Assembly: GCA_029212745.1 (NCBI GenBank)
Contig: JARGOL010000002.1
Coordinates: 206,133-270,132, forward strand
Length of the DNA: 64,000 bases
Direction of reading: 5' to 3'
DNA from: Alcanivoracaceae bacterium
GTDB lineage: Bacteria > Pseudomonadota > Gammaproteobacteria > Pseudomonadales > Alcanivoracaceae
Every line of letters starts with the position of its first letter. Position 1 is the stretch's first letter. Shown here piece after piece: positions 1-64,000 of this stretch. Both the position numbers and the translations under genes were made by a program. The notes beneath the pieces were generated by a model. The model saw only the letters and a list, made by a program, of their open reading frames with translations. It made no database searches and was not told where the DNA came from.

Positions 1-230
1 CAACGCGGGGCTTTTTTGTTTGGCCGTGCGGGCGGTCCTGATTCGAACCCGCCGTTCGACAAGCCGCAATGCGGCGCAGGACGCCGAAGGCGCCCCGCAG
101 GGGTGAGCCGGCCGCGCCGGCGAATCAATCCCTCCCTGAGGACCGGCGTCCAGCCGGTCCATCACAGCCTGCCCGCAACGCGGGGCTTTTTTGTTTGGCC
201 GTGCGGGCGGTCCTGATTCGAACCCGCCGT
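1..230. repeat. 55-bp direct repeat with 175-bp period
   Basis: Bases 1-55 are repeated at 176-230. The copy begins inside a terminator hairpin, runs through a T tract, and ends in a G+C-rich segment that contains a tRNA T-loop-like decamer read on the minus strand. A more degenerate related block recurs: 148-182 resembles 229-263, both containing TCACAGCCTG. The pattern suggests a decayed tandem array that continues upstream of the window. I see no open frame worth calling in 1-520. Confidence 0.75.
172..193 (+). terminator. Rho-independent terminator in the repeat unit
   Basis: CCCGC (172-176), loop AAC, GCGGG (180-184), then GC and six T. It would end transcription rightward. The window begins in the middle of an identical copy, so a gene ending just upstream of base 1 probably owned the original. 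Confidence 0.55.
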
Positions 231-317
231 CCAGGCGATCTGTCACAGCCTGTCCGAAACGCCCGCTGAAGATATTTCATGATTCGCCTCACCGGCGTGC
301 ACCGTCGGCGGCCGTTG

Positions 318-449
318 CCCTCACCCTGTCCCTCTCCCGGAGGGAGAGGGTACGTGCTAATGGCGGCGGTGCGGTCGGCCAGGGGGGTTGGACGCACACG
401 CCCGCTGGCATAGCCCCTCTCCCTCCGGGAGAGGGGTTGGGGTGAGGGC
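318..449. repeat. REP/REPIN-like inverted pair
   Basis: Two near-mirror blocks flank about 65 bases. The left block (318-350) has CCCTCACCC followed by the palindrome CCTCTCCCGGAGGGAGAGG. The right block (414-449) has CCCCTCTCCCTCCGGGAGAGGGG followed by TTGGGGTGAGGG. Each block forms its own hairpin and the two are inverted relative to each other, which is the architecture of REP doublets (REPINs) seen in extragenic spaces of many Gammaproteobacteria. It lies between the 55-bp repeat and the 3' end of the monooxygenase gene. Confidence 0.7.
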
Positions 450-520
450 AAGCACGGCGTCGCCGCTTCGGGCGGTTGCGGGCACCGGCTAACGGGGGGT
501 TCGCCGCGTTCACGCCGCTC

Positions 521-2014
521 CTACGGGGTGGATTCAGTTTGTTGCGGGCCCAGTATTTCAAAATCCCCCAGATCCGCCTGCTTCGTCTGCCGGCGGTAGC
601 TGAAGGTAAACCCGGGCCAGTTGATCGGGTTGCGGCCGTTGTCATCCACGTACCAGGAGGTGCACCCGGCGGCCCAGACGCTGCGCTGCATGCTCGCCTG
701 CACCTGGTCCAGGAAGGCCTGCTGGCGTTCCGGTTTCACATTCAGGGCAGTGCCCGGCCGCTGATCCAGCGCATGGATGCAGTCCATGATGTAGGCCGCC
801 TGTGACTCGAGCATGTAGATGATGGAGTTATGGCCCAGGTTGGTGTTGGGGCCGTAGACAATGAACAGGTTCGGGAAACCGTTGACGACGATGCCCTTGT
901 AGGCCTCGGCACCGTCTTTCCACACATCCGCCAGCTCCCGGCTGTTGCGTCCAGTGATGTGGATGGGGGAGAGGAATTCGGTGGCCCGGAAGCCGGTGCC
1001 ATAGATGATGGTGTCCACCGTGTGACGGTTGCCATGACGGGTCACCACAGCATCTGCCTCGATACGTGCCACCGGGTCGGTGACCAGGTCGAGGCGGTCA
1101 TCATCCATGGCCGGGTACCAGTCATTGCTCAGCAGGATACGTTTGCAGCCGATCTTGTAGTCAGGCACCAGTGCTTCCCGTTTCTGTGGGTCACGCACGT
1201 CGCGCCGGATGCGACGTTTTACCGCCCATGTCCACGGTTCCAGCAACCATTTGAAACGGGTGAACGCCAGTGCGCGGCTTTCATAGGAGCAGTACAGGAA
1301 GGCGCGATACAGCCGCTCCAGCAATGGCAGGGCGGCAAACAGCTTTTTCTCCCAGCGCCGGAAGGCCCGGTCGGGTTTGCGGATCACCCAGGGGGCGGAG
1401 CGCTGGAACAATGCCAGTGACGCCACCTTCGGCAGGATCTCCGGGACGAACTGGATGGCGCTGGCGCCGGTGCCGATGACCGCCACCCGTTTGCCGGCGA
1501 GGTCATGGTCATGGTTCCAGCGGGCGGAGTGAAACGCCTCGCCCTGGAAGGCGTCGCGCCCTTCGATGGCGGGAAACAGCGGCTTGTTCAGCTGGCCGGT
1601 GGCGGCAATCAGGATATCCGTGGTCAGCGCCTTGCCGTCGCCGGTGCGCAGGTGCCAGCGATTGTCCTTCTCATCGAAACGGGCGCTGTACAGCTCGGTG
1701 CGAAAACGGATGTGCGGCAGAACACCGTACTTGCCGGCGCAATGGTGGATGTAGCCGTTGATCTCGTCCTGGTGAGCGAACTTGTGGTTCCAGTCCGGTT
1801 TCGGCTCGAACGAGTAGGAATACAGGTGCGACTGCACATCGCAGGCGGCGCCCGGGTAGGTGTTGTCACGCCATGTGCCGCCAAGATCGGCGGCCTTTTC
1901 CAGGATGATGAAGTCCTCGATCCCTGCCGCGCGCAGCTTGATGCCCATGAGTATGCCGCCAAAGCCGGAGCCAATAATGATGGCGCGAAAATGAGGAATC
2001 GCCGGGGCTGTCAT
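521..2014 (-). CDS. Flavin-containing monooxygenase, Baeyer-Villiger type
   Basis: The 497-residue product is an FAD- and NADPH-dependent class B monooxygenase. The FAD Rossmann motif GSGFGG is at 15-20, the family fingerprint FxGxxxHxxxW is intact at 156-166 (F156, G158, H162, W166), and a second GxGxxA dinucleotide motif (GTGASA) is at 181-186. Such enzymes insert oxygen into ketones to give esters or lactones, or oxidise other soft nucleophiles. Length is typical for the 490-550 residue class. No signal peptide is seen, so it should be cytoplasmic. It stands alone, 137 bases downstream of recQ on the same strand. The substrate cannot be read from sequence. A second, different member lies at 21.8-23.3 kb. 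Confidence 0.9.
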   Translation of the reverse strand: MTAPAIPHFRAIIIGSGFGGILMGIKLRAAGIEDFIILEKAADLGGTWRDNTYPGAACDVQSHLYSYSFEPKPDWNHKFAHQDEINGYIHHCAGKYGVLPHIRFRTELYSARFDEKDNRWHLRTGDGKALTTDILIAATGQLNKPLFPAIEGRDAFQGEAFHSARWNHDHDLAGKRVAVIGTGASAIQFVPEILPKVASLALFQRSAPWVIRKPDRAFRRWEKKLFAALPLLERLYRAFLYCSYESRALAFTRFKWLLEPWTWAVKRRIRRDVRDPQKREALVPDYKIGCKRILLSNDWYPAMDDDRLDLVTDPVARIEADAVVTRHGNRHTVDTIIYGTGFRATEFLSPIHITGRNSRELADVWKDGAEAYKGIVVNGFPNLFIVYGPNTNLGHNSIIYMLESQAAYIMDCIHALDQRPGTALNVKPERQQAFLDQVQASMQRSVWAAGCTSWYVDDNGRNPINWPGFTFSYRRQTKQADLGDFEILGPQQTESTP

Positions 2015-2151
2015 TGCGGGCTGGGCTCCTGGGTGCCGGTGCTTTCCCCGAGCCTACTGCAATCCGGTTGTCTACGGCCAGTGGCGCGGGGCCGGACTTG
2101 TGCGCGTTACTCCGCGCTGTTGCGGCCGCGACGCAAGGCACATCGCCAGGT

Positions 2152-3963
2152 CTACGGGTCGGTGGCGTATTCAGCCTCGGCGAGGACTTCCAGGAAATCA
2201 GCGCCAAAGCGCTCGAGCTTGCTGTCGCCGACACCGCTGACAGCGAGCAGCTCGCTGGCCGTAGTGGGCCGTTGTTCCAGCATGTCGCGCAGGGTGGCGT
2301 CATGGAAGACCACGTAGGGGGGCACGCCGTGTTCATCCGCGAGGCGCTTGCGACAGGCCTTGAGTGCCTGCCACAGGGGCAGGTCAGCATCGCTGATGTC
2401 GGCATTGATGCCCTTGCGACCGCGGCTGCCGGTGCTGACCGGCGTGGTATCCCGGCGTAACTGCAGGCTGGCCTCACCCTTGAGCAGGGGGCGGCACTGT
2501 TCGGTGAGCTGCAGGGCGCCGAAGGCGTCGGCATTGACCTCGACGTAACCAAGGGCCACCAGCTGGCGCAGCACACTGCGCCACTGGCGGTTGTCCAGAT
2601 CCTTGCCGATACCGTAGGTGGATACCTGTGTGTGCCCGGCGCGCTGGACCTTTTCGTTTTCGCTGCCGCGCAGCACATCAATGACATGGTTGGCGCCGAA
2701 GCGCTGGCCGGTGCGATAGATGCAGGACAACAGCTTGCGCGTGGCCTCGGTGGCATCCCAGGTTTCCGGCGGGTTGAGGCAGTTGTCGCAGTTGCCGCAG
2801 GGGGCGATGACATCGCCGAAGTAGCGCAGCAGGACCTGGCGGCGGCAGCTGGTGATCTCGCACAGGCCCAGCATGGCATCCAGGCGTTGCCGCTCGAGCC
2901 GTTTGTGTTCCTCGCTGCCGTCGGAATTGGCCAGCATCTGCCCGAGCTTGACCACGTCCTCCAGGCCGTACAGCAGCAACGCCGTGGACGGGTCGCCGTC
3001 ACGTCCGGCGCGGCCGGTTTCCTGGTAGTAGGCCTCAATGCTCTTCGGCAGGTCCAGGTGGGCGACAAAGCGCACATCCGGTTTGTCGATGCCCATGCCG
3101 AAGGCAATGGTGGCGACAATGATCACCTGCTCCTCGCGCAGGAAACGCTGCTGGTGCAAGGCGCGCAGGTTGGCGGGCAGGCCGGCATGGTAGGGCAGAG
3201 CGTTGTAGCCCTCCTTGCACAGGAATTCGGCGGTCTGCTCCACCTTGTTGCGTGACAGGCAGTAGACGATGCCGGCCTGCTGCGGATGCTCCTCGCGCAG
3301 GAATTTCAGCAGCTGCTGGCGCGGCTTGTCCTTTTGCTGGATACGGTACTGGATGTTGGGCCGGTCAAAGCCGCCGAGGAAATGCTCGGCCTGCTCCAGT
3401 TGCAGCCGCCGGGCGATTTCCGCCCGCGTGCGCTCATCGGCGGTGGCGGTCAGGGCTATGCGCGGCACATCCGGAAACTGCTCATGAAGCAGACCCAGGG
3501 CCAGGTAGTCACTGCGAAAATCATGCCCCCACTGGGACACGCAGTGGGCCTCGTCGATGGCGAACAGGGCGATGGGTGCCTGCTGCAGGAGCTGCTGGCA
3601 GCGGGGTTGCACCAGACGCTCCGGGGCCACATAGAGCATGTCCAGTTCGCCGGCCAGCAACGCCTGCTCGGTGGCGTAGGCCTCATCGGCAGCCAGGGAT
3701 GAATTGAGGAACCCGGCGCGCACACCCAGCTCACGCAGGGCGTCCACCTGATCCTGCATCAGCGCGATCAGCGGCGAGATGACCACGCCACAGCCGTCAC
3801 GGACCAGGGACGGGATCTGGTAACACAACGACTTGCCGCCGCCAGTCGGCATGATCACCAGGGCATCGTTGCCGGCAATAAGGGTGTCGATGATGGCCTG
3901 CTGCGGGCCACGGAAACTGTCGTAACCGAAGACGTGCTCGAGGGTGTGCTGTGCGCTGCTCAT
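2152..3963 (-). CDS. recQ: ATP-dependent DNA helicase RecQ
   Basis: The 603-residue product is a RecQ 3'-5' helicase used in recombination and fork repair. It has the Q-motif region near 13-21, Walker A TGGGKS at 40-45, DEAH box at 137-140 followed by the aromatic-rich QWGHDFR, the helicase C-terminal lobe with [10 protein letters not shown] near 314-323, a zinc cluster of cysteines around 373-395, an RQC winged helix, and a C-terminal HRDC domain from roughly residue 525. Length matches E. coli RecQ (about 610). The ATG at 3963 has a weak ribosome site, but the homologous N terminus begins here. A TATACT sequence sits just upstream. Confidence 0.97.
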
Positions 3964-4091
3964 GGCGGTGGAGTATACCCGGGTCGTGGCCGGCTTGCGT
4001 CAGTGATGGATGACAGCGGATGGGATGGAGGCTGATATTCCGGCAAGCGGGGATGGATGCGCGCCTGTCGCGCCAGGTCGAGGGACCTGTG

Positions 4092-5237
4092 TCAGCCCGC
4101 CTTGCGCAGCGGACCCTCGCGCAGCTCGGCCATGGCCAGGGCCTGGCCGAAGCGCTGCATGATGTCACTGAACAGGTGCTGGTCACTGTCGTCCAGGGGC
4201 TTGAGCATGGCCAGTTCCACCACGCCGGTACAGCGGCCTTCGAACAGGGCCGGGAACACCGCCACCTGGGACGGCGCCATGGAGCCTGTGCCCGAGCTGA
4301 TATGTGCGTAGCCGGGTGGTACCGGTGCCAGCAACAGGGGTACCTGCTGGCGCGCGCATTCGCCGACCAAGCCGTCGCCGATACCGAACACGGCGGGCTG
4401 GCTGCTATGGCGATGGCCCGGCAGGGCACGCCGCGCCACGGATGTGAGCTGCTGCTCGCGCTGGTGGAATGCCTCGGCAAAGCCCACCTCGAACAGCTCA
4501 TCGGCGAACCCGAGGGTGATGGCGGCCAGCGCCTCAACGCTATGGCTGCCGCTGATGCGCGTCTGGTAGTCGGCCAGGCGGGCGTTTTCCCAGCTCTGCC
4601 GCGCCATTTCCTGTTGCAGGGCATCCAGCCGCTGCCGCTCGCGCTCACCGGCCTGTTGCTGCTGGAAATTGCGGAACAGGGAGTGCTCCAGATTCCAGGT
4701 GGCGGTAAGGGAGAAGGCACAGGTCAGGAACAGGATGAAGTTCTTGATCACCACCAGGTCGATGCCGTCGCGGTTGATACCCACCCAATAGATGTTGCAG
4801 GCCACGAACAGCAGGCCGGCGCACAGCAGGCCCCAGCGCAGCAGCACTCGGGTGAGCATGAAGCAGAACACGATGATCAACACCACGGCGTTGTTGTAGT
4901 AGTGCGTATAGGGCTCCACGGACAGGCGCGCAAAATCGAGCACCGCCAGGCAGCCAATCAGGGTGAACACCACGATCAGCGGCTGCTGGTACTGGCGCAG
5001 GGCAGGCAGGGCACAGAGCCCGGCGATGGCAAGCATGGGAAGCAGGGCAGCAGCACGGGAGCGCCAGATGATCGCCGCCACCTCCGGCTGGAACAGCCAG
5101 TCCAGCAGTGCGGTGGCGAGAATGGCCGCGGCGCCAAACAGCAGGGCCACCACCACATGGCGGCTGTAATGGCGCAGGTAGTGCGCGTAGAAGGCGGCGC
5201 GCTGCTCGGGCAGCGTCATGTCGCTGGGCTCGGCCAT
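4092..5237 (-). CDS. Membrane protein with C-terminal GAF-like domain
   Basis: About 381 residues. The N-terminal half holds roughly six hydrophobic segments (for example VVVALLFGAAAILATALL near 30-50, and further segments to about residue 190). A short coiled linker rich in Q/R/E follows, then a soluble domain to the C terminus that looks like a GAF sensor fold. There is no HisKA, GGDEF or HTH output domain, so the output is unknown. The frame is open well upstream, but that part overlaps the stress-protein gene and is compositionally a shadow. I place the start at 5237 (MAEPSD) on length; the alternative is 5219 (MTLPEQ). It lies about 100 bases downstream of the USP gene, behind a likely terminator, on the same strand. 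Confidence 0.6.
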   Translation of the reverse strand: MAEPSDMTLPEQRAAFYAHYLRHYSRHVVVALLFGAAAILATALLDWLFQPEVAAIIWRSRAAALLPMLAIAGLCALPALRQYQQPLIVVFTLIGCLAVLDFARLSVEPYTHYYNNAVVLIIVFCFMLTRVLLRWGLLCAGLLFVACNIYWVGINRDGIDLVVIKNFILFLTCAFSLTATWNLEHSLFRNFQQQQAGERERQRLDALQQEMARQSWENARLADYQTRISGSHSVEALAAITLGFADELFEVGFAEAFHQREQQLTSVARRALPGHRHSSQPAVFGIGDGLVGECARQQVPLLLAPVPPGYAHISSGTGSMAPSQVAVFPALFEGRCTGVVELAMLKPLDDSDQHLFSDIMQRFGQALAMAELREGPLRKAG

Positions 5238-5309
5238 GGGGTTCCCGATACGAATAACGTCGTAGCCAGTATCGGGCGCGGGCCCTTGATCCGCTGTTAA
5301 GTCATTCAC

Positions 5310-5326
5310 AAAAAAGGGTTTTTCCC
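5310..5326 (-). terminator. Terminator after the stress-protein gene
   Basis: On the minus strand, GGGAAAAACCC is followed by TTTTTTG, just past the stop of the UspA-family gene. The stem is only three G-C pairs, so it is probably weak, allowing some read-through into the GAF membrane protein gene. Confidence 0.45.
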
Positions 5327-5338
5327 GTTCTTGTGATA

Positions 5339-6184
5339 TCAGCGTAACAGCAGGTGCGGCACCGTGGCGTGGCGAATCATGTCGTTGGTGGTGGAGCCGA
5401 GCAGCCATTCGCGCAGGCGCGAGTGGCCGTAGGCCCCCATCAGCACCATGTCGATGTTGTTGTCCTGCTGGTAGCGGTGCAGGGCGGGCTCGATCTCGCC
5501 GGCCAGCACGGCCGTTTTCACCGCATGGCCGCTGGCGGCCAGACGCTTTTCCGCCTCGTCCAGCTGCGTTTGCAGGGCGCTGTCGTCGCCGACGCTGACC
5601 AGGTGGCAGGTGAGGGTGGAGAACAGCGGGCTGTCGCACAGCATCTGGATGCCACGGCGACTGATGTCGCTGTTGTCGAAGGCCAGCATCACTTCCTGCG
5701 GCTCACGAAACTCGCCGGCTGCCAGCAGGATGGGGCGGTGCAGTGCGCGGATGACCTTCTCCACGTTGTCACCCACCGCATGGGCGTCGGTGTGCGCTTC
5801 GCCCTGCTTGCCCATCACCAGCAGGTGGGTGTCGGCTTCCAGCCCGGACAGGGTGTCTACCAGGTGGCCGTGACGCTGGCGCAGCACCGGCTCGGCAATG
5901 CCGTCGGCAATGACGCGCTCACGCGCCGCTTCCAGCATCAGCTCGCCCTGGCGAAGGGCCAGCTTGTTGCGCTGGGCATCGATGTCGGCCAGCTCGTTGA
6001 GCAGATGTTCGCGTGCATCCACGCCGAGGTTGCCACTGAGGTCCGATTCCACCGGGAAACGGGCCTCGTCGAGCACATGCAGCAGGGTGAGCGGAGCGCC
6101 CAGGCGTCGGGCGGCCCAGGCGGCGTAATCGCACACCGGGATGGCGGCGCTGGAGCCGTCGATACAGGCGAGAATATGGCTCAT
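5339..6184 (-). CDS. Tandem universal stress protein (UspA family)
   Basis: The 281-residue product carries two UspA domains, about 1-145 and 155-281, like E. coli UspE. The second domain keeps the ATP-binding signature G-2x-G-9x-G-S/T: GAYGH followed by LLGST near 250-266. The first domain has a less clear signature (VMGKQG), a common arrangement where only one half binds nucleotide. It begins 20 bases after the SulP transporter stop with a good AAGGAG site, so the two are co-transcribed. USP domains next to or fused with SulP proteins are a recurring association, which suggests a regulatory or sensing role for anion uptake rather than a general stress role. Cytoplasmic. Confidence 0.9.
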   Translation of the reverse strand: MSHILACIDGSSAAIPVCDYAAWAARRLGAPLTLLHVLDEARFPVESDLSGNLGVDAREHLLNELADIDAQRNKLALRQGELMLEAARERVIADGIAEPVLRQRHGHLVDTLSGLEADTHLLVMGKQGEAHTDAHAVGDNVEKVIRALHRPILLAAGEFREPQEVMLAFDNSDISRRGIQMLCDSPLFSTLTCHLVSVGDDSALQTQLDEAEKRLAASGHAVKTAVLAGEIEPALHRYQQDNNIDMVLMGAYGHSRLREWLLGSTTNDMIRHATVPHLLLR

Positions 6185-6204
6185 GAAAACTCCTTGCCGG
6201 CGGC

Positions 6205-7692
6205 TCAGTGGCCGCCCATCACATGTTCAACGGCATCCGGCTTGTCGTGCACGGCGTATTTGTCCACCAGCGTGGCACTGGCCTCGTTGAGGCCGATGAC
6301 TTCCACTTCGGTGCCCTCACGACGCAGTTTGATAATCACCTTGTCCAGGGCATCAATGGCGGTCAGGTCCCAGAAGTGGGCGCGATGCACATCCACGGTG
6401 ACTTTACGCACCGCCTCGCGGAAATCAAAGGACTGGATAAACTGCTCGGCGGAGGTGTAGAACACCTGGCCCACCACCCTGTAGACGCGGTGGTGGTGGT
6501 CGTCGCCGTCTTCCATGCTGACATAGAAAACGCGGCCGACCTTGTTGGCGTAGAACAGCGCACTGAGCAGCACGCCCACACCCACACCGAGGGCCAGGTT
6601 GTGGGTGGCCACCGTTGTGGTCACCGTGGCCAGCATCACCACCGAGCTGCTGCCGGGGTGTTTCTTCAGGTTGATGATCGACTCCCAGCTGAAGGTGCCG
6701 ATGGACACCATGATCATGACTGCCACCAGTGCCGCCATGGGGATGCGCGAGACCCACTCGTCCAGGAATACCACCAGGATCAGCAGGAAGACGCCGGCAA
6801 TGAGCGTGGACAGCCGTGTACGGCCGCCGGATTTTACGTTGATGACCGACTGGCCGATCATGGCGCAGCCTGCCATGCCGCCGAGGAAGCCGGCGCCGAT
6901 GTTGGACAGGCCCTGGCCGACACACTCACGGTTCTTGTTCGATTCGGTGTCGGTCAGGTCATCGACAATGGTGGCGGTCATCATGGATTCCAGCAGGCCC
7001 ACCACAGCCATGGTGATGGCATAGGGAAAGATGATCTTCAGGGTTTCCAGGTTCAGCGGGATATCCGGAATCAGGAACATCGGCAGGGCATCGGGCAGCT
7101 CGCCCATGTCGCCCACGGTGCGGATATCCAGGCCCAGGGCCAGGGACAGGGCCGTGAGCACGACAATGCACACCAGCGGGGACGGCACAGCGCGGGTGAG
7201 GTACGGGAACAGGTAAATGATGCCCAGGCCGCCGGCCGTCATGGCATACACATGCCAGGTGACACCGGTGAGCTCCGGCAGCTGTGCCATGAAGATCAGG
7301 ATCGCCAGCGCGTTGACGAAGCCGGTGACCACCGAGCGCGAGACAAAGCGCATCAGCTGGCCGAGCTTTAATGCCCCGGCGATGATCTGCAAGCCGCCGG
7401 TGAGCACCGTGGCGGCGAGCAGGTACTGCAGGCCATGGTCTTTCACCAGCGTGACCATGAGCAGGGCCATGGCGCCGGTGGCGGCCGAGATCATGCCCGG
7501 CCGGCCGCCGGCAAAGGCGCTGACCACGGCGATACAAAAGGAGGCGTACAGGCCCACCTTCGGGTCCACGCCGGCAATGATGGAAAAGGCGATGGCCTCG
7601 GGGATCAGTGCCAGCGCCACCACAGTGCCGGCGAGCACATCACCACGGACATTACTGAACCAGGCCTGGCCCAGGGACTGTTTGCTTGCCAT
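6205..7692 (-). CDS. SulP family inorganic anion transporter with STAS domain
   Basis: The 495-residue inner-membrane protein begins with the conserved SulP stretch around residues 15-60 ([20 protein letters not shown], then [11 protein letters not shown]). About ten or more membrane segments run to near residue 395, followed by a short STAS domain. It lacks the long linker of sulfate permeases and belongs to the compact group that includes proposed bicarbonate, sulfate or C4-dicarboxylate carriers; the substrate is not decidable from sequence. It is the first gene of a pair with the stress protein downstream. The upstream 584 bases are non-coding and should hold its promoter. Confidence 0.9.
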
Positions 7693-8276
7693 AAAGAGTC
7701 GTCCTGAAAACTGCTGAAAGCGCCGCCGGGGCCGGGTTGTGGCCGGGCGGGGCAGGCTGCGGCGCCGGTGTGGCGCGTACGGGGCGGGTCTGGCGCCACC
7801 GACAGGCTCCGGCGGGGTAGGGCCGGAAGGCGGCGAAGTGTAGCGGGATCAGGGGGTTATCTCAAACCGCCGGACACGCTCCGGTGGCCGGGGCGGGCTC
7901 AGGGATGGCCCTCACGTGATATCAGAAAGCCATATGGGGAACGTGGGCAGTGCTTGTTTGCGCCCCGCGCAATGTTGAGGGTAGGCTTGCGCTGCCTGAT
8001 TTCGCGAGGCTGATCTGCAGACATGCGGATGTACGCCAACTGGGGGCGTATCGGTCTGGCGAATCACGCCGATGCCGATGTGCAATCGCAGCGCTCCTGA
8101 TCGGCCGGCGGGCCCACTCCCGTCGTCGCAGATACTGCAGGCAAAGCCGCTCAATGCGTGCTTCTTTGTGAACACTGGTCCTGTAGGGCCATGAAAAGAC
8201 AACAAATAATGGCTGGGGCAGTGATGGCGATGAATCGCATCGTGCCACGTCGTGAAGTCAGGCGGGAAGATATTTC
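7693..8276. other. 584-base non-coding gap between divergent genes
   Basis: It separates the minus-strand SulP gene from the plus-strand secreted protein gene and should contain both promoters, although I cannot identify a convincing -35/-10 pair. Frames of about 100 codons on the minus strand (7912-8248) have no ribosome site and low-complexity arginine/serine-rich products, so I do not call them. A short palindrome GCGATgaATCGC lies near 8227-8238, and a GGGAAG ribosome site precedes the 8277 start. Confidence 0.5.
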
Positions 8277-11200
8277 ATGAAAGTAATCGGTTCGTTATTT
8301 CCTCTCTCGGCGCTATGCGTATTGGCAGCGCCCGCGATGGCCGGGGTGTCATTCAGCACAAACCAGGTGGACGTTTCGATTGCGCCATCCTGTAACCATG
8401 TGCCCGTTTCGCTTCCCTACCAAACCTCAGGGCCTGGCTATGACGAATCGCAGATTCAGGTAAGCTCGGACGCGGCCTGGGCCACGCCGTCGGTCAATAG
8501 CACGGATGATGTTATTGAAATCAGCTTTTCCACTGACCAGCTCATCGCATCGTATACCGCCACCATCTCTGTCAACGATGGTGAGCAGGTGACCGAACTG
8601 TTCATAAACGCCAACGTCAGCCCGCTGGATGTCTATCGTCTGCTGGACGACCCGTTGCGCTCGCGAACCTATGGTATTCACCGCGATGGCACTGACGCTG
8701 GTGCTGTCATTGCGTTTGATCCCGTCCAGGAGACAACGCTTTCCTGTGTCACGGTAGGGCAAGGCCCGACCGACTTTGCCATCACCGACGACAGTTCCGA
8801 GCTGCTGGTGGTCAACAGTGTGTCGAGAACTATTGATGTGATAGATCTGGCTTCCTTAACGGTGCAGGAAACCATCAGTCTTCCCACCTACACGGCCTGG
8901 GGCGATCCTGAAGATACCACCGCCAACATCGATCTCGGGCCAAACGGCGTCGTCTACTACTCTGACGGTGCCTGGGCCCCGGTGCTGCACGTGCTGGACA
9001 GGGCCAGCGGCGATGTCGTCCAGTCGACGACCTTTTTCGATATTTTCGGTTTCATGGACTTTGCTGTTACCAGCGATTATGCGCACATGGTTGCCATGCC
9101 CCAGTACGGATGGTCTGCCGGAGCACATACCTCCAAGATTGGTCACCTGGCGATAGAGCCGGACGGTACTGTCTCATTCCAGAAAACCACCACTCTTGGG
9201 GTGTTTGAACGAGCACCCTTCGAGGCGCCGGTCCTGCTGCGTGATGATGACGAGGTGGCGGTGTTGAAGACAGTAGCTGTGGACCCAGCCGATACGGACG
9301 TCATAGATCGTTCGTTTCCGTCCGCAATATGGTCGATGAACCCCAATGGCAGTGTGGTGGCTACAGCAGATGCACTCTATGACTACGAGACTGGTGTAGA
9401 GCTTTATAAGATACCTGGCGCGACTATCAGTGGATCAAGTGATATCTACAGAAAGGCCCAGGCATTCACCTCTGATTTCTCGCGCTTTGTCTATTTTGAC
9501 AGTGGAGATCGCAGTCTGAACGTGGTGAACCTGGTGGAAGAGATCGGCCTGGAGCAAATGGGGCGGTCCATGACCCCAGCCAATGGCTCGGTGGTTAACT
9601 CACCGGATTCGTTGACATGGTCACCGCTGACCGGCATTGATCAGTATGACGTCTACCTTGGCACTGATTATTCCAGTGTTGCAGTGGCTGGCGATTCGTC
9701 GCCTGCTTATCTGGGACGTGTCACTGGTTCCAGTCTTGCCTTGCCGGAGCAACTATCAAACGGAACGGAATACTTCTGGCGCGTAGATCCGGTTACACCA
9801 GTGGGCTCGGAAACAGGTGGTGTTTTCTCATTCAGGGTGTCTGATGTCAGTGTTAGTCCAGCTCAGATTGATGCACTGACGGTTTCCGGGCATCCGGACT
9901 ATCTGGTTGAGGTATCGCTGGAATCTGTTGATCCAGGTGTTGCCTGGTCCGCATCGGCCGCAGATCCATGGATCAGTTTCTCAGAGAGTGCCGGTTCAAC
10001 CCCAGCCACACTCAGTGTTCATCTTGATGCGTCACTGCTGCCGGATGGTTTTCATTCATCCGAGATAGTTCTTGCCAGCGAAGTCGGTGAGCTGGCAATT
10101 CCTGTTGACCTGTCAATCGAGCCCCTTAGCCTGACGCACATCCGCAGTGACAGGGAATCTGCAACGGTCTATGCGATCAGCGAAGATCTCGACAGTGTGC
10201 CCTCTTCTGCGTACCTGCTCGAAATGGACGCAGATTCCGAGCAGATTCTGCGTGTCGTGCCTGTGGGATCGTCTGTGACGGATGTGGCCATTCACTACCC
10301 CGATGATCTCATCTATGTGACTAATTGGAAGGCCGGTAATCTCCTCGTAATTGATCGCGATTCATTGAGCAAAATCAAGAGTATTGCGTTCCAGCCAGCG
10401 GGGCCAACCGGGTCGTCTTCAGGCGATGTCTACGGTGTGGCTGCCGGCGTCTCACAACGGTTGGTCATTGATGAAGAGGACCAGTGGATCAGTGTTGATT
10501 TGTTCAATACCAATACCGAGGAAACACTTGATTCAATCTCTTTAAGGGAAGGTGGGGGGCAATTCGACCCCACTGGTCGTTACTACTATTTTGGTGAAAA
10601 CAACATTTCCAACGCGGAAATCATGAAGTATGACACCAGCGGTGATGTGTTCACGCAGCTGGCTGGCGTAAGGCCATCCGGTATGGCGTCCTATTACGGC
10701 TCGAGAAATGTTGTTGTTTCCGATGATGGATCAAGGATTTTCTGGTCGGGCGTGGCGTTTGATGCTGATCTTGGAGTGGAATGGGCAATTGGGGAGTTGG
10801 TATATGCAAGCTCCTCAGACGGTCGCTATGCATTTGCTGAAGACGTGATCTATGACGTGGATGCGCAGAGCAGGGTGCTGGGAATGCCGGTCAGCACTGT
10901 CGTCAGTGGTTATAATGCAAACGCCGGGAAGCTTGTTGTCCAGCAGGATGGTGAGGTGCGCTTCTATCCACTGGGGAGTTCTATTGCTATTCCTGCTCCG
11001 GTTCTCAATGTGGATGATATGTCATTTAACGCCATTGATCTTGGCTGGACTGATAATTCCCTGGAGCTTGAATTTGTCGTACAGATGCGGCCCCAAGGTT
11101 CTGATGTCTGGCTGGAAGGCGCTACCACAGCGGCAAACGTGACGACCTGGACCGCGGCTGGACTCGAGGAGGGCGCGTCCTACGAGTTTCGTGTTCGTGC

Positions 11201-11939
11201 CAGCGCAGAGGGCGTGAGCTCATCGTGGAGTAATGTCGTTTCTGCGACTGCACTTGAGCGCCCCAATATACCCCCCGTTGCAGTAGACGACACCGTCTAT
11301 CTCGCCGATCCGGAGAGCGTGCGGTTTGACCTGGTCGGTAATGACCGGGATTCAGACGGATACATTGATCCTGATTCAGTTGAAATAGTGAGCCAACCCC
11401 AGTTCGGGGAGGTTATGGTCCATGCAGGTGGCGAGGTCAGCTATATCCCCGGGGAAGGTTTTGTACAAACTGATTCCTTCAGCTATACGGTTCGCGATAA
11501 TGATGGCGGTGTTTCAAATTCGGCGGTAGTAACAGTTGATGTCAATAAGCCGCCGGAACTGAGCGTGGACCGTGTCAATTATGATTCTGTAGAGCTCAAG
11601 TGGTTTGATGATCCTGTTGAGGACAACTATGTCCTCCAGATCAGGGAGGCTGGTCCGAGGAGCTGGTTCGAGGTTCCGGAGCAAAGCGGGCGCACGTCGA
11701 GCTGGTTAATCACTGGTCTTTCTCCCGGGAAAACGTACGAATTCCGTATCCGTGACAGCTCTTCAGGGCTATGGAGCAATGTGGTCGAAGCATCAATCAA
11801 GTCGACAACCAGAAGCGGAAAAAAGAAAGTGATTCTCATAGAGGAAGATCCGGCGGATGACGCCGGTGCTGGGTGCGCCCTTTTGTCGCTTCTTCTCGTT
11901 CCTCTTTTCCTGCGGCGAAGAGTGCGTTTTCCTGGCTAG
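8277..11939 (+). CDS. Large secreted multidomain beta-propeller/FN3 protein
   Basis: 1220 residues. A signal peptide (1-22, ending APAMA) exports it. The body looks like a duplicated unit: an Ig-like BACON-type domain (about 23-115), a repeat-rich propeller-like region (about 120-430), and an FN3-like domain (about 431-525); then again Ig-like (525-615), propeller-like (about 640-895) and FN3 (905-995). A cadherin-like Ig module (about 998-1089, with AVDD and NDRDSDG calcium-type acidic motifs) and another FN3 (1091-1171) follow. The end is Gly/Ala/Cys, a hydrophobic stretch and RRR (about 1193-1220), resembling GlyGly-CTERM or MYXO-CTERM sorting tails. Codon use is visibly more A/T-rich than in neighbours, suggesting transfer. 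I do not recognise a named family; an adhesive or surface-binding role is inference. Confidence 0.75.
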   Translation: MKVIGSLFPLSALCVLAAPAMAGVSFSTNQVDVSIAPSCNHVPVSLPYQTSGPGYDESQIQVSSDAAWATPSVNSTDDVIEISFSTDQLIASYTATISVNDGEQVTELFINANVSPLDVYRLLDDPLRSRTYGIHRDGTDAGAVIAFDPVQETTLSCVTVGQGPTDFAITDDSSELLVVNSVSRTIDVIDLASLTVQETISLPTYTAWGDPEDTTANIDLGPNGVVYYSDGAWAPVLHVLDRASGDVVQSTTFFDIFGFMDFAVTSDYAHMVAMPQYGWSAGAHTSKIGHLAIEPDGTVSFQKTTTLGVFERAPFEAPVLLRDDDEVAVLKTVAVDPADTDVIDRSFPSAIWSMNPNGSVVATADALYDYETGVELYKIPGATISGSSDIYRKAQAFTSDFSRFVYFDSGDRSLNVVNLVEEIGLEQMGRSMTPANGSVVNSPDSLTWSPLTGIDQYDVYLGTDYSSVAVAGDSSPAYLGRVTGSSLALPEQLSNGTEYFWRVDPVTPVGSETGGVFSFRVSDVSVSPAQIDALTVSGHPDYLVEVSLESVDPGVAWSASAADPWISFSESAGSTPATLSVHLDASLLPDGFHSSEIVLASEVGELAIPVDLSIEPLSLTHIRSDRESATVYAISEDLDSVPSSAYLLEMDADSEQILRVVPVGSSVTDVAIHYPDDLIYVTNWKAGNLLVIDRDSLSKIKSIAFQPAGPTGSSSGDVYGVAAGVSQRLVIDEEDQWISVDLFNTNTEETLDSISLREGGGQFDPTGRYYYFGENNISNAEIMKYDTSGDVFTQLAGVRPSGMASYYGSRNVVVSDDGSRIFWSGVAFDADLGVEWAIGELVYASSSDGRYAFAEDVIYDVDAQSRVLGMPVSTVVSGYNANAGKLVVQQDGEVRFYPLGSSIAIPAPVLNVDDMSFNAIDLGWTDNSLELEFVVQMRPQGSDVWLEGATTAANVTTWTAAGLEEGASYEFRVRASAEGVSSSWSNVVSATALERPNIPPVAVDDTVYLADPESVRFDLVGNDRDSDGYIDPDSVEIVSQPQFGEVMVHAGGEVSYIPGEGFVQTDSFSYTVRDNDGGVSNSAVVTVDVNKPPELSVDRVNYDSVELKWFDDPVEDNYVLQIREAGPRSWFEVPEQSGRTSSWLITGLSPGKTYEFRIRDSSSGLWSNVVEASIKSTTRSGKKKVILIEEDPADDAGAGCALLSLLLVPLFLRRRVRFPG

Positions 11940-12008
11940 GGATTTTCAAGTAACGAGGGGGGAGCGAAAGCGCTTCCCGGTTTCTCGCTGTTCATTAGGG
12001 AGGTACAA

Positions 12009-12521
12009 GTGAAACAGCTTCTAGGCGCCGCCATTCTGTGCGTTTCTCTAACAGGATGTACCACTTACTACCCAACGATTCCTGAGGACTACGAAGGGCC
12101 TTCGGCCGTCATTGAGGATTCAGAGAAACGTATTTATTCTGGCAAAGCAGATCTCTTCTACTTGTCGCATGTCAACAAAAAACCGTTACGCAACAGTCGA
12201 AAGCAAAGCCTGACAAGAAGCTACGGTATGGGGAATTTCCTGACGACGATTCTGCTCAAGCACACAGTAGCTGCTGAGGAGCAGACTTTTTCTATTGTTG
12301 GCCGGACCACCTATGCGATGCCGGGCCGGGCTTTGCTTGGAACCGTCTATGAGCTCAAGGGCGATGTTGTCTTTTCTCCGCAGCCAGATGCCTCCTACGT
12401 GATCAAGGGTGAATTGCAGGAAGAAGGGTCAAGCGTCTGGATAGAGAATGTCGCGTCAGGCGAAGTGGTCCGGAAAATTGAGGTGGAAGGGCCTTCCAAA
12501 CTTGGTTTCTTTGAAAAATAG
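12009..12521 (+). CDS. Small lipoprotein of unknown function
   Basis: 170 residues from a GTG start with a strong GGAGG six bases upstream. The signal sequence ends in lipobox LTGC (Cys16), so it is a predicted lipoprotein; residue +2 is Thr, which does not match the inner-membrane retention signal. No recognised domain; the mature part is mainly beta-prone. It follows the 1220-residue secreted protein by 69 bases on the same strand and shares its lower G+C codon use, so the two may have arrived together. A role as outer-membrane partner or secretion helper for the large protein is possible but unproven. Confidence 0.75.
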   Translation: MKQLLGAAILCVSLTGCTTYYPTIPEDYEGPSAVIEDSEKRIYSGKADLFYLSHVNKKPLRNSRKQSLTRSYGMGNFLTTILLKHTVAAEEQTFSIVGRTTYAMPGRALLGTVYELKGDVVFSPQPDASYVIKGELQEEGSSVWIENVASGEVVRKIEVEGPSKLGFFEK

Positions 12522-12540
12522 TACCAGCCGCCTGGTTTCT

Positions 12541-12576
12541 GCCTGAACAAGCTGTGTTTGATCGCTTGTGGTCAGG
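12541..12576. repeat. Long imperfect hairpin between genes
   Basis: GCCTGAACAAGC (12541-12552) pairs with GCTTGTggTCAGGC (12563-12576), leaving a two-base bulge and a ten-base loop. There is no T tract on either strand. It lies between the convergent lipoprotein and membrane-protein genes, so a transcript-end stabiliser or Rho-dependent end is plausible. Confidence 0.5.
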
Positions 12577-12637
12577 CGGATCAGCGGAGAATCAGCCAGC
12601 CCAGCCGGTTATTGTTGTGACAAACCTGTGGCGTTTT

Positions 12638-13090
12638 CTAGATGGCGGCCAGGCCGGTATCAGCCGCAAAGTAAAGTGCGGACGACCAGAAGACGGAAAA
12701 CAGGGTAACCATAACCAGAATTTGCCGTTTACCCGTACCAAGTCTTGCCGATACCCAGACACCCACCGGTATGCCGATCAGCACCGGTGTCAGTACCATG
12801 ACGCCGTAAAAGCCATAACGCCGCCAGAAGCGGACATAGCGTCTCAGTTCCTTGCGGAACCGGGGCTTGTTTTCTTTTTTTGGCAGCAGGCGGCGGATGA
12901 ATGCGTTGATGTGGCGGCTGAAATGCAGCGTCATGGTGGCGCTGAACAGGGCGCCACTCACGTTCCAGGCAAGCATTTCCCAGTAGGTGAAGCCAAGCGG
13001 TGCGCTCAATGCGGGTCCCAGCCATGTTTTCCACAGACTCATGAAGAAAACGGCCAGGCCTTGCAATATGTAAGAGTCGATCAGTTCCAT
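12638..13090 (-). CDS. Small integral membrane protein, possible small multidrug-export family
   Basis: 150 residues. Hydrophobic segments lie near 8-30, 38-58, 95-115 and 125-148, and a basic cytoplasmic patch (RRLLPKKENKPRFRKELRR) near 66-85. The segment VLTPVLIGIPVGVW near 98-111 resembles the second half of small multidrug-export/DedA-like membrane proteins, but similarity is loose and function is not assigned. It is transcribed toward the 12009-12521 lipoprotein gene. Confidence 0.6.
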   Translation of the reverse strand: MELIDSYILQGLAVFFMSLWKTWLGPALSAPLGFTYWEMLAWNVSGALFSATMTLHFSRHINAFIRRLLPKKENKPRFRKELRRYVRFWRRYGFYGVMVLTPVLIGIPVGVWVSARLGTGKRQILVMVTLFSVFWSSALYFAADTGLAAI

Positions 13091-13392
13091 AATGCCAACT
13101 CATCTGCCGGTGCGTGTCTGTTGGGATAAGCAACCATCTTCTGTCGCCTCGCCCTCATGCCCAGGCTCCACTGATGCTCTCCGGTGGCTGTTTGCCTGTG
13201 ATCTGCCACCGCCTTTCCTCAACCTATCACGAATGGCAGGGGCTCACATGGCTGAGGACTGCATCGGGGGCTGATGTGACATGCATCATTATCTGTGGCC
13301 ACGCCTTGATCCGGTCTTCCGGTTATCCGGCCCGGTCTATAAGATTTGCGCATCAACAAAAACAAACGCCAGACGGCGTCAGGAGTCCCCCC
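13091..13392. other. Intergenic region between divergent small genes
   Basis: 302 bases between the minus-strand membrane protein and the plus-strand lipoprotein. One frame is open through it and continues into the lipoprotein gene, but it has no ribosome site and no homology-like features upstream of the GTG at 13393. I see no RNA gene or repeat here. Confidence 0.4.
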
Positions 13393-13698
13393 GTGAAATC
13401 TGTATCCCTGTCAGTATTCGCCGCACTGCTGCTTTCCGGCTGCCAGACCGGCACCTACATGTCCTCTGCTGCCACAGATGGCGACGGTGTCACCTGTGCC
13501 GAGATCTACCAGGCATTTCAGACCTACGAGCAGGACCGGCAGTCTGCCGCTGCCTGGCAGCAGCTGAGCACCTTGATCAGCCCGGAAGCGGGGGCAGTGG
13601 CTGCGCGCGGCGCGGAGAAGGCCGCGCAGTACTACGAGAGCACCAAGGCCAGCGTCAATCTGGCCCTGGCGGTGCGAGGCTGCCAGCCGGTCCAGTAA
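13393..13698 (+). CDS. Small lipoprotein, unknown function
   Basis: 101 residues from the GTG at 13393, chosen because AGGAG lies seven bases upstream and the product then starts with a perfect lipoprotein signal: MKSVSLSVFAALLLSGC (Cys17). The mature protein has two further cysteines, one near residue 36 (VTCAEI) and one near 97 (RGCQPV), which could form a disulfide, and an alpha-helical middle (YQAFQTYEQD to YYESTKASVN). No known domain is recognised. It is a single-gene unit, converging on the ATP-grasp operon. Confidence 0.75.
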   Translation: MKSVSLSVFAALLLSGCQTGTYMSSAATDGDGVTCAEIYQAFQTYEQDRQSAAAWQQLSTLISPEAGAVAARGAEKAAQYYESTKASVNLALAVRGCQPVQ

Positions 13699-13786
13699 GG
13701 CCCGGTCTGGCTGCAACCCGGTCTGGCTGAAAGTAGCAGCGACCTGACCCGGCAGGGGGGCGTTCAATGCGCCAGCAACGTGGCAC

Positions 13787-15793
13787 TCAGCCGGTCAGAG
13801 GCGTGTCTTCGCTGATGGGCAGCCGGCCGGCGGCCCAGGTGCTGGTGGCCATGGCAGTGATTTCTGCCACGTCCTCGGCCGGGGCATCGGCCAGGCGCGG
13901 TTCGGCCAGCGGGTCATCGTGGAAGATGTACAGGCGTGACGCGAGCTGGTTGAAGGGCAGGGACGATTCGCCGAAGCGCTCACCGTTACCCTGGGTGGAG
14001 ACCACCACGTTATCGCCCCAGCGCTGCCCGGAGTCGTTGTTGGGGTTGTAGAAATACACCCGCATGACGTTGTTCTGGTCCAGGGCAACGCGCATGAGGG
14101 TAATGGCGTGCCAGCCGACGAACTGGCCATTGCTGTCGGTGACGGCCAGGCCCGCCGGCTGCGGGTGGATCACGGCGCGGTTGCCGTTGTAGTAGGGGTG
14201 GTAACGGGCCACGAAGTGGCGCACGAAACTCTCGTAATCTTTCAGGTAGCCGGTGGCCACATCCACGGCAATGGCGAAATCGCGGCCCACCCACCAGCCA
14301 TGGAATTCCGGGTTGATCCAGCAGTGCGGGTCTTCAGCCCGATCGGCACAGCGCCGGCCCATCTCCAGGTAGATCCGGTCCAGGTGTGGCACCAGCAGGG
14401 TGGACACCGGATCGTTGTCGATGGGGATGTTGCGTACCAGCCCGGCGGGCAGGTCGGCAGAGTTCAGGGGCGCGCCCTCGAAGGCCATCAGTACCGTATC
14501 AAAGCGGGCCACCTGGGCCACCAGGTGGAGCAGGTAATCCGGATCACTGTAGGACCACATGGAGATCGCCCGCGCGGACTGGCAGGTGGGGTTGTTGCCC
14601 TGGCCCACGCCCAGAGGCAGGCCAAGCACTGTAATGACACCGGCCAGCAGCTGGATACGCGCGGGCAGGTCGGTGCCGAATATGCGGCTGATGATGGCCT
14701 CGGACTCGGCGCTGAGCGTCATCCGGACCTGGCGCCACAGCGCCGGCGCCGTAGAGGGCATGTAGAGAATGCCACGCTCCAGCAGCATGGCCAGTCCATA
14801 GACAGCTTGTGCGGTCTGCGGGTGAATGGCTTCCTCGATCAGCTGCAGGGTCAGCTCGGTGTAGCAGCGGTACACATCCGTGCCCAGCGTACTCAGGCCC
14901 AGCGCCGCCGGCACCAGGTCACTGTGGCCCCGGGGCGCCAGCCAGCGCAGGAACGCGGCGTGGTAGTCGGATACCAGCCCGGTGTCATGCATGGCCCGGG
15001 AAAAGCCGTTGGCTTCCTGTTGCAGGCCGGCGCTGTCGAGGTTATCCAGGCGCTCCAGGTAGGCTGCCACCCCCGGGTCCTCTCGACAGTGATGGGTGGG
15101 GCCGAACAGTGCCGAGATCAGCCGGTCGCTGCCCAGCCGGGCATCGCCCAGTTCGGTGGTGCCACTGGACAGGGTCACCGCAATCTGGGCGATCATGGAT
15201 TTCACATGGCTGATCTGTACCGGGCGCTGGCCGAGGATGCGCCAGATTTCATCCACCAGGTTACCGAGGATGTCCTCGTAGCCGATGTGTGCCACCAGGT
15301 AGGCAAACAGCCGGTCCAGGGCCGTGTGCATGTCGCCACCGCTAACCCGCGCCTCCTCGGAGGCACCGCCGCCAAACACCCGCTCGAGGTTCAGGGCCAG
15401 TACCTGGGTCAGGTAATGCCGGGCCTGCTCGGCGGAGATGCCGGCGTGGCTGGCGTCGCCGCGGGCCACGGCCAGCAGGCGCAGCTGGTTGATCACCTCC
15501 AGCATCACCATCTGCCGGTCACCGTGGTTCAGGGTGTTGGCCACCAGCCCGGGCACCAGGGCCTGGGGAAACGCCCAGTCGGTGCCGGCAAACAGGCCGG
15601 CGGCATCCAGGGCCGGGGCGTGCTGGTAGAGTGCCTCGATGCCGCCTTCTGACAGGAACAGGCGGCGGGCCTGCTCCAGCACCGGGGGTGTCAGGCGCGG
15701 TTTGGCGAAATCACGCGACTCGGCGAGCCGCGCCAGTGCGCGTTCCAGGGCGCCGGCGTTGGCGGCCGGCTGGGGCGATTGCCCATCAGACAT
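13787..15793 (-). CDS. Unrecognised 668-residue protein with putative Cys/His/Asn catalytic centre
   Basis: Second gene of a pair: its ATG at 15793 overlaps the ATP-grasp stop by eight bases (ATGTCTGA). The first 380 residues are mainly helical with no family I know. From about residue 395 the sequence changes character: GQGNNPTCQSARA puts Cys404 at the start of a helix, GWHAITL gives His562, and VYFYNPN gives Asn583 in a following beta-strand. Cys-helix, then His and Asn on strands, is the order of papain-like and transglutaminase-like enzymes, which makes a peptidase, amidase or acyltransferase role possible. This is inference from motif order only. No signal peptide. The Cys, His and Asn could equally be structural. 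Confidence 0.8.
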   Translation of the reverse strand: MSDGQSPQPAANAGALERALARLAESRDFAKPRLTPPVLEQARRLFLSEGGIEALYQHAPALDAAGLFAGTDWAFPQALVPGLVANTLNHGDRQMVMLEVINQLRLLAVARGDASHAGISAEQARHYLTQVLALNLERVFGGGASEEARVSGGDMHTALDRLFAYLVAHIGYEDILGNLVDEIWRILGQRPVQISHVKSMIAQIAVTLSSGTTELGDARLGSDRLISALFGPTHHCREDPGVAAYLERLDNLDSAGLQQEANGFSRAMHDTGLVSDYHAAFLRWLAPRGHSDLVPAALGLSTLGTDVYRCYTELTLQLIEEAIHPQTAQAVYGLAMLLERGILYMPSTAPALWRQVRMTLSAESEAIISRIFGTDLPARIQLLAGVITVLGLPLGVGQGNNPTCQSARAISMWSYSDPDYLLHLVAQVARFDTVLMAFEGAPLNSADLPAGLVRNIPIDNDPVSTLLVPHLDRIYLEMGRRCADRAEDPHCWINPEFHGWWVGRDFAIAVDVATGYLKDYESFVRHFVARYHPYYNGNRAVIHPQPAGLAVTDSNGQFVGWHAITLMRVALDQNNVMRVYFYNPNNDSGQRWGDNVVVSTQGNGERFGESSLPFNQLASRLYIFHDDPLAEPRLADAPAEDVAEITAMATSTWAAGRLPISEDTPLTG

Positions 15794-17012
15794 AGAAGTC
15801 CAGATCCTCCTGATGCTTGAGCAGGTCGCGCATCTTGTACGGGTCGTCCCCGAAAAAGTACACCAGCCCCCAGTGCGTGCCAAATGCGGTGCGTTTGGTC
15901 ACCTTGTTTTCCATCGGGGCCTGCAGTTCGTGGAACTCGAAGTAGGGGTGGTTTTCGGTCTCTGCCGGAATCTCCAGGCTGTTGACCACGCGCCGGCGCG
16001 GGTACACGCCGAAGCAGCCGGCATGGCCGGTGGCGTCCACCACTTCTTTCGGGAAGAAGGCATCCACCTCTTCCTTGGTGCTCTTCGGGTCAAAGCACAG
16101 CACCATGGCCTGGTAGGCGTTGAAACCGTAGGCGCGCTCGAGCAGCTCGAACACCTTGAAGCCCGGCGGCCGGTAGGCCACCTCGCCGAAGTACATTTTG
16201 CCGTCGCTGGTGACAAAGTATTCCGGATGGATGAAGCCGAAATCGATATCGAAGGTTTCAATCAGCTTCTCGATTTCCTCGCGGATGCGTTCGCGCCAGA
16301 CTTCCAGCTCGGGGGAGGCGGGTACAAACACGGAGTAGCCCAGCGTCACGTACTCGGAGATGTTGAGGAACTTGATCTCGCGGTCGTGGATCCACGCTTC
16401 TACCGCAAACTCCCAGCCGTCCAGGTGGCTTTCCATCAGCACGGGGAATTCGTCTTCAGGGATGGTGTCCACCTCATCCGGCGTACGGATGACGCGGTGG
16501 CCCATGCAGCCGGCCTTGTCGAAGGCCTTCAGGTGGATCGGGTCATTCGGGTCGCCGTCCAGTTTCAGCAGCGCCTGGTTAACACGGCGCAGGAAGCGGA
16601 TCACGTCGCCCTTGTCGTGGGCTTCCTCGAAGATGCCCACGCGGATGCCGCCGAGCTGGGCACGGCGCTTCATCAATGCCTTGTCCCGCATCAGCAATGC
16701 CTGGCCCATCAGGCGCGGCTTTTCCATCAGCACGGCGTTGATGGCGCCGGCCCATTCCACGGTTTCCTCGAAAAGGGGAATTGCCACATCCACGCCTTCT
16801 TCTTTCAGACGCTCGGCAATTTCCATGGAGCGGTCGTTGAGGCGCTCGAAATTCCAGGAGATGAACGGGATGTCGTGCTCGCGGGCATAGTCTTCTGCCC
16901 ATTCGGGGGCAACGACGACGTACTTGCGATCGAAACGGTCGATGGCGTCAATGGCGTTCAGGCTCCAGCCCAGTATCGCCACGTAGCCCTTGTCGGGATT
17001 CTTGTCAGTCAT
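15786..17012 (-). CDS. ATP-grasp domain ligase
   Basis: 408 residues from the ATG at 17012, with AGGAG about eight bases upstream; the frame is open further but lacks a site. Residues 1-100 form an N-terminal domain (YVAILGWSLNAIDAI). The ATP-grasp fold follows: RDKALMKRRAQLGG (109-122), a lysine loop LKAFDKAGCMG (161-171), acidic LMESHLDGWEF (192-202) and the metal-site strand HPEY then FGEVAYRPPG (262-284). The usual E-x-N-x-R metal motif reads E277-V-A-Y-R281, so the Asn is Ala. Family members join a carboxylate to an amine through an acyl-phosphate. Being fused by overlap to a putative Cys enzyme suggests peptide or amide tailoring; substrate unknown. Confidence 0.88.
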   Translation of the reverse strand: MTDKNPDKGYVAILGWSLNAIDAIDRFDRKYVVVAPEWAEDYAREHDIPFISWNFERLNDRSMEIAERLKEEGVDVAIPLFEETVEWAGAINAVLMEKPRLMGQALLMRDKALMKRRAQLGGIRVGIFEEAHDKGDVIRFLRRVNQALLKLDGDPNDPIHLKAFDKAGCMGHRVIRTPDEVDTIPEDEFPVLMESHLDGWEFAVEAWIHDREIKFLNISEYVTLGYSVFVPASPELEVWRERIREEIEKLIETFDIDFGFIHPEYFVTSDGKMYFGEVAYRPPGFKVFELLERAYGFNAYQAMVLCFDPKSTKEEVDAFFPKEVVDATGHAGCFGVYPRRRVVNSLEIPAETENHPYFEFHELQAPMENKVTKRTAFGTHWGLVYFFGDDPYKMRDLLKHQEDLDFYV

Positions 17013-17107
17013 GCGGTGTCTCCTGTCTCGGTGAATATCAGCCGAAGTCATTTGACGGCGATGTAGATGGCCCTCCAAAACGTCCAATGGACAAACAGCG
17101 AAGACTA

Positions 17108-17125
17108 CCCACCCTACAGGGTGGG
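17108..17125. promoter_or_regulatory. Perfect 8-bp palindromic hairpin upstream of the ATP-grasp operon
   Basis: CCCACCCT-AC-AGGGTGGG lies 96 bases before the ATP-grasp start. There is no T tract on either strand, so a terminator is unlikely; an operator or transcript leader hairpin is possible. The rest of 17013-17298 shows no gene. Confidence 0.4.
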
Positions 17126-17298
17126 CAGGTTATCTCAACCGAAGTGACGAAAAATCAGTCAGTTAGCGCCTGCGGGGCGCAAAATGACCAGCATGCAGCG
17201 GGATTGTGACCACAAAAGACCAACAGAGCAGGCGCGAGGGTGCCCGGTTGCACGCCGTTATTGGTCGGCGACATCACTGTTGGGCAACAAACGCCGGG

Positions 17299-17709
17299 TC
17301 AGTGGCCGACGATATCGCCCTGCATGGGAGCCAGTCGTGCCAACAGCTGGTTCTGCACAGCCTGGGGCAGGCCTTCGTCGTTCATGGCACTGATCAGGTC
17401 CTCCACCAGCGCATTGAATTCCGCCGGGCGTATGTCCATGCCGGCGTGCACCTGCGCCATGCTGTCGCCGTCGTAGACGCAACCGCCGTTGCTGATGCTG
17501 CAGATCTGTGCGCTGAGCAGGCGATGGAAGCGGGCCGGGTCGGTGTCCGCAAAGCGGGCGGCGATGCGCGGGTCGCTACCAATCCGTTCCATGAAACGGG
17601 TCACCAGGCTGTCCACACCGTCGGCCCCGCCAAGCTGCTGGTACAGAGTGGAATGGGACTGGCAGGCAGCAATAGCCAGGACCAGAAAAACGGCAGCAAG
17701 GATGCGCAT
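17299..17709 (-). CDS. Truncated-hemoglobin lipoprotein
   Basis: 136 residues. The ATG at 17709 overlaps the DUF3034 stop (TGATG) and has GGGAG upstream. The signal MRILAAVFLVLAIAAC gives a lipoprotein with Cys16 acylated. The mature domain (about 20-136) is a group I truncated globin: LYQQLGGADGVDSLVTRF, then the F-helix MAQVHAGM with proximal His88. Most truncated globins are cytoplasmic, so a membrane-anchored periplasmic one is unusual. It should bind haem with O2, NO or CO as ligand. It closes a four-gene operon with a cupredoxin-like protein and a c-di-GMP enzyme, which makes a gas- or redox-sensing role attractive but unproven. Extra cysteines lie at 70 and 77. Confidence 0.85.
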   Translation of the reverse strand: MRILAAVFLVLAIAACQSHSTLYQQLGGADGVDSLVTRFMERIGSDPRIAARFADTDPARFHRLLSAQICSISNGGCVYDGDSMAQVHAGMDIRPAEFNALVEDLISAMNDEGLPQAVQNQLLARLAPMQGDIVGH

Positions 17710-18566
17710 CAGAAACTCCCGGTCAGTGACAGGTAGACGCCGCGCTGGTCCTCCAGCGGGCCTATGTCCCCCAGGTCCACAGCGGCTGCGGCCAGGGACC
17801 ATTGCTTGTCAGGGAACCAGGCGATGAAGACATCGCGCCAGTTGTCCTCGTCCAGTGCCGTGAGGTTGTCCGGCTTCTGGCGGTACTCGGTGCCGATCAA
17901 CAGCGCGTCGCTGGCGAACCAGCCCAGCGTGCCCTCCAGCAGTGTGGAACGGCCGCTTTCGCGGTCACCGCCAAAGCCCACCAGGCCGGCATGGTTGGCG
18001 CTGCTGTTGCGGACGGCGGCATTGACCAGCCAGCGCTGCTCCAGCCAGCCGGCCAGGAACACCTTGGTGGCGGCAAGATAGGCGTCGGTGCCGGAGTCTT
18101 CGCGCGCTCCCACCAGTTCGGGAATATCGAAATCATGGTGGCGGCGATAGACCGCACCGAGCGACACCTGGGGCATTTCGGTGTAGAGCACATCGCCGGC
18201 CAGGCGCACTTTGACACCCACCGTATTGACTTGCAGGTCGAGGGCACCCGTGCCCACCTGGCGCCCCAGGGTGCCAAGGTTGAAGACCTGGCGTGACGCC
18301 GACAGCTCGATACGGTTGTGCCAGTTGAAGGCGGCGGAGAAGGTGTTGAGCCGGTAATCGTCCACATCCGTGCGGGTGGCAGACACCGTGCCGCCATACT
18401 GGTCGTCACTGGCGTAGCCGGCGAGGAGAGCCATTGGCACAATGCCGCCGCCTGCACCGCCATCCAGGTGGGCAATGCCGCCGGTGGCCAGCAGCCGGCC
18501 CCGCTCGCCAAAGGCCGGCCCGGTCAACGCCAGACCCCATGCAATCAGCAGAACCAGTCTAGCCAC
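17709..18566 (-). CDS. DUF3034 family outer-membrane beta-barrel-like protein
   Basis: 285 residues from a GTG start with GAGGGGG upstream; the start overlaps the GGDEF-EAL stop by eight bases. A signal peptide (1-20, ending GPAFG) is followed by GRLLATGGIAHLDGGAGGGI, the typical opening of DUF3034 proteins, then alternating amphipathic beta-strands with a terminal aromatic (GSF), as in outer-membrane proteins. The function is unknown in the family. In this operon it could be an outer-membrane pore or anchor for the globin lipoprotein encoded next, whose start overlaps this stop. Confidence 0.85.
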   Translation of the reverse strand: MARLVLLIAWGLALTGPAFGERGRLLATGGIAHLDGGAGGGIVPMALLAGYASDDQYGGTVSATRTDVDDYRLNTFSAAFNWHNRIELSASRQVFNLGTLGRQVGTGALDLQVNTVGVKVRLAGDVLYTEMPQVSLGAVYRRHHDFDIPELVGAREDSGTDAYLAATKVFLAGWLEQRWLVNAAVRNSSANHAGLVGFGGDRESGRSTLLEGTLGWFASDALLIGTEYRQKPDNLTALDEDNWRDVFIAWFPDKQWSLAAAAVDLGDIGPLEDQRGVYLSLTGSF

Positions 18567-20864
18567 GCCGCCCCCTCCAGCTCACACACCACTGTTCGAA
18601 TGCTTCCCGCTTCAGTGGCTTGCTGAAATGGAAGCCTTGCAGCATATCGCAGGACAGGCTGCGCAATGCGTCGACGCAGGCCTGGTCCTCGACGCCTTCA
18701 GCCACGGTCGTGCAGTGCAGACGCTTGGCCAGTGCGACGGTGGCTTCGACAATGGCACGGTCGCGTGGATCAGCGAGGGAGCCGAGGACGAAACATTTAT
18801 CGATCTTGATTTCGTCCACCGTGAGCTCGCGCAGCCGGGCCAGGGATGAATGCCCGGTACCGAAATCATCCACCGACACGCGTATGTTGTGACGCCTCAG
18901 GCGCTGGGCAAATTCCACCGCCGCGCTGGCCTGTTCCATGAGCATGGTTTCGGTGATCTCGATGCAAAGAAGCGCAGGCTCGAAACCAAGCTCCGCCACG
19001 CGCGCGATGATATCGCCGGACAGGGCGCTGTCACGGATGTCCTCGACACTGACGTTCATCGACACGGGAATGCGCAGGCCCATGGAGGACCACTGGGCAA
19101 TGCTCTGGCATACCTGTTCCAGCACCCAGCGGGTCATGCTGCGGATGGCACCACTCTTTTCAGCAATGGGGATGAACTCCGCAGGTGAAATGGGGCCCAG
19201 CTCCGGGTGCTCCCAGCGGAGCAGGGCTTCGGCGCCAATATGGGACGAATCATCTGCGGCCACCTTGGGCTGATACAGCAGGTGCAGCTGTTGCCGCTCC
19301 ACCGCATATTCCACATCAGAGGCCAGGCGCAGGCGGCGCTGCCGCTGCTCATCGCTGCCGGCATCGTAGCGCAGGACAAAGGCACGGAGCTGCTTGGCCC
19401 GGTAGACGCTCATTTCTGCCCGTCGCATGGCGGCTTCCGGCTCACTGCCGTCTTCAGGGCAGCAGACGAAACCGGCGCTGAGCTCGATCAGCTGGTAAAG
19501 GTCTTCGCCAATGCAGACTGGCTGCTTCATGCTGTCACTGACCATGCGTGCCATGTGCATGGCCTGGACCTCGTCGGCATCGCGGATGACAACGGTGAAT
19601 TCATCACCGCCAGTACGGAAGACCGAGGCACGCCGGGCGAACACCTGCTGCAGGCGACCGGCCAGCTCGCAGATGGCGGTGTCACCTGCGTCCTGACCGT
19701 AGGCGTCGTTGATGCGCCGCAGGTCGTTGATGTCAAAGGCCATCAGTACCACTGGCGTGCGTTGCGCCATCAGGTGCGCAAGCTCCGACTGCAGGTTGAG
19801 GCGATTGGGCAGGCCGGTGAGCGGGTCGTGCCGCATCTGGTATTCGATCCGTTTCTCGCGGTCGGCAATGGCCCGCTGCATGGAATTGATGCCCCGCGAC
19901 AGGGTGTTCAGCTCGATAATCTTGCGTTGCCGCGCACGGCCACGGTAGTCACCCGCGGCAATACGGTTTGCCAGGCGCGACAATTCTTCCAGCGGGCGTG
20001 TCAGCCGCCGCGCCAACAGCAGACCGGCAAAGCTGGCCAGGCCCACAGCGCCCAGTGCCAGTATCAGCAGGTTGCGACTGAGTTCCCGCAGGCCTTCTTT
20101 TTCGGCAGCCAGTGAGCGCAGCAACGCGAAAGAAACCGGGGCATCCGGGTAAGGCGTCATCAGGCGAACCAGTTGCTCACCGCCGGGTAACGCGATGCGT
20201 GTCAGTGCCTCGCCCGTCATGGATGCCGCGAGGCGTTGCAGTTCAGCGTCTGAACCGGCGGGCAGGGTGCTGTCGAGCAGGTAGGCAGACTGCCGGGACG
20301 TATCAAACAGCGCGATATCCAGCCCGCTGATGGCCTTGAGACGCGCCAGGAAGCGGTCGCCAATCTCAAAGCCGAAGGTCACCATGGCGATGGGCCGGGG
20401 TGCCAGTATCTGATTGGTCACCATCAGGAAGGCGCGCTGGTTGACCAGCTGGATCTCGGCCTTGAGTTGACCGTCTTCGGTATCGAAGCCGGAAGGCATG
20501 AAAGGAATGTCAGGGTTCGAAGTGATCAGCCGGCCATCCTGCAGGCGCAGATTGGCAAACTCGGCGCCGATACGGGCGCCGTGGTTTTCCAGCGCCGACT
20601 GGATGGTGGCGATGTCGCCTGAGGCAACGGCATCCTTGAAGCCAAAGTCCTCCACCAGTACCACCGTGCCGGACATGACCTGCTCCGTCTGGAAGCGGAG
20701 TTTCTCGTCAAAAAAAACGTCTCGGCCTGTGCCATTTTCCGCGCCGCATTGGATTCCACCACGTCTGTGGTGATGCCAAGCACGTAGACGAAGGCGGGTA
20801 CGAAGATGACAAGCAGCAGCGAAAGCAGGCCAAGTACCAGTATGTTGCGAAACTTAATTGGCAA
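18559..20864 (-). CDS. Membrane GGDEF-EAL c-di-GMP enzyme, split by a -1 frameshift in a T8 tract
   Basis: Read as two overlapping frames. The 5' part starts at a TTG (20864, AGGA upstream) inside the cupredoxin stop, with a first membrane helix (FRNILVLGLLSLLLVIFVPAF). At 20710-20717 (minus strand, eight T) the frame shifts; adding one T restores a continuous protein of about 768 residues through FDEKLRFQTEQV into the downstream frame. That frame (ATG at 20676, 705 residues) has a periplasmic region, helix 202-222, HAMP-like linker, intact GGDEF (356-360) without a clear RxxD inhibitory site, and intact EAL (EALLRW 483-488, DDFGTGHSSL later). Both catalytic signatures look active. The break could be a sequencing error, phase variation, transcriptional slippage or decay. 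Confidence 0.85.
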
Positions 20865-21546
20865 ACGGATTTTTCCTGATAAATGGATTGTCTGGCTGCG
20901 CCCGGCGGTTTCGTGGGTCCGGACCAAGGTCGTTAATCGTCATCTCGATGATCGTATTGGTTTCCAGCTCTCGTCTGGATACTGACCGGGTCACTGGCAG
21001 CTGTTCATTACGCCAGGGATGGCGGACGGCCAGACGGACCGGGCCAGAAGCGCTGACGCGATCAAAATCCACCCGCCCGCGGTTGTCGGATACCTGGTAG
21101 CGGGGCGCATCGCTCACGTAAATGAAGCCGACCATGCCATCGTGGATGTTGCAACCCAGGGCCACCATGCCGGTGTCCGGGAAACCGACCGGGTCTGCTG
21201 GTGTGCCTGAATACAGCTTGAGCTCAAAACGACGTGCGGGGGAAAACGAATACACGTGGTGACGTATGTCATCGCTGTTGGGGAACCAGACGGAGGCTCC
21301 GGATGGGATGACGCTCACGTGTGGTACGAACTGCTTTTGTTGCTGGTCCACTGCGTAGCGATGGTCCTGCGGCGCAGCTTCAACCCCAAACAGTTCCACC
21401 ACGGTGCCGGACACGGGGTTGCCCTGGCTGTCGACCACCCTGACGGATACCGAGGCGGCACTGGCCAGAACGGGTGCGAGCACCATGCACGCAAACAGAA
21501 GGAAGTGTTTGCCTCTGCCTTGCCTGCCTGTCTGCGCCGCGTTCAT
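20854..21546 (-). CDS. Exported cupredoxin-like protein (methylamine-utilisation-type)
   Basis: 230 residues from the ATG at 21546 (GGGAG upstream). A signal peptide (1-31, ASA) directs it to the periplasm. The fold is an Ig/cupredoxin barrel: a carboxypeptidase-regulatory-like N-terminal half (VSVRVVDSQGNPVSGTVVEL) and type I copper ligands in the expected order, His96/97 (DIRHHVYSFS), Cys132, His135 and Met138 (GCNIHDGM). Similar proteins are annotated as methylamine utilization or plastocyanin-like. It is first in the operon and its stop overlaps the start of the GGDEF-EAL gene by 11 bases, so it may act as the periplasmic redox or copper sensor for that enzyme. Confidence 0.85.
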   Translation of the reverse strand: MNAAQTGRQGRGKHFLLFACMVLAPVLASAASVSVRVVDSQGNPVSGTVVELFGVEAAPQDHRYAVDQQQKQFVPHVSVIPSGASVWFPNSDDIRHHVYSFSPARRFELKLYSGTPADPVGFPDTGMVALGCNIHDGMVGFIYVSDAPRYQVSDNRGRVDFDRVSASGPVRLAVRHPWRNEQLPVTRSVSRRELETNTIIEMTINDLGPDPRNRRAQPDNPFIRKNPFAN

Positions 21547-21760
21547 AACGCTCCCGAAAATTACCCCACACGTCCGTGGCGGCTGCCGTGGCGGCAGGAG
21601 CCGTGGAGCATGCTGCGCTGATGCTGTCAAAACGCGATGATAGCAGAAAGTAGCACGTGTTCATTCCTGTTTTTACCGGCTTTTACCGTCTCGGCGCTGC
21701 CAGTGCTGCCACGAACGCCGGCCTGTCCGGGACGGGGCGCAGGCCAAAACCGCCACACAG

Positions 21761-21785
21761 AAAAAGGCCCCGCAGGTGCGGGGCC
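21761..21785 (-). terminator. Terminator of the second monooxygenase gene
   Basis: Minus strand: GGCCCCGC, loop ACCT, GCGGGGCC, then TTTTT. It lies 27 bases beyond the monooxygenase stop and is strong. Confidence 0.85.
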
Positions 21786-21812
21786 GGGACAGGGCGGCGA
21801 CAGGACAGTTAT

Positions 21813-23303
21813 TCAGCTGGCCAGGCGCGCTTCGCTTTTCAGCTCGCCCACCCGATAGAACAGCATGTGTTCGTCCTTCACCGGGGAGAAACGCATCTTG
21901 ATCAGGTCCATGGCGTAATTCTGGTAGACACGCCAGGGGGCTTTCGCGCCCTGCTTGGGGAACTTGTCCAGGGCGCGCTGGACATAGCCGGAGCTGAGGT
22001 CCAGCAGCGGATCGGTGACCGGCTCCCTGACGTCATGGTTGGGCATGCAGATGTCGTAGCCGTGGGCATCCATGTGGTTGATCAGCCGGCAGGTATACTC
22101 GCTGGTGAGATCCGCTTTCAGGGTCCAGCTGGCGTTGGTGTAGCCAATCACGCTGACGGCATTGGGCACGCCGTCGAGCATCATGCCCTTGTAGCTGTAA
22201 TGGTCGCCGACATTGACCTTGTCGCCGTCCACGTAGACGTCGGCGCCGCCCAGTGCCACCAGGTCCAGCCCGGTGGCAGTGACAACGATGTCAGCCTCGA
22301 GCACCTCACCGGATTTCAGCTTGATGCCGTTTTCCACGAAGCAGTCAATATGGTCGGTGGCAACATCGGCCTTGCCGTTCTTGATGGCCTTGAACAGGTC
22401 CGCGTTGGGCACCAGGCACAGGCGCTGGTCCCAGGGGTTGTAGCTGGGTTTGAAATGCTTGTCGATGTCGATGCTGTTGCCGAGCATCTGCTTGAGCTGG
22501 GCCCGCAGGACTTTCTTGACCAGTTCCGGGCGACGGCGACTGAGTTCGTACATGAACATGGCCAGTGACACGTTCTTGATCCGCGTCAGGGTGTAGGCCA
22601 GGCCCGCCGGCAGGTACTTGCGCAGCAGGTTGGCCACATGGTCCTTGTCCGGCATGGACAGGACATAGGTGGGCGAGCGCTGCAGCATGGTGACCTTGTC
22701 GGCTGTCTTCGCCAGCGACGGGATCAGGGTCATGGCAGTGGCGCCGGAGCCAATCACGACGATCTTCTTGCCGCTGTAGTCCAGGTCCTCAGGCCAGTGC
22801 TGCGGGTGAATCAGCTGGCCGGCAAAATCATCCACGCCGTCGAATTCCGGGGTGTAGCCCTTGTCGTAGCGGTAGTAGCCGGAACACATCATCAGGAAGT
22901 TGCAGGTGAAGATTTCCTTGCGGTTGGACTTGCCGATGGTGGTGGTCACTGTCCAGGTGGCGCTGTCGGTGTCCCATTCGGCCTTGCGCACCATGCGCTT
23001 GAAACGGATGTTGTCCTTGATGGCATTCTCGTCCGCGGTCTCCTCGATGTAGTCGCGGATGGTGTGGCCATCGGCGATGGCCTTTTCACCTTCCCAGGGC
23101 TTGAAGTTGTAGCCCAGGGTGTACATGTCGGAGTCGGAACGGATGCCCGGGTAGCGGAACAGGTCCCAGGTGCCGCCGATGGCGTCACGGCCTTCAAGAA
23201 TGGTGTAGGTCTTGCCCGGGCAATTCTGTTGCAGGTGGTAGGCGGCGCCGATGCCAGACAGGCCGGCGCCTACAATAACGACGTCGTAATGGTTTGAGGC
23301 CAT
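21813..23303 (-). CDS. Flavin monooxygenase, Baeyer-Villiger type (second copy)
   Basis: 496 residues from the ATG at 23303, with GGAG seven bases upstream; an upstream extension has no site. FAD motif GAGLSG (12-17), fingerprint FxGxxxHxxxWP complete (F160 to P171), second nucleotide motif GSGATA (185-190). It differs clearly from the 0.5-2.0 kb enzyme and is of the EtaA/steroid-monooxygenase-like type that oxidises ketones. The gene is followed by a strong terminator. Upstream sits a palindrome, the PF10118 hydrolase gene, and the AraC-type regulator reading the other way, an arrangement common for inducible monooxygenases. Confidence 0.92.
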   Translation of the reverse strand: MASNHYDVVIVGAGLSGIGAAYHLQQNCPGKTYTILEGRDAIGGTWDLFRYPGIRSDSDMYTLGYNFKPWEGEKAIADGHTIRDYIEETADENAIKDNIRFKRMVRKAEWDTDSATWTVTTTIGKSNRKEIFTCNFLMMCSGYYRYDKGYTPEFDGVDDFAGQLIHPQHWPEDLDYSGKKIVVIGSGATAMTLIPSLAKTADKVTMLQRSPTYVLSMPDKDHVANLLRKYLPAGLAYTLTRIKNVSLAMFMYELSRRRPELVKKVLRAQLKQMLGNSIDIDKHFKPSYNPWDQRLCLVPNADLFKAIKNGKADVATDHIDCFVENGIKLKSGEVLEADIVVTATGLDLVALGGADVYVDGDKVNVGDHYSYKGMMLDGVPNAVSVIGYTNASWTLKADLTSEYTCRLINHMDAHGYDICMPNHDVREPVTDPLLDLSSGYVQRALDKFPKQGAKAPWRVYQNYAMDLIKMRFSPVKDEHMLFYRVGELKSEARLAS

Positions 23304-23437
23304 GGTGGTCTCCGTCCCTTGGTCCTGAAAACGGTTGTTGTCTGTGGCAACCATGGTCGCATTGTTGCGCTGCCGGGTGCCGGTCATGCCGGGGCCAAAA
23401 TGCGGTCAGCACCTGGCCCGATCAGACTGCTATTTGG

Positions 23438-23455
23438 TTACATCGATGAATGTAA
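23438..23455. promoter_or_regulatory. Candidate operator TTACAT-N6-ATGTAA
   Basis: A perfect 6-bp inverted repeat with a six-base spacer lies 135 bases before the monooxygenase start and 77 bases after the PF10118 stop. Its A+T-rich nature stands out in this G+C-rich DNA. The local AraC-type regulator or another factor may bind it. Confidence 0.4.
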
Positions 23456-23531
23456 AGGTAGGTGGAAACGCCAGCGCAGGAATTGGCCCGTCCGGTGAAC
23501 GGGCCGGTCCCTGCAGCCAGCGCCGGTCCTG

Positions 23532-24434
23532 TTACTGGACGGTGGCCACCTCGGGGTTGCGCAGGTCACTGGCCAGGCTGCCGCTCTCGCCGAACAGTTT
23601 GTTGCGCCACTTGGCCACCAGGGCGCGGGTGTCGTGCTTGTCCGGGTGGAAGTCCTTGCGCGCAAACAGGCCCATCTGCGGCAGGATACGGGTGATGAAC
23701 CCCTTGCGACCCAGCAGCAGCTTCATGCCGCGACGGATGTCCTTCGGATTCCGGAACACGCCTTCCTTCGCCAGCATATAGCCCCAGCTGGCCAGCACGG
23801 CGGGGATCATGGTGCCGGTGACCAGGGCGTAGGCGAGAATGCGCTCGCGGCGGCTGTTGCCCACCAGGTCGTAGACGTCATAGGCCACGGACTTGTGTTC
23901 CAGCTCTTCCAGCGCGTGCCAGAACCACAGCTGGATCATCTCCGGCTCGGCGCGGCGGGCAAACAGTTCATCGGTGAGCAGCTGCTCGCCGAGCAGGGCG
24001 GTGAAGTGCTCCATGAAGGTGGTGCAGGCCAGCTTCTGGCTCTGCGGCAGCTGGTCGAGCACCCACAGGGCGGCGCGTACCGCCTTGTCCGGTGCTTTCA
24101 TGGCAAAGCCACGGCTGCTGAGCAGCTCGTTGAGGCGGTCATGTTCGCGCCCGTGGATGGCCTCCTGGCCGATGAAGCCGGATACCTCGGCCTTTAGCTT
24201 CGGGTCGGTGACCCGCTTGCGGTAATGGCGGACCGATTCCACGAAGTAGTCCTCGCCGGGCGGGAAAAACGCCGACAGCATGGCAAAGAAAAGGGAAGCG
24301 GTGGCGTTGTTGTCGTAAAAATAGCGCTGGCCCTGCGCTGGCAGGGTGAAGTCCAGCTGGCGCGGGGGAATGCCTACGGTGGTGCCGGCAAGGGGGCGGG
24401 CACGCTTGGGTGTCTGCTGAACGGCGGCTTCCAT
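23532..24434 (-). CDS. Predicted metal-dependent hydrolase (PF10118 family)
   Basis: 300 residues from the ATG at 24434 (GGAG upstream). The helical sequence has ferritin-like carboxylate/His pairs: FIGQEAIHGREHDRLNE and WHALEELEHKSVAYDVY, both conserved in PF10118 proteins, which are predicted to bind a di-metal centre. The biochemical reaction is not established. Co-occurrence with Baeyer-Villiger monooxygenase genes is frequent, so it may process ester or aldehyde products. Cytoplasmic, no signal. It is transcribed away from the AraC-type regulator and leads into the monooxygenase gene across a 228-base gap. Confidence 0.85.
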   Translation of the reverse strand: MEAAVQQTPKRARPLAGTTVGIPPRQLDFTLPAQGQRYFYDNNATASLFFAMLSAFFPPGEDYFVESVRHYRKRVTDPKLKAEVSGFIGQEAIHGREHDRLNELLSSRGFAMKAPDKAVRAALWVLDQLPQSQKLACTTFMEHFTALLGEQLLTDELFARRAEPEMIQLWFWHALEELEHKSVAYDVYDLVGNSRRERILAYALVTGTMIPAVLASWGYMLAKEGVFRNPKDIRRGMKLLLGRKGFITRILPQMGLFARKDFHPDKHDTRALVAKWRNKLFGESGSLASDLRNPEVATVQ

Positions 24435-24628
24435 ACAACTTCTCCACGTCTGGTCAATGAGGAACGTTACAGTGGTCAGTGTTAACGATAGGCGTCGGCG
24501 ACAGAAGGTGATCACTGGACGTAATTCGGTCATTATCGGACAGCTGCTGCGCGTTTTGGTCATGTGCTGGCGGCCGGGGCGTCGCTACAGTGAGGCCCGG
24601 TATTGCCTGTGCAGAGGAGTTCATCGTC

Positions 24629-25666
24629 GTGTCCATTGCCCGAACCGCGTCCATGGATGTTGCCCTGGACCGCCTGATGGCGCCGTATCTCGCGCGTCTG
24701 GTGAAGGCCGCCTGCGATAATGGCGCCGATGAGCAGGCCGTGCTCGCCGGTACCGGCCTGACCCTGCGGCGATTGCAGCAGCCGGAGCTGGCCCTGCCGG
24801 TGATGACCGGGCTCAGGGTACTCGAGCAGGTGTATGCCTCGGGCCTGGATATTCGCAAGGCCATGACCGAGGCGGCTGGCGTGGACCTGCGCAGCCACGG
24901 CTTTCTCGGCTACGCGGTGCTTGCCAGCAGCACTCTGGGGGATGCGCTGGAGCTGGCCTTGCGCTACCTGCGCACCCGCACCGGCCTGCTTACGCTGAGC
25001 TACCACAGTGAAGGTGACACCGGGGTCCTGCGCTTTGACGAAGGCGTTCCCCTGGGTGAGCTCTACACCGTGGTCATGGATGTGGTGGTGGCGTCCCTGT
25101 TCAACATTGGCCGGCAGATGTTCGGCGAGGTGCCGCCGGTGACGGAGGTCCGTTTCGCCTATTCGCGCGCACCACACCATGACCTGGTGATCGGCATGAT
25201 CGAGGGGGAAGTACGGTTCGATTGCGCCTGGTGCGAGATCGCTTTTCCGGCACACTGGCTGTCGCGGACCACGGGCACGGCCGATCCGCAGCTGGTCAAG
25301 CTGGCCACCGAGCAGTGCGAGCGTGCCCTGCAGGACATGGCCCAGGCAGAAGGCCTGCTTGGCCGGGTCCGGCAGCTGGCCGAGCAATACCTGACCGAGG
25401 CCCGTTCCATGGACCGGGTGGCGGAAGCCCTGCACATGACCCCGCGCACCTTGCGCCGGCGTTTGCAGGCGCAGAACACTACCTACCAGGCGGTGGTGGA
25501 GCAGCTGCGCGGGCGTCTGGCCATGGACATGCTGGCGCACAGTGAACGGCCGGTGGACGATATCGCGGCGCGTCTGGGCTACAACGATCCGTCCAACTTC
25601 GGCCGCGCTTTCCGCCGCTGGACCGGGCTGTCACCCACTGCCTGGCGCGACAGTCGACGCAGCTGA
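24629..25666 (+). CDS. AraC family transcriptional regulator (Arabinose_bd domain type)
   Basis: 345 residues from the GTG at 24629, with GAGGAG nine bases before; ATG at 24653 is the alternative. An N-terminal ligand-sensing domain (about 15-215, GFLGYAVLASSTLGDALELA) is followed by two HTH motifs: DRVAEALHMTPRTLRRRLQ and the AraC signature DDIAARLGYNDPSNFGRAF then GLSPTAWR near the C terminus. This type (OruR/ArgR-like) typically controls divergent catabolic genes. Here the divergent target is the hydrolase/monooxygenase pair; the shared 194-base gap should hold both promoters. The inducer is unknown. Confidence 0.9.
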   Translation: MSIARTASMDVALDRLMAPYLARLVKAACDNGADEQAVLAGTGLTLRRLQQPELALPVMTGLRVLEQVYASGLDIRKAMTEAAGVDLRSHGFLGYAVLASSTLGDALELALRYLRTRTGLLTLSYHSEGDTGVLRFDEGVPLGELYTVVMDVVVASLFNIGRQMFGEVPPVTEVRFAYSRAPHHDLVIGMIEGEVRFDCAWCEIAFPAHWLSRTTGTADPQLVKLATEQCERALQDMAQAEGLLGRVRQLAEQYLTEARSMDRVAEALHMTPRTLRRRLQAQNTTYQAVVEQLRGRLAMDMLAHSERPVDDIAARLGYNDPSNFGRAFRRWTGLSPTAWRDSRRS

Positions 25667-25675
25667 CCGTTGTCC

Positions 25676-26350
25676 TCAGGGGCAGGTGGCGAGCATCTCG
25701 GCGAGGGCGGTCTGCTCTGGTGGTGTCACCTGCAAGGCATAGCGCTGCTTGATCGCCTGCCAGCGCCTGGCGTATTCGCACCAGAATGCCGGGTGGGGCG
25801 GGCGCCATTCATCCGGGCCCCGGTGGCCCTTGCTGCGATTGGCGCTGGCGCTGACGGCGAGCAGGTTGTCCGGGTCGTTGGCAAAGCGCCGCCGCATGGC
25901 CACGCTCCAGGCATGGCCGCCGTGGCCGTGGGCATGGCGCAGCGGCACGATGTGGTCGATATCCAGTGCCGCGGCGTCGTGGAACAGGGTGTTGGTGTAC
26001 GGATCCAGCCAGCGTCCATAGTCCACCCGACAGGGATCGTTCCCGGCAAAGACCACCGCTGTCTGGCTCTGCCGGATGAGGATCTCCGCGCGTGTGTCCT
26101 GACAGTCGCCATCGCTATCCAGCCAGTGCGGCCATTGCTCGCGGTCATACAGGGTCGTGAACGGCCGGCCCTGCTGGCGCGCCTCACGTTCGGCGTCGTG
26201 CTGGCTTTGCTGGTTGGAAAAGCACGGTTCGCGGTGACAGTGGTATTCGCCGCTGGCACGTGCGGTGTGGCCGCCCTGGCTGTCCAGTCCGCCACCGTGG
26301 GCGTGGCTCAGGGCCGGTAGCATAAAAAACAACAGCAAAAGGGCGCGCAT
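25676..26350 (-). CDS. Exported HNH endonuclease (DUF1524-like) with YHYH-type N terminus
   Basis: 224 residues from the ATG at 26350. A signal peptide (1-17, ALSHA) exports it. The mature N terminus is His/Gly rich (HGGGLDSQGGHT, then GEYHCHREPC), the YHYH-type motif often fused to extracellular nucleases. The nuclease core has DIDHIVPL (Asp132, His133) followed by NDPDNLLAVSASANRSKG, the classic HNH/GmrSD C-terminal arrangement. The likely role is extracellular or periplasmic DNA or RNA degradation for nutrient uptake. It converges with the AraC-type gene, 9 bases from its stop. Confidence 0.85.
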   Translation of the reverse strand: MRALLLLFFMLPALSHAHGGGLDSQGGHTARASGEYHCHREPCFSNQQSQHDAEREARQQGRPFTTLYDREQWPHWLDSDGDCQDTRAEILIRQSQTAVVFAGNDPCRVDYGRWLDPYTNTLFHDAAALDIDHIVPLRHAHGHGGHAWSVAMRRRFANDPDNLLAVSASANRSKGHRGPDEWRPPHPAFWCEYARRWQAIKQRYALQVTPPEQTALAEMLATCP

Positions 26351-26426
26351 GCTCGACCGTTTGTGGGGATGACTGATGTAGGATAGCAACCTCGGGTGTT
26401 ATCGGACATCGCAGACGGGAGCCGGC

Positions 26427-27134
26427 ATGCGGCTGGATTTTTTTGTCGCCCACGCCTCTGGCATGACACGCAAGAATGCCAAGCGCTGCATTGGCACCGG
26501 ACGCGTGCGCGTCAATGGTGAGACGCAACGCAAGGCGGCGCTGGTGCTGGCAGACGATGACCATGTGACCCTGGATGGTGAGGTGCTGGTGCTTGCCGGT
26601 CACCGCTACCTGATGCTCAACAAGCCGCCCGGCGTTGTCTGTTCCACCGACGATCCCGACAATCCCACAGTGCTGGGCCTGCTGCCTTCAGAACTGCGCC
26701 GCGACCTGCACCCGGCCGGACGGCTGGATGCGGATACCACCGGCCTGGTGTTGCTGACCAGCGACGGGCAGTGGTCCCATCGCATTACGGCGCCGGCGTC
26801 GCACCTGCCCAAGACCTATCGTGTGGAGCTGGCGGATGCGCTCACAGACGCGGCCTGTGAGCGGCTGGAACAGGGCGTGCAGCTGCGCAACGAGACGAAG
26901 AATACGCGCCCGGCAACGGTGGAGAGAGTGACGCCCACCTGTATCCGCCTGACCATCAGCGAGGGCCGGTATCATCAGGTCAAACGCATGCTGGCGGCGG
27001 TGGGCAACCGGGTGCAGGCCCTGCACCGAGAGGCGATTGGACCGCTGGCCCTGGATCAGTCACTGGCGCCGGGTGAATTTCGTCCGCTCACGGATGACGA
27101 GCTTGAACAGATGGAGGGCAGCGCCCGCCGATGA
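26427..27134 (+). CDS. rsuA: 16S rRNA pseudouridine(516) synthase RsuA
   Basis: 235 residues. An S4 RNA-binding domain (1-60, MTRKNAKRCIGTGRVRVNG) precedes the synthase domain with LMLNKPPGVVCS (62-73) and the catalytic motif GRLDADTTGLVLL (98-110, nucleophile Asp101). Length and motifs match the RsuA group, though assignment to site 516 rests on family. GGGAG lies upstream of the ATG. Its stop overlaps the next gene (ATGA), giving a three-gene chain to 27957. Confidence 0.92.
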   Translation: MRLDFFVAHASGMTRKNAKRCIGTGRVRVNGETQRKAALVLADDDHVTLDGEVLVLAGHRYLMLNKPPGVVCSTDDPDNPTVLGLLPSELRRDLHPAGRLDADTTGLVLLTSDGQWSHRITAPASHLPKTYRVELADALTDAACERLEQGVQLRNETKNTRPATVERVTPTCIRLTISEGRYHQVKRMLAAVGNRVQALHREAIGPLALDQSLAPGEFRPLTDDELEQMEGSARR

Positions 27135-27517
27135 AACTGATGATGCCGGCCACCGTGATGATCTCGCCCACCCAGGCACACCGCCGGGTGGAGCTGTTCC
27201 TGTTCGCCGATGCCGTCGACGGGCCTTTCCATGTGCTGAGCTTTTCGGGTGGTCACGGCCGGCTGCCATCACTTGAGAAAGGCCAGGGACCGATGGCTGA
27301 TGTGGACAATGCCCGTTTCGTGCTGGCCTCCATCGTGCGTGGCCTGGCACAACGCGATTATGTCGAGGCAGGCAGTGATGCGGCCATCTGGGAGGTCTAT
27401 GCGCGCAAGACCCATAAACGCATCGTGGCCGAGCGCAATGACCGGCCCGACTATGACAATCCGCTGCCGGATGCGTCCGACGATGCCCCACCCGACCCCC
27501 CGGAGACCGATGCATGA
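27131..27517 (+). CDS. Conserved-looking hypothetical protein
   Basis: 128 residues. Start and stop overlap the neighbours by four bases each (ATGA both sides), which is good support for a real gene. It has an N-terminal beta-rich segment (KLMMPATVMISPTQAHRRVELFL split by short loops), a central helix (DNARFVLASIVRGLAQ), and an acidic, proline-rich tail (DDAPPDPPETDA). No known domain is recognised. Cytoplasmic. Confidence 0.75.
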   Translation: MKLMMPATVMISPTQAHRRVELFLFADAVDGPFHVLSFSGGHGRLPSLEKGQGPMADVDNARFVLASIVRGLAQRDYVEAGSDAAIWEVYARKTHKRIVAERNDRPDYDNPLPDASDDAPPDPPETDA

Positions 27518-27957
27518 GTGTCTTTCGTTACCTTTTTCGTGTGCGCTATGGCGAGTGTGATGCGCAGAACGTGGTCTTCAATGCCCGGTATGCGGATTAC
27601 GCAGACCTGGCAGCGACGGAATTCCTGCGTGCCATCGGTATGGACTATCGCGACGTGCTGGCGCGTGGGCTGGACAACCAGGTGGTCAAGCTGACACTGG
27701 AATGGCAGGCGCCGGCCCGGTTTGATGATGTGCTGTCGGCAGAGGTGTGCTGTGACCAGGTCGGCAACAGTTCCTACCGGCTGGCAATCACGTTCCGGCG
27801 CTGGCCCGAGCTGACTCCGGTGTCCCGGGCCGAGGCCGTGTACGTGATGGTGACCATCGATAACTGGCAGAAGACGCCGGTGCCGGATGATATCCGGGCG
27901 GCGTTGCTGGAAGGGGCCGCCGGCAAACTCGCCAATCACGCCGGGGTAACGGTGTGA
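27514..27957 (+). CDS. Acyl-CoA thioesterase, 4HBT hotdog family
   Basis: 147 residues with the 4-hydroxybenzoyl-CoA thioesterase opening: RVRYGECDAQNVVFNARYADY, in which the Asp of GECDAQ is the usual catalytic residue. YbgC/FadM-like length. It hydrolyses acyl-CoA thioesters; chain preference is unknown. It is the last well-supported gene of the rsuA chain (ATGA overlap with the previous gene). Confidence 0.88.
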   Translation: MSVFRYLFRVRYGECDAQNVVFNARYADYADLAATEFLRAIGMDYRDVLARGLDNQVVKLTLEWQAPARFDDVLSAEVCCDQVGNSSYRLAITFRRWPELTPVSRAEAVYVMVTIDNWQKTPVPDDIRAALLEGAAGKLANHAGVTV

Positions 27958-28145
27958 GCCCTTGGCAGTGGTTCCTGGCACGCTGTGCGGGAGAATGGGG
28001 CGGCCAAGATTGCTGTCAGGCACCGGGTTCAGTCGAGGCGGATTACGGGTTCCGGTTGGATGCGGGACATGGCACTGGCTTTACCATTGCCGACCTGGCG
28101 CACGTTATCCTGGGCAGACTACGCATGGAACCTGCTGCAGCCTGA
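27954..28145 (+). CDS. Possible 63-residue ORF, doubtful
   Basis: A GTG start overlaps the thioesterase stop (GTGA). The product has three cysteines (RCAGEWGGQDCC) and no recognised domain or hydrophobic segment. The translational-coupling position is the only support; the region 27958-28225 otherwise shows nothing. Confidence 0.2.
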   Translation: MSPWQWFLARCAGEWGGQDCCQAPGSVEADYGFRLDAGHGTGFTIADLAHVILGRLRMEPAAA

Positions 28146-28225
28146 CGGAACGCACTGCGCTGCACCGGCGAACGTCCTGGCGCATACGTGGCATGCGGGT
28201 TGATCTACTTGAGGACCGGTATCAT

Positions 28226-28671
<446 letters not shown>

Positions 28672-28672
<1 letters not shown>

Positions 28673-29823
28673 CACCAGGCCGCCTTGTAGATGGCAACGG
28701 CGTCGGCCTCGGTCACCTCGCGCGGGTTATTCACCAGCAGCCTTTCCTGCTTCATGGCGTCGCTGGCCAGTCGGGCGATGGCATCTTCGGGGATGTCCAT
28801 GTCGCGCAGACGGTCGGGCAGGCCAAGTGCCGCTGACAACCCGCCAAGGTAGTCGATCAGGGTGCTGGTGGGGCTGTCACCGGGGCGATGACCTTCCGGC
28901 AGTATCACCGGCGCCAGCTCCGCATACAGGGCATCTGCCGCCGGCTGGTTAAAGCGCATCACGTGGCTGAGCACCAGGGCGTTACTGAGGCCATGGGGAA
29001 TGTGATAAATGCCGCCGAGCGGGTAGGCAAGGGCGTGCACCGCGGCCACTGGCGCGTTGGCAAAGGCCTGTCCCGCCAGCATGGCGCCCAGCAGCATGTC
29101 GTTGCGCGCACCGATATGCCCACCGTCGTTGACGGCCGTATGGATGGCGCCGGACAGCAGCCGCAGGGCTTCACGGGCGAGCATGTCGGAATAGGGGTTC
29201 TTGCGGTGGCGGCTGGTGTAGGCCTCGATGGCATGGACCATGGCATCGATGCCGGTGGCGGCGGTGACAGCCGCTGGCAGGCCCACGGTCAGTTCAGCGT
29301 CAAGAATGGCCAGATCCGGTAACAGCTGCGGCGCCACAACCCCGGCCTTGGTGGTTTCCCCGGTAGTAACGATGGCGATGGGGGTGACTTCCGAACCGGT
29401 ACCCGCCGTGGTCGGGATCTGGATCAGGGGCAAGCGGTCGCCACGGGCATTTCCCACCCCGTAGGCCTGCTCAAGGGGCTGGGGCGAACGGATCAGCAAG
29501 GCCACCAGCTTGGCCGTGTCCATGGCGCTGCCACCGCCGAAACCGATAACGCCGTCGCAATCGTGCGCGCGCGCCGCTTCCAGGGCCTGTTCGATGACCT
29601 GCTCCGGCGGGTCGGCAACCACGTCGGCGAACACCGCGCTGGCGAGGCCGGCGGCTTCAAGGCTGTCCAGGCCGGGCTGCAGGATACCGGCCTTGTAGAT
29701 GCCGGCATCGGTGACCACCAGCGGCCGTTGTATGCCCAGTCCCGTGGCATGGGCGCCCAGCTGTCTGCTGGCGCCGGGCTCGCACATGACGCTGCGGGTG
29801 GTGGCAAAGGTAAAGGCAACCAT
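28672..29823 (-). CDS. Iron-containing (type III) alcohol dehydrogenase
   Basis: 383 residues from the ATG at 29823 (AGGAG seven bases upstream). NAD-binding GFGGGSAMDTAK, and the metal-binding segments GIDAMVHAIEAYTS and YHIPHGLSNAL (Asp and His ligands) of Fe-dependent alcohol dehydrogenases. It oxidises primary alcohols or reduces aldehydes with NAD(H). It leads a two-gene operon with the hotdog thioesterase. In a hydrocarbon-oxidising organism this would fit aliphatic alcohol oxidation. Confidence 0.93.
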
Positions 29824-29925
29824 GGAGTGCTCCTGGGCAAGAACGGGTCTGTGAAACGCCACTGACTGTACCAAAAAACCGTTGTCTTGCCCTGTCTGAT
29901 CGGGCAAAAGCGGGTCAGGCGTTGG

Positions 29926-31260
29926 TCACAGGCGGCCGGCGCGCTTGAGTGTCAGGTAGAGCTGGTTCAGCCGCGCTGGCAGGTGCCAGGGCAGGGCGCT
30001 GACCACCAGCGCGCCGGCGTGCTGCAGGCGTGTGTACAGGGCCTGCTGCCCTTCCTGCCAGATGGCGTCGCCGGTCACCAACCAGGCGTCATCCATGCTG
30101 CGTGGCTGCAGGTCGCTCACGCGTGCCTGCGCCGGTTGCAGCATGTCAGCCACCAGCACCAGGTGCCGGCGCGACAGCAATTTGATCGCTGCCAGCAGGT
30201 CTTCTTCATCATCCGGCTGCAAGTGTGTGACCAGTACCACCAGGGAATGGCGCTGCCAGTTTTCCAGCAGTCGGCGGGCGGCGTCGGCGTAGTCGCTGGC
30301 GCGTGGGGACGGTTGCAGTGGATACAGGTGGTTGAGCAGCTGGTTGATACTGGAGGTGCCGCCCAGCGGCGGAATCCACAGGGGCTGGTCGCCGGAAAAC
30401 AGCATGACACCGGGGCGATCACCCTGTTTTCCTGCCTGCCAGCTGAGTAGCAGGGTGGCATTCAGGGCGTGGTCAAAGGCACTGACATCGTCGGCCTTCA
30501 TTGCCAGTCGCTGGCCGCCATCAAGCAGCACAATCAGCTGCTGGTTCTGTTCCTCTTCGTAATCCCGGCTGATCAGGGCGCGCCGGCGGGCGCTGGCCTT
30601 CCAGTCGATCTGGCGCAGGCTGTCACCCGGGCGGTACTCGCGCAACTGATGGAACTCCATGCCCTGGCCGCGCCGTTGCTGGTGGTGGGCGCTGCCCAGC
30701 TGGCGACTGTCCTGGTGTGCCTTGAGGGCATCGCGCTGGAGCACGGAGAAATCCGGGTACACCGGCAGGTCAGTGGCGGCGCTGATGCGATAGCGCCGAC
30801 GGAACAGGCGCGCCGCAGAGGGTTGCCACAGGAGGATGTCGCCGAACTGGCACAGCCCCCGACGTGACGGCCGGTAGCGGTAGGTAAATTCAGTGACGTT
30901 GCCATCGCTGGCCGGGTGCACCAGCACCGGCAGCCCCGTGTCGGGGTCATCGCCGGGGTGTTCATCGGCCAGCCAGCTGTTGGCGGCAAAGCTGTTGCTG
31001 TGCAGGCGGATGCTGACCGGATGCTCAAGCTGCACGGACAGGGCCGAGGGCAGGCGTCGCTCGGCAATGGGCGGGCGCCGTCGCAGCAGCTGCCACAGGT
31101 CCGCCAGGGCATACGCCAGCAACGCACTACCGGCCAGCAGCCAGGCGCCCAACAGCAGGGGCTGGCTGTCCGCCTCCATCAGCCGGGCGGCCACCGGCGC
31201 CAGGCCCAGGGCCAGCCACAGCAGCACCCACTGTTGCAGTCGCTTGCCGGGAATGATCAT
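29926..31260 (-). CDS. DUF58 domain protein with vWA-like fold
   Basis: 444 residues. Two membrane segments near 10-28 and 33-50 precede a soluble part with the DUF58 signature EYRPGDSLRQIDWKASARR (around 210) and a vWA-like strand (LIVLLDGGQRLAMK). The start overlaps the MoxR stop by four bases (ATGA). DUF58 proteins pair with MoxR AAA ATPases as a client or effector; the function is envelope-linked and poorly known. Last gene in a ten-gene minus-strand run. Confidence 0.9.
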   Translation of the reverse strand: MIIPGKRLQQWVLLWLALGLAPVAARLMEADSQPLLLGAWLLAGSALLAYALADLWQLLRRRPPIAERRLPSALSVQLEHPVSIRLHSNSFAANSWLADEHPGDDPDTGLPVLVHPASDGNVTEFTYRYRPSRRGLCQFGDILLWQPSAARLFRRRYRISAATDLPVYPDFSVLQRDALKAHQDSRQLGSAHHQQRRGQGMEFHQLREYRPGDSLRQIDWKASARRRALISRDYEEEQNQQLIVLLDGGQRLAMKADDVSAFDHALNATLLLSWQAGKQGDRPGVMLFSGDQPLWIPPLGGTSSINQLLNHLYPLQPSPRASDYADAARRLLENWQRHSLVVLVTHLQPDDEEDLLAAIKLLSRRHLVLVADMLQPAQARVSDLQPRSMDDAWLVTGDAIWQEGQQALYTRLQHAGALVVSALPWHLPARLNQLYLTLKRAGRL

Positions 31261-32228
31261 TGTCGCGGTGCTTCCACCTGATCAAGCAAGCGGTCAAGTA
31301 ACGTTTCCGGATTGGCGCCCTCGATTTCGGCGTCGGCACTCAGGGCAATCCGGTGACGTAACACCGGGCGCGCCACCGACTTGATGTCATCGGGGGTGAC
31401 AAAATCACGCCCTTCGAGCAGGGCGTTGGCGCGTGCTGCGCGGGTGATAGCGATACTGGCGCGTGGCCCGCCACCGCGAACCAGCCCGGGCATGTCACGG
31501 GTGACGCGAACCAGGCGCAGGGCATAATCAAGCACGCCGTCATCCACCGTTACCGAGCGCGCGGCTGCCTGCATCGCCATGACGCCGGCCGCATCGGTGA
31601 TCGGTGACAGGCCTTCCACATTCAGGCTTTCGGCAATGGTGCCGTCCAGGATCATGCGCACGATCTGTGCTTCCTGTTCTGCTGCCGGGTAGTCGATCAG
31701 GACCTTGAACAGGAACCGGTCCAGCTGCGCTTCAGGCAGCGGATAGGTGCCCTCCTGGTCAAGCGGGTTCTGCGTCGCCAGCACCATGAACGGTTGCTCC
31801 AGCGAGAAGCATTTTCCCTCGATGGTGATCTGCCGCTCCTGCATGACTTCCAGCAGGGCGGACTGGGTCTTCGCAGACGCGCGGTTGATCTCATCGGCCA
31901 GCAGCAGGTGGGTGAACGCCGGGCCCTTGCGGATACGGAATTGCTCGGTCTTCGGGTCATACATGGCGTGGCCGGTGACATCGGTGGGCATCAGGTCCGG
32001 TGTGAACTGGATGCGGGCGAAATCCACCGACAGACAGCGGCCCAGTGTGCGCACCAGCAGCGTCTTTCCGAGCCCGGGGACACCCTCGAGCAGCACATGG
32101 CCACCGGTGATCAGCGCGACAAGCACATCACGGACCACCTGTTCCTGGCCCACCAGCACCCGTGCAGTGGCAGCTTCGATGGCGCGCGCGGTTTCGCTGG
32201 CGTGCTGGATGGTTTCGGCATTGCTCAT
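31257..32228 (-). CDS. MoxR family AAA+ ATPase
   Basis: 323 residues from the ATG at 32228; the frame extends upstream but that part lies inside the DUF4350 gene. Walker A GVPGLGKT, Walker B LLADEINRAS, sensor motif ATQNPLDQEGTYPLPEAQLDRF, typical MoxR. Such ATPases are chaperone-like and act on a partner, usually a vWA or DUF58 protein encoded next door, as here. Start and stop overlap both neighbours by four bases. Cytoplasmic, acting at the membrane. Confidence 0.95.
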   Translation of the reverse strand: MSNAETIQHASETARAIEAATARVLVGQEQVVRDVLVALITGGHVLLEGVPGLGKTLLVRTLGRCLSVDFARIQFTPDLMPTDVTGHAMYDPKTEQFRIRKGPAFTHLLLADEINRASAKTQSALLEVMQERQITIEGKCFSLEQPFMVLATQNPLDQEGTYPLPEAQLDRFLFKVLIDYPAAEQEAQIVRMILDGTIAESLNVEGLSPITDAAGVMAMQAAARSVTVDDGVLDYALRLVRVTRDMPGLVRGGGPRASIAITRAARANALLEGRDFVTPDDIKSVARPVLRHRIALSADAEIEGANPETLLDRLLDQVEAPRQ

Positions 32229-33583
32229 AGCCGGCTCCTCAATTCCTGTAGGGTTGTGACAATCTGGAACAGTTCGTCGTCGTTGTCGGTTTCGCCGCTC
32301 AGGGCAAAACGGATCTCGGCCCGGTCCATACCGCTGATACGAGCGGCGATGTCCGCGTCTGATTCGGTTTCCTGCTGTTTCTTGTGCCTGGCCAAAAGCC
32401 GGGACACCTGTCTTCGCAGCGGGTGCAGGGTGGCCTGGCGCTGGTGTGCGCGCCACAAAAAGCGGCTGGCGGCACGGAGATGCTGGAGAAAATCGGTGGC
32501 TTGTGTGTTGCGGTCCTCGAGGATCACGCCCCGGCGTGGTACCCGTTGCCAGATGAAAAGCACCACCAGCAGGGCAAAGGCCACCAGCACCGGCCATGCA
32601 TTGCGCCACAACCACTCGAGCAGCGGCGGCATGGTGACGCTCTCTATCCACCAGGCCGCATCCACATCCTCGGCCAGCCGAGACAGCAGCCAGGCATGCT
32701 CCAGGTGATACAGGCGCGCATTTTCAAAGATGGCCAGGTCTGACAGCACCCACACCTCGCCGTCGCCATAGCTGAGATAGAGCAACTGGTCGCCATTAAC
32801 ATTGCCGGCTGCCACCTCAAGTCGCGTGTCGGTAACTGGTGTTTCCGGGTAATCCGCCGGGTCCTCGTCACCGTCCCAGGTGTAGAAGTCGTAGTGCAGC
32901 AGGTCGGCGTGCGGGTCCAGATCGAAGCGCCAGGTATCGTCGCCGTCTTCATGCACTGCGTACGCCGACACCGCATCCGGATCGCCACACATCTGTTCCT
33001 GGCAGCGCAGTACATCATTCTCGTCCACGCCCTGCAGGCACACTTCAAGGAAAAGCTCTGATGTCGCCGCCAGTGCCGCTTCTCGTGTCAGGCCCATGGC
33101 CGGTTGGCGTGACAGGTTGCCGTGGTAATCGTTGTGCCAGCCAGTCACGCCGAACGAATAGGCCAGTGGGTCGTGCTTGCGATAGTAATCAGCGCTGTAG
33201 AAGGCGTTGTCTTCGTTCTGGTAGCGACTTTCGTCAATCTCTTCCTGTTCATCGAAGTCGTGGAAGTAGTCAATCAGTCGCGCGGCCAGCACCAGACGCC
33301 CGCCGTCGCGAACCCATTGGTGCAGGTTTTCGATGTGGGTATCGCTCAGCTGTGCCCGGTTGGCGTCAAAGATCAGCAGGGTACGGGTGTCCGGCAGCGT
33401 GCCGAGTTCAGCGGCGCTGTAGACCCGCCGCGATGTAATATCGCGTTTGTCGAGCAGGGTGGCGGCCGCCGCGTAATAGTGCGCATCGCTGGGCCGGTGC
33501 TCTACGGTGGTATAGCGTTCAAGACTGAGCACCAGCCACAGCACGGCGGCCAGCAGAAGGCCCCAGAGCAGCCACTTACGCAT
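32225..33583 (-). CDS. DUF4350 domain membrane protein
   Basis: 452 residues. A membrane anchor (MRKWLLWGLLLAAVLWLVLSL) is followed by the DUF4350 domain (about 25-290, LLIFDANRAQLSD, VRDGGRLVLAARLIDYF), a second membrane helix (NAWPVLVAFALLVVLFIW) and a cytoplasmic helical tail. The soluble part has a GATase-like fold in the family and is probably periplasmic. Overlaps MoxR by four bases and the DUF4129 stop by eight. It belongs to the MoxR-DUF58 module. Confidence 0.88.
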   Translation of the reverse strand: MRKWLLWGLLLAAVLWLVLSLERYTTVEHRPSDAHYYAAAATLLDKRDITSRRVYSAAELGTLPDTRTLLIFDANRAQLSDTHIENLHQWVRDGGRLVLAARLIDYFHDFDEQEEIDESRYQNEDNAFYSADYYRKHDPLAYSFGVTGWHNDYHGNLSRQPAMGLTREAALAATSELFLEVCLQGVDENDVLRCQEQMCGDPDAVSAYAVHEDGDDTWRFDLDPHADLLHYDFYTWDGDEDPADYPETPVTDTRLEVAAGNVNGDQLLYLSYGDGEVWVLSDLAIFENARLYHLEHAWLLSRLAEDVDAAWWIESVTMPPLLEWLWRNAWPVLVAFALLVVLFIWQRVPRRGVILEDRNTQATDFLQHLRAASRFLWRAHQRQATLHPLRRQVSRLLARHKKQQETESDADIAARISGMDRAEIRFALSGETDNDDELFQIVTTLQELRSRL

Positions 33584-35117
33584 GGCTCACCTCCGCACCC
33601 TGGCCGAACACCGTGCGCCAGCTGTGCGCCAGTGCCTCAACCTGTTGCTGCGCCGGCGGCCGGTGAGCCCAGGCGGTGCTGATCCACGCCGGTGTCAGTT
33701 CGGCCAGCAGCGCCACGCCCCGGTGTGTGCCGGCGACACGGCGGAAGGCGCGCAGGCATTCCTGTTCCGTATCCCCCGGCCCGACCGGGACGTCAACCTG
33801 TTCCACCAAGCGTGACAGCGTACCCCGGTAGAGCAGGCTGAGGGCCTCACGACGGTCGCCGGCGTGCAGTGCAGCCAATGCCGCAGCACTGATGTCGTCC
33901 GGCAGCGTGTGGCGGGCAATGTCCAGACCGGCGAGAGACATGGGCCGAGCGGGTTTGGTCGCCCGCGCGGGCAGCTTCAGCGACAGGATCCAGTGACGGT
34001 AGCGGTACACCAGCCAGATCACCAGGCTGATCACTGCCGCCCACAGCAGCACGCGCAGCAGGGACGCCAGGTCTGGCAACCAGCTGGCGCTGGCCTCCTG
34101 GCCGGGCTCTGGCTCAATGGAGAACAGCCACTTCAGGATTTTGGCGAGCCAGTTGCTGTCACCGTCCGATGCGTCGCTGCCGTCATTGCCTTTGAAACGC
34201 CAGCGCTCCACTTCTTCCATCGGCATGAAACGTTCGTCGGCCACCAGCTCGATGGCCTCTTGCTGTTGCTCGCGGGCATCGGCAGACACGCTGGCAGATG
34301 CTGGTGCCGGTGCCAGTGCGGAGACAGCCAGGCTGGCGGTGAGCAGTAGGGCGAGCCAGCTGCTGCGCCCCTGGCCCAGGCGTCGTTTTTCACCAATGCG
34401 TCGCAGACCCAGTTCCAGATCCCAGCCTTCGAGCCAGGTCCGCTTGTTCAGGTACAGGGCAAAACTCATGCACACATACAGGGGTTCGCACACCAACATG
34501 GCCAGGTACCAGGCCACCAGGAAACTGGTGCCGAGCTGTTCCTCCGCCGCGCCGAACCACTGGATATCTTCCACCCCCAGCTGGTTGGGCAGCAGCATGA
34601 ACCCGAGAATCAACAGGGCGTAGGCGGCCACCTGCTCCACATGCAGCATGAGCACGGTGCAGGTGCCGGCATGATTGCTTTCGCCCAGCGCCAGGGTGCG
34701 TGCGCGCTTGCTGAAGCCGTCGCCGCGCTGGCCTTCAAGCTGACTCACCGGCAGATGGAATGCCCGCGATGGATCAAGGCGGCGCAGCAGCAGGAATGGC
34801 AGTGTGCTGCGCAGCAATGCCGGCAGCCGCCAGAGCACATCGCGGATGCGCGTGGCAGGATCGAACAGGGCACGTGCGATGTACTCCAGCAGCGGCGCTT
34901 CCCACACCGGCTTCAGCCACCAGAACAGGAAAGCTGCCCAGCCCGGGCTGTGCCAGTACATGCCTGCCGCCAACAGCAGCAGGGCGGGCAACAGCGTGGT
35001 GGCCAGCCAGATACCTGTGAGCGGACGCCACCAGTGCTGGTACAGGCGCGTGCCCATATCCATGGCCTGCCAGGCGGAACGCGGTGCGATGCGCGCACTG
35101 GTGCGCTCAATCTGCAT
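33576..35117 (-). CDS. DUF4129 multi-pass membrane protein
   Basis: 513 residues from the ATG at 35117 (GGGGAG upstream, start overlaps the SpoIIM stop by 11 bases). Several membrane helices (for example GIWLATTLLPALLLLAAGMYW), an interior loop, a signal-like segment near 290-310 (LLLTASLAVSALAPAPASA), a final helix (LLWAAVISLVIWLVYRYRHW) and the C-terminal DUF4129 domain with DRREALSLLYRGTLSRLVE. In other bacteria DUF4129 often forms the tail of transglutaminase-like proteins in MoxR/DUF58 clusters; no transglutaminase core is present here. Confidence 0.85.
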   Translation of the reverse strand: MQIERTSARIAPRSAWQAMDMGTRLYQHWWRPLTGIWLATTLLPALLLLAAGMYWHSPGWAAFLFWWLKPVWEAPLLEYIARALFDPATRIRDVLWRLPALLRSTLPFLLLRRLDPSRAFHLPVSQLEGQRGDGFSKRARTLALGESNHAGTCTVLMLHVEQVAAYALLILGFMLLPNQLGVEDIQWFGAAEEQLGTSFLVAWYLAMLVCEPLYVCMSFALYLNKRTWLEGWDLELGLRRIGEKRRLGQGRSSWLALLLTASLAVSALAPAPASASVSADAREQQQEAIELVADERFMPMEEVERWRFKGNDGSDASDGDSNWLAKILKWLFSIEPEPGQEASASWLPDLASLLRVLLWAAVISLVIWLVYRYRHWILSLKLPARATKPARPMSLAGLDIARHTLPDDISAAALAALHAGDRREALSLLYRGTLSRLVEQVDVPVGPGDTEQECLRAFRRVAGTHRGVALLAELTPAWISTAWAHRPPAQQQVEALAHSWRTVFGQGAEVSHA

Positions 35118-36093
35118 GCCGTGCTCCCCATCGCCGGCCGGCCAGTAACAGGTATGCCAGCACCCCCACCCAAAGCGTGCCGCCGACGCTGTACTTGACC
35201 GCGGCCGGCAGGTCCCGGGGTGACCAGAATGCCTCGATGAAGGCCGCCGCCAGCAGCAGGAAGAAGACCCCATACATCACCGGCATGGCCTGGTTGGCAG
35301 CGTCCTTGAGCGCGGCCAGCCGCGTTCGTGGCCCGGGTGCAATCAGTGACCAGCCAAGCCGCAGGCCACAGCCACCGGCAAGCACAATGGCGGTCAGTTC
35401 CGGCGCGCCGTGGGCGATGACGAAGGTGAAGAAAGGCTCGTGATGCTGGACATTGACCAGGTGACCCGCAACAGCGCCAAAGTAGCCGCCGTTGAAGAAC
35501 ATGATGAACAGCGCGCCGATACCAAAAAACAGGCCGCCGGCAAAAGTGCGGAAAGCGATGCCGATGTTGTTGTAGATGTAATAGCCAAACATGGTGACAT
35601 CGTCCGACCCGTCACGGTCCTCTGCCAGTGAGCTGGCCGGGTCGTACATGCTTTCCATGGTGCTGACGGACTGTTCATCCAGCAGGGCATAGACCATTTC
35701 CGGTCGCCAGCTTACCAGTGCCCAGACAAGCACGAGGGAAAACAGGAAAACGCCGGCACTGGCAAGGTTCCACGCACCCTGCTCGCGCACGGCGCGGGGG
35801 AACCCGGCCAGCAGCAATTCCCGCAGCGGACCCGCCACCGGCAAGCGGAAACGGTAAAGCTGGCGTCTGCCACGCAGGATGATGCTGTTGAGCCGGTCCA
35901 CCAGGGCCAGGCTGTAACCGCGTTCAATGGCGAGTGCGTGCTGATGGCAGATGCGCCGGTAGCGTTGCGGGAAATCGCGCACCGCAGGATGATCCGGCAC
36001 CGCCTGCTGACGCACCGCCTCAAGCTGGTCCAGCAGGGTTTCCATGTCCTGCCATTGGCTTGCGTTGAGGGCTTCAAACTGGCGTTGTTTCAT
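35107..36093 (-). CDS. Stage II sporulation protein M family membrane protein
   Basis: 328 residues. A soluble N-terminal helical part (1-100) is followed by five or more membrane helices with NNIGIAFRTFAGGLFFG and FIAHG-type motif FVIAHGAPELTAIVL, signatures of SpoIIM family proteins. In this non-spore-former it is unrelated to sporulation; the family commonly occurs in MoxR/DUF58/RDD clusters, probably in a membrane complex. Starts within the RDD stop (ATGA). Confidence 0.9.
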   Translation of the reverse strand: MKQRQFEALNASQWQDMETLLDQLEAVRQQAVPDHPAVRDFPQRYRRICHQHALAIERGYSLALVDRLNSIILRGRRQLYRFRLPVAGPLRELLLAGFPRAVREQGAWNLASAGVFLFSLVLVWALVSWRPEMVYALLDEQSVSTMESMYDPASSLAEDRDGSDDVTMFGYYIYNNIGIAFRTFAGGLFFGIGALFIMFFNGGYFGAVAGHLVNVQHHEPFFTFVIAHGAPELTAIVLAGGCGLRLGWSLIAPGPRTRLAALKDAANQAMPVMYGVFFLLLAAAFIEAFWSPRDLPAAVKYSVGGTLWVGVLAYLLLAGRRWGARHAD

Positions 36094-36764
36094 GTGTCCC
36101 CCAGCAGGTGGCGGGCCACGCCCAGGGCCTGGCGTTCAGCGTCCTGGTCAGGCAGTTCCGGGTAGACGATGCGGGCAAGTTCCTGGCGTCTTTCCGGCGT
36201 CAGTGCCTGGCCGCGTTCAAGAAAGGCCACCAGGGTTTGCTGGTCCTGTACATCCACGGGCCAGTCAGGCGCTCGCTCAGGGACATGAACAGACGTCTCG
36301 GGCCGACGTCCCTGGTCCAGATGGATGACAAGGGTGTCGGCGGCAAGGTCGCCCAGCCGCTGGAAGCGCCGACTGACCAGCATCGATAGGAAACCGGCCA
36401 GATAGAACACCGGGAACATGTCGGCGGTACGCAGCAGGTTGCGGACAATGCTGCCGTTGGCGGTCACCGGTGAGCCGTCACTGTGTACCACCGCCAGGCC
36501 CATGGTGCGCTTGCCGGGTGTCTGTCCGTGCATGAACAGCTCAAACAGTACCGGATAGAACCACTCCAGCAGGAAGATCAGGATCAGCATCAGGCCACCA
36601 CTGATGCTCTTGAACAGGCCCAGGACGATGGCTGCGGCAATGTAAATGGCAATGCGGATCGCCATGTCGATCGCGAACGCCACCAGCCTCGGCATGATGC
36701 CGGCTGGCACCAGTGTCAGCTGGGCGCCCTCCGGGGTGCGCAGTCGCAGGCGCTCATCAATCAC
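36090..36764 (-). CDS. RDD family membrane protein
   Basis: 224 residues from a GTG start (GGAG seven bases upstream), overlapping the DUF2069 stop by eight bases. RLVAFAIDMAIRIAIYI is the RDD motif (R, then D in the first helix), with two more helices and the QTPGKRTMGLAVVH segment between them; the rest is a soluble acidic tail. RDD proteins are of uncertain transport or partner function. Here it begins the membrane module that runs to DUF58. Confidence 0.9.
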   Translation of the reverse strand: MIDERLRLRTPEGAQLTLVPAGIMPRLVAFAIDMAIRIAIYIAAAIVLGLFKSISGGLMLILIFLLEWFYPVLFELFMHGQTPGKRTMGLAVVHSDGSPVTANGSIVRNLLRTADMFPVFYLAGFLSMLVSRRFQRLGDLAADTLVIHLDQGRRPETSVHVPERAPDWPVDVQDQQTLVAFLERGQALTPERRQELARIVYPELPDQDAERQALGVARHLLGDT

Positions 36765-37103
36765 GCGGCGCTCCGGTCGCGGGTCTCTTCAATGCCAGAA
36801 TGATCAGCACAAACAGGGCCACTGTCTGCGTGATGCAGGCAATGGCCCAGTAGCGCATGGGGGGTGGGTCGATGGCTTCGGTGACGAACCAGGAGAAGTA
36901 GAACAGCAGCATGAAGCTGAACCAGGTCAGCAGGCGGCGGTCGGCGCTCAGCGAGGCCGGCAGGAACAGCAGCAGAGGGCCGTACACCACCGCGGCAAAC
37001 AGTACCTTGGCAGCCACGGGCGTATTCCCGGGCGCGGTCATCAGCAGGCTGGTAATCCCGGTGACCAGAAGAGCCGTGTGAAGCAGTGTCAGGGCAAGGC
37101 GCA

Positions 37104-37104
<1 letters not shown>
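36757..37104 (-). CDS. DUF2069 family small membrane protein
   Basis: 115 residues with four predicted helices: LLHTALLVTGITSLLM, VLFAAVVYGPLLLFLPA, FSFMLLFYFSWFVTEAI and ITQTVALFVLIILAL, the compact pattern of DUF2069 proteins, which are usually encoded after wrbA in Gammaproteobacteria. Start overlaps the WrbA stop by one base (TGATG), with GGAG inside wrbA. Confidence 0.9.
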
Positions 37105-38059
<955 letters not shown>

Positions 38060-38122
38060 GGAACATTCCCGTGTTGGCTGTTGGACTGACTATTCTAGGT
38101 ATGCAGGGAGCCGAGGCAATAG

Positions 38123-39394
38123 ATGGCACTTAATCAGAGCCCGCTTACACGACTGACCAATGCGACCCGTTATGCTGCAGCGTTCCTGTCCCTGCTGTGG
38201 CGGCAGTTCAACCGTGATGGCTGTCGCGACAGCGCAGCGGCGCTCACCTACACCACACTGTTTGCCATTGTGCCCATGATGACGGTGATGTTCGCCATTC
38301 TCTCCGCGATACCCACCCTGCGCCAGCGCGGTGATGCTATCCGTGAATGGGCCTTCCAGAATTTTGCCCCCGGGGCCGGTGAGCAGGTAATGGACTACCT
38401 GCAGGAATTCTCCCGCCAGGCGACCAACCTCACGGCCATCGGCGTGGTGTTCCTGTTCATTACCTCGATCCTGATGCTGCGCAAGATAGAAGGAACCATG
38501 AATACCATCTGGCAGGTGTCCAAGCCGCGCCAGGGCGTGACCAGCTGGCTGATGTACTGGGCGGTGATCAGTCTCGGGCCGATACTGCTTGGCGCCGGCC
38601 TCGGTGTCAGCTCCTACCTGACATCGGTGTCCCTGTTTTCCAGCGCGGTGGACTATCTCGGCGGCATGCGCCTGTGGTTATCCTTGCTGCCGCTGCTGTC
38701 ATCCACTGCCATGCTCAGCCTGCTGTACATCGTCGTGCCCAACTGCCACGTGCCGGTGCGGCAGGGTGTGGCTGGGGCCTTCGTGGCCGCCATATTCTTC
38801 GAACTGGCCAAGGCCGGGTTTGCCCTTTTTGTGCGCACATCGCCTTCCTACCAGGTGGTCTACGGTGCATTTGCGGCAGTGCCGGTGTTCCTGCTCTGGA
38901 TCTACATTTCCTGGATGCTGGTGCTTGGTGGCGCCGAGCTGGTGCGTGCCCTGACCGTATTCAGCGAGCACCGCAAGCAGATTCCGCGGATGCAGTCACT
39001 GATGCGCCTGTTGTTCATTTTCTGGCAACGCCAGCAGAGCGGGGCGCTGCTCAAGCCCGGGCAGGTGCGGGGTGTACTGAAAGACGTGGAAGCCACGCAT
39101 TGGGAAGAGTTCAGAAACCTGCTCATGGACATCGGCATGATCCGGCGCACCGAGGATGGCAGCTTCGTGCTTGCCCGCGACCTGTCCAGCCTGACGCTGG
39201 CTGAGCTGGTGCAAATGCTGCCCTGGTCGGCGCGTCGATCCCTGCGCCTCGCCGAGAATCCGGCCAGCCAGTGGGAGCAGGAGCTGGCGCAGCGGGTGAA
39301 CAGGGCGCGCGACGCCATGGGGGATGCCCTTGATATCACGCTGGAAGACCTGTTCCGCGCCCAGGAACGTCCGCCGGAGCCGGACAATGGCTGA
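38123..39394 (+). CDS. YihY/BrkB family inner-membrane protein
   Basis: 423 residues. Six or more helices, with the YihY signature DGCRDSAAALTYTTLFAIVPMM split near residues 33-55, and a cytoplasmic C-terminal winged-helix-like domain (about 300-423). Function in bacteria is not settled. GAGG lies six bases before ATG. It starts 63 bases from arsC, divergently, and its stop overlaps the acylphosphatase start by eight bases. Confidence 0.9.
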   Translation: MALNQSPLTRLTNATRYAAAFLSLLWRQFNRDGCRDSAAALTYTTLFAIVPMMTVMFAILSAIPTLRQRGDAIREWAFQNFAPGAGEQVMDYLQEFSRQATNLTAIGVVFLFITSILMLRKIEGTMNTIWQVSKPRQGVTSWLMYWAVISLGPILLGAGLGVSSYLTSVSLFSSAVDYLGGMRLWLSLLPLLSSTAMLSLLYIVVPNCHVPVRQGVAGAFVAAIFFELAKAGFALFVRTSPSYQVVYGAFAAVPVFLLWIYISWMLVLGGAELVRALTVFSEHRKQIPRMQSLMRLLFIFWQRQQSGALLKPGQVRGVLKDVEATHWEEFRNLLMDIGMIRRTEDGSFVLARDLSSLTLAELVQMLPWSARRSLRLAENPASQWEQELAQRVNRARDAMGDALDITLEDLFRAQERPPEPDNG

Positions 39395-39680
39395 GCGGGC
39401 CTGTCACGTTATTGCCCATGGCAGGGTGCAGGGGGTCTTCTACCGCGCCAGCACGGTCCAGCAGGCGCAGGCCCTGGGCATCAGCGGCTGGGTGCGCAAT
39501 TGCCACGACGGCACGGTGGAGGCGGTGCTGGCCGGGCCGGCCCTGGCGGTGGAGGAGATGCTCCGGTGGATGGCGCGGGGCCCCCGGGCAGCCCGGGTGG
39601 AACGGTTGGCGATAAACGAGCACGATGGCGATGTCGCGGACGGGTTTGTCACCCGCGAGACGGTATCCGGGAGAGGATGA
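39387..39680 (+). CDS. acyP: Acylphosphatase
   Basis: 97 residues. GRVQGVFYRASTVQQAQALG contains the catalytic Arg of the GxVQGVxFR motif, and the Asn of GWVRNCHDGTVEAV is the second conserved catalytic residue. It hydrolyses acyl phosphates such as 1,3-bisphosphoglycerate. The start overlaps YihY by eight bases and the stop overlaps the next gene (ATGA). Confidence 0.93.
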   Translation: MAERACHVIAHGRVQGVFYRASTVQQAQALGISGWVRNCHDGTVEAVLAGPALAVEEMLRWMARGPRAARVERLAINEHDGDVADGFVTRETVSGRG

Positions 39681-40585
39681 TGGGCAAGGCGGACGCAAAA
39701 ACAACGCTGCGGGAGATCACGCTGGACCATGGCGGCCTGACGTTCCCGGCACTGATGGCCGGGGATGGCGACACCGTGCTGCTGTTACACGGTTTCCCGG
39801 ACTGCTACCGCAACTGGCAGCCGCAGGTGGAGGCCCTGGCCGCCGCCGGCTTCTGTGCCATTGCCCCGGCCTTGCGCGGCTATGCCCCGGGCTGTCTGTC
39901 CCCTGACGGTGACTACTCGCTGCGTGCCGCAGTGGATGATGTGCTGGCGTTTGCCACCGAGCTCGGTGGCGATGTGCACCTGGTGGGCCATGACTGGGGT
40001 GCTGTGGTGGCGTACCTTGCGGCGGCGCGCTCGCCGGAGCTGTTTGCCAGCTGTGCGGCGCTCGCCATTCCGCCCATCAAACGCCTGCCGGCAGCACTGT
40101 TGCGTGTGCCTGAGCAACTGCTGCTCAGTGCCTATATGGAGTTCTTCCAGCTGCCGCTGGTGCCCGAGTGGGTATTGCGGCGTGATGACCTGTCCGGCGT
40201 GGAATGGCTCTGGAACCGCTGGTCACCAGACTGGGACGGCGGTGAGTACCTGCGAAATGCCAAGCAGGCGCTGGGTCAGCCGGGTGTGCTCACGGCCGCC
40301 CTGAACTGGTACCGCAACCTGCCGAGATTCTGGACAGAGGCCCACAAGCAGGCACGGGCATGGCTGATGATGCCGGTGAACGTGCCGACACTGGTGCTGA
40401 TGGGGCGCAAGGACGGCTGCATGAGCCCGCGGCTGCTTGCCCATACCCTGGTGGAGTCGGATTTCCCGGCGGGACTGCAGGTGGAGGACGTGGCCGGAGC
40501 CGGGCATTTCCTGCACCTGGAGCGCCCGGAGCGGGTGGCAGAGTTGCTGGTAGAGCATTTTCGCGCCTGCAGCGCACCGGCCTGA
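39677..40585 (+). CDS. Alpha/beta hydrolase, epoxide-hydrolase-like
   Basis: 302 residues from the ATG at 39677, overlapping the acylphosphatase stop. LLLHGFPDCYRNW is the oxyanion HGFP motif, GHDWGAVVAYL places an Asp nucleophile as in epoxide hydrolases and dehalogenases, and GAGHFLHLERPERV gives the catalytic His. Asp (not Ser) as nucleophile supports epoxide hydrolase or haloalkane dehalogenase chemistry; the lack of the halide Trp after Asp is not informative since Trp follows (HDW) in both. Substrate unknown. Confidence 0.85.
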   Translation: MMGKADAKTTLREITLDHGGLTFPALMAGDGDTVLLLHGFPDCYRNWQPQVEALAAAGFCAIAPALRGYAPGCLSPDGDYSLRAAVDDVLAFATELGGDVHLVGHDWGAVVAYLAAARSPELFASCAALAIPPIKRLPAALLRVPEQLLLSAYMEFFQLPLVPEWVLRRDDLSGVEWLWNRWSPDWDGGEYLRNAKQALGQPGVLTAALNWYRNLPRFWTEAHKQARAWLMMPVNVPTLVLMGRKDGCMSPRLLAHTLVESDFPAGLQVEDVAGAGHFLHLERPERVAELLVEHFRACSAPA

Positions 40586-40610
40586 CCTGCCGGGCCGGCG
40601 CAAATACGGC

Positions 40611-40616
40611 TATAAT
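40611..40616 (+). promoter_or_regulatory. Candidate -10 box of the fumarase gene
   Basis: A perfect TATAAT lies 49 bases before the fumarase ATG. No good -35 lies 16-18 bases upstream (TGCCGG is the sequence there), so a strong promoter would need an activator or extended element. Confidence 0.4.
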
Positions 40617-40664
40617 CGCCGCCCACACAACCATCCATGTAGATTCACAGTACGGAGCCTTTCC

Positions 40665-42188
40665 ATGACGACGGTGATTCGCCAGGACGACGTCATCCAG
40701 AGCGTTGCTGACGCGCTGCAGTACATTTCCTACTACCATCCGGAAGACTTCATCAAGGGAGTCCATGAGGCGTACGAGCGTGAGGAGAATCCCGCCGCCC
40801 GTGATGCGCTGGCCCAGATACTGGTGAACTCGCGCATGTCAGCCATGGGGCACCGGCCGATCTGCCAGGACACCGGGATCGTTACCGTGTTCTGCAAGGT
40901 GGGCATGAACGTTACGTTCGAGGGTGACCTGTCGTTGAGTGACATGATCAACGAGGGCGTGCGCCGTGCCTACAATCACCCGGATAATGTGCTGCGTGCC
41001 TCGGTGCTGTCTGATCCCGACGGCAAGCGCCAGAACACCCGCGACAATACCCCGGCTGTGATCCATTACGACATCGTTCCGGGCGACACGGTGGATATCC
41101 AGGTGGCGGCCAAAGGCGGTGGCTCTGAGGCCAAGTCCAAGTTCGCCATGCTCAATCCGTCCGACTCCATCGTTGACTGGGTGCTGGAGCAGGTGCCGAA
41201 GATGGGCGCGGGCTGGTGCCCGCCCGGCATGCTGGGGATCGGTATTGGTGGTACCGCCGAGAAAGCGATGATCCTTGCCAAGGAATCGCTCATGGACCCC
41301 ATCGACATCCATGAACTGCGGGCCCGTGGCGCGCAGAACCGCGCCGAGGAACTGCGCCTGGAGCTGTTCGAGAAGGTTAATGCCCTGGGTATCGGTGCCC
41401 AGGGCCTGGGTGGCCTGACCACGGTACTGGATGTGAAGGTGATGGATACGCCCACGCACGCGGCCAACAAACCGGTGGCCATCATTCCCAACTGCGCCGC
41501 CACCCGCCACGCCCACTTTGTACTGGACGGCTCTGGCGCCGCCGACCTCAAGGCGCCGGATCTGTCCGTCTGGCCGGACATCGCCTGGGGCAATGACGGC
41601 AAGAGCAAGCGCGTCAACCTGGACGAGGTGACACCGGAGGAAGTGCAGACCTGGAAAGCCGGTGACACCTTGTTGCTCAACGGCAAATTGCTGACCGGGC
41701 GTGATGCTGCCCACAAGCGACTGGTGGACATGATTGCCAAGGGTGAAACGCTGCCGGTGGACTTCACCAACCGGTTCATCTACTACGTCGGTCCGGTGGA
41801 CCCGGTGGGCGACGAGGTGGTCGGTCCCGCCGGTCCTACCACGGCGACCCGCATGGACAAATTCACCCGCACGATGCTTGAGCAGACCGGGCTGATCGGC
41901 ATGGTTGGCAAGGCCGAGCGGGGCGATACGGCCATTGATGCCATCCGCGACAACAAGGCGACCTACCTGATGGCCGTGGGTGGAGCCGCCTACCTGGTGT
42001 CCAAGGCCATCCGGTCCTCCAGGGTGCTGGCGTTCGAGGACCTGGGCATGGAAGCGATCTATGAATTCGAGGTGGAAGACATGCCGGTGACTGTGGCGGT
42101 GGATTCCACCGGGGACTCCGTGCACAAGACCGGCCCGCGTATCTGGCAGGCGAAGATCGGCAAGATACCGGTGAAGGAAGAGGCCTGA
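40665..42188 (+). CDS. fumA: Class I fumarate hydratase ([4Fe-4S])
   Basis: 507 residues, matching the FumA/FumB single-chain type. N-terminal half PICQDTGIVTVFCKVG with cluster Cys67, PGDTVDIQVAAKGGGSEAKSK across residues 124-150 (substrate-binding), and AMxxGxGG-type segment PPGMLGIGIGGTAEKAM; the C-terminal half has the conserved dehydratase domain (TFTRTMLEQTGLIGMVGKAERGD). It interconverts fumarate and malate in the TCA cycle; the cluster is oxygen-sensitive. A TATAAT box precedes it. The RDD gene follows by 31 bases. Confidence 0.95.
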   Translation: MTTVIRQDDVIQSVADALQYISYYHPEDFIKGVHEAYEREENPAARDALAQILVNSRMSAMGHRPICQDTGIVTVFCKVGMNVTFEGDLSLSDMINEGVRRAYNHPDNVLRASVLSDPDGKRQNTRDNTPAVIHYDIVPGDTVDIQVAAKGGGSEAKSKFAMLNPSDSIVDWVLEQVPKMGAGWCPPGMLGIGIGGTAEKAMILAKESLMDPIDIHELRARGAQNRAEELRLELFEKVNALGIGAQGLGGLTTVLDVKVMDTPTHAANKPVAIIPNCAATRHAHFVLDGSGAADLKAPDLSVWPDIAWGNDGKSKRVNLDEVTPEEVQTWKAGDTLLLNGKLLTGRDAAHKRLVDMIAKGETLPVDFTNRFIYYVGPVDPVGDEVVGPAGPTTATRMDKFTRTMLEQTGLIGMVGKAERGDTAIDAIRDNKATYLMAVGGAAYLVSKAIRSSRVLAFEDLGMEAIYEFEVEDMPVTVAVDSTGDSVHKTGPRIWQAKIGKIPVKEEA

Positions 42189-42219
42189 GCAACGGGCGCG
42201 GCGCAGCGAGGACGCAATC

Positions 42220-42723
42220 ATGAGCAGCAATCCGTACCAGGCGCCACAGACGGAAAATACCTTCTCGGGCGATGTGCCGGTGAAGTACGGCGGCTTCTGG
42301 ATACGTGTGGCTGCGTCACTGATTGATACGATCTGGATGATGCTGCTGACAACGCCGCTGCTTATGTGGATGTATGGCGCTGACTACCTGGCCTCGCAGC
42401 AGCTGGTGCATGGCCCGATGGAAGTGGTGGTGAATTATGTGCTGCCGGCCATTGCGGTGCTGGTGTTCTGGATATACCTGAGTGCGACCCCCGGCAAGCT
42501 GGCACTCAATCTTTACATCACTGACGCGCGCACCGGCGGTCGCCCCTCCAAAGGGCAGCTGTTGGGCCGTTACCTGTGCTACTACGTGTCCATGATCCCG
42601 CTGTTCCTGGGGTTCTTCTGGGTGGGCTGGGATCGCCGCAAGCAGGGATTTCACGACAAGCTTGCCGGCACCGTGGTGGTGGTGGGCAAGCCGGCCTGGC
42701 TGCACCCGGACAACCGTGAGTAG
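42220..42723 (+). CDS. RDD family membrane protein
   Basis: 167 residues with GAGGA eight bases upstream of the ATG. KYGGFWIRVAASLIDTIWMM carries the R..D pattern, followed by a second helix and the LSATPGKLALNLYITDARTG segment and a last helix with KQGFHDKLAGT. It is a typical compact RDD protein, a second copy distinct from that at 36.1-36.8 kb, co-oriented with fumarase. Function unknown. Confidence 0.9.
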   Translation: MSSNPYQAPQTENTFSGDVPVKYGGFWIRVAASLIDTIWMMLLTTPLLMWMYGADYLASQQLVHGPMEVVVNYVLPAIAVLVFWIYLSATPGKLALNLYITDARTGGRPSKGQLLGRYLCYYVSMIPLFLGFFWVGWDRRKQGFHDKLAGTVVVVGKPAWLHPDNRE

Positions 42724-42877
42724 GTTTTGCGGGGGGATGTTCGGGCCAAAATGCGGCGCTGACTGAAATAACCGTATGGCTGGCCGGATTTACCCCCGTG
42801 CGGGCGTTGAGACCCGGTTCAGCCATTGGTAGAACAGGGGTAGCACTCAGCACACGCCCATCACAAGAAGAATGCCA

Positions 42878-44158
42878 ATGAAAGACTCCAGCCAGGTTGA
42901 TGAACTGGTCAGCCACGTTTCCCGGGTTGCCAATGAGACCTATGGTCACTCCCGGCCGTTCATGCCCGAACAGCCGTGGTGGAAAAACCTTGATCCCGTC
43001 TTTCACCGGTTCCCGGATACGTTTTACCTGGAATGGCGTGCCCAGCTGCTGGTGTGGGTGCTGTCGTGGCTGGATGTCCTGGTGCGTTTTTTCCTCGCCA
43101 GTGCGGCTGTCACCGGCGCACTTTTTTCCACCCTTCGCCGACTGAAAGAGGATGACCGCCAGCGCCATTTCTACGCCGGGCTGGCTGATGCAGGTGAACG
43201 GGAGCAGATATTCGTTGAGCCGGCGTTTGTGCCCCTGGTGCACCGGCGCCAGGTGCTGTCCGATGTGGCGCCAGCGGGTGCTGTTGTTGAAGACCTGCGT
43301 TTTGACAGCCGTTTCGAGGTGATCAATCCGGCCCTGGCAGAACACTATGCGCGCTTCAAGCGTAACAATGTTGTGCACGCGCAGTACTGGCACCATGGTG
43401 ACGGCCCGCGCCCGACGCTGATCATTGCTCACGGTTTCATGTTGTCCTCCTACAGGGTGAATGCCCGCTTTTTCAGTGCCGGCTGGTTTTTCCGCCAGGG
43501 CTACGACGTGATTCTCTACACCCAGCCGTTTCATGGCTGGCGCCGGGAAAAATGGGCGCCGTTCAGCGGTCATGGCGTGTTCAGTTATGGCATCAGCCAT
43601 GTCAACGAGATGTTTGCCCAGTCCGTGTTCGACTTCCGTTCCCTGCTCAACTGGCTGGACACCCAGGGCGTGCGTGATTACGGCGTTACAGGCATCTCCC
43701 TGGGTGGCTATCTGTCGGCGTTGTTGGCGGCCACCGAGAAACGGCTGGCCTTTTCCATACCGGTGGTGCCGGTGGCGAGTCTCACCGATGTCATGTTCCA
43801 GTGGGCGCCTGCCGGCTGGCTGATCCGGGGTGGCCTGCGACTGGTAAATATTTCCGTACAGGAAGCACGCCACAGTGGCGCTGCCACCAGTCCGCTTACC
43901 TGGGCACCGTTGCTGGACAAGTCACGGTTGATGGTGATCGGTGGCGCTGGCGACCGTATCGTTCCGCCAAAGCATGCACGGCTGCTCTGGGACCACTGGC
44001 AGCAACCGTTGATGCACTGGTTTCCGGGCAATCACCTGGTGCATGTGGACCAGGGCCGCTACCTGCGCCAGATGGCAGCATTCATGCGCGGGCTCGGCTT
44101 CGCCCCGCAACAGCCGGCGCAAGGTGGCTCAGACGCGCCTGTTTCTGCCGAGGGGTAA
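42878..44158 (+). CDS. Alpha/beta hydrolase with N-terminal membrane-associated segment
   Basis: 426 residues from the ATG at 42878, where AGAAG lies seven bases upstream (42872 is the alternative). After an N-terminal helical part with a hydrophobic stretch (LVWVLSWLDVLVRFFLASAAVTGALF), the hydrolase fold has IIAHGFMLSS (oxyanion), GISLGGYLSAL (nucleophile Ser in G-x-S-x-G) and a late GNHLVHVDQG (His). It is probably an esterase or lipase-like enzyme. Substrate unknown. Alone, after a 154-base gap. Confidence 0.85.
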   Translation: MKDSSQVDELVSHVSRVANETYGHSRPFMPEQPWWKNLDPVFHRFPDTFYLEWRAQLLVWVLSWLDVLVRFFLASAAVTGALFSTLRRLKEDDRQRHFYAGLADAGEREQIFVEPAFVPLVHRRQVLSDVAPAGAVVEDLRFDSRFEVINPALAEHYARFKRNNVVHAQYWHHGDGPRPTLIIAHGFMLSSYRVNARFFSAGWFFRQGYDVILYTQPFHGWRREKWAPFSGHGVFSYGISHVNEMFAQSVFDFRSLLNWLDTQGVRDYGVTGISLGGYLSALLAATEKRLAFSIPVVPVASLTDVMFQWAPAGWLIRGGLRLVNISVQEARHSGAATSPLTWAPLLDKSRLMVIGGAGDRIVPPKHARLLWDHWQQPLMHWFPGNHLVHVDQGRYLRQMAAFMRGLGFAPQQPAQGGSDAPVSAEG

Positions 44159-44429
44159 GCGACACACAACCGTCGTGGTCCTGTCATGAAGTCGGCGATC
44201 AATGCCGGCTTCATTCTTTCGAATGAGTTTTCTTTCTGCGCTACATCCTTCTTCCCGGAAGCTGTCACGACGTACGTACTAGTGCCGGGCAAACTCGTCC
44301 ATTTATGCCGCCCTGTTGACCGAATGTGCCGTTGTTGCGGATACCGTCAGTGCTGATAGTCGCTGGCAGCGGATGCCCGTTACGGCTTGTGGTATCCGCG
44401 TGGAGATAACAACAACAGGGAGAGATACC

Positions 44430-45413
44430 ATGAAGACTATCTGTCTGGGCGTACTGTGTGGCCTGGCCATGCTGGTGACCACGCCCGTCAATGCCGTGAC
44501 CTGTCCGGATTATGAAAGCGCACTGAATCTGCCGGCGTTTGATGCGCCCTCCCGGCGCGGTTTTCGTCACTGGGGGAACAACTGGCTGACCTGGCTGTAT
44601 CGGCCATGGCATATGGTGCACGACGCCATCGTGCCGGTGGGGACGTCTGCCACCGTGGTGGGCAAGTTCGATTATGACGCCGTACTGCACAAGGACCTGG
44701 AGGACGAGAACATCAAGGTCTACATCACGGGCACGGGCATGTCCGGCTGGCAATACCTGGGGCGCTACCGTACCAACAGCGATGGCAAGATATCAGTCAA
44801 TGCCGGCGCCCGCCCGGTGGGCGAATACCGTGTGCGCATGGTGGTGGAGGGCGACCTGTCTCACGCGGACGGCTACCTGAGCGTGGTGGAGCCCGGACGC
44901 CAGGCAGTGCTGTTCGATATCGATGGAACGCTGACCACCAATGACTTCGAGGCAGCAGCGGACTATCTCGGTATCAAGACGGCGTCGACCTACTCGTATG
45001 CCACTGAAACCGTACAGGCCTACAAGGATCGCGGTTACCAGGTGATTTATCTGACCGGTGCGCCGTACTGGGTAACCCGTGACCGCCGTGAGTGGTTCGA
45101 CCGGATCGGCTTGCAGGACTACCACTATCATTCCAATCCCTACGGGGGCGGGCCCATTCCGCCGGACACCCAGGGCTACAAGACAGACTACCTGAACTAC
45201 CTGCTGGCGGATGTCGGGCTGGATATCGTGCGCGCCTACGGAAACGCTGATACGGATATTGCGGCGTATGCGGCGGCGGGCCTGCCCAAGGCAGAGACCT
45301 GGATCATTGGCGAGAACGCGGGTGCCGACGGTACACAAGCGCTCAATGGCAGTTACTACACGCATTTCTACAATGTAGTGGCAAACACGGCGCCGGCGCT
45401 GGGTTGCCAGTAA
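44430..45413 (+). CDS. Secreted lipin-like (LNS2/HAD) phosphatase
   Basis: 327 residues from the ATG at 44430 (GGGAG upstream). Signal peptide 1-22 (TPVNA) exports it. A beta-rich N-terminal half (about 60-155, Ig-like) precedes an LNS2/HAD domain with AVLFDIDGTLTTNDFE: Asp163 and Asp165 in DxDGT, and later GYQVIYLTGAPYWV and GNADTDIAAYAAAGLP. This is the lipin/Ned1 signature for Mg-dependent phosphatidate phosphatase. A secreted bacterial form is unusual; it may act on extracellular phospholipids or dephosphorylate lipids for uptake. Standalone, followed by a hairpin. Confidence 0.85.
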   Translation: MKTICLGVLCGLAMLVTTPVNAVTCPDYESALNLPAFDAPSRRGFRHWGNNWLTWLYRPWHMVHDAIVPVGTSATVVGKFDYDAVLHKDLEDENIKVYITGTGMSGWQYLGRYRTNSDGKISVNAGARPVGEYRVRMVVEGDLSHADGYLSVVEPGRQAVLFDIDGTLTTNDFEAAADYLGIKTASTYSYATETVQAYKDRGYQVIYLTGAPYWVTRDRREWFDRIGLQDYHYHSNPYGGGPIPPDTQGYKTDYLNYLLADVGLDIVRAYGNADTDIAAYAAAGLPKAETWIIGENAGADGTQALNGSYYTHFYNVVANTAPALGCQ

Positions 45414-45420
45414 GGCGATG

Positions 45421-45445
45421 GCGGGTCCGGCATTGCCGGGCCCGC
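45421..45445. terminator. Bidirectional hairpin between convergent genes
   Basis: GCGGGTCCGGC-ATT-GCCGGGCCCGC: 11 pairs with one G-T wobble, between the lipin-like stop (45413) and the TetR stop (45448). No T tract on either strand, so termination may be Rho-assisted. Confidence 0.55.
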
Positions 45446-45447
45446 AT

Positions 45448-46071
45448 TCACCGGCTGAACAGGGGTCTCAGGCACTGGTCCGCGAACGTCCTCAGGCTGT
45501 CACGGTCACTGGCCTGAACGCCGCCAGCGGGGGTGAGCAGGAGTGACTGCAGCAGACGCAGCATGATCTCGGCGCCGGCGTCGGCATCTATCGGGCCCAT
45601 GGCATCAGCTTTCTGGGCGTCACGAATGCGTGCCGCCAGGTACAGCCGGGACAGGTCCATGGTCTGGCCGTAGTGGACGGTGAGATAGGGCAGGCTGGTT
45701 TCGGGCTCGGAGGTCAGCAGGCGTTTCAACAGGGCATTGTCGTGCGCCATGGACACTGACAGCACGAACGCTTCCAGCAATGCATCCACCGGGCTGGCAA
45801 TCTTGCGCACGCGTTCCTCGATGATCAGCAGGTTGCGCTGTATCTCGCGCAGGATCACCGCCTGCACCAGGCGGTCCTTGTCACCGAAATGGCGGTAAAC
45901 CGTGGCGCGTCCGACGCCGGCCCGTTGCGCCACGTCGTCCATGGTATTGCGACGCAGGCCAAATTCCACGAACAGGGACAGGGCCGCGTCGAGGATCCGC
46001 TCTCCCGCCTGGGTAGATGCGCCAGTGTCTGCCCCCTTGGCCAGTAATTCTGTCAGGGAAGGGATGTTCAC
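45448..46071 (-). CDS. TetR family regulator
   Basis: 207 residues from the GTG at 46071, preferred because AGGAG lies six bases before it; GTG at 46089 lacks a site. The HTH is near 35-60: TMDDVAQRAGVGRATVYRHFGDKDRL. The C-terminal ligand domain is of TetR_C type. Downstream of, and co-oriented with, the two dehalogenase genes by 87 bases, so it may regulate them; the ligand is unknown. Confidence 0.9.
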   Translation of the reverse strand: MNIPSLTELLAKGADTGASTQAGERILDAALSLFVEFGLRRNTMDDVAQRAGVGRATVYRHFGDKDRLVQAVILREIQRNLLIIEERVRKIASPVDALLEAFVLSVSMAHDNALLKRLLTSEPETSLPYLTVHYGQTMDLSRLYLAARIRDAQKADAMGPIDADAGAEIMLRLLQSLLLTPAGGVQASDRDSLRTFADQCLRPLFSR

Positions 46072-46158
46072 ATCGGGCTCCTGAGCCACTTGTTGCCGTC
46101 GCGCCCAAGTCTAGCAGGCCCGGACGCCTTTTGCGTGCGGGCCACCGGGAACATGGGA

Positions 46159-47097
46159 TCAGGGCGTGGCGCGCATGAACTGCACCAGCACGTCGGCCAG
46201 TTCCGCACCCTTGTCGTCCTGCAGGAAGTGGCTGGCGCCGCGGATGGTGGTGTGTGCCTGGCCGGTGCACCCGGGTACCAGTGCCGGAAAGATACCGGCC
46301 ATGCTGGACATGATCGGGTCTCGGTCACTGAAGGCACACAGGAACGGCAGCTGGCAGGCCATCAGTTGCTGCCAGGCATGCGCATTGTTGTTCATGTCAC
46401 TGGGCACCAGTCGCGGGAATACCCGTGCGCCGGCCATGAAGCGCCGGTGCGGGAAGGGCGCGTTGTAGGCCGCCACCTCCCCGGCAGATAACCGTCGAGC
46501 GGTGCCCAGCTGGAGGATGCTGCCGGCGCGCCAGAACGGGTTCAGCTGTGAAAAGGCAAACCAGCTGCCGAACCCGAGACCCGTGCGCAGTTTCTGGCGC
46601 CAGCCGAATATGCCCTCAAGCGCCGGATGGTCCAGGGGAAAGCCCGGCAGCATGGTGTTGGCGGCCAGCACGCGGGCGAAGCGTGCCTGCTGCTCGGCCA
46701 CCAGTCGCAGGCCAATCAGCCCGCCCCAGTCCTGGCACACCAGGGTGATCTGTTCCAGATCCAGTTGTGCCAGCAGCTCGGCCACCCACTGAACATGGCG
46801 CACGTGGCTGTAGTCCGACTGGCGCACCGGCTTGTCCGACTTGCCAAAGCCGATCAGGTCCGGCGCGATGACGCGAAAGCCCGCAGCAGTGACAGGCCCG
46901 ATCATGTGCCGGTACAGGTAGCTCCAGGACGGCTCGCCGTGGAGCATCAGCACCACGGGGGCATCGGCCGGGCCTTCATCCAGGTAGTGCATGCGCAGCT
47001 GGCCGCCCTCGGTGTCGTCCACGGACAGGTAGTGCGCAGCGAACGGGTAATCTGGCAGGTCGTGGAAGCGTTCTTCCGGTGTTCGCAATGCGTCCAT
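46159..47097 (-). CDS. Haloalkane dehalogenase, tandem copy 1
   Basis: 312 residues. HGEPSWSYLY (53-62, oxyanion and halide site), nucleophile Asp123 in CQDWGGLIG, halide Trp124, cap-domain Trp near 166, and His290 in GASHFLQDD. These are the haloalkane dehalogenase residues (HLD-I-type), converting R-X to alcohol and halide. The ATG is one base past the stop of the second dehalogenase, and the two are clearly related along their full length, especially residues 1-150. A tandem duplication. Confidence 0.9.
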   Translation of the reverse strand: MDALRTPEERFHDLPDYPFAAHYLSVDDTEGGQLRMHYLDEGPADAPVVLMLHGEPSWSYLYRHMIGPVTAAGFRVIAPDLIGFGKSDKPVRQSDYSHVRHVQWVAELLAQLDLEQITLVCQDWGGLIGLRLVAEQQARFARVLAANTMLPGFPLDHPALEGIFGWRQKLRTGLGFGSWFAFSQLNPFWRAGSILQLGTARRLSAGEVAAYNAPFPHRRFMAGARVFPRLVPSDMNNNAHAWQQLMACQLPFLCAFSDRDPIMSSMAGIFPALVPGCTGQAHTTIRGASHFLQDDKGAELADVLVQFMRATP

Positions 47098-47098
47098 G

Positions 47099-48019
47099 TC
47101 AGCTGCCCTCGCGTGGATTTGCGGCAATAAAGCGCACCACCACATCCGCCAGCGCCTCGCCCTGGTCTTCCTGGAGGAAGTGGCCGCCATCGGTGATGGT
47201 GGTGTGTTCCTGGCCCTCGCAGCCGGGAATCAGTTTGCGGATCACCGGGCCGGCGGCGGCGGTGATCGGGTCCTTGTCGCTGAAAGCGGTGAGGAAAGGT
47301 TTCCTGAACGTGAAAAGAGTCTTCCAGGCCTGCCGGTTTGGTTCGCAGGCCGGGTCCTCTGGTGAGGTGGGCACCAGGGTCGGGAACTGGCGGGCGCCTT
47401 CCTTGAACGATTCGTCCGGGAAGGGCGCATCGTAGGCGGCCACCACGTCCGCTGGCATGTCCAGTGCCGTGCCGGACTGGATGATGCTGCCCACCTTGAA
47501 CACCGGTGTTTCCTGGGAGAATGTCTGCCAGCGGAGGAAGGCTTCGCCCGGGTCGTGGTCGCCGGTGGGCAGCATGGTGTTGGCCGCCACCACCCGCTGG
47601 AAACGGTCCGGGTGTTCCGCCACCAGCCGCAGGCCGATCAGTCCGCCCCAGTCCTGGCACACCAGGGTAATGTGATTCAGCGCCAGCTGGGTCAGCACGT
47701 TGCGGGTCCAGTCCACATGACGCTGGTAGGTATAGTCGTTGCGGCTGGCCGGTTTGTCGGAGCGGCCGAACCCGATCAGGTCCGGCGCAATGACACGGTG
47801 GCCAGCGGCCACCAGCACCGGGATCATCTTGCGGTACAGGTAGCACCAGGACGGCTCGCCATGCAGTAACAGCACCGGGTCTGCGTCTGCCGGCCCCTCG
47901 TCCAGATAGTGCATGCGCAGTTCGCCGCCTTCGGTGTCGTCCACCATCAGGTAATGGGGCTCGAAATCGTAGCCGGGCAGGCCGGCAAACCGGTCATCCG
48001 GTGTGCGCAGTACGTCCAT
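47099..48019 (-). CDS. Haloalkane dehalogenase, tandem copy 2
   Basis: 306 residues. HGEPSWCYLY (53-62), Asp123 in CQDWGGLIG, Trp124, cap Trp164, acid near Asp250 (SDKDP), His280 in DGGHFLQED, the complete haloalkane dehalogenase set. AGGAG lies eight bases upstream of the ATG. The N-terminal 26 bases lie inside the upstream TetR gene, so the regulator and both dehalogenases form one operon. Close relatives act on medium-chain haloalkanes; substrate not predictable. Confidence 0.92.
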   Translation of the reverse strand: MDVLRTPDDRFAGLPGYDFEPHYLMVDDTEGGELRMHYLDEGPADADPVLLLHGEPSWCYLYRKMIPVLVAAGHRVIAPDLIGFGRSDKPASRNDYTYQRHVDWTRNVLTQLALNHITLVCQDWGGLIGLRLVAEHPDRFQRVVAANTMLPTGDHDPGEAFLRWQTFSQETPVFKVGSIIQSGTALDMPADVVAAYDAPFPDESFKEGARQFPTLVPTSPEDPACEPNRQAWKTLFTFRKPFLTAFSDKDPITAAAGPVIRKLIPGCEGQEHTTITDGGHFLQEDQGEALADVVVRFIAANPREGS

Positions 48020-48638
48020 CAGTTATCTCCTGTGTCTTGATCCATGAGTCGTTTGCCCAGGGCAGGGCGCCCAGCAGGCTGCGGGTATGCTGCGCCAGGG
48101 ACAGCCGGTCTTCGGCCACCGTGCTTGCCACCAGTAATCCCTGCAGGCACAGCAGCAGGTGTTGTGCCCAGAAGCGGGTGTTGCTGCCGGCGGTCAGTGC
48201 ACCCTGGTCACAGGCGCGCTCCAGGCAATCGGTAAAGGCGTCCTCCAGGCGTGACAGGCCGGCACGTATGTGCCGTTGCACCGGGCCCCGGTCGCCGGCG
48301 AATTCCAGTGCCGAGTTGGACAGCAGGCAGGCCATCGGCGCGCGCCGGTCATCAATGTAATCCCAGGTCGTCTCGAAGAAGCGGGTCAGGCCGGTGACCG
48401 GGTCGTCGCTGCGCAGATAGCGGGCAATCCGGTGTTCCACCACCTTGTTGATGTAGTGATCCAGGGCGGCGAGAAACAGGATCTGTTTCGAACCGAAGCG
48501 GTTATAGAGGCTGGAGGCGGTCAGGCCGGTGGCTTTTTCAAGGTCACGGACACCGGTGCCGGTGTAGCCGTGCTGCCAGAAAACCATCATGGCGTGGGTG
48601 AGTACATCCGGTTCGCGAAAAGCAGCTGGGCGTCCCAT
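47994..48638 (-). CDS. TetR family regulator of the dehalogenase operon
   Basis: 214 residues. HTH near 25-50: TGTGVRDLEKATGLTASSLYNRFGSKQ. It is first in the operon, overlapping the second dehalogenase gene by 26 bases, so autoregulation with the dehalogenases is likely. A 16-base imperfect palindrome lies 16 bases before its start. Ligand unknown; a haloalkane or product alcohol would fit. Confidence 0.92.
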   Translation of the reverse strand: MGRPAAFREPDVLTHAMMVFWQHGYTGTGVRDLEKATGLTASSLYNRFGSKQILFLAALDHYINKVVEHRIARYLRSDDPVTGLTRFFETTWDYIDDRRAPMACLLSNSALEFAGDRGPVQRHIRAGLSRLEDAFTDCLERACDQGALTAGSNTRFWAQHLLLCLQGLLVASTVAEDRLSLAQHTRSLLGALPWANDSWIKTQEITDGRTAHTG

Positions 48639-48653
48639 GGCGTGGCTCCATTC

Positions 48654-48669
48654 TGTAGCGACCGTTACA
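48654..48669. promoter_or_regulatory. Candidate TetR operator
   Basis: TGTAGCGACCGTTACA is an imperfect palindrome (12 of 16 positions symmetric, outer TGTA/TACA perfect). It sits between the divergent TetR genes at 47994-48638 (minus) and 48763-49413 (plus), close to the former's start, as an autoregulator operator would. Confidence 0.5.
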
Positions 48670-48762
48670 AAATGCCGTTAAAGCACTCCGGGGTCAAGCC
48701 CGGATTGCGCCAAGGAATGAATAATGGTTCACTTCTACAAAAGCTGAACAGGGATTCACCTC

Positions 48763-49413
48763 TTGGCATACCGTGAGACCAGCAAGATCCGGGCGCGCAA
48801 ACTGGCCCAGCGCGATGCGCTGCTGCAGTCAGCCGAGGGCCTGGTGCGCGAGGGCGGGTTTGAGGCACTGACCATGCAGGCGCTGGCGGAGCGCTGTGGT
48901 CTGGCGGTGGGCACCGTGTACCGCTACTTCGACAGCAAGGATGGCCTGGTGTGTGCGGTGTTCGAGCGTGCCACCGAGCGGGAAATCGCGGCCGTGCGAG
49001 TGGCGCTGGAGGAGCAGCCGCTGGCCGATGCGGCGCTCTCTGCCGGTCTGCAGGTGTTTGCGCGGCGGGCGCTGGCGGCACCGCGGCTGGCCTGGGCGCT
49101 GATTGCCGAGCCGGTGGCACCGGCCCTGGATGGCATCCGCCTGCGTTATCGCGAGCGCTGGTCGTCCCTGTTCGCCACCGTGCTTGAGCGCGGTGTCAGC
49201 AGCGGGCTGTGGCCGGCGCAGAACACGGCCCTGGCTGCTGCCGCCATGGTCGGGGCACTGGCCGAGGCACTGGTAGGGCCCGTGTCGCGCGCGCGCCAGG
49301 CGCCCCTGCACGATGCTGCCCTGGTGGATGATCTTGTCCTTTTCTGTCTGCGGGCCACTGGCATGGCCCTGACACCTGATGACCGTGGAGGTCTGCATGA
49401 ACAGCAAGCATGA
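48763..49413 (+). CDS. TetR family regulator
   Basis: 216 residues from a TTG start (AGGGA nine bases upstream). HTH near 35-60: TMQALAERCGLAVGTVYRYFDSKDGL. The C-terminal domain is helical. The acyl-CoA dehydrogenase gene starts 17 bases before this stop, so the two are co-expressed, and the regulator may respond to an acyl-CoA as many TetR proteins of this kind do. Confidence 0.88.
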   Translation: MAYRETSKIRARKLAQRDALLQSAEGLVREGGFEALTMQALAERCGLAVGTVYRYFDSKDGLVCAVFERATEREIAAVRVALEEQPLADAALSAGLQVFARRALAAPRLAWALIAEPVAPALDGIRLRYRERWSSLFATVLERGVSSGLWPAQNTALAAAAMVGALAEALVGPVSRARQAPLHDAALVDDLVLFCLRATGMALTPDDRGGLHEQQA

Positions 49414-51073
49414 TGCAATACGCCCGGAAGCGCTGGCCGAGACCCACGAGGTGTTCAACCAGACGCCGGCGCTGGAAGACTACAATCTGTTCGACGCCGA
49501 CAAGGCCCTGCAGCAGGCGGTGGCGTCCAACGGCGGGGAATGGGGGCTCGAGCGGATACGCGCACACGGGCAGCGCTGCGGGTCGGCAGAGGTGATCCAG
49601 TGGGGGTTCCAGGCTAATCACTACACACCGGAATTCCGCACCCATGACCGCACCGGCCAGCGTGTGGATGAAGTGACCTTCCACGACAGTTACCACAAGC
49701 TCATGGCGCTGGCCCTTGAGGATGGCCTGCATGCCGACCCCTGGACAGATCCGCGCCCGGGCGCCCATGTGGTGCGTGCAGCGCGCAGCTATATGCAGGG
49801 CCAGGTGGAAGCGGGACATGGCTGCCCCCTGACCATGACCTTCGCGGCCGTGCCGACGCTCAGGCTGACACCGGCCGTGGCCGAGCAATGGCTGCCCAAG
49901 GTGCTGGCCAACAGCTATGACCCGCGCAATGTCCATCATGACCAGAAGCAGGCAGTCACGCTCGGTATGGGCATGACGGAGAAGCAGGGCGGCTCCGATG
50001 TGCGTGCCAATACCACGCGGGCCCTGCCAGTGGCCGCGGCCGGCACCGGCGAGCTGTATGAACTGACCGGACACAAGTGGTTCCTGTCTGCGCCCATGTG
50101 TGACGCCTTCCTGATGTTGGCCCAGGCGCCTGGTGGCCTCAGTTGTTTCCTGGTGCCGCGCTGGCGTCCCGACGGCAGCAAGAACCCGCTGCAGGTGCAG
50201 CGTTTGAAGAACAAGATGGGCAATCTGTCCAATGCATCCTCTGAAGTGGAGTTGCGCGGTGCGCTGGGCTGGATGGTCGGCGAAGAGGGGCGCGGTGTAC
50301 CCGCCATCATCGAGATGGTCGCCCTGACCCGCTTCGACTGCATGGTGGGCTCCAGTGCCGGCCAGCGTCAGGCGGTAGCGCAGGCGATCCATCACGCCCA
50401 CCATCGCAGTGTGTTCGGCAAGACGCTGGTGGACCAGCCGCTGATGCAGAATGTGCTTGCTGATCTGCAACTGGAGTTGGAAGGGTCTTTGGCGATGACG
50501 TTCCGCATGGCGCGGGCCCTGGACAACCCCGACAGCGAGCAGGACCAATTGCTGCTGCGCCTGGGCACTGCGGCGGGCAAGTACTGGATCTGCAAGCGCA
50601 CCCCCAACCATGCCTATGAGGCGATGGAATGCCTGGGCGGTAATGGTGTCATGGAGGACTTCATCATGGCGCGCCTCTACCGTGAGGCACCGGTCAACGC
50701 CATCTGGGAGGGCTCGGGTAACGTGCAGGCGCTGGATGTGCTGCGCGCGCTGCAGAAGTCACCCCGGGTGCTGGATGCCTGGTTCGCCGAGCTGGCGCCG
50801 ACGGCAGGCCAGCTGGCAGAACTGGATGCGGGAGTGGCGCGGATCCGGACGCTGCTGGCCCGGCCGCAGGACCTGCAATACCGGGCCCGTGAACTGGTGG
50901 AGCTGCTGTCACTGACCATGCAGGGCAGCCTGTTGCTGCAGACCGCGCCGGCGGCCGTGGCTGAAGGCTTTGTGCGCTCGCGGCTGGGCAAATCCGGTTA
51001 TGGCAATTATGGCTCACTGCCGGACGGTGTCGATTGCCGGACCATCATTGAGCGCGGCGCGCCGATGGCCTGA
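49397..51073 (+). CDS. AidB-like acyl-CoA dehydrogenase family protein
   Basis: 558 residues from the ATG at 49397, with GGAGG upstream. The acyl-CoA dehydrogenase fold has TLGMGMTEKQGGSDVRANTT (FAD-binding) and EAMECLGGNGVMEDF in the C-terminal domain, typical of AidB-type members, with extra helices at both ends, and length near AidB's 541. AidB is part of the alkylation response in E. coli, but similar proteins elsewhere may be isovaleryl-CoA dehydrogenase-like; no ada or alkB is near. Co-expressed with the preceding TetR gene. Confidence 0.88.
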   Translation: MNSKHDAIRPEALAETHEVFNQTPALEDYNLFDADKALQQAVASNGGEWGLERIRAHGQRCGSAEVIQWGFQANHYTPEFRTHDRTGQRVDEVTFHDSYHKLMALALEDGLHADPWTDPRPGAHVVRAARSYMQGQVEAGHGCPLTMTFAAVPTLRLTPAVAEQWLPKVLANSYDPRNVHHDQKQAVTLGMGMTEKQGGSDVRANTTRALPVAAAGTGELYELTGHKWFLSAPMCDAFLMLAQAPGGLSCFLVPRWRPDGSKNPLQVQRLKNKMGNLSNASSEVELRGALGWMVGEEGRGVPAIIEMVALTRFDCMVGSSAGQRQAVAQAIHHAHHRSVFGKTLVDQPLMQNVLADLQLELEGSLAMTFRMARALDNPDSEQDQLLLRLGTAAGKYWICKRTPNHAYEAMECLGGNGVMEDFIMARLYREAPVNAIWEGSGNVQALDVLRALQKSPRVLDAWFAELAPTAGQLAELDAGVARIRTLLARPQDLQYRARELVELLSLTMQGSLLLQTAPAAVAEGFVRSRLGKSGYGNYGSLPDGVDCRTIIERGAPMA

Positions 51074-51088
51074 GGGGCCTGGCCCGGA

Positions 51089-51835
51089 CTAGAGCTTGAG
51101 CTTCTCCGCCAGCTCAAACCAGAGGTGGCGGTAGGCGCGGGCTGCGGGGGTATGTGAGGCAAACTCGCCCACCGGTGCACGATGGTCACCCATCTGCTCC
51201 ACGTGGGTGGAGTAGGGTATCCATGTTTTCAGGCCGCCGCGCATCACCGCCGGGCGCTTTACCAGCATCTCGACGTGCAGCAGGCGGCGCCGGTCGACCA
51301 TGTTGTAAAACGGCACCACTTTCAGGTGGTCGTACTTCTTCTCCTTGAGCCAGGTCTTGACCTGTTCCAGGGCCCGGATCGACAGGTGCGTGGGAATCAC
51401 GGGCACCAGCAGGTAGTCGGCGGCGGCGAAGATGGTTTCTGCCACCGGGCTCAGGGTGGGCGGGCAGTCCAGCATCACCAGGCTGTAACTTTCGCCCAGG
51501 GGTTCGATCAGCTTGCGCAGCTGGCTGCGGGCCTTGCCGGCCTCGGTGATCTTGCTGTCCAGGTTGCGCAGGCTGACGTCCGAGGGGATGGCATGCAGCC
51601 CGGGCCAACGCGTTTCCTGTTTCAGCCGGCCGATGCCCTGTTTGCCGTTGATCAGGGTAGCGGCCTTGTAACTGGTGCTGCCATCGACACCCAGGTAGTA
51701 GCTGGCTGCGCCCTGGGGATCCAGGTCCCAGAGCAGGGTGCGGTGTTTCCAGCGCGCGGCATGCCAGGCAAGATTCACGGCGGTGGCGGTTTTGCCCACG
51801 CCTCCCTTGAGGTTGTAAAAAGCGATGGTCTGCAT
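51089..51835 (-). CDS. Orphan ParA family ATPase
   Basis: 248 residues from the ATG at 51835. Deviant Walker A KGGVGKTAT (10-18, with the second Lys), Walker A' segment LLWDLDPQGAAS, and VMLDCPPTLSP as Walker B. This is the ParA/Soj/MinD class. No ParB or DnaA partner is encoded next to it, so its cargo is unknown; plasmid-type or chromosome-arm roles are both possible. It converges with the acyl-CoA dehydrogenase gene (gap 15 bases) and lies 168 bases from the MITE-like element. Confidence 0.9.
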   Translation of the reverse strand: MQTIAFYNLKGGVGKTATAVNLAWHAARWKHRTLLWDLDPQGAASYYLGVDGSTSYKAATLINGKQGIGRLKQETRWPGLHAIPSDVSLRNLDSKITEAGKARSQLRKLIEPLGESYSLVMLDCPPTLSPVAETIFAAADYLLVPVIPTHLSIRALEQVKTWLKEKKYDHLKVVPFYNMVDRRRLLHVEMLVKRPAVMRGGLKTWIPYSTHVEQMGDHRAPVGEFASHTPAARAYRHLWFELAEKLKL

Positions 51836-52003
51836 CCTGCTTTCCTTGTTCTTGTGTCCGGAACCGACAAGAATGTCGCCGGGCCCCATTGTGGGCGGCT
51901 TTCGGGGCAGGCTATCACGATCTTTTCGGCCTGTCCCGGGGGCGATAGGGCGGCGAAGAAGGTTGTGGCAGGCGGGTAAAGGCGATTTAATACCTCTACG
52001 CAG

Positions 52004-52275
52004 TTGGGGAACCTCTTAACACCGCCCTGCATGCTCTGCGTGGCCTGAAGCGAGTACCGGCAAGGCGCGCCTCGCAGGAAATGGCCGTCGTCCTTTTCAA
52101 GAGGGGCAACGCAGCCGGTGCGCGCTTCAGGCTGCGCCCTTCGGGGCGTTCAGGCGGGCACGCACTCGGCGTTACGCTTTCTAGACAGGCAGCCAGCCTG
52201 TCTTCGAAAACGTGCCTGGATTGCGTACCCGCCTGAACGCCAGAGCACGCAGGGCGGTGTCAAGAGGTTCCCAAA
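52004..52275. mobile_element. MITE-like element with 27-bp terminal inverted repeats and nested stems
   Basis: 272 bases with no gene. Terminal inverted repeats 52004-52030 and 52249-52275 agree at all but two positions (core GGGAACCTCTT-ACACCGCCCTGC). Two internal inverted pairs lie inside: 52043-52061 with 52114-52132 (17 of 19) and 52146-52163 with 52223-52240 (17 of 18), the latter enclosing a perfect 8-bp hairpin AGACAGGC/GCCTGTCT at 52183-52203. The whole can fold as a three-arm structure. I see no flanking target duplication, and no transposase is in the window. The rest of 51836-52303 has no gene. Confidence 0.75.
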
Positions 52276-52302
52276 GTATGACGGGTGGGTGCCGGGGTCA
52301 GT

Positions 52303-53325
52303 GTGAGCAAAGAGAAGAAATATCAGGTATTTGTCAGTTCAACCTACGTGGATCTCCAGGATGCGCGGCAGGAGCTGATGCTCGCGTTGCTGTCCATGGG
52401 CTTCATTCCCACGGGCATGGAGCTGTACCCGACGGAAACCAACAACCAGTGGCCCATGATCCAGCAGATGATCAATGAGTGCGACTACTACCTGGTACTG
52501 GTGGGTGGCCGCTACGGCACACTGTCCCCGATGGGACTCAGCTATACCCACCGGGAGTACATTTATGCCGCCACCAAGCGCAAGCCGGTGCTGGCGTTCC
52601 TGCATGACCACCCTGAATCACTGCCCGAGGATGCGCGCGAGCACACCCGCGACGGTGATGTCCGTCTCAACGATTTCCGCAAGCTGCTGCAGGACAAGAC
52701 GGTGTTCCGTTACTGGAGCACGCCCAAGGATCTTGGCCAGACCACGCGCAAGGCCATGCCACAGTTCATAAAGGAGCACCCGGCAACAGGCTGGGTGCGG
52801 GCCGGCCAGGTGTCCGATCTCAACCAGGTGCGTGAGATCCAGGATATGCGCGCACGGATCGAGGAGCTGGAGAAAGAGAAGGAAGAGCTGACATCTGGCT
52901 GGCGCCCGCCGCTTGAAACCCTGGCGCGGGGCAGCGACGTGGTCAAGCTTCAGTACAGTTGCAACGTCTACATCAAGGGCGACTGCAAGGTATCCATGGT
53001 GGATACGCAGATGACCTGGGACCAGGTATTTGCGACTGTGGCACCGCAAATGATGAACGAGGTGCCGGAGCAGATAATGCGCCAGGCGCTGGAAGAGTAT
53101 ATTGCTTCGCGGGCACTGGAGGACGTGCAGGCAAACCTGCCAAAGGCACACGCTGTGCGCAACGTGGTGCTGTCCACCCAGTCCTTCAATCAGGTGAAGA
53201 TCCAGCTGCGGGCGCTGGGCCTGATCAAGAAGACCACCCGCAAGGACGCCGCCGGTGCTACTCACTGGCAGCTCACCGCGCTGGGTGACCAGACCATGAC
53301 GCAGGTATTGTCGGCACGCAAATAG
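52303..53325 (+). CDS. DUF4062 (TIR-like) domain protein
   Basis: 340 residues from the GTG at 52303 (GTG at 52285 is the alternative). The N-terminal third is DUF4062: KYQVFVSSTYVDLQDAR, then GMELYPTETNNQWPMI and SYTHREYIYA, a Rossmann-like fold related to TIR. A coiled-coil segment (MRARIEELEKEKEELTSG) is followed by a C-terminal half with a winged-helix-like part (VRNVVLSTQSFNQVKIQLRALGLIKKTT), so it may bind DNA or a partner. DUF4062 occurs in STAND and defence-related genes as a proposed nucleotide-binding or effector module; here there is no NTPase. It ends in a strong bidirectional terminator. Confidence 0.88.
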   Translation: MSKEKKYQVFVSSTYVDLQDARQELMLALLSMGFIPTGMELYPTETNNQWPMIQQMINECDYYLVLVGGRYGTLSPMGLSYTHREYIYAATKRKPVLAFLHDHPESLPEDAREHTRDGDVRLNDFRKLLQDKTVFRYWSTPKDLGQTTRKAMPQFIKEHPATGWVRAGQVSDLNQVREIQDMRARIEELEKEKEELTSGWRPPLETLARGSDVVKLQYSCNVYIKGDCKVSMVDTQMTWDQVFATVAPQMMNEVPEQIMRQALEEYIASRALEDVQANLPKAHAVRNVVLSTQSFNQVKIQLRALGLIKKTTRKDAAGATHWQLTALGDQTMTQVLSARK

Positions 53326-53347
53326 GCGCCTGCTGTACCAGATTATG

Positions 53348-53376
53348 AAAAAAAGGGCCGCACGGCCCCTTTTTTA
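53348..53376. terminator. Bidirectional terminator
   Basis: AAAAAAAGGGCC-GCAC-GGCCCCTTTTTT. A-tract before and T-tract after the stem let it work in both directions, ending the DUF4062 gene and proS. Confidence 0.85.
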
Positions 53377-53433
53377 TGCCCAGGTTTCATGCCCGGGTTT
53401 GATGCTCAGGCAGTCCCCCGGCAGCAACAGCTG

Positions 53434-55152
53434 TCAGCGCTCCAGCTTTTCCAGCAGGGTGGTTACCAGCGTGTCCACGGCGATGCTGGAGGCTTCCGTA
53501 TCGCGGCGCCCCTTGTACTCAAGGGCGCCCGCATCAATGCCTTTTTCGGTGACCAGGATGCGGTGTGGTATGCCGAGCAGCTCCGCATCCGCCATCTTGA
53601 CGCCAAACCGCTCCTTCTCGCGGTCGTCGAACAGCACATCGATGCCGGCATCCTGGAGCTGCTGGTACAGGGTCTCGCACAGCTCACGCTCGCGCTGGTT
53701 CTTGCGGATATTGAGCGGGATCAGCACGACATCGAACGGGGCAATGGCGCCCGGCCAGATGATGCCGTTGTCGTCGTAATTCTGTTCAATGGCGGCAGCC
53801 ACCACCCGGGTAACGCCGATGCCGTAGCAGCCCATGGGCATGACGGCGGACTTGCCGTTTTCGTCCAGCACATTGGCCCCCAGGGCTTCTGAATACTTGG
53901 TGCCCAGCTGGAAGATATGGCCGACTTCGATGCCACGCTTGATCTGCAGGGTGCCCTGGCCGTCGGGGCTCGGGTCACCATCCACCACGTTGCGCAAATC
54001 GGCCGTGGTTTCCAGTGCCACGTCCCGCTCCCAGTTGATGCCGAACAGGTGCTTGCCATCGCTGTTTGCCCCTGCAGCAAAGTCCGCCAGTGCGGCGACA
54101 CTGTGATCGGCGATGAAGGGGATGGGCAGGTTGACCGGGCCCAGGCTCCCCGGGCCGGCACCGATGACCTTGCGGATTTCCTCTTCGCTGGCGAATTCGA
54201 GCGGCGTTGCCACGCTGGCAAGCTTCTCCGCCTTGATTTCATTGAGCTCATGGTCGCCGCGCACCAGTAATGCCACCAGGCCACCACCGAAATCCTCACT
54301 GGCGTGGACCAGCAGTGTCTTTACAGTGCGCTCCACCGGCACATCGTACTTTGCTACCAGCTCATCAATGGTGCGCGTGTCCGGGGTGTCCACTTCGCGC
54401 ATGTCTTCGCCCGGGGTGGGCCGCTCGCTGCCGGGTTTTGCCGCAGCCAGTTCCACATTTGCGGCATAGCTGGAGCTGTCAGAGAAGGCGATAGCATCTT
54501 CACCGGAATCAGCCAGGACATGGAACTCGTGGCTGCTTGAGCCGCCGATGGAGCCGGTGTCCGCTTCTACCGCCCGGTAATCCAGGCCGAGCCGGTCGAA
54601 GATCCGGCTGTAGGCGGTGTACATGATGTCGTAGGTCTGCGCCAGGCTGTCGGCATCAATATGGAAGGAGTAGGCATCCTTCATGATGAATTCGCGCGAG
54701 CGCATGACGCCGAAGCGCGGCCGGATCTCGTCACGGAACTTGGTCTGGATCTGGTAGAAGTTCACCGGCAGCTGCTTGTAGCTGTGAATCTCATTGCGTA
54801 CCAGGTCGGTAATGACCTCTTCGTGGGTGGGGCCGAGGCAGAACGCATTGTCATGACGGTCGGTAATGCGCAGCAGCTCAGGGCCATAGGCGGGCGCCCG
54901 GCCGGATTCTTCCCACAGGTCCATGGGCTGGACCACAGGCATCAGCACTTCCTGGGCCCCGGCGCGGTCCATTTCCTCGCGGATGATGGTTTCAACCTTG
55001 CGCAGTACGCGCAGCCCGGTGGGCAGCCAGGTGTACAGGCCCGAAGCGAGCTTGCGAATCATGCCGGCGCGCAGCATCAGCTTGTGGCTGATCACCACGG
55101 CATCGGCGGGAGTTTCCTTGACGGTGGCAAGCAGATAACGGGAGGCGCGCAT
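53434..55152 (-). CDS. proS: Prolyl-tRNA synthetase, bacterial type
   Basis: 572 residues from the ATG at 55152 (AGGA upstream), identical in length to E. coli ProS. Motif 1 near residues 60-90 ([23 protein letters not shown]), motif 2 near 140 ([17 protein letters not shown]), the inserted editing domain (about 230-390), motif 3 [18 protein letters not shown], and a C-terminal anticodon-binding domain. It charges tRNA-Pro. Single gene. Confidence 0.97.
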
Positions 55153-55302
55153 GTTGGATCCTGCAGATACGTGAAAAGGCTGGATTCTATCAGTGGCGGC
55201 AGCGAACACCAATTGCTGTTGGCTATCCATGAGGCTTGCGCACTGTGCAAAGATTACCCAGAGTAACCGTCGGAATCCTTTGTGTGCGGTGCGGAATCAA
55301 CC

Positions 55303-56067
55303 ATGAAAAACATTCTTATCACCGGCGCGGGTGCCGGCATCGGCCGGGCCACGGCGGAGCTGTTCCACAGCAATGGATGGTCGGTGGGGCTGACCGACGT
55401 CAACGAGACGGCGCTGGCCGACCTGGCGCGGGCCCTCGGGCGTGAGCGGGTCTGGTGGCAGGCCCTTGATGTCACCGATGCCAGTGCGGTGCGAGCGGCG
55501 GTGGAGGCTTTTGCCGGGCAGCACGATGGCTATATCCAGGTGCTTTTCAACAGCGCCGGACTGCTGCGCACCGGGCCGTTCGAAAAGATATCCCCGGGCG
55601 CCCACCGTGCACTGGTGGAGGTCAATGTGCTGGGGGTGATGAACATGTGCCATGGCGCTTTCAACGTCCTGCGAAAGACGCCGGGCGCCACGGTCATCAA
55701 CATGTCATCCGCGTCGGCCATGTACGGCACGCCGGATTTCGCCAGCTATTCAGCCAGCAAGTTTGCGGTGCGCGGGCTCACCGAAGCCCTCAACATCGAG
55801 TGGCAGAAACACGACATCACGGTGCATGACATCATGCCCCCGTTTGTGCGTACCGCCATGGTGGAGAGTAACCCGTCCCCGGTGGTGGAACGGATGGGGG
55901 TCAACCTGGACCCGGCAGACGTGGCCAGGGCGGTCTGGGAAGAGGCCAACAGTGACACCCAGGCGGTGCACCGGCCGGTGGGGTGGCAGTTCCGAATGGT
56001 CATGGCCATGAACAGGGTGATGCCCTCACGTGTCACACGGGAAGCCCTGCGCTTCCTCAGCCGGTGA
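55303..56067 (+). CDS. Short-chain dehydrogenase/reductase
   Basis: 254 residues from the ATG at 55303. TGAGAGIGRATA (cofactor-binding), FNSAG (variant of NNAG), and the catalytic Tyr-Lys in YSASK. NAD(P)-dependent oxidoreductase of the classical SDR class; substrate unknown. A shadow frame overlaps. Lies between proS and the two-component pair, in opposite orientation to both. Confidence 0.92.
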   Translation: MKNILITGAGAGIGRATAELFHSNGWSVGLTDVNETALADLARALGRERVWWQALDVTDASAVRAAVEAFAGQHDGYIQVLFNSAGLLRTGPFEKISPGAHRALVEVNVLGVMNMCHGAFNVLRKTPGATVINMSSASAMYGTPDFASYSASKFAVRGLTEALNIEWQKHDITVHDIMPPFVRTAMVESNPSPVVERMGVNLDPADVARAVWEEANSDTQAVHRPVGWQFRMVMAMNRVMPSRVTREALRFLSR

Positions 56068-56085
56068 TGCGCCTACCCCGACAGG

Positions 56086-56637
56086 CTACTTGCGATCGCG
56101 GTCGTAATCTTTCTGGCTGGGGCGCTTCTTGAGACGTCTCTGCAGGGTGCGACGGTCAATGCCGAGGTCGCGGGCCGCCGCAGAGATGTTGCCGTCATGG
56201 CGGTTGAGCACGTGCTGGATGTAATCCCATTCCAGGCGGTCAAGGCTGGGTGGTGCATCCGGCAGGGGCGGTGGTGATGACTCGGTGGTGCCCTCGAGGG
56301 CGGCGAGGATATCGCCGATGCTGGCAGGTTTGAGCAGGTAGTCATCAGCGCCGCGCCGGGTCGCTTCCACGGCGGTGGGAATGCTGCCATAGCCGGTAAG
56401 CATGAGCAGGCGGCAGTGCGGGAAGCGGGCCCGCAGGGGGGCAATCAGTTCCAGTCCCTGGCCGTCATCCAGGCGCATGTCCACCAGTGCGCCGTCCACC
56501 TCGGCAAGGTCAGCAAGCCGGCGCAGGGTGTCCTCGACGCCAGCCAGCACGGTGACGTCATAGCCACTGTCTTCCAGCCGTTGCCGGAGTTGCTCGCGAA
56601 AGAGCACGTCATTGTCGATCACCAGAAGATGCTTCAT
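56086..56637 (-). CDS. RegA/PrrA/ActR-type response regulator
   Basis: 183 residues. Receiver domain 1-118 with Asp53 (LVDMRLDDG) as phosphoacceptor, and a C-terminal Fis-type HTH (NISAAARDLGIDRRTLQRRLKKRP). This is the RegA/RoxR layout; the C-terminal helix is the DNA-binding one. Start overlaps the kinase stop by four bases (ATGA). It likely controls redox- and respiration-linked genes. Confidence 0.9.
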   Translation of the reverse strand: MKHLLVIDNDVLFREQLRQRLEDSGYDVTVLAGVEDTLRRLADLAEVDGALVDMRLDDGQGLELIAPLRARFPHCRLLMLTGYGSIPTAVEATRRGADDYLLKPASIGDILAALEGTTESSPPPLPDAPPSLDRLEWDYIQHVLNRHDGNISAAARDLGIDRRTLQRRLKKRPSQKDYDRDRK

Positions 56638-57848
56638 GCCTGCGGGTCGCTGTGCTCATGGGGCCGGTCGGGGATACGGATGCGGGCCACGGTCCAGTCC
56701 CTGCCATGTATCAACTCCAGTTCCGCCTCGCGCGTGGCCAGGGCCGTTTCCACCAGCGCCAGGCCCACGCCCATGCCGCCCGGTCGTGTCGCGGCTGCCT
56801 CGCTGGTGGGCCCGTTGTCCGCCACCTGCATGAGCAGTTCACCATCCATATGTACACAGCGCACGTCGATACGCGTGGCGCCGGCATCGCAGGCATTATA
56901 GAACAGGTTCAGGAAGACCCGCTGCCAGCAGTCCGTGCCTGCCAGTAGCGGGTCTTCCGGGCCACTGAAAGTGACGTCCAGGGCCGGCACCAACAGGCGG
57001 CTGCGTTCGCTCGCCTGCGCCACGTACTGGCTGAGCGGCTGGCTGGCCGGGGTTTGCGCCGTTTCCTCGCCGGATTCACGTACCACTGTATTCAGCCGCT
57101 GGGCGCATTGGCGCAGTCGTTCCAGCAGGTCGGCACGTTGCGCCGGGTCGTCACTGCCCTCAAGGTCGTCGAGCAGCCACAGCAGCGAATTCAGGGGCGT
57201 GCTGATCTCGTGGGCCAGATTGGCCTGGCGCGCGGCGAGCTGATACATGCGCTCGCGCTGCAGGCCAAGCTCGAGGGCAACCGCTTCACGCCGACGCACT
57301 GCCTGGTTCTGGCGCTGGATATGCTGGCCAAGCACCACCAGCACAAGGCCGAGCAGGCAGAAGATCAGCCACATGCCGAGGGAGTGCACCGGATGGACGC
57401 CGGCGGCCAGGTGGTCATGGTGGCTGCCGGGCATTGGCGCCAGGCGCCATTGCAGCAGCAGGCCCCAACCGACACTGCTGACCAGCCACAAAGCCAGTGT
57501 GTGCAACCAGGGCGTGGACAGGGCTGCCACCAGCAGGGGTACCAGCAGGTAGAAGGCCACCGGGTTGTCGGCACCGCCCAGGGCATGCAGCAATGGCAGG
57601 AACAGCAGGACATCGGCCGCCAGTTCCAGGCGCAACCAGCGCGACTGCCAGCGCTCAGTGGCGGCTCCCTGCAACCAGACGTTCAGGTTGGGCACGCAGG
57701 CCAGGGTGAGCAGGGCGATGACACGCAGGGAGTGGTCCGCCCCCGGGTAACTGCTCAGCAGGTAGAACATTGCCAGCAGCGACACCGCCACCGAGCGGAT
57801 CACCAGCATGCGGCGGCGCCAGGACAGGGCGGAAGATAAGCTGGTCAT
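56634..57848 (-). CDS. RegB/RoxS-type sensor histidine kinase
   Basis: 404 residues from the ATG at 57848 (GGAG upstream). Six membrane helices (about 15-175); between helices the redox-box sequence GGADNPV (91-97) resembles RegB's quinone-sensing GGxxNPF, with Val in place of Phe. The H-box NLAHEISTPLN has phosphoacceptor His213, Cys248 lies in the following helix as in RegB's redox cysteine, and the ATP lid is GGMGVGLALVE. It likely senses quinone redox state and phosphorylates the regulator that overlaps it by four bases. Confidence 0.9.
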   Translation of the reverse strand: MTSLSSALSWRRRMLVIRSVAVSLLAMFYLLSSYPGADHSLRVIALLTLACVPNLNVWLQGAATERWQSRWLRLELAADVLLFLPLLHALGGADNPVAFYLLVPLLVAALSTPWLHTLALWLVSSVGWGLLLQWRLAPMPGSHHDHLAAGVHPVHSLGMWLIFCLLGLVLVVLGQHIQRQNQAVRRREAVALELGLQRERMYQLAARQANLAHEISTPLNSLLWLLDDLEGSDDPAQRADLLERLRQCAQRLNTVVRESGEETAQTPASQPLSQYVAQASERSRLLVPALDVTFSGPEDPLLAGTDCWQRVFLNLFYNACDAGATRIDVRCVHMDGELLMQVADNGPTSEAAATRPGGMGVGLALVETALATREAELELIHGRDWTVARIRIPDRPHEHSDPQA

Positions 57849-57917
57849 GGGTGCTCCGCAGCGGACAAAGCCGGCATTGTACGTGGCCACAGGCGTGTCT
57901 GCCCGCGGCAATTTGCC

Positions 57918-58532
57918 TCAGGCCAGGGCGCGTCCACTGAGCAGGAATCCGGCGAATGCCGGCAGGTCCGGGTGTTGCCAGGTTTCCAGGCCGCTGGTAT
58001 CGAATCCGGCCTGACGGAACAGGGCGCCCGTGTCGCGGTGCAGGTGACAGCCGCAGGCCAGTGGTTTCCACACGGGCTCCAGCCATCGCTGCAGGCGTTC
58101 TGGCCAGGGCCTCTCGTGCTGGACGTGTTCAAGCACCAGCAGTTCACCGCCCGGCTTGAGCACGCGGCGCACTTCCCGTGCTGCCATGTCCGGCTCGGGG
58201 ATGGTGCAGAACACCAGGCAGGCAACCACGCAGTCGAAGGTATCGTCGTCGTAGGGCAGCGCTTCCGCGCCCGCCTGGCGCAGGTCGAAACGGGCCGGGT
58301 TGGGGCTGTCGTATGCGCTTTCCCGGGCATGCTCCAGCAATGCGCCGCAGGGCTCGATGCCGTGAATGGCTTCGGCCTGCTCGCTGTAGAAGGGGAAGTT
58401 GGCGCCGGTGCCGACGCCGAGCTCCAGTACGGTGCCATGGGCGCTGGCCAGCAGCTCACGCCGCTGGCGGTTCAGTGGCCGGGTCGCCCAGTCCAGCAGG
58501 TGGGGGAAGACCCGGTCCTCATACCAGCCCAT
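57918..58532 (-). CDS. Class I SAM-dependent methyltransferase
   Basis: 204 residues. VLELGVGTGANFPFY is the SAM-binding motif I, followed by GIEPCGALLEHAR and GELLVLEHVQH. Methyltransferase 11-type fold, resembling phospholipid or ubiquinone-related enzymes (UbiE-like), but substrate is not assigned. Follows the TPR-like exported protein by three bases on the same strand, so the two are coupled. Confidence 0.88.
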   Translation of the reverse strand: MGWYEDRVFPHLLDWATRPLNRQRRELLASAHGTVLELGVGTGANFPFYSEQAEAIHGIEPCGALLEHARESAYDSPNPARFDLRQAGAEALPYDDDTFDCVVACLVFCTIPEPDMAAREVRRVLKPGGELLVLEHVQHERPWPERLQRWLEPVWKPLACGCHLHRDTGALFRQAGFDTSGLETWQHPDLPAFAGFLLSGRALA

Positions 58533-58535
58533 CTG

Positions 58536-59765
58536 TTACTCCTTGGGCAGAACGTACTTGTCGGGGTTTTCCAGCATGTCCATGTTCAGTGCCGGCGTCA
58601 GCACGCTGGTCAGGTTGCGGTCCGTGGCCTTGCTGAACTTGCGCCGTGCCTTCTCGAACTTGCGGAAGCTGCGGTAGTTCAGGGCATAGAGCTTCACTTC
58701 CTGCAGGCGCTTGAACGCATACATGGTATCCAGGGCGTCCATGGAAAACTGCGGTTTCATGCGCGTGGCCTTTTCCAGGTAACGCATGGCCTCGTTGAGG
58801 TCCCGCTTGCGGTTCATGTAGATCAGCGCGTTGGCGTACTCGTAACTGACGATGGGAATGTCAGGGGCCAGCTCAAGCGCCTTGTCAAAGCTGTCTTCCA
58901 CCGTGGTGGTGCGGGCGCCGTAGGTCATGCGGCCGGTGAACTTGCCAACGCGGCGCATGATGCCGGCATCCACACCGGCGCGGAACGCATGGGCCAGCGG
59001 GTGGTTCGGCATCATCTCGGTAATGTCCTCGGCATTGCCCTTGATCTTGCCGATATAGCGACGGGCGACCACGATGGGCACCGGGCTTTCTTCCGCGATG
59101 CGGGCGATGGCATAGGCGTAACCCAGGCGCACCATGACCGCCACGGCCTGGACGTCCGGGTCCGGGTCGTCTTCGATACCGAATTCCTCGATATCATCAA
59201 AATATTCCTTCGCCCGGTTGGCAATGTCCTGGAGCATCATGTACTTCTCGGACTGGCGGTCGGACAGGTAAATGGCATACATGAGCTGGCAGAACAGGCC
59301 GGGAATAAGGCCCACAGGCCCCTGGTCCAGTGAGTCCTGGCGGCACTGCTGGAAGTCGCCGGCGAAGAACTTGCGCCAGTTCTCCAGGTACCGCTTCTCC
59401 AGTTCCTGGTAGTCGCCATCCCAGTCCTTGATGCCCTCAGCGAGGAACGGGTATTTCTTGAACTGGGTTTCCAGGTACTCGGCGGAGGGGTAGGGGAACA
59501 GCAGGCCTCGCATGAGGTAGTCCCACTTTTCCTTCAGCTGTGCATCGGTGTAGGTGAAGTAACGGGTGTCGTAGGGCACCTCGTTCCATTTCTTCAGGAA
59601 GATGCGCTCATCCACCGGAATGTCCTCCATCTGGAGTTCTTCCGGCGTGACTTCGTCCATTTCATCGTCGTCTTCATCGTCGCGGGCGGCGTAGCCGGCC
59701 AGGGACAGCAGACAGAGGGCAACCAGCGCCAACAGGCGCCACAGCGGGAACGTTGTTTTTGTCAT
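58536..59765 (-). CDS. Exported protein of unknown function, TPR-like
   Basis: 409 residues from the ATG at 59765; another ATG at 59783 lies in a repeated CATGTCAGGT context and neither has a good site. Signal peptide about 1-24 (ALCLLSLAGYA), then an acidic stretch (RDDEDDDEMDEVTPEEL). The rest is helical with repeat-like segments (for example LARIAEESPVPIVVARRY, ALELAPDIPIVSYEYANALI), as in TPR-like TatT proteins. No named family recognised with certainty. Coupled to the methyltransferase. Confidence 0.7.
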   Translation of the reverse strand: MTKTTFPLWRLLALVALCLLSLAGYAARDDEDDDEMDEVTPEELQMEDIPVDERIFLKKWNEVPYDTRYFTYTDAQLKEKWDYLMRGLLFPYPSAEYLETQFKKYPFLAEGIKDWDGDYQELEKRYLENWRKFFAGDFQQCRQDSLDQGPVGLIPGLFCQLMYAIYLSDRQSEKYMMLQDIANRAKEYFDDIEEFGIEDDPDPDVQAVAVMVRLGYAYAIARIAEESPVPIVVARRYIGKIKGNAEDITEMMPNHPLAHAFRAGVDAGIMRRVGKFTGRMTYGARTTTVEDSFDKALELAPDIPIVSYEYANALIYMNRKRDLNEAMRYLEKATRMKPQFSMDALDTMYAFKRLQEVKLYALNYRSFRKFEKARRKFSKATDRNLTSVLTPALNMDMLENPDKYVLPKE

Positions 59766-59878
59766 GTCAGGTACAGCCGTCATGTCAGGTTGTTGTCGTT
59801 ATCGGCACCGGGAGCGCTGCCCGGTGCTGTTACCATGCCATGACTTCTGCCCTTTGAACAGCCTGTATAAAGGCTGTT

Positions 59879-60178
59879 TCAGCCCTTGCTGCGGGCCTTT
59901 TCCAGGGCTTCGATGAACGCCGCGCCGGTGCCGTGGGTGGCAATGACCTGATCCAGGCTGCGGCCCTGCGGGTCAGTGGCGGAGAGGTTGCGCCCCTGTT
60001 CGCGGAAAAAGGCCAGAAAACGCTCGAAATCCTCGATCCTCAGGCTGCGATAGGCCCGCAGGAGAACATGGAAATCGGCATCCACGCCGGCTTCCGGCTC
60101 GCCGTTGAGGAAAACACGGACCTGTTCATCGGTCATCGGTTCGCCGATTACCTTCTTCTTGTCCTTGCGTTCTGCCAT
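59879..60178 (-). CDS. PA4642 family protein
   Basis: 99 residues from the ATG at 60178 (GGGAG seven bases upstream). Basic N terminus (MAERKDKKKVIGEPMTDEQ), followed by a conserved region with FHVLLRAYRSLRIEDFERFL and a C-terminal helix. It matches the small cytoplasmic family typified by Pseudomonas PA4642; function unknown. Alone on the minus strand. Confidence 0.85.
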   Translation of the reverse strand: MAERKDKKKVIGEPMTDEQVRVFLNGEPEAGVDADFHVLLRAYRSLRIEDFERFLAFFREQGRNLSATDPQGRSLDQVIATHGTGAAFIEALEKARSKG

Positions 60179-60327
60179 GGTCGTGCTCCCGTCAGGCTGG
60201 TGGTCAAGGGGCGGCATTATAGGGCTGCCGGGCGGGCCTTGCACCCCGTTTGCGGTGCTGGCGCTGGCGCCGGAGGTTGCCTAAAGTGGGTATCCATAAC
60301 AACAAGTAGCAAGAGGCTGTCGCGTCA

Positions 60328-61368
60328 ATGAGTGGCTATGACGACTATCTGGACAAGCTCTGGGAGACGCTGTTCGGCAAGGGTGTAAACGGTCTGGTGG
60401 CACCGGAACTGCTGCGCCGCCGGGGGCTTGACCGCCGCGGTGTACGGGCCAGGGAATTGCGCGAGGTGGCCCGCGTCCAGCGCGAGATGCAGCAGCTGGT
60501 GGAGGGCCGGCTGCGCATCGACAGTGAAGGACGCTTGCGCGAAGCGGCTGACGACGAGCTGATCACGGGTGTGATGCTCAATGCCGTGATCATGAATGCC
60601 GGCGAGGACGACCCGGTCCAGAACCTGGATACCGCCAAGCTGTTGACCCGCGCTCGCCGCGAGCAGGCCATGCGTGCGGTACGTCGTGAGCTGGCGATTC
60701 AGCACATTGCCATCCTGGCGGAGGAAGAATGCCGCAACCTGCCGCTTGAGCAGATATCCACGGTGGCGGTGGACCCCGACTGGCTGGTGCGCTGGCGTGA
60801 CGGAGCCCAGGATGCCGTGTCGGTGCAGCTGAAGCGCTACTGGGCGCGCCTGCTGGCGGGTGAGGTGCTGAAGCCGTCGACCTACTCGGTCCGCACGATG
60901 GAGTTCCTGCGCACGATTTCCCGGTCTGACCTGGAAATGCTGAATATCGTCGCACGCTTCTGTTTCGAGGGGTTTGTCTACCGCAACCCGGGGAATTACT
61001 TCTCCCTGGAGCTGCACCAGCCCATGTTCGAGCAGCTGGAAGAGCTGGGCCTGTTGCGTGGTGTCTACGGGCGGCCGGAGTCATGGACACTGAATTCCAC
61101 CACCAGCGATGGCTTCAGTGCCATCCTGGCCTGCCACCGCAAGGCCATATTCGTCGAGGGCGGGCAACCGGACGATGGCCAGCGACTGCCGGTATTCCGT
61201 CTGACCCGGTTTGGTCGTGAGGTGTTTTCCCTGTGCCGGGCCGATGCCGATACCGCGTACTTGCTGGCCGTGGCCGGCGAGCTCAAGAAGCGTGGCTTCA
61301 GTATCCGTCTGGGCGACTGGATGGGGGAGGGTGTGCAGGGCCTGTTTGCCGAGCGTATGGCCGTTTAG
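60328..61368 (+). CDS. DUF2806 domain protein
   Basis: 346 residues. Helical throughout with the DUF2806/TIGR03899-like core VQLKRYWARLLAGEVLKPSTYSV followed by RTMEFLRTISRSDLEML; the N terminus is basic (RRRGLDRRGVRARELR). A long winged-helix-like C-terminal half ends with SIRLGDW. No signal or membrane helix; function unknown, and the family is sometimes near toxin-antitoxin or phage-like genes. It starts 150 bases from the PA4642 gene, divergently, and ends in a terminator shared with the HU gene. Confidence 0.85.
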   Translation: MSGYDDYLDKLWETLFGKGVNGLVAPELLRRRGLDRRGVRARELREVARVQREMQQLVEGRLRIDSEGRLREAADDELITGVMLNAVIMNAGEDDPVQNLDTAKLLTRARREQAMRAVRRELAIQHIAILAEEECRNLPLEQISTVAVDPDWLVRWRDGAQDAVSVQLKRYWARLLAGEVLKPSTYSVRTMEFLRTISRSDLEMLNIVARFCFEGFVYRNPGNYFSLELHQPMFEQLEELGLLRGVYGRPESWTLNSTTSDGFSAILACHRKAIFVEGGQPDDGQRLPVFRLTRFGREVFSLCRADADTAYLLAVAGELKKRGFSIRLGDWMGEGVQGLFAERMAV

Positions 61369-61376
61369 GCGGGCAC

Positions 61377-61403
61377 AAAAAAAGCGGGCCGAAGCCCGCT
61401 TTC
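61377..61403. terminator. Terminator for HU gene, partly bidirectional
   Basis: AGCGGGC-CGAA-GCCCGCT. On the minus strand seven T follow, a strong terminator of the HU gene; on the plus strand only TTTC follows, weaker for DUF2806. Confidence 0.8.
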
Positions 61404-61417
61404 TCCTGGTCCCGGTC

Positions 61418-61852
61418 TTACTGGGCCATGTCTTTCATTTTCTTCAGCGGACGTACCCGGACCTGAACAGAGGCCGGCTTGGCCTTGATCATGGTGGGCT
61501 CCCCGGTGAACGGGTTGACGCCCTTGCGCGCCTTGGTGGCCGGCTTTTTCTTGGTCACGATCTTCATCAGGCCGGGCAGGGTGAAGGTGCCGGCACCGCC
61601 GCGCTTCTTCAGGTGGCCCTCAATCAGGTCTGTGAGGCCGTCCAGGACTTCGCCAACCTGCTTGCGGGTGAGGCCGGTGGACTCGGACAGGTTGTTGAGA
61701 ATCTGGGTCTTGCTCATCGGATCCGCAATTGCCTTGATCTTGCGCGGAGCCGGAGCGGCTTTTGCAGCTACCTTCTTCTTGGCAGCGGTCTTGCGAGCAG
61801 GTGCTTTACGAGCAACTGCTTTTTTCTTTGCAGCTTTTTTCTTGGCAGCCAT
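61418..61852 (-). CDS. HU-family DNA-binding protein with H1-like N-terminal tail
   Basis: 144 residues. The first 40 are Lys/Ala/Pro/Arg rich (MAAKKKAAKKKAVARKAPAR then KTAAKKKVAAKAAPAPRK), as in histone H1-like bacterial tails. Residues 45-144 form the HU fold: SKTQILNNLSESTGLTRKQV, then a beta-arm GTFTLPGLMKIVTKKKPATKA with the arm Pro region NPFTGEP. Extended HU-like proteins of this kind bind and compact DNA; the tail could add condensing ability. Promoter on minus strand at 61970-61998. Confidence 0.92.
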   Translation of the reverse strand: MAAKKKAAKKKAVARKAPARKTAAKKKVAAKAAPAPRKIKAIADPMSKTQILNNLSESTGLTRKQVGEVLDGLTDLIEGHLKKRGGAGTFTLPGLMKIVTKKKPATKARKGVNPFTGEPTMIKAKPASVQVRVRPLKKMKDMAQ

Positions 61853-61969
61853 GGCTGTGAATACCCCTATGGTGGTTTCCCGATATTTGCGTCGATCCCC
61901 GACGGGCTTTCCGTGCCCGGTCCTGTTTGACCAGTTGACCGGCGCAAAGCCCGCGCTGGTTCCGGGCTA

Positions 61970-61998
61970 GTTATATGCGATGAAAAATGCGTGGGCAA
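61970..61998 (-). promoter_or_regulatory. Predicted sigma70 promoter of the HU gene
   Basis: Minus strand TTGCCC, 17-base spacer, TATAAC, ending 118 bases before the HU start. Both boxes deviate only slightly from consensus and the spacing is ideal. Confidence 0.6.
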
Positions 61999-62187
61999 GG
62001 GTTTCAGGCGGGTTTTTAAGGTGTTTGCGCGATTTTTTTCCGGCGGAACTGATTTGGGGCAAGGGCCGGGCAGATTCAGTCCGGGGTGCACTGATTGGTG
62101 GCATGGCTCAGCGACGGTCGAGTCGCTATACTATGCCGCCTTTCGCGGCCCCGCCGCGTCCGAGAAACTTCAGCTGGATGTATAGAT

Positions 62188-63960
62188 ATGCGTAGCCATT
62201 ACTGTGGTGACCTGCGCGCCGCCCATGACGGTGACACCGTAACCCTGTGTGGATGGGTGCACCGCCGCCGCGACCATGGCGGGGTGATTTTCCTCGATCT
62301 GCGTGACCGTGCCGGCCTGGTCCAGGTGGTGTTCGACCCGGACACCGAACAGGCCTTTGCCCTGGCAGATAAGGCGCGTAGCGAGTTTGTGCTGCGTGTC
62401 ACCGGCCGGGTCAGGATGCGCGATGAGGCGGTTCGCAACCCGCGCATGGCCACCGGTGATATCGAGGTCCTTGGCAAGGAGCTGGAGATTCTCAACGTGG
62501 CGGAAACACCGCCGTTCGAGCTGGACGAATACGGCGGCGCCGGTGAAGAGGTACGACTCAAGTACCGGTACCTGGACTTGCGCCGGCCGGAGGCGCTGGA
62601 GCGCTTTCGCTTCCGCTCCCGTCTCACGCATGTGGTGCGGGCCTACCTGGAAAAGGAAGGGTTCATGGATGTGGAGACCCCGGTGCTGACCCGGGCCACA
62701 CCGGAAGGGGCGCGCGATTACCTGGTCCCCAGCCGGACCCATGCCGGCAGCTTTTTCGCCATGCCGCAGTCGCCGCAACTGTTCAAGCAGCTGCTGATGG
62801 TGGCGGGTTTTGACCGCTACTACCAGGTGGCAAAGTGCTTCCGTGACGAAGACTTGCGCGCCGATCGCCAGCCAGAATTCACCCAGATCGACCTGGAGGC
62901 CTCGTTTGTCGAGGAGAAGGACATCATGGGTGTTGCCGAAGGCATGGTGCGTTCCGCCTTCCGGGACATGCTGGATGTGGACCTTCCGGACTTCCCCTGC
63001 ATGACCTACGAGGAGGCCATGCGCCGTTTTGGTTCCGACAAACCGGACCTGCGCATTGACCTGGAACTGGTGGACGTGGCCGATCTCATGGACGGTGTCG
63101 AGTTCAAGGTCTTTGCCGGGCCCGCCAAGGATCCGCGCGGCCGGGTAGCGGCCCTGCGCGTACCGGGGGGCAGCGAGCTCAGCCGCGGCCAGATTGACGA
63201 GTACACCAAATTTGTTGGCATATATGGCGCCCGCGGCCTGGCCTACATCAAGGTCAACGACGCGGCGGCAGGGCGTGACGGCCTGCAGTCCCCGATCCTC
63301 AAGTTCCTGCCCGACGAGGCAGTGGCGGGCATCATGGAGCGTACCGGGGCGCAAAGCGGTGACCTGGTATTCTTTGGCGCCGACAAGGCCCGCGTGGTCA
63401 ATGAGGCACTCGGCGCCCTGCGGGTGCGGCTCGGGCACGACCTGGGCCGGGTCAAAGGTGACTGGGCACCGCTGTGGGTGGTGGACTTCCCAATGTTCGA
63501 GGAAGATGACGACGGCAGCATGAATGCCTTGCATCACCCCTTCACCATGCCCAAGTGTGAGCCCGGAGAGCTTGTCGATAACCCGGCACAGGCGCTGTCC
63601 AAGGCCTATGACATGGTGCTTAACGGCACAGAGCTGGGCGGTGGTTCCATCCGTATCTACCGCCAGGACATGCAGAAAGCCGTGTTCCGGGCGCTGGGCA
63701 TTTCCGAGCAGGAAGCAGACGAGAAGTTCGGCTTCCTGCTGGACGCCCTGAAGTATGGCGCGCCGCCGCACGGTGGCCTGGCATTTGGACTGGACCGGAT
63801 GGTCATGCTGATGACGGGTGCCGAGTCCATTCGCGATGTTATTGCCTTCCCCAAGACCCAGACAGCGTCCTGCATGATGACCCATGCGCCGTCACCGGTG
63901 GAAAATGCGCTGCTGCGGGAGGTGGGAATCCAGGTACGCAAGCCGGACACCGACAAGTAA
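62188..63960 (+). CDS. aspS: Aspartyl-tRNA synthetase
   Basis: 590 residues. N-terminal OB-fold ([31 protein letters not shown]), class II motif 1 region, motif 2 [23 protein letters not shown]-type insertion (about 290-420) and motif 3 [15 protein letters not shown] at the C terminus. It charges tRNA-Asp. The length matches gammaproteobacterial AspS. TATACT lies at 62127-62132 without a good -35. The ribosome site upstream of the ATG is weak. Confidence 0.97.
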
Positions 63961-64000
63961 CGCTGCAGGTAACAGGGCAGGCCGGATTGACGGAGGGCGC

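Follow-up and report, generated by a model that had tools for sequence, protein, structure and literature searches.

Why should a membrane enzyme of cyclic di-GMP turnover be encoded together with a copper protein, an outer-membrane barrel and a lipoprotein globin? The question is raised by a locus residing in a 64,000-nucleotide stretch of DNA from an Alcanivoracaceae bacterium, called the window here. Few c-di-GMP enzymes with a sensor domain in the periplasm have a known signal, and in this case gene context itself points to the partners, one copper and one haem protein together with a channel in the outer membrane. The operon opens a direct route to the question of how extracellular copper, NO or redox state sets motile versus attached life, and offers a testable role both for DUF3034, a family of unknown function, and for a misnamed “methylamine utilization protein”. 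Gene content, linkage, exported locations, ligand conservation, swapping of outputs and integrity of the EAL domain were computed. The reading that we favour, with a probability of roughly 0.4, is that the four genes are a conserved operon for sensing in the envelope and fall into two pairs, cupredoxin-sensor and DUF3034-globin; it suggests that carriers monitor metals, gases or redox state at their surface, and choose their lifestyle in response.

Gene order and linkage

The four genes are real, and together are a conserved operon. All are read from the minus strand, the cupredoxin first, then sensor, DUF3034 and globin (Table 1), and the junction overlaps of 11, 8 and 1 bases given by the first-pass annotation are arithmetically correct, the first one making use of a TTG start. 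An intergenic hairpin is predicted to set the operon apart from the upstream gene, though the total number of hairpins in the region is no higher than in shuffled sequences. Boxes of FNR/ANR, NsrR, CueR-like, CopR-like and Fur type are not enriched relative to shuffles in the region ahead of the cupredoxin gene.

Among 398 Pseudomonadota genomes sampled without bias, 39 have DUF3034. An exported group-1 truncated globin adjoins it in 39 of 39, and cupredoxin and membrane sensor are also present in 30 of the 39. The linkage is beyond chance, and homologues scattered without co-occurrence are clearly not seen. All four genes occur in 92 of 103 loci, mostly selected by similarity, and in 86 share order and strand. 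Relatives keep the gene order and the strand, with junctions that are tight or overlap; the set extends across Alpha-, Beta- and Gammaproteobacteria, many plant-associated Pseudomonas among them, and resides also on plasmids of Caballeronia, Paraburkholderia and Novosphingobium. Co-expression and functional linkage, proposed at the outset from the overlaps, are strongly supported by conserved order, junctions and wide taxonomic spread. Mirror-tree correlations range from 0.75 to 0.91, are confounded by species relatedness, and provide no evidence for contact. The four-gene set is undescribed in the literature searched: no description of a gene set of truncated globin, “methylamine utilization protein” or cupredoxin, EAL and GGDEF was found in a collection covering few subscription journals, so that its silence weighs little, and of two hits for DUF3034 neither concerned the operon, one being a figure legend whose other panels deal with DUF3037.

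Table 1. Features of the operon and its surroundings, in positions of the window.
Feature	Position	Strand	Remarks
Intrinsic-terminator-like hairpin and T run	21766..21785	-	just upstream of cupredoxin gene; 8 GC pairs, loop 4, tail TTTTT
Exported cupredoxin, “methylamine utilization protein” type, 230 aa	20854..21546	-	type-1 Cu ligands His96, Cys132, His135, Met138
Sensor gene, N-terminal piece	20526..20864	-	TTG start 20864; TM1 and beginning of periplasmic domain; out of frame past T run
T8 homopolymer, site of sensor frame break	20710..20717	-	net +1 or -2 joins both frames
Sensor gene, main piece	18559..20676	-	remaining dCache_3-type periplasmic domain, TM2, HAMP, GGDEF, EAL
Sensor domains, main piece	HAMP ~20019-19867; GGDEF ~19830-19390; EAL ~19317-18616	-	
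DUF3034 outer-membrane beta-barrel	17709..18566	-	GTG start; conserved glycine-rich N-terminal segment; C-terminal Phe
Lipoprotein group-1 truncated globin	17299..17709	-	PF01152 E=1e-11; lipobox Cys16, proximal His88, Cys70/Cys77 pair, apolar distal pocket
Terminator-like hairpin, weak	17292..17311	-	overlaps end of globin gene

Predicted properties of the encoded proteins

The cupredoxin is a predicted type-1 copper protein, and would be loaded with copper in the periplasm. Its model (pLDDT 87) is a beta-sandwich of the plastocyanin/amicyanin fold (Z 10.3-11.8), and H96, C132, H135 and M138 are invariant in 100% of 92 cupredoxin sequences. The same four residues had been recognized in the first-pass annotation, which listed also His97; the invariant ligand is His96. 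The His...Cys-x2-His-x2-Met spacing, typical of amicyanin, is shared by the window protein, which differs from amicyanin and plastocyanin in its length of 230 aa, in a flanking beta domain and in the linkage to membrane sensors; gene context seemingly ties it to the latter, and not to methylamine dehydrogenase.

Cupredoxins are also paired with dCache_3 sensors of other output where DUF3034 is absent. The adjoining sensor is a nucleotide cyclase in L156, L163, L165 and L158 (the last one having HAMP and the same sensor profile), a histidine kinase in L159, and a Ser/Thr kinase in L168, L170 and L171; Ser/Thr-kinase sensors adjoin the cupredoxin also within the DUF3034 loci L073 and L033. At least five output changes can be counted on a cupredoxin tree of weak support and with several long branches. 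Being combined with sensors of such varied output, the cupredoxin is probably a fixed periplasmic partner of the dCache_3 sensor. This pairing is a new result, and is the chief support for the envelope-to-cytoplasm signalling role hypothesized earlier. Cupredoxins without an adjacent sensor were found in L161, L169 and L172.

Both the GGDEF and EAL motifs reported for the window sensor were found. The GG[DE]EF motif is intact, and EAL has the full catalytic E, N, E, DD, K, E, Q set, but lacks one intact reading frame; no NCBIfam equivalog matched the sensor at cut-off. Among 87 family sensors the EAL catalytic set is intact in 85, and the GG[DE]EF motif is kept in just 17. The expected output is hence mainly c-di-GMP hydrolysis. 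The dCache_3 domain (PF14827) scores above cut-off in four of the six DUF3034-linked sensors tried (L118, L057, L006 and L033), below it in L027 and L073; in GGDEF-EAL sensor forms similarity to CHASE4 is only weak. By Pfam, no PAS domain precedes GGDEF.

The DUF3034 protein (Pfam PF11231, E=3e-95, 318.9 bits versus a curated cut-off of 25) was modelled with medium confidence (pLDDT 76) as a 12-strand outer-membrane barrel, in line with the barrel-like nature attributed to it earlier. The architecture resembles that of the 12-strand outer-membrane channels FapF (Z 19.1), KdgM (Z 18.4)/NanC and the COG4313 channel, all in the range Z 17.4-19.1, but identity is ~10%, and no counterpart of the DUF3034 glycine-rich N-terminal segment was identified in them.

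The best solved relatives of the globin are group-1 truncated haemoglobins, and the protein plausibly carries haem. Cys16 and His88 had been correctly spotted. The proximal His (F8) is present in 98 of 98 globins, a Cys pair, a probable disulfide, in 97, and a lipobox in 81. A membrane-anchored globin, regarded as unusual by the annotation, is therefore the rule in this operon family. None has Asp at +2, and in the mechanism proposed below the globin is taken as usually outer-membrane-lipidated. Position B10 is Leu, Val, Ile or Met in 96 of the 98, E11 Leu, Ile, Phe or Met in all. The polar TyrB10/GlnE11 pair of HbN-type globins (O2-stabilising, NO dioxygenase) is missing; the apolar residues argue against an HbN-like function, not against group 1 membership. 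PF01152 and the proximal His are shared with HbN and GlbN, from which the operon globin, exported and mostly lipidated, is set apart also by its conserved Cys pair and by an apolar pocket replacing TyrB10/GlnE11.

A possible envelope relay and its alternatives

According to the favoured reading, the exported type-1 copper protein would be the dedicated periplasmic partner of the inner-membrane dCache_3-HAMP-GGDEF-EAL sensor. Its copper occupancy or redox state would alter docking on the dCache domain, and docking would set c-di-GMP turnover, in most species by EAL hydrolysis, with GGDEF playing a mainly regulatory role. In the second pair, made of the 12-strand barrel and the exported, usually outer-membrane-lipidated globin, the haem (apolar pocket, probable disulfide) may at the outer membrane react with a redox partner or with NO or O2, and the globin may hand on electrons or its oxidation state to the cupredoxin. 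What we infer is the loading with copper and haem, the docking, the transfer from globin to cupredoxin and the direction of the signal. A wider formulation, in which barrel and lipidated haem globin feed electrons to a blue copper protein, the inner-membrane Cache sensor reads the redox state of the latter, and this trans-envelope redox/gas chain is a modular front end driving c-di-GMP, cyclic-nucleotide, phosphorelay or Ser/Thr kinase output in different bacteria, is rather improbable as a whole.

In the NspS-MbaA system of Vibrio cholerae, the gene next to that of a membrane GGDEF-EAL protein encodes a periplasmic protein that sets the enzyme's activity, with a net phosphodiesterase output. 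The arrangement of partner gene and GGDEF-EAL gene is alike, but NspS is a polyamine-binding protein with a solute-binding fold, whereas the partner here would be a type-1 copper protein, plus barrel and globin. The sensor domain might instead bind a ligand (metal, haem or small molecule) directly, the cupredoxin, globin and barrel being the response side, devoted to copper/haem handling or envelope detoxification and co-transcribed with a surface-living switch. The precedent is the CHASE4 domain of IsmP (PA2072, Pseudomonas aeruginosa), which binds ferric iron, as that of the PA14 homologue binds copper (PMC10904736, PMC13277305). Like the operon sensor, the IsmP (PA2072)/ImcA iron module and PA14_37690 are based on a one-component c-di-GMP protein of the inner membrane in which a CHASE4/Cache-type domain in the periplasm is combined with GGDEF and EAL, and their signal is a periplasmic metal, as it would be here (PMC10904736, PMC13277305); in contrast to the operon sensor, IsmP contains a PAS domain, and is itself the metal binder. 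No operon is mentioned in either paper, nor are cupredoxin and DUF3034 in PMC13277305, where the sole “globin” match is “globin-like coordination”. In favour of direct binding, family sensors are of dCache_3 type with weak CHASE4 similarity, Asp74 is invariant and Asp85 is present in 95%; acidic ligands are possible. Yet the periplasmic domain has no conserved Cys, its best-conserved His is found in 77%, and there is no conserved His/Cys/Met set, which makes a metal brought by a partner plausible; solved CHASE4 structures searched by the sensor profile gave nothing significant. Moreover, the cupredoxin follows the sensor despite differing outputs when DUF3034 and globin are absent, and this fits an input better than a response. 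Direct binding is on balance unlikely, though worth keeping in mind.

DUF3034-globin pairs without cupredoxin and sensor (L175, L204, L210, L221, L223, L231) indicate that the two pairs may act separately. Two independent modules could thus share one transcript with no relay, cupredoxin and sensor being engaged in signalling, DUF3034 and globin in outer-membrane uptake or protection. Besides DUF3034-globin alone at L175, L204, L221 and L231, cupredoxin-sensor alone at L156-L160 and L162-L168 agrees with this, as does the divergent transcription of the two pairs in Novosphingobium and other loci. We hold such independence to be rather improbable, because co-occurrence in 30 of 39 genomes, and gene ends that overlap across several classes, would be hard to account for if the pairs had no function in common.

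The interrupted sensor frame

The GGDEF-EAL gene had been taken as a single enzyme gene, but in this genome consists of two frames, split by a frameshift at the T8 tract. The frame starting at TTG encodes TM1, crosses T8 into the wrong frame and meets a stop at 20526; that encoding HAMP, GGDEF and EAL opens no earlier than 20853, runs to 18559 and has its first ATG at 20676. The exact sequence of the T8 region occurs once in its own genome. In the two nearest relatives compared (L027 and L028, same family) sensor genes are intact, and the T run is absent. Programmed frameshifting at T8 is unsupported, as relatives lack the tract and the folding of downstream RNA is no better than in shuffles (z 0.49).

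The sensor output may have been lost in this genome, or reversibly switched off, or the break may be a miscall due to sequencing error. That the operon is decaying, the sensor gene being a pseudogene and the exported proteins alone being made, is a possibility to be taken seriously, although we lean against it. The frameshift falls within the periplasmic domain, the missing downstream structure does not favour programmed slippage, and the T run is peculiar to this genome relative to those two; on the other side, the remainder of the frame and all catalytic residues are intact, which points to a recent break, reversible slippage or an assembly error. Inspection of the sequence indicates that some product could arise through a slippery stretch, UUUUUUG, and from an internal ATG preceded by GGAG. 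Decay would be compatible with any function proposed for the operon in relatives.

A conserved four-gene set

The genes encoding the cupredoxin, the membrane sensor, the DUF3034 barrel and the lipoprotein truncated globin reside on contig 2 of a 3.3 Mb genome, and all belong to known families. The overlaps of 11, 8 and 1 bases reported in the first-pass annotation are correct, as are the cupredoxin and globin residues named there. DUF3034 is uncommon, and has been identified in 4/38 near relatives, 18/369 class-wide and 39/398 phylum-wide genomes. The phylum-wide sample provides the fairest linkage test of the three. Regions of 9 to 16 kb around DUF3034 were analyzed for 35 of the 39 genomes, the loci of the other four being already available. 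A globin of the same type adjoins DUF3034 in all 39, and the complete set occurs in 30. Conserved order of the four families had been proposed as a check, and the set is indeed conserved: among 103 loci, of which 80 were found by similarity and 3 came from plasmids, 92 have all four genes; at 86 these share one strand and run cupredoxin, sensor, DUF3034, globin, with median junctions of -11, -1 and +2 bases. Linkage is looser beyond Gammaproteobacteria, as it is in the class-wide sample, and DUF3034 genes devoid of the other members were found at four loci (L040-L043), two on short contigs. The set also occurs on plasmids: in those from Caballeronia and Novosphingobium it is annotated as 'methylamine utilization protein' (or 'carboxypeptidase regulatory-like'), 'EAL domain-containing protein', 'DUF3034' and 'group 1 truncated hemoglobin', and one from Paraburkholderia is unannotated. 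One genome (G472) carries a fragmented second DUF3034 copy (contig 3, about 72638-73313) in addition to an intact one.

Operon features in the window, and outputs of cupredoxin-linked sensors at loci from other genomes
Feature	Locus	Coordinates	Strand
Terminator-like hairpin ahead of cupredoxin gene (first gene)	window	21785-21766	
Cupredoxin gene	window	21546-20854	minus
Sensor gene, between cupredoxin and DUF3034 genes	window		minus
DUF3034 gene	window	18566-17709	minus
Truncated-globin gene	window	17709-17299	minus
Weak terminator-like hairpin overlapping the end of the globin gene (last gene)	window		
Ser/Thr protein kinase output, DUF3034 locus	L073 (Tahibacter aquaticus)	5886-7883	
Ser/Thr protein kinase output, DUF3034 locus	L033	8811-11417	
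Ser/Thr kinase output, no DUF3034	L168, L170, L171		
Nucleotide cyclase output, no DUF3034	L156, L158, L163, L165		
Histidine kinase output, no DUF3034	L159		

The cupredoxin and its sensors

Residues His96, Cys132, His135 and Met138 of the cupredoxin are invariant in 92 sequences. Structural matches of the model (pLDDT 87) comprise plastocyanins, amicyanins and a nitrite reductase cupredoxin domain. Amicyanin has the same Cys-x2-His-x2-Met spacing, hence the database name given to the protein. The copper domain (61-146) appears, tentatively, to be inserted within a second beta domain, as two structural matches span about 26-211.

Sensors of relatives include dCache_3, HAMP, GGDEF and EAL domains. 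Of 87 sensors, 85 have every EAL catalytic residue and only 17 have GG[DE]EF, and c-di-GMP hydrolysis is therefore the likely common output, judging from these motifs. No Cys is conserved in the periplasmic part of the sensors, where the best-conserved His reaches 77%. At ten Pseudomonas loci (L058, L063, L067, L072, L074, L077, L079-L082) the gene immediately upstream of the cupredoxin encodes a further full-length GGDEF-EAL paralogue that shares the sensor region, resulting in two sensors per cupredoxin.

The most telling result is the swapping of outputs beside the cupredoxin. Used as the sole query, the cupredoxin retrieved full-length relatives in genomes lacking DUF3034. Most of these adjoin a membrane protein that shares the sensor region, with GGDEF-EAL in some cases but often with a different output. 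At least five output changes are required on the cupredoxin tree, which has modest support; one cyclase form is nested in a well-supported GGDEF-EAL group. By manual count, the class sample contains about 28 loci with a full-length cupredoxin, and at about 24 of them such a sensor is encoded within roughly 1 kb. Exceptions include L026 (5585-6493) and L174 (7244-8575), otherwise DUF3034-globin loci, where the cupredoxin neighbours an ECF sigma factor, with no adjoining dCache sensor found. Since the cupredoxin stays with the periplasmic sensor despite the changing cytoplasmic output, it is best interpreted as an input component.

The barrel-globin pair and the proposed mechanism

DUF3034 is modelled as a 12-strand barrel (pLDDT 76) resembling FapF, KdgM and the COG4313 channel, and 78/103 proteins end with Phe, an outer-membrane protein trait. 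A glycine-rich N-terminal stretch (residues about 24-51 of the window protein) belongs to the most conserved part and is unfolded in the model. The globins are group-1 truncated haemoglobins; the proximal His is found in 98/98, a Cys pair in 97 and a lipobox in 81, the remainder carrying mostly other signal peptides. No lipobox has Asp at +2, and by the usual rule these globins would therefore reside in the outer membrane. Haem binding is expected. In contrast to HbN (sequence checked against PDB 1idr), apolar residues align with TyrB10 and GlnE11, and HbN-like O2 stabilisation and NO dioxygenation are thus not expected. The same exported globin type occurs at L238-L242 with no DUF3034 nearby.

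Alongside the observed gene linkage, protein location and residue conservation, the most likely arrangement is a cupredoxin-sensor partnership fed by the barrel-globin pair. The copper protein would partner the dCache sensor in the periplasm, its copper loading or redox state setting docking and output; barrel and globin would supply outside input (NO, O2 or redox) from the outer membrane, possibly passed to the copper protein by electron transfer. Yet the cupredoxin-sensor and DUF3034-globin pairs each occur apart, and independent function of the two is therefore a serious rival. Another serious rival is that the sensor may bind its ligand directly, by analogy with IsmP of Pseudomonas aeruginosa (PMC10904736, PMC13277305). 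Membrane c-di-GMP sensors with a dedicated periplasmic partner are already known, and here the partner would be a blue copper protein. The literature searched, of incomplete coverage, yielded no description of the four-gene combination and no counterpart of the barrel-globin pair.

The interrupted sensor gene

The first-pass annotation described a single GGDEF-EAL gene. Both motifs are kept in the window copy, but the gene is split into two frames at a T8 run (20710-20717). The N-terminal frame starts at a TTG (20864), encodes the first membrane helix, and leaves frame at the run to stop at 20526. The HAMP-GGDEF-EAL frame extends no further than 20853, its first ATG being at 20676. Rejoining them takes a net change of +1 or -2 in the run. 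Relatives lack both the T run and the extra Phe expected from the +1 form, and no feature favours programmed slippage. The break may reflect mutation, phase variation or sequencing error. Sensor genes at L029, L047, L049 and L082 are also split into two or three frames, at sites other than that in the window, and may be pseudogenes or assembly errors.
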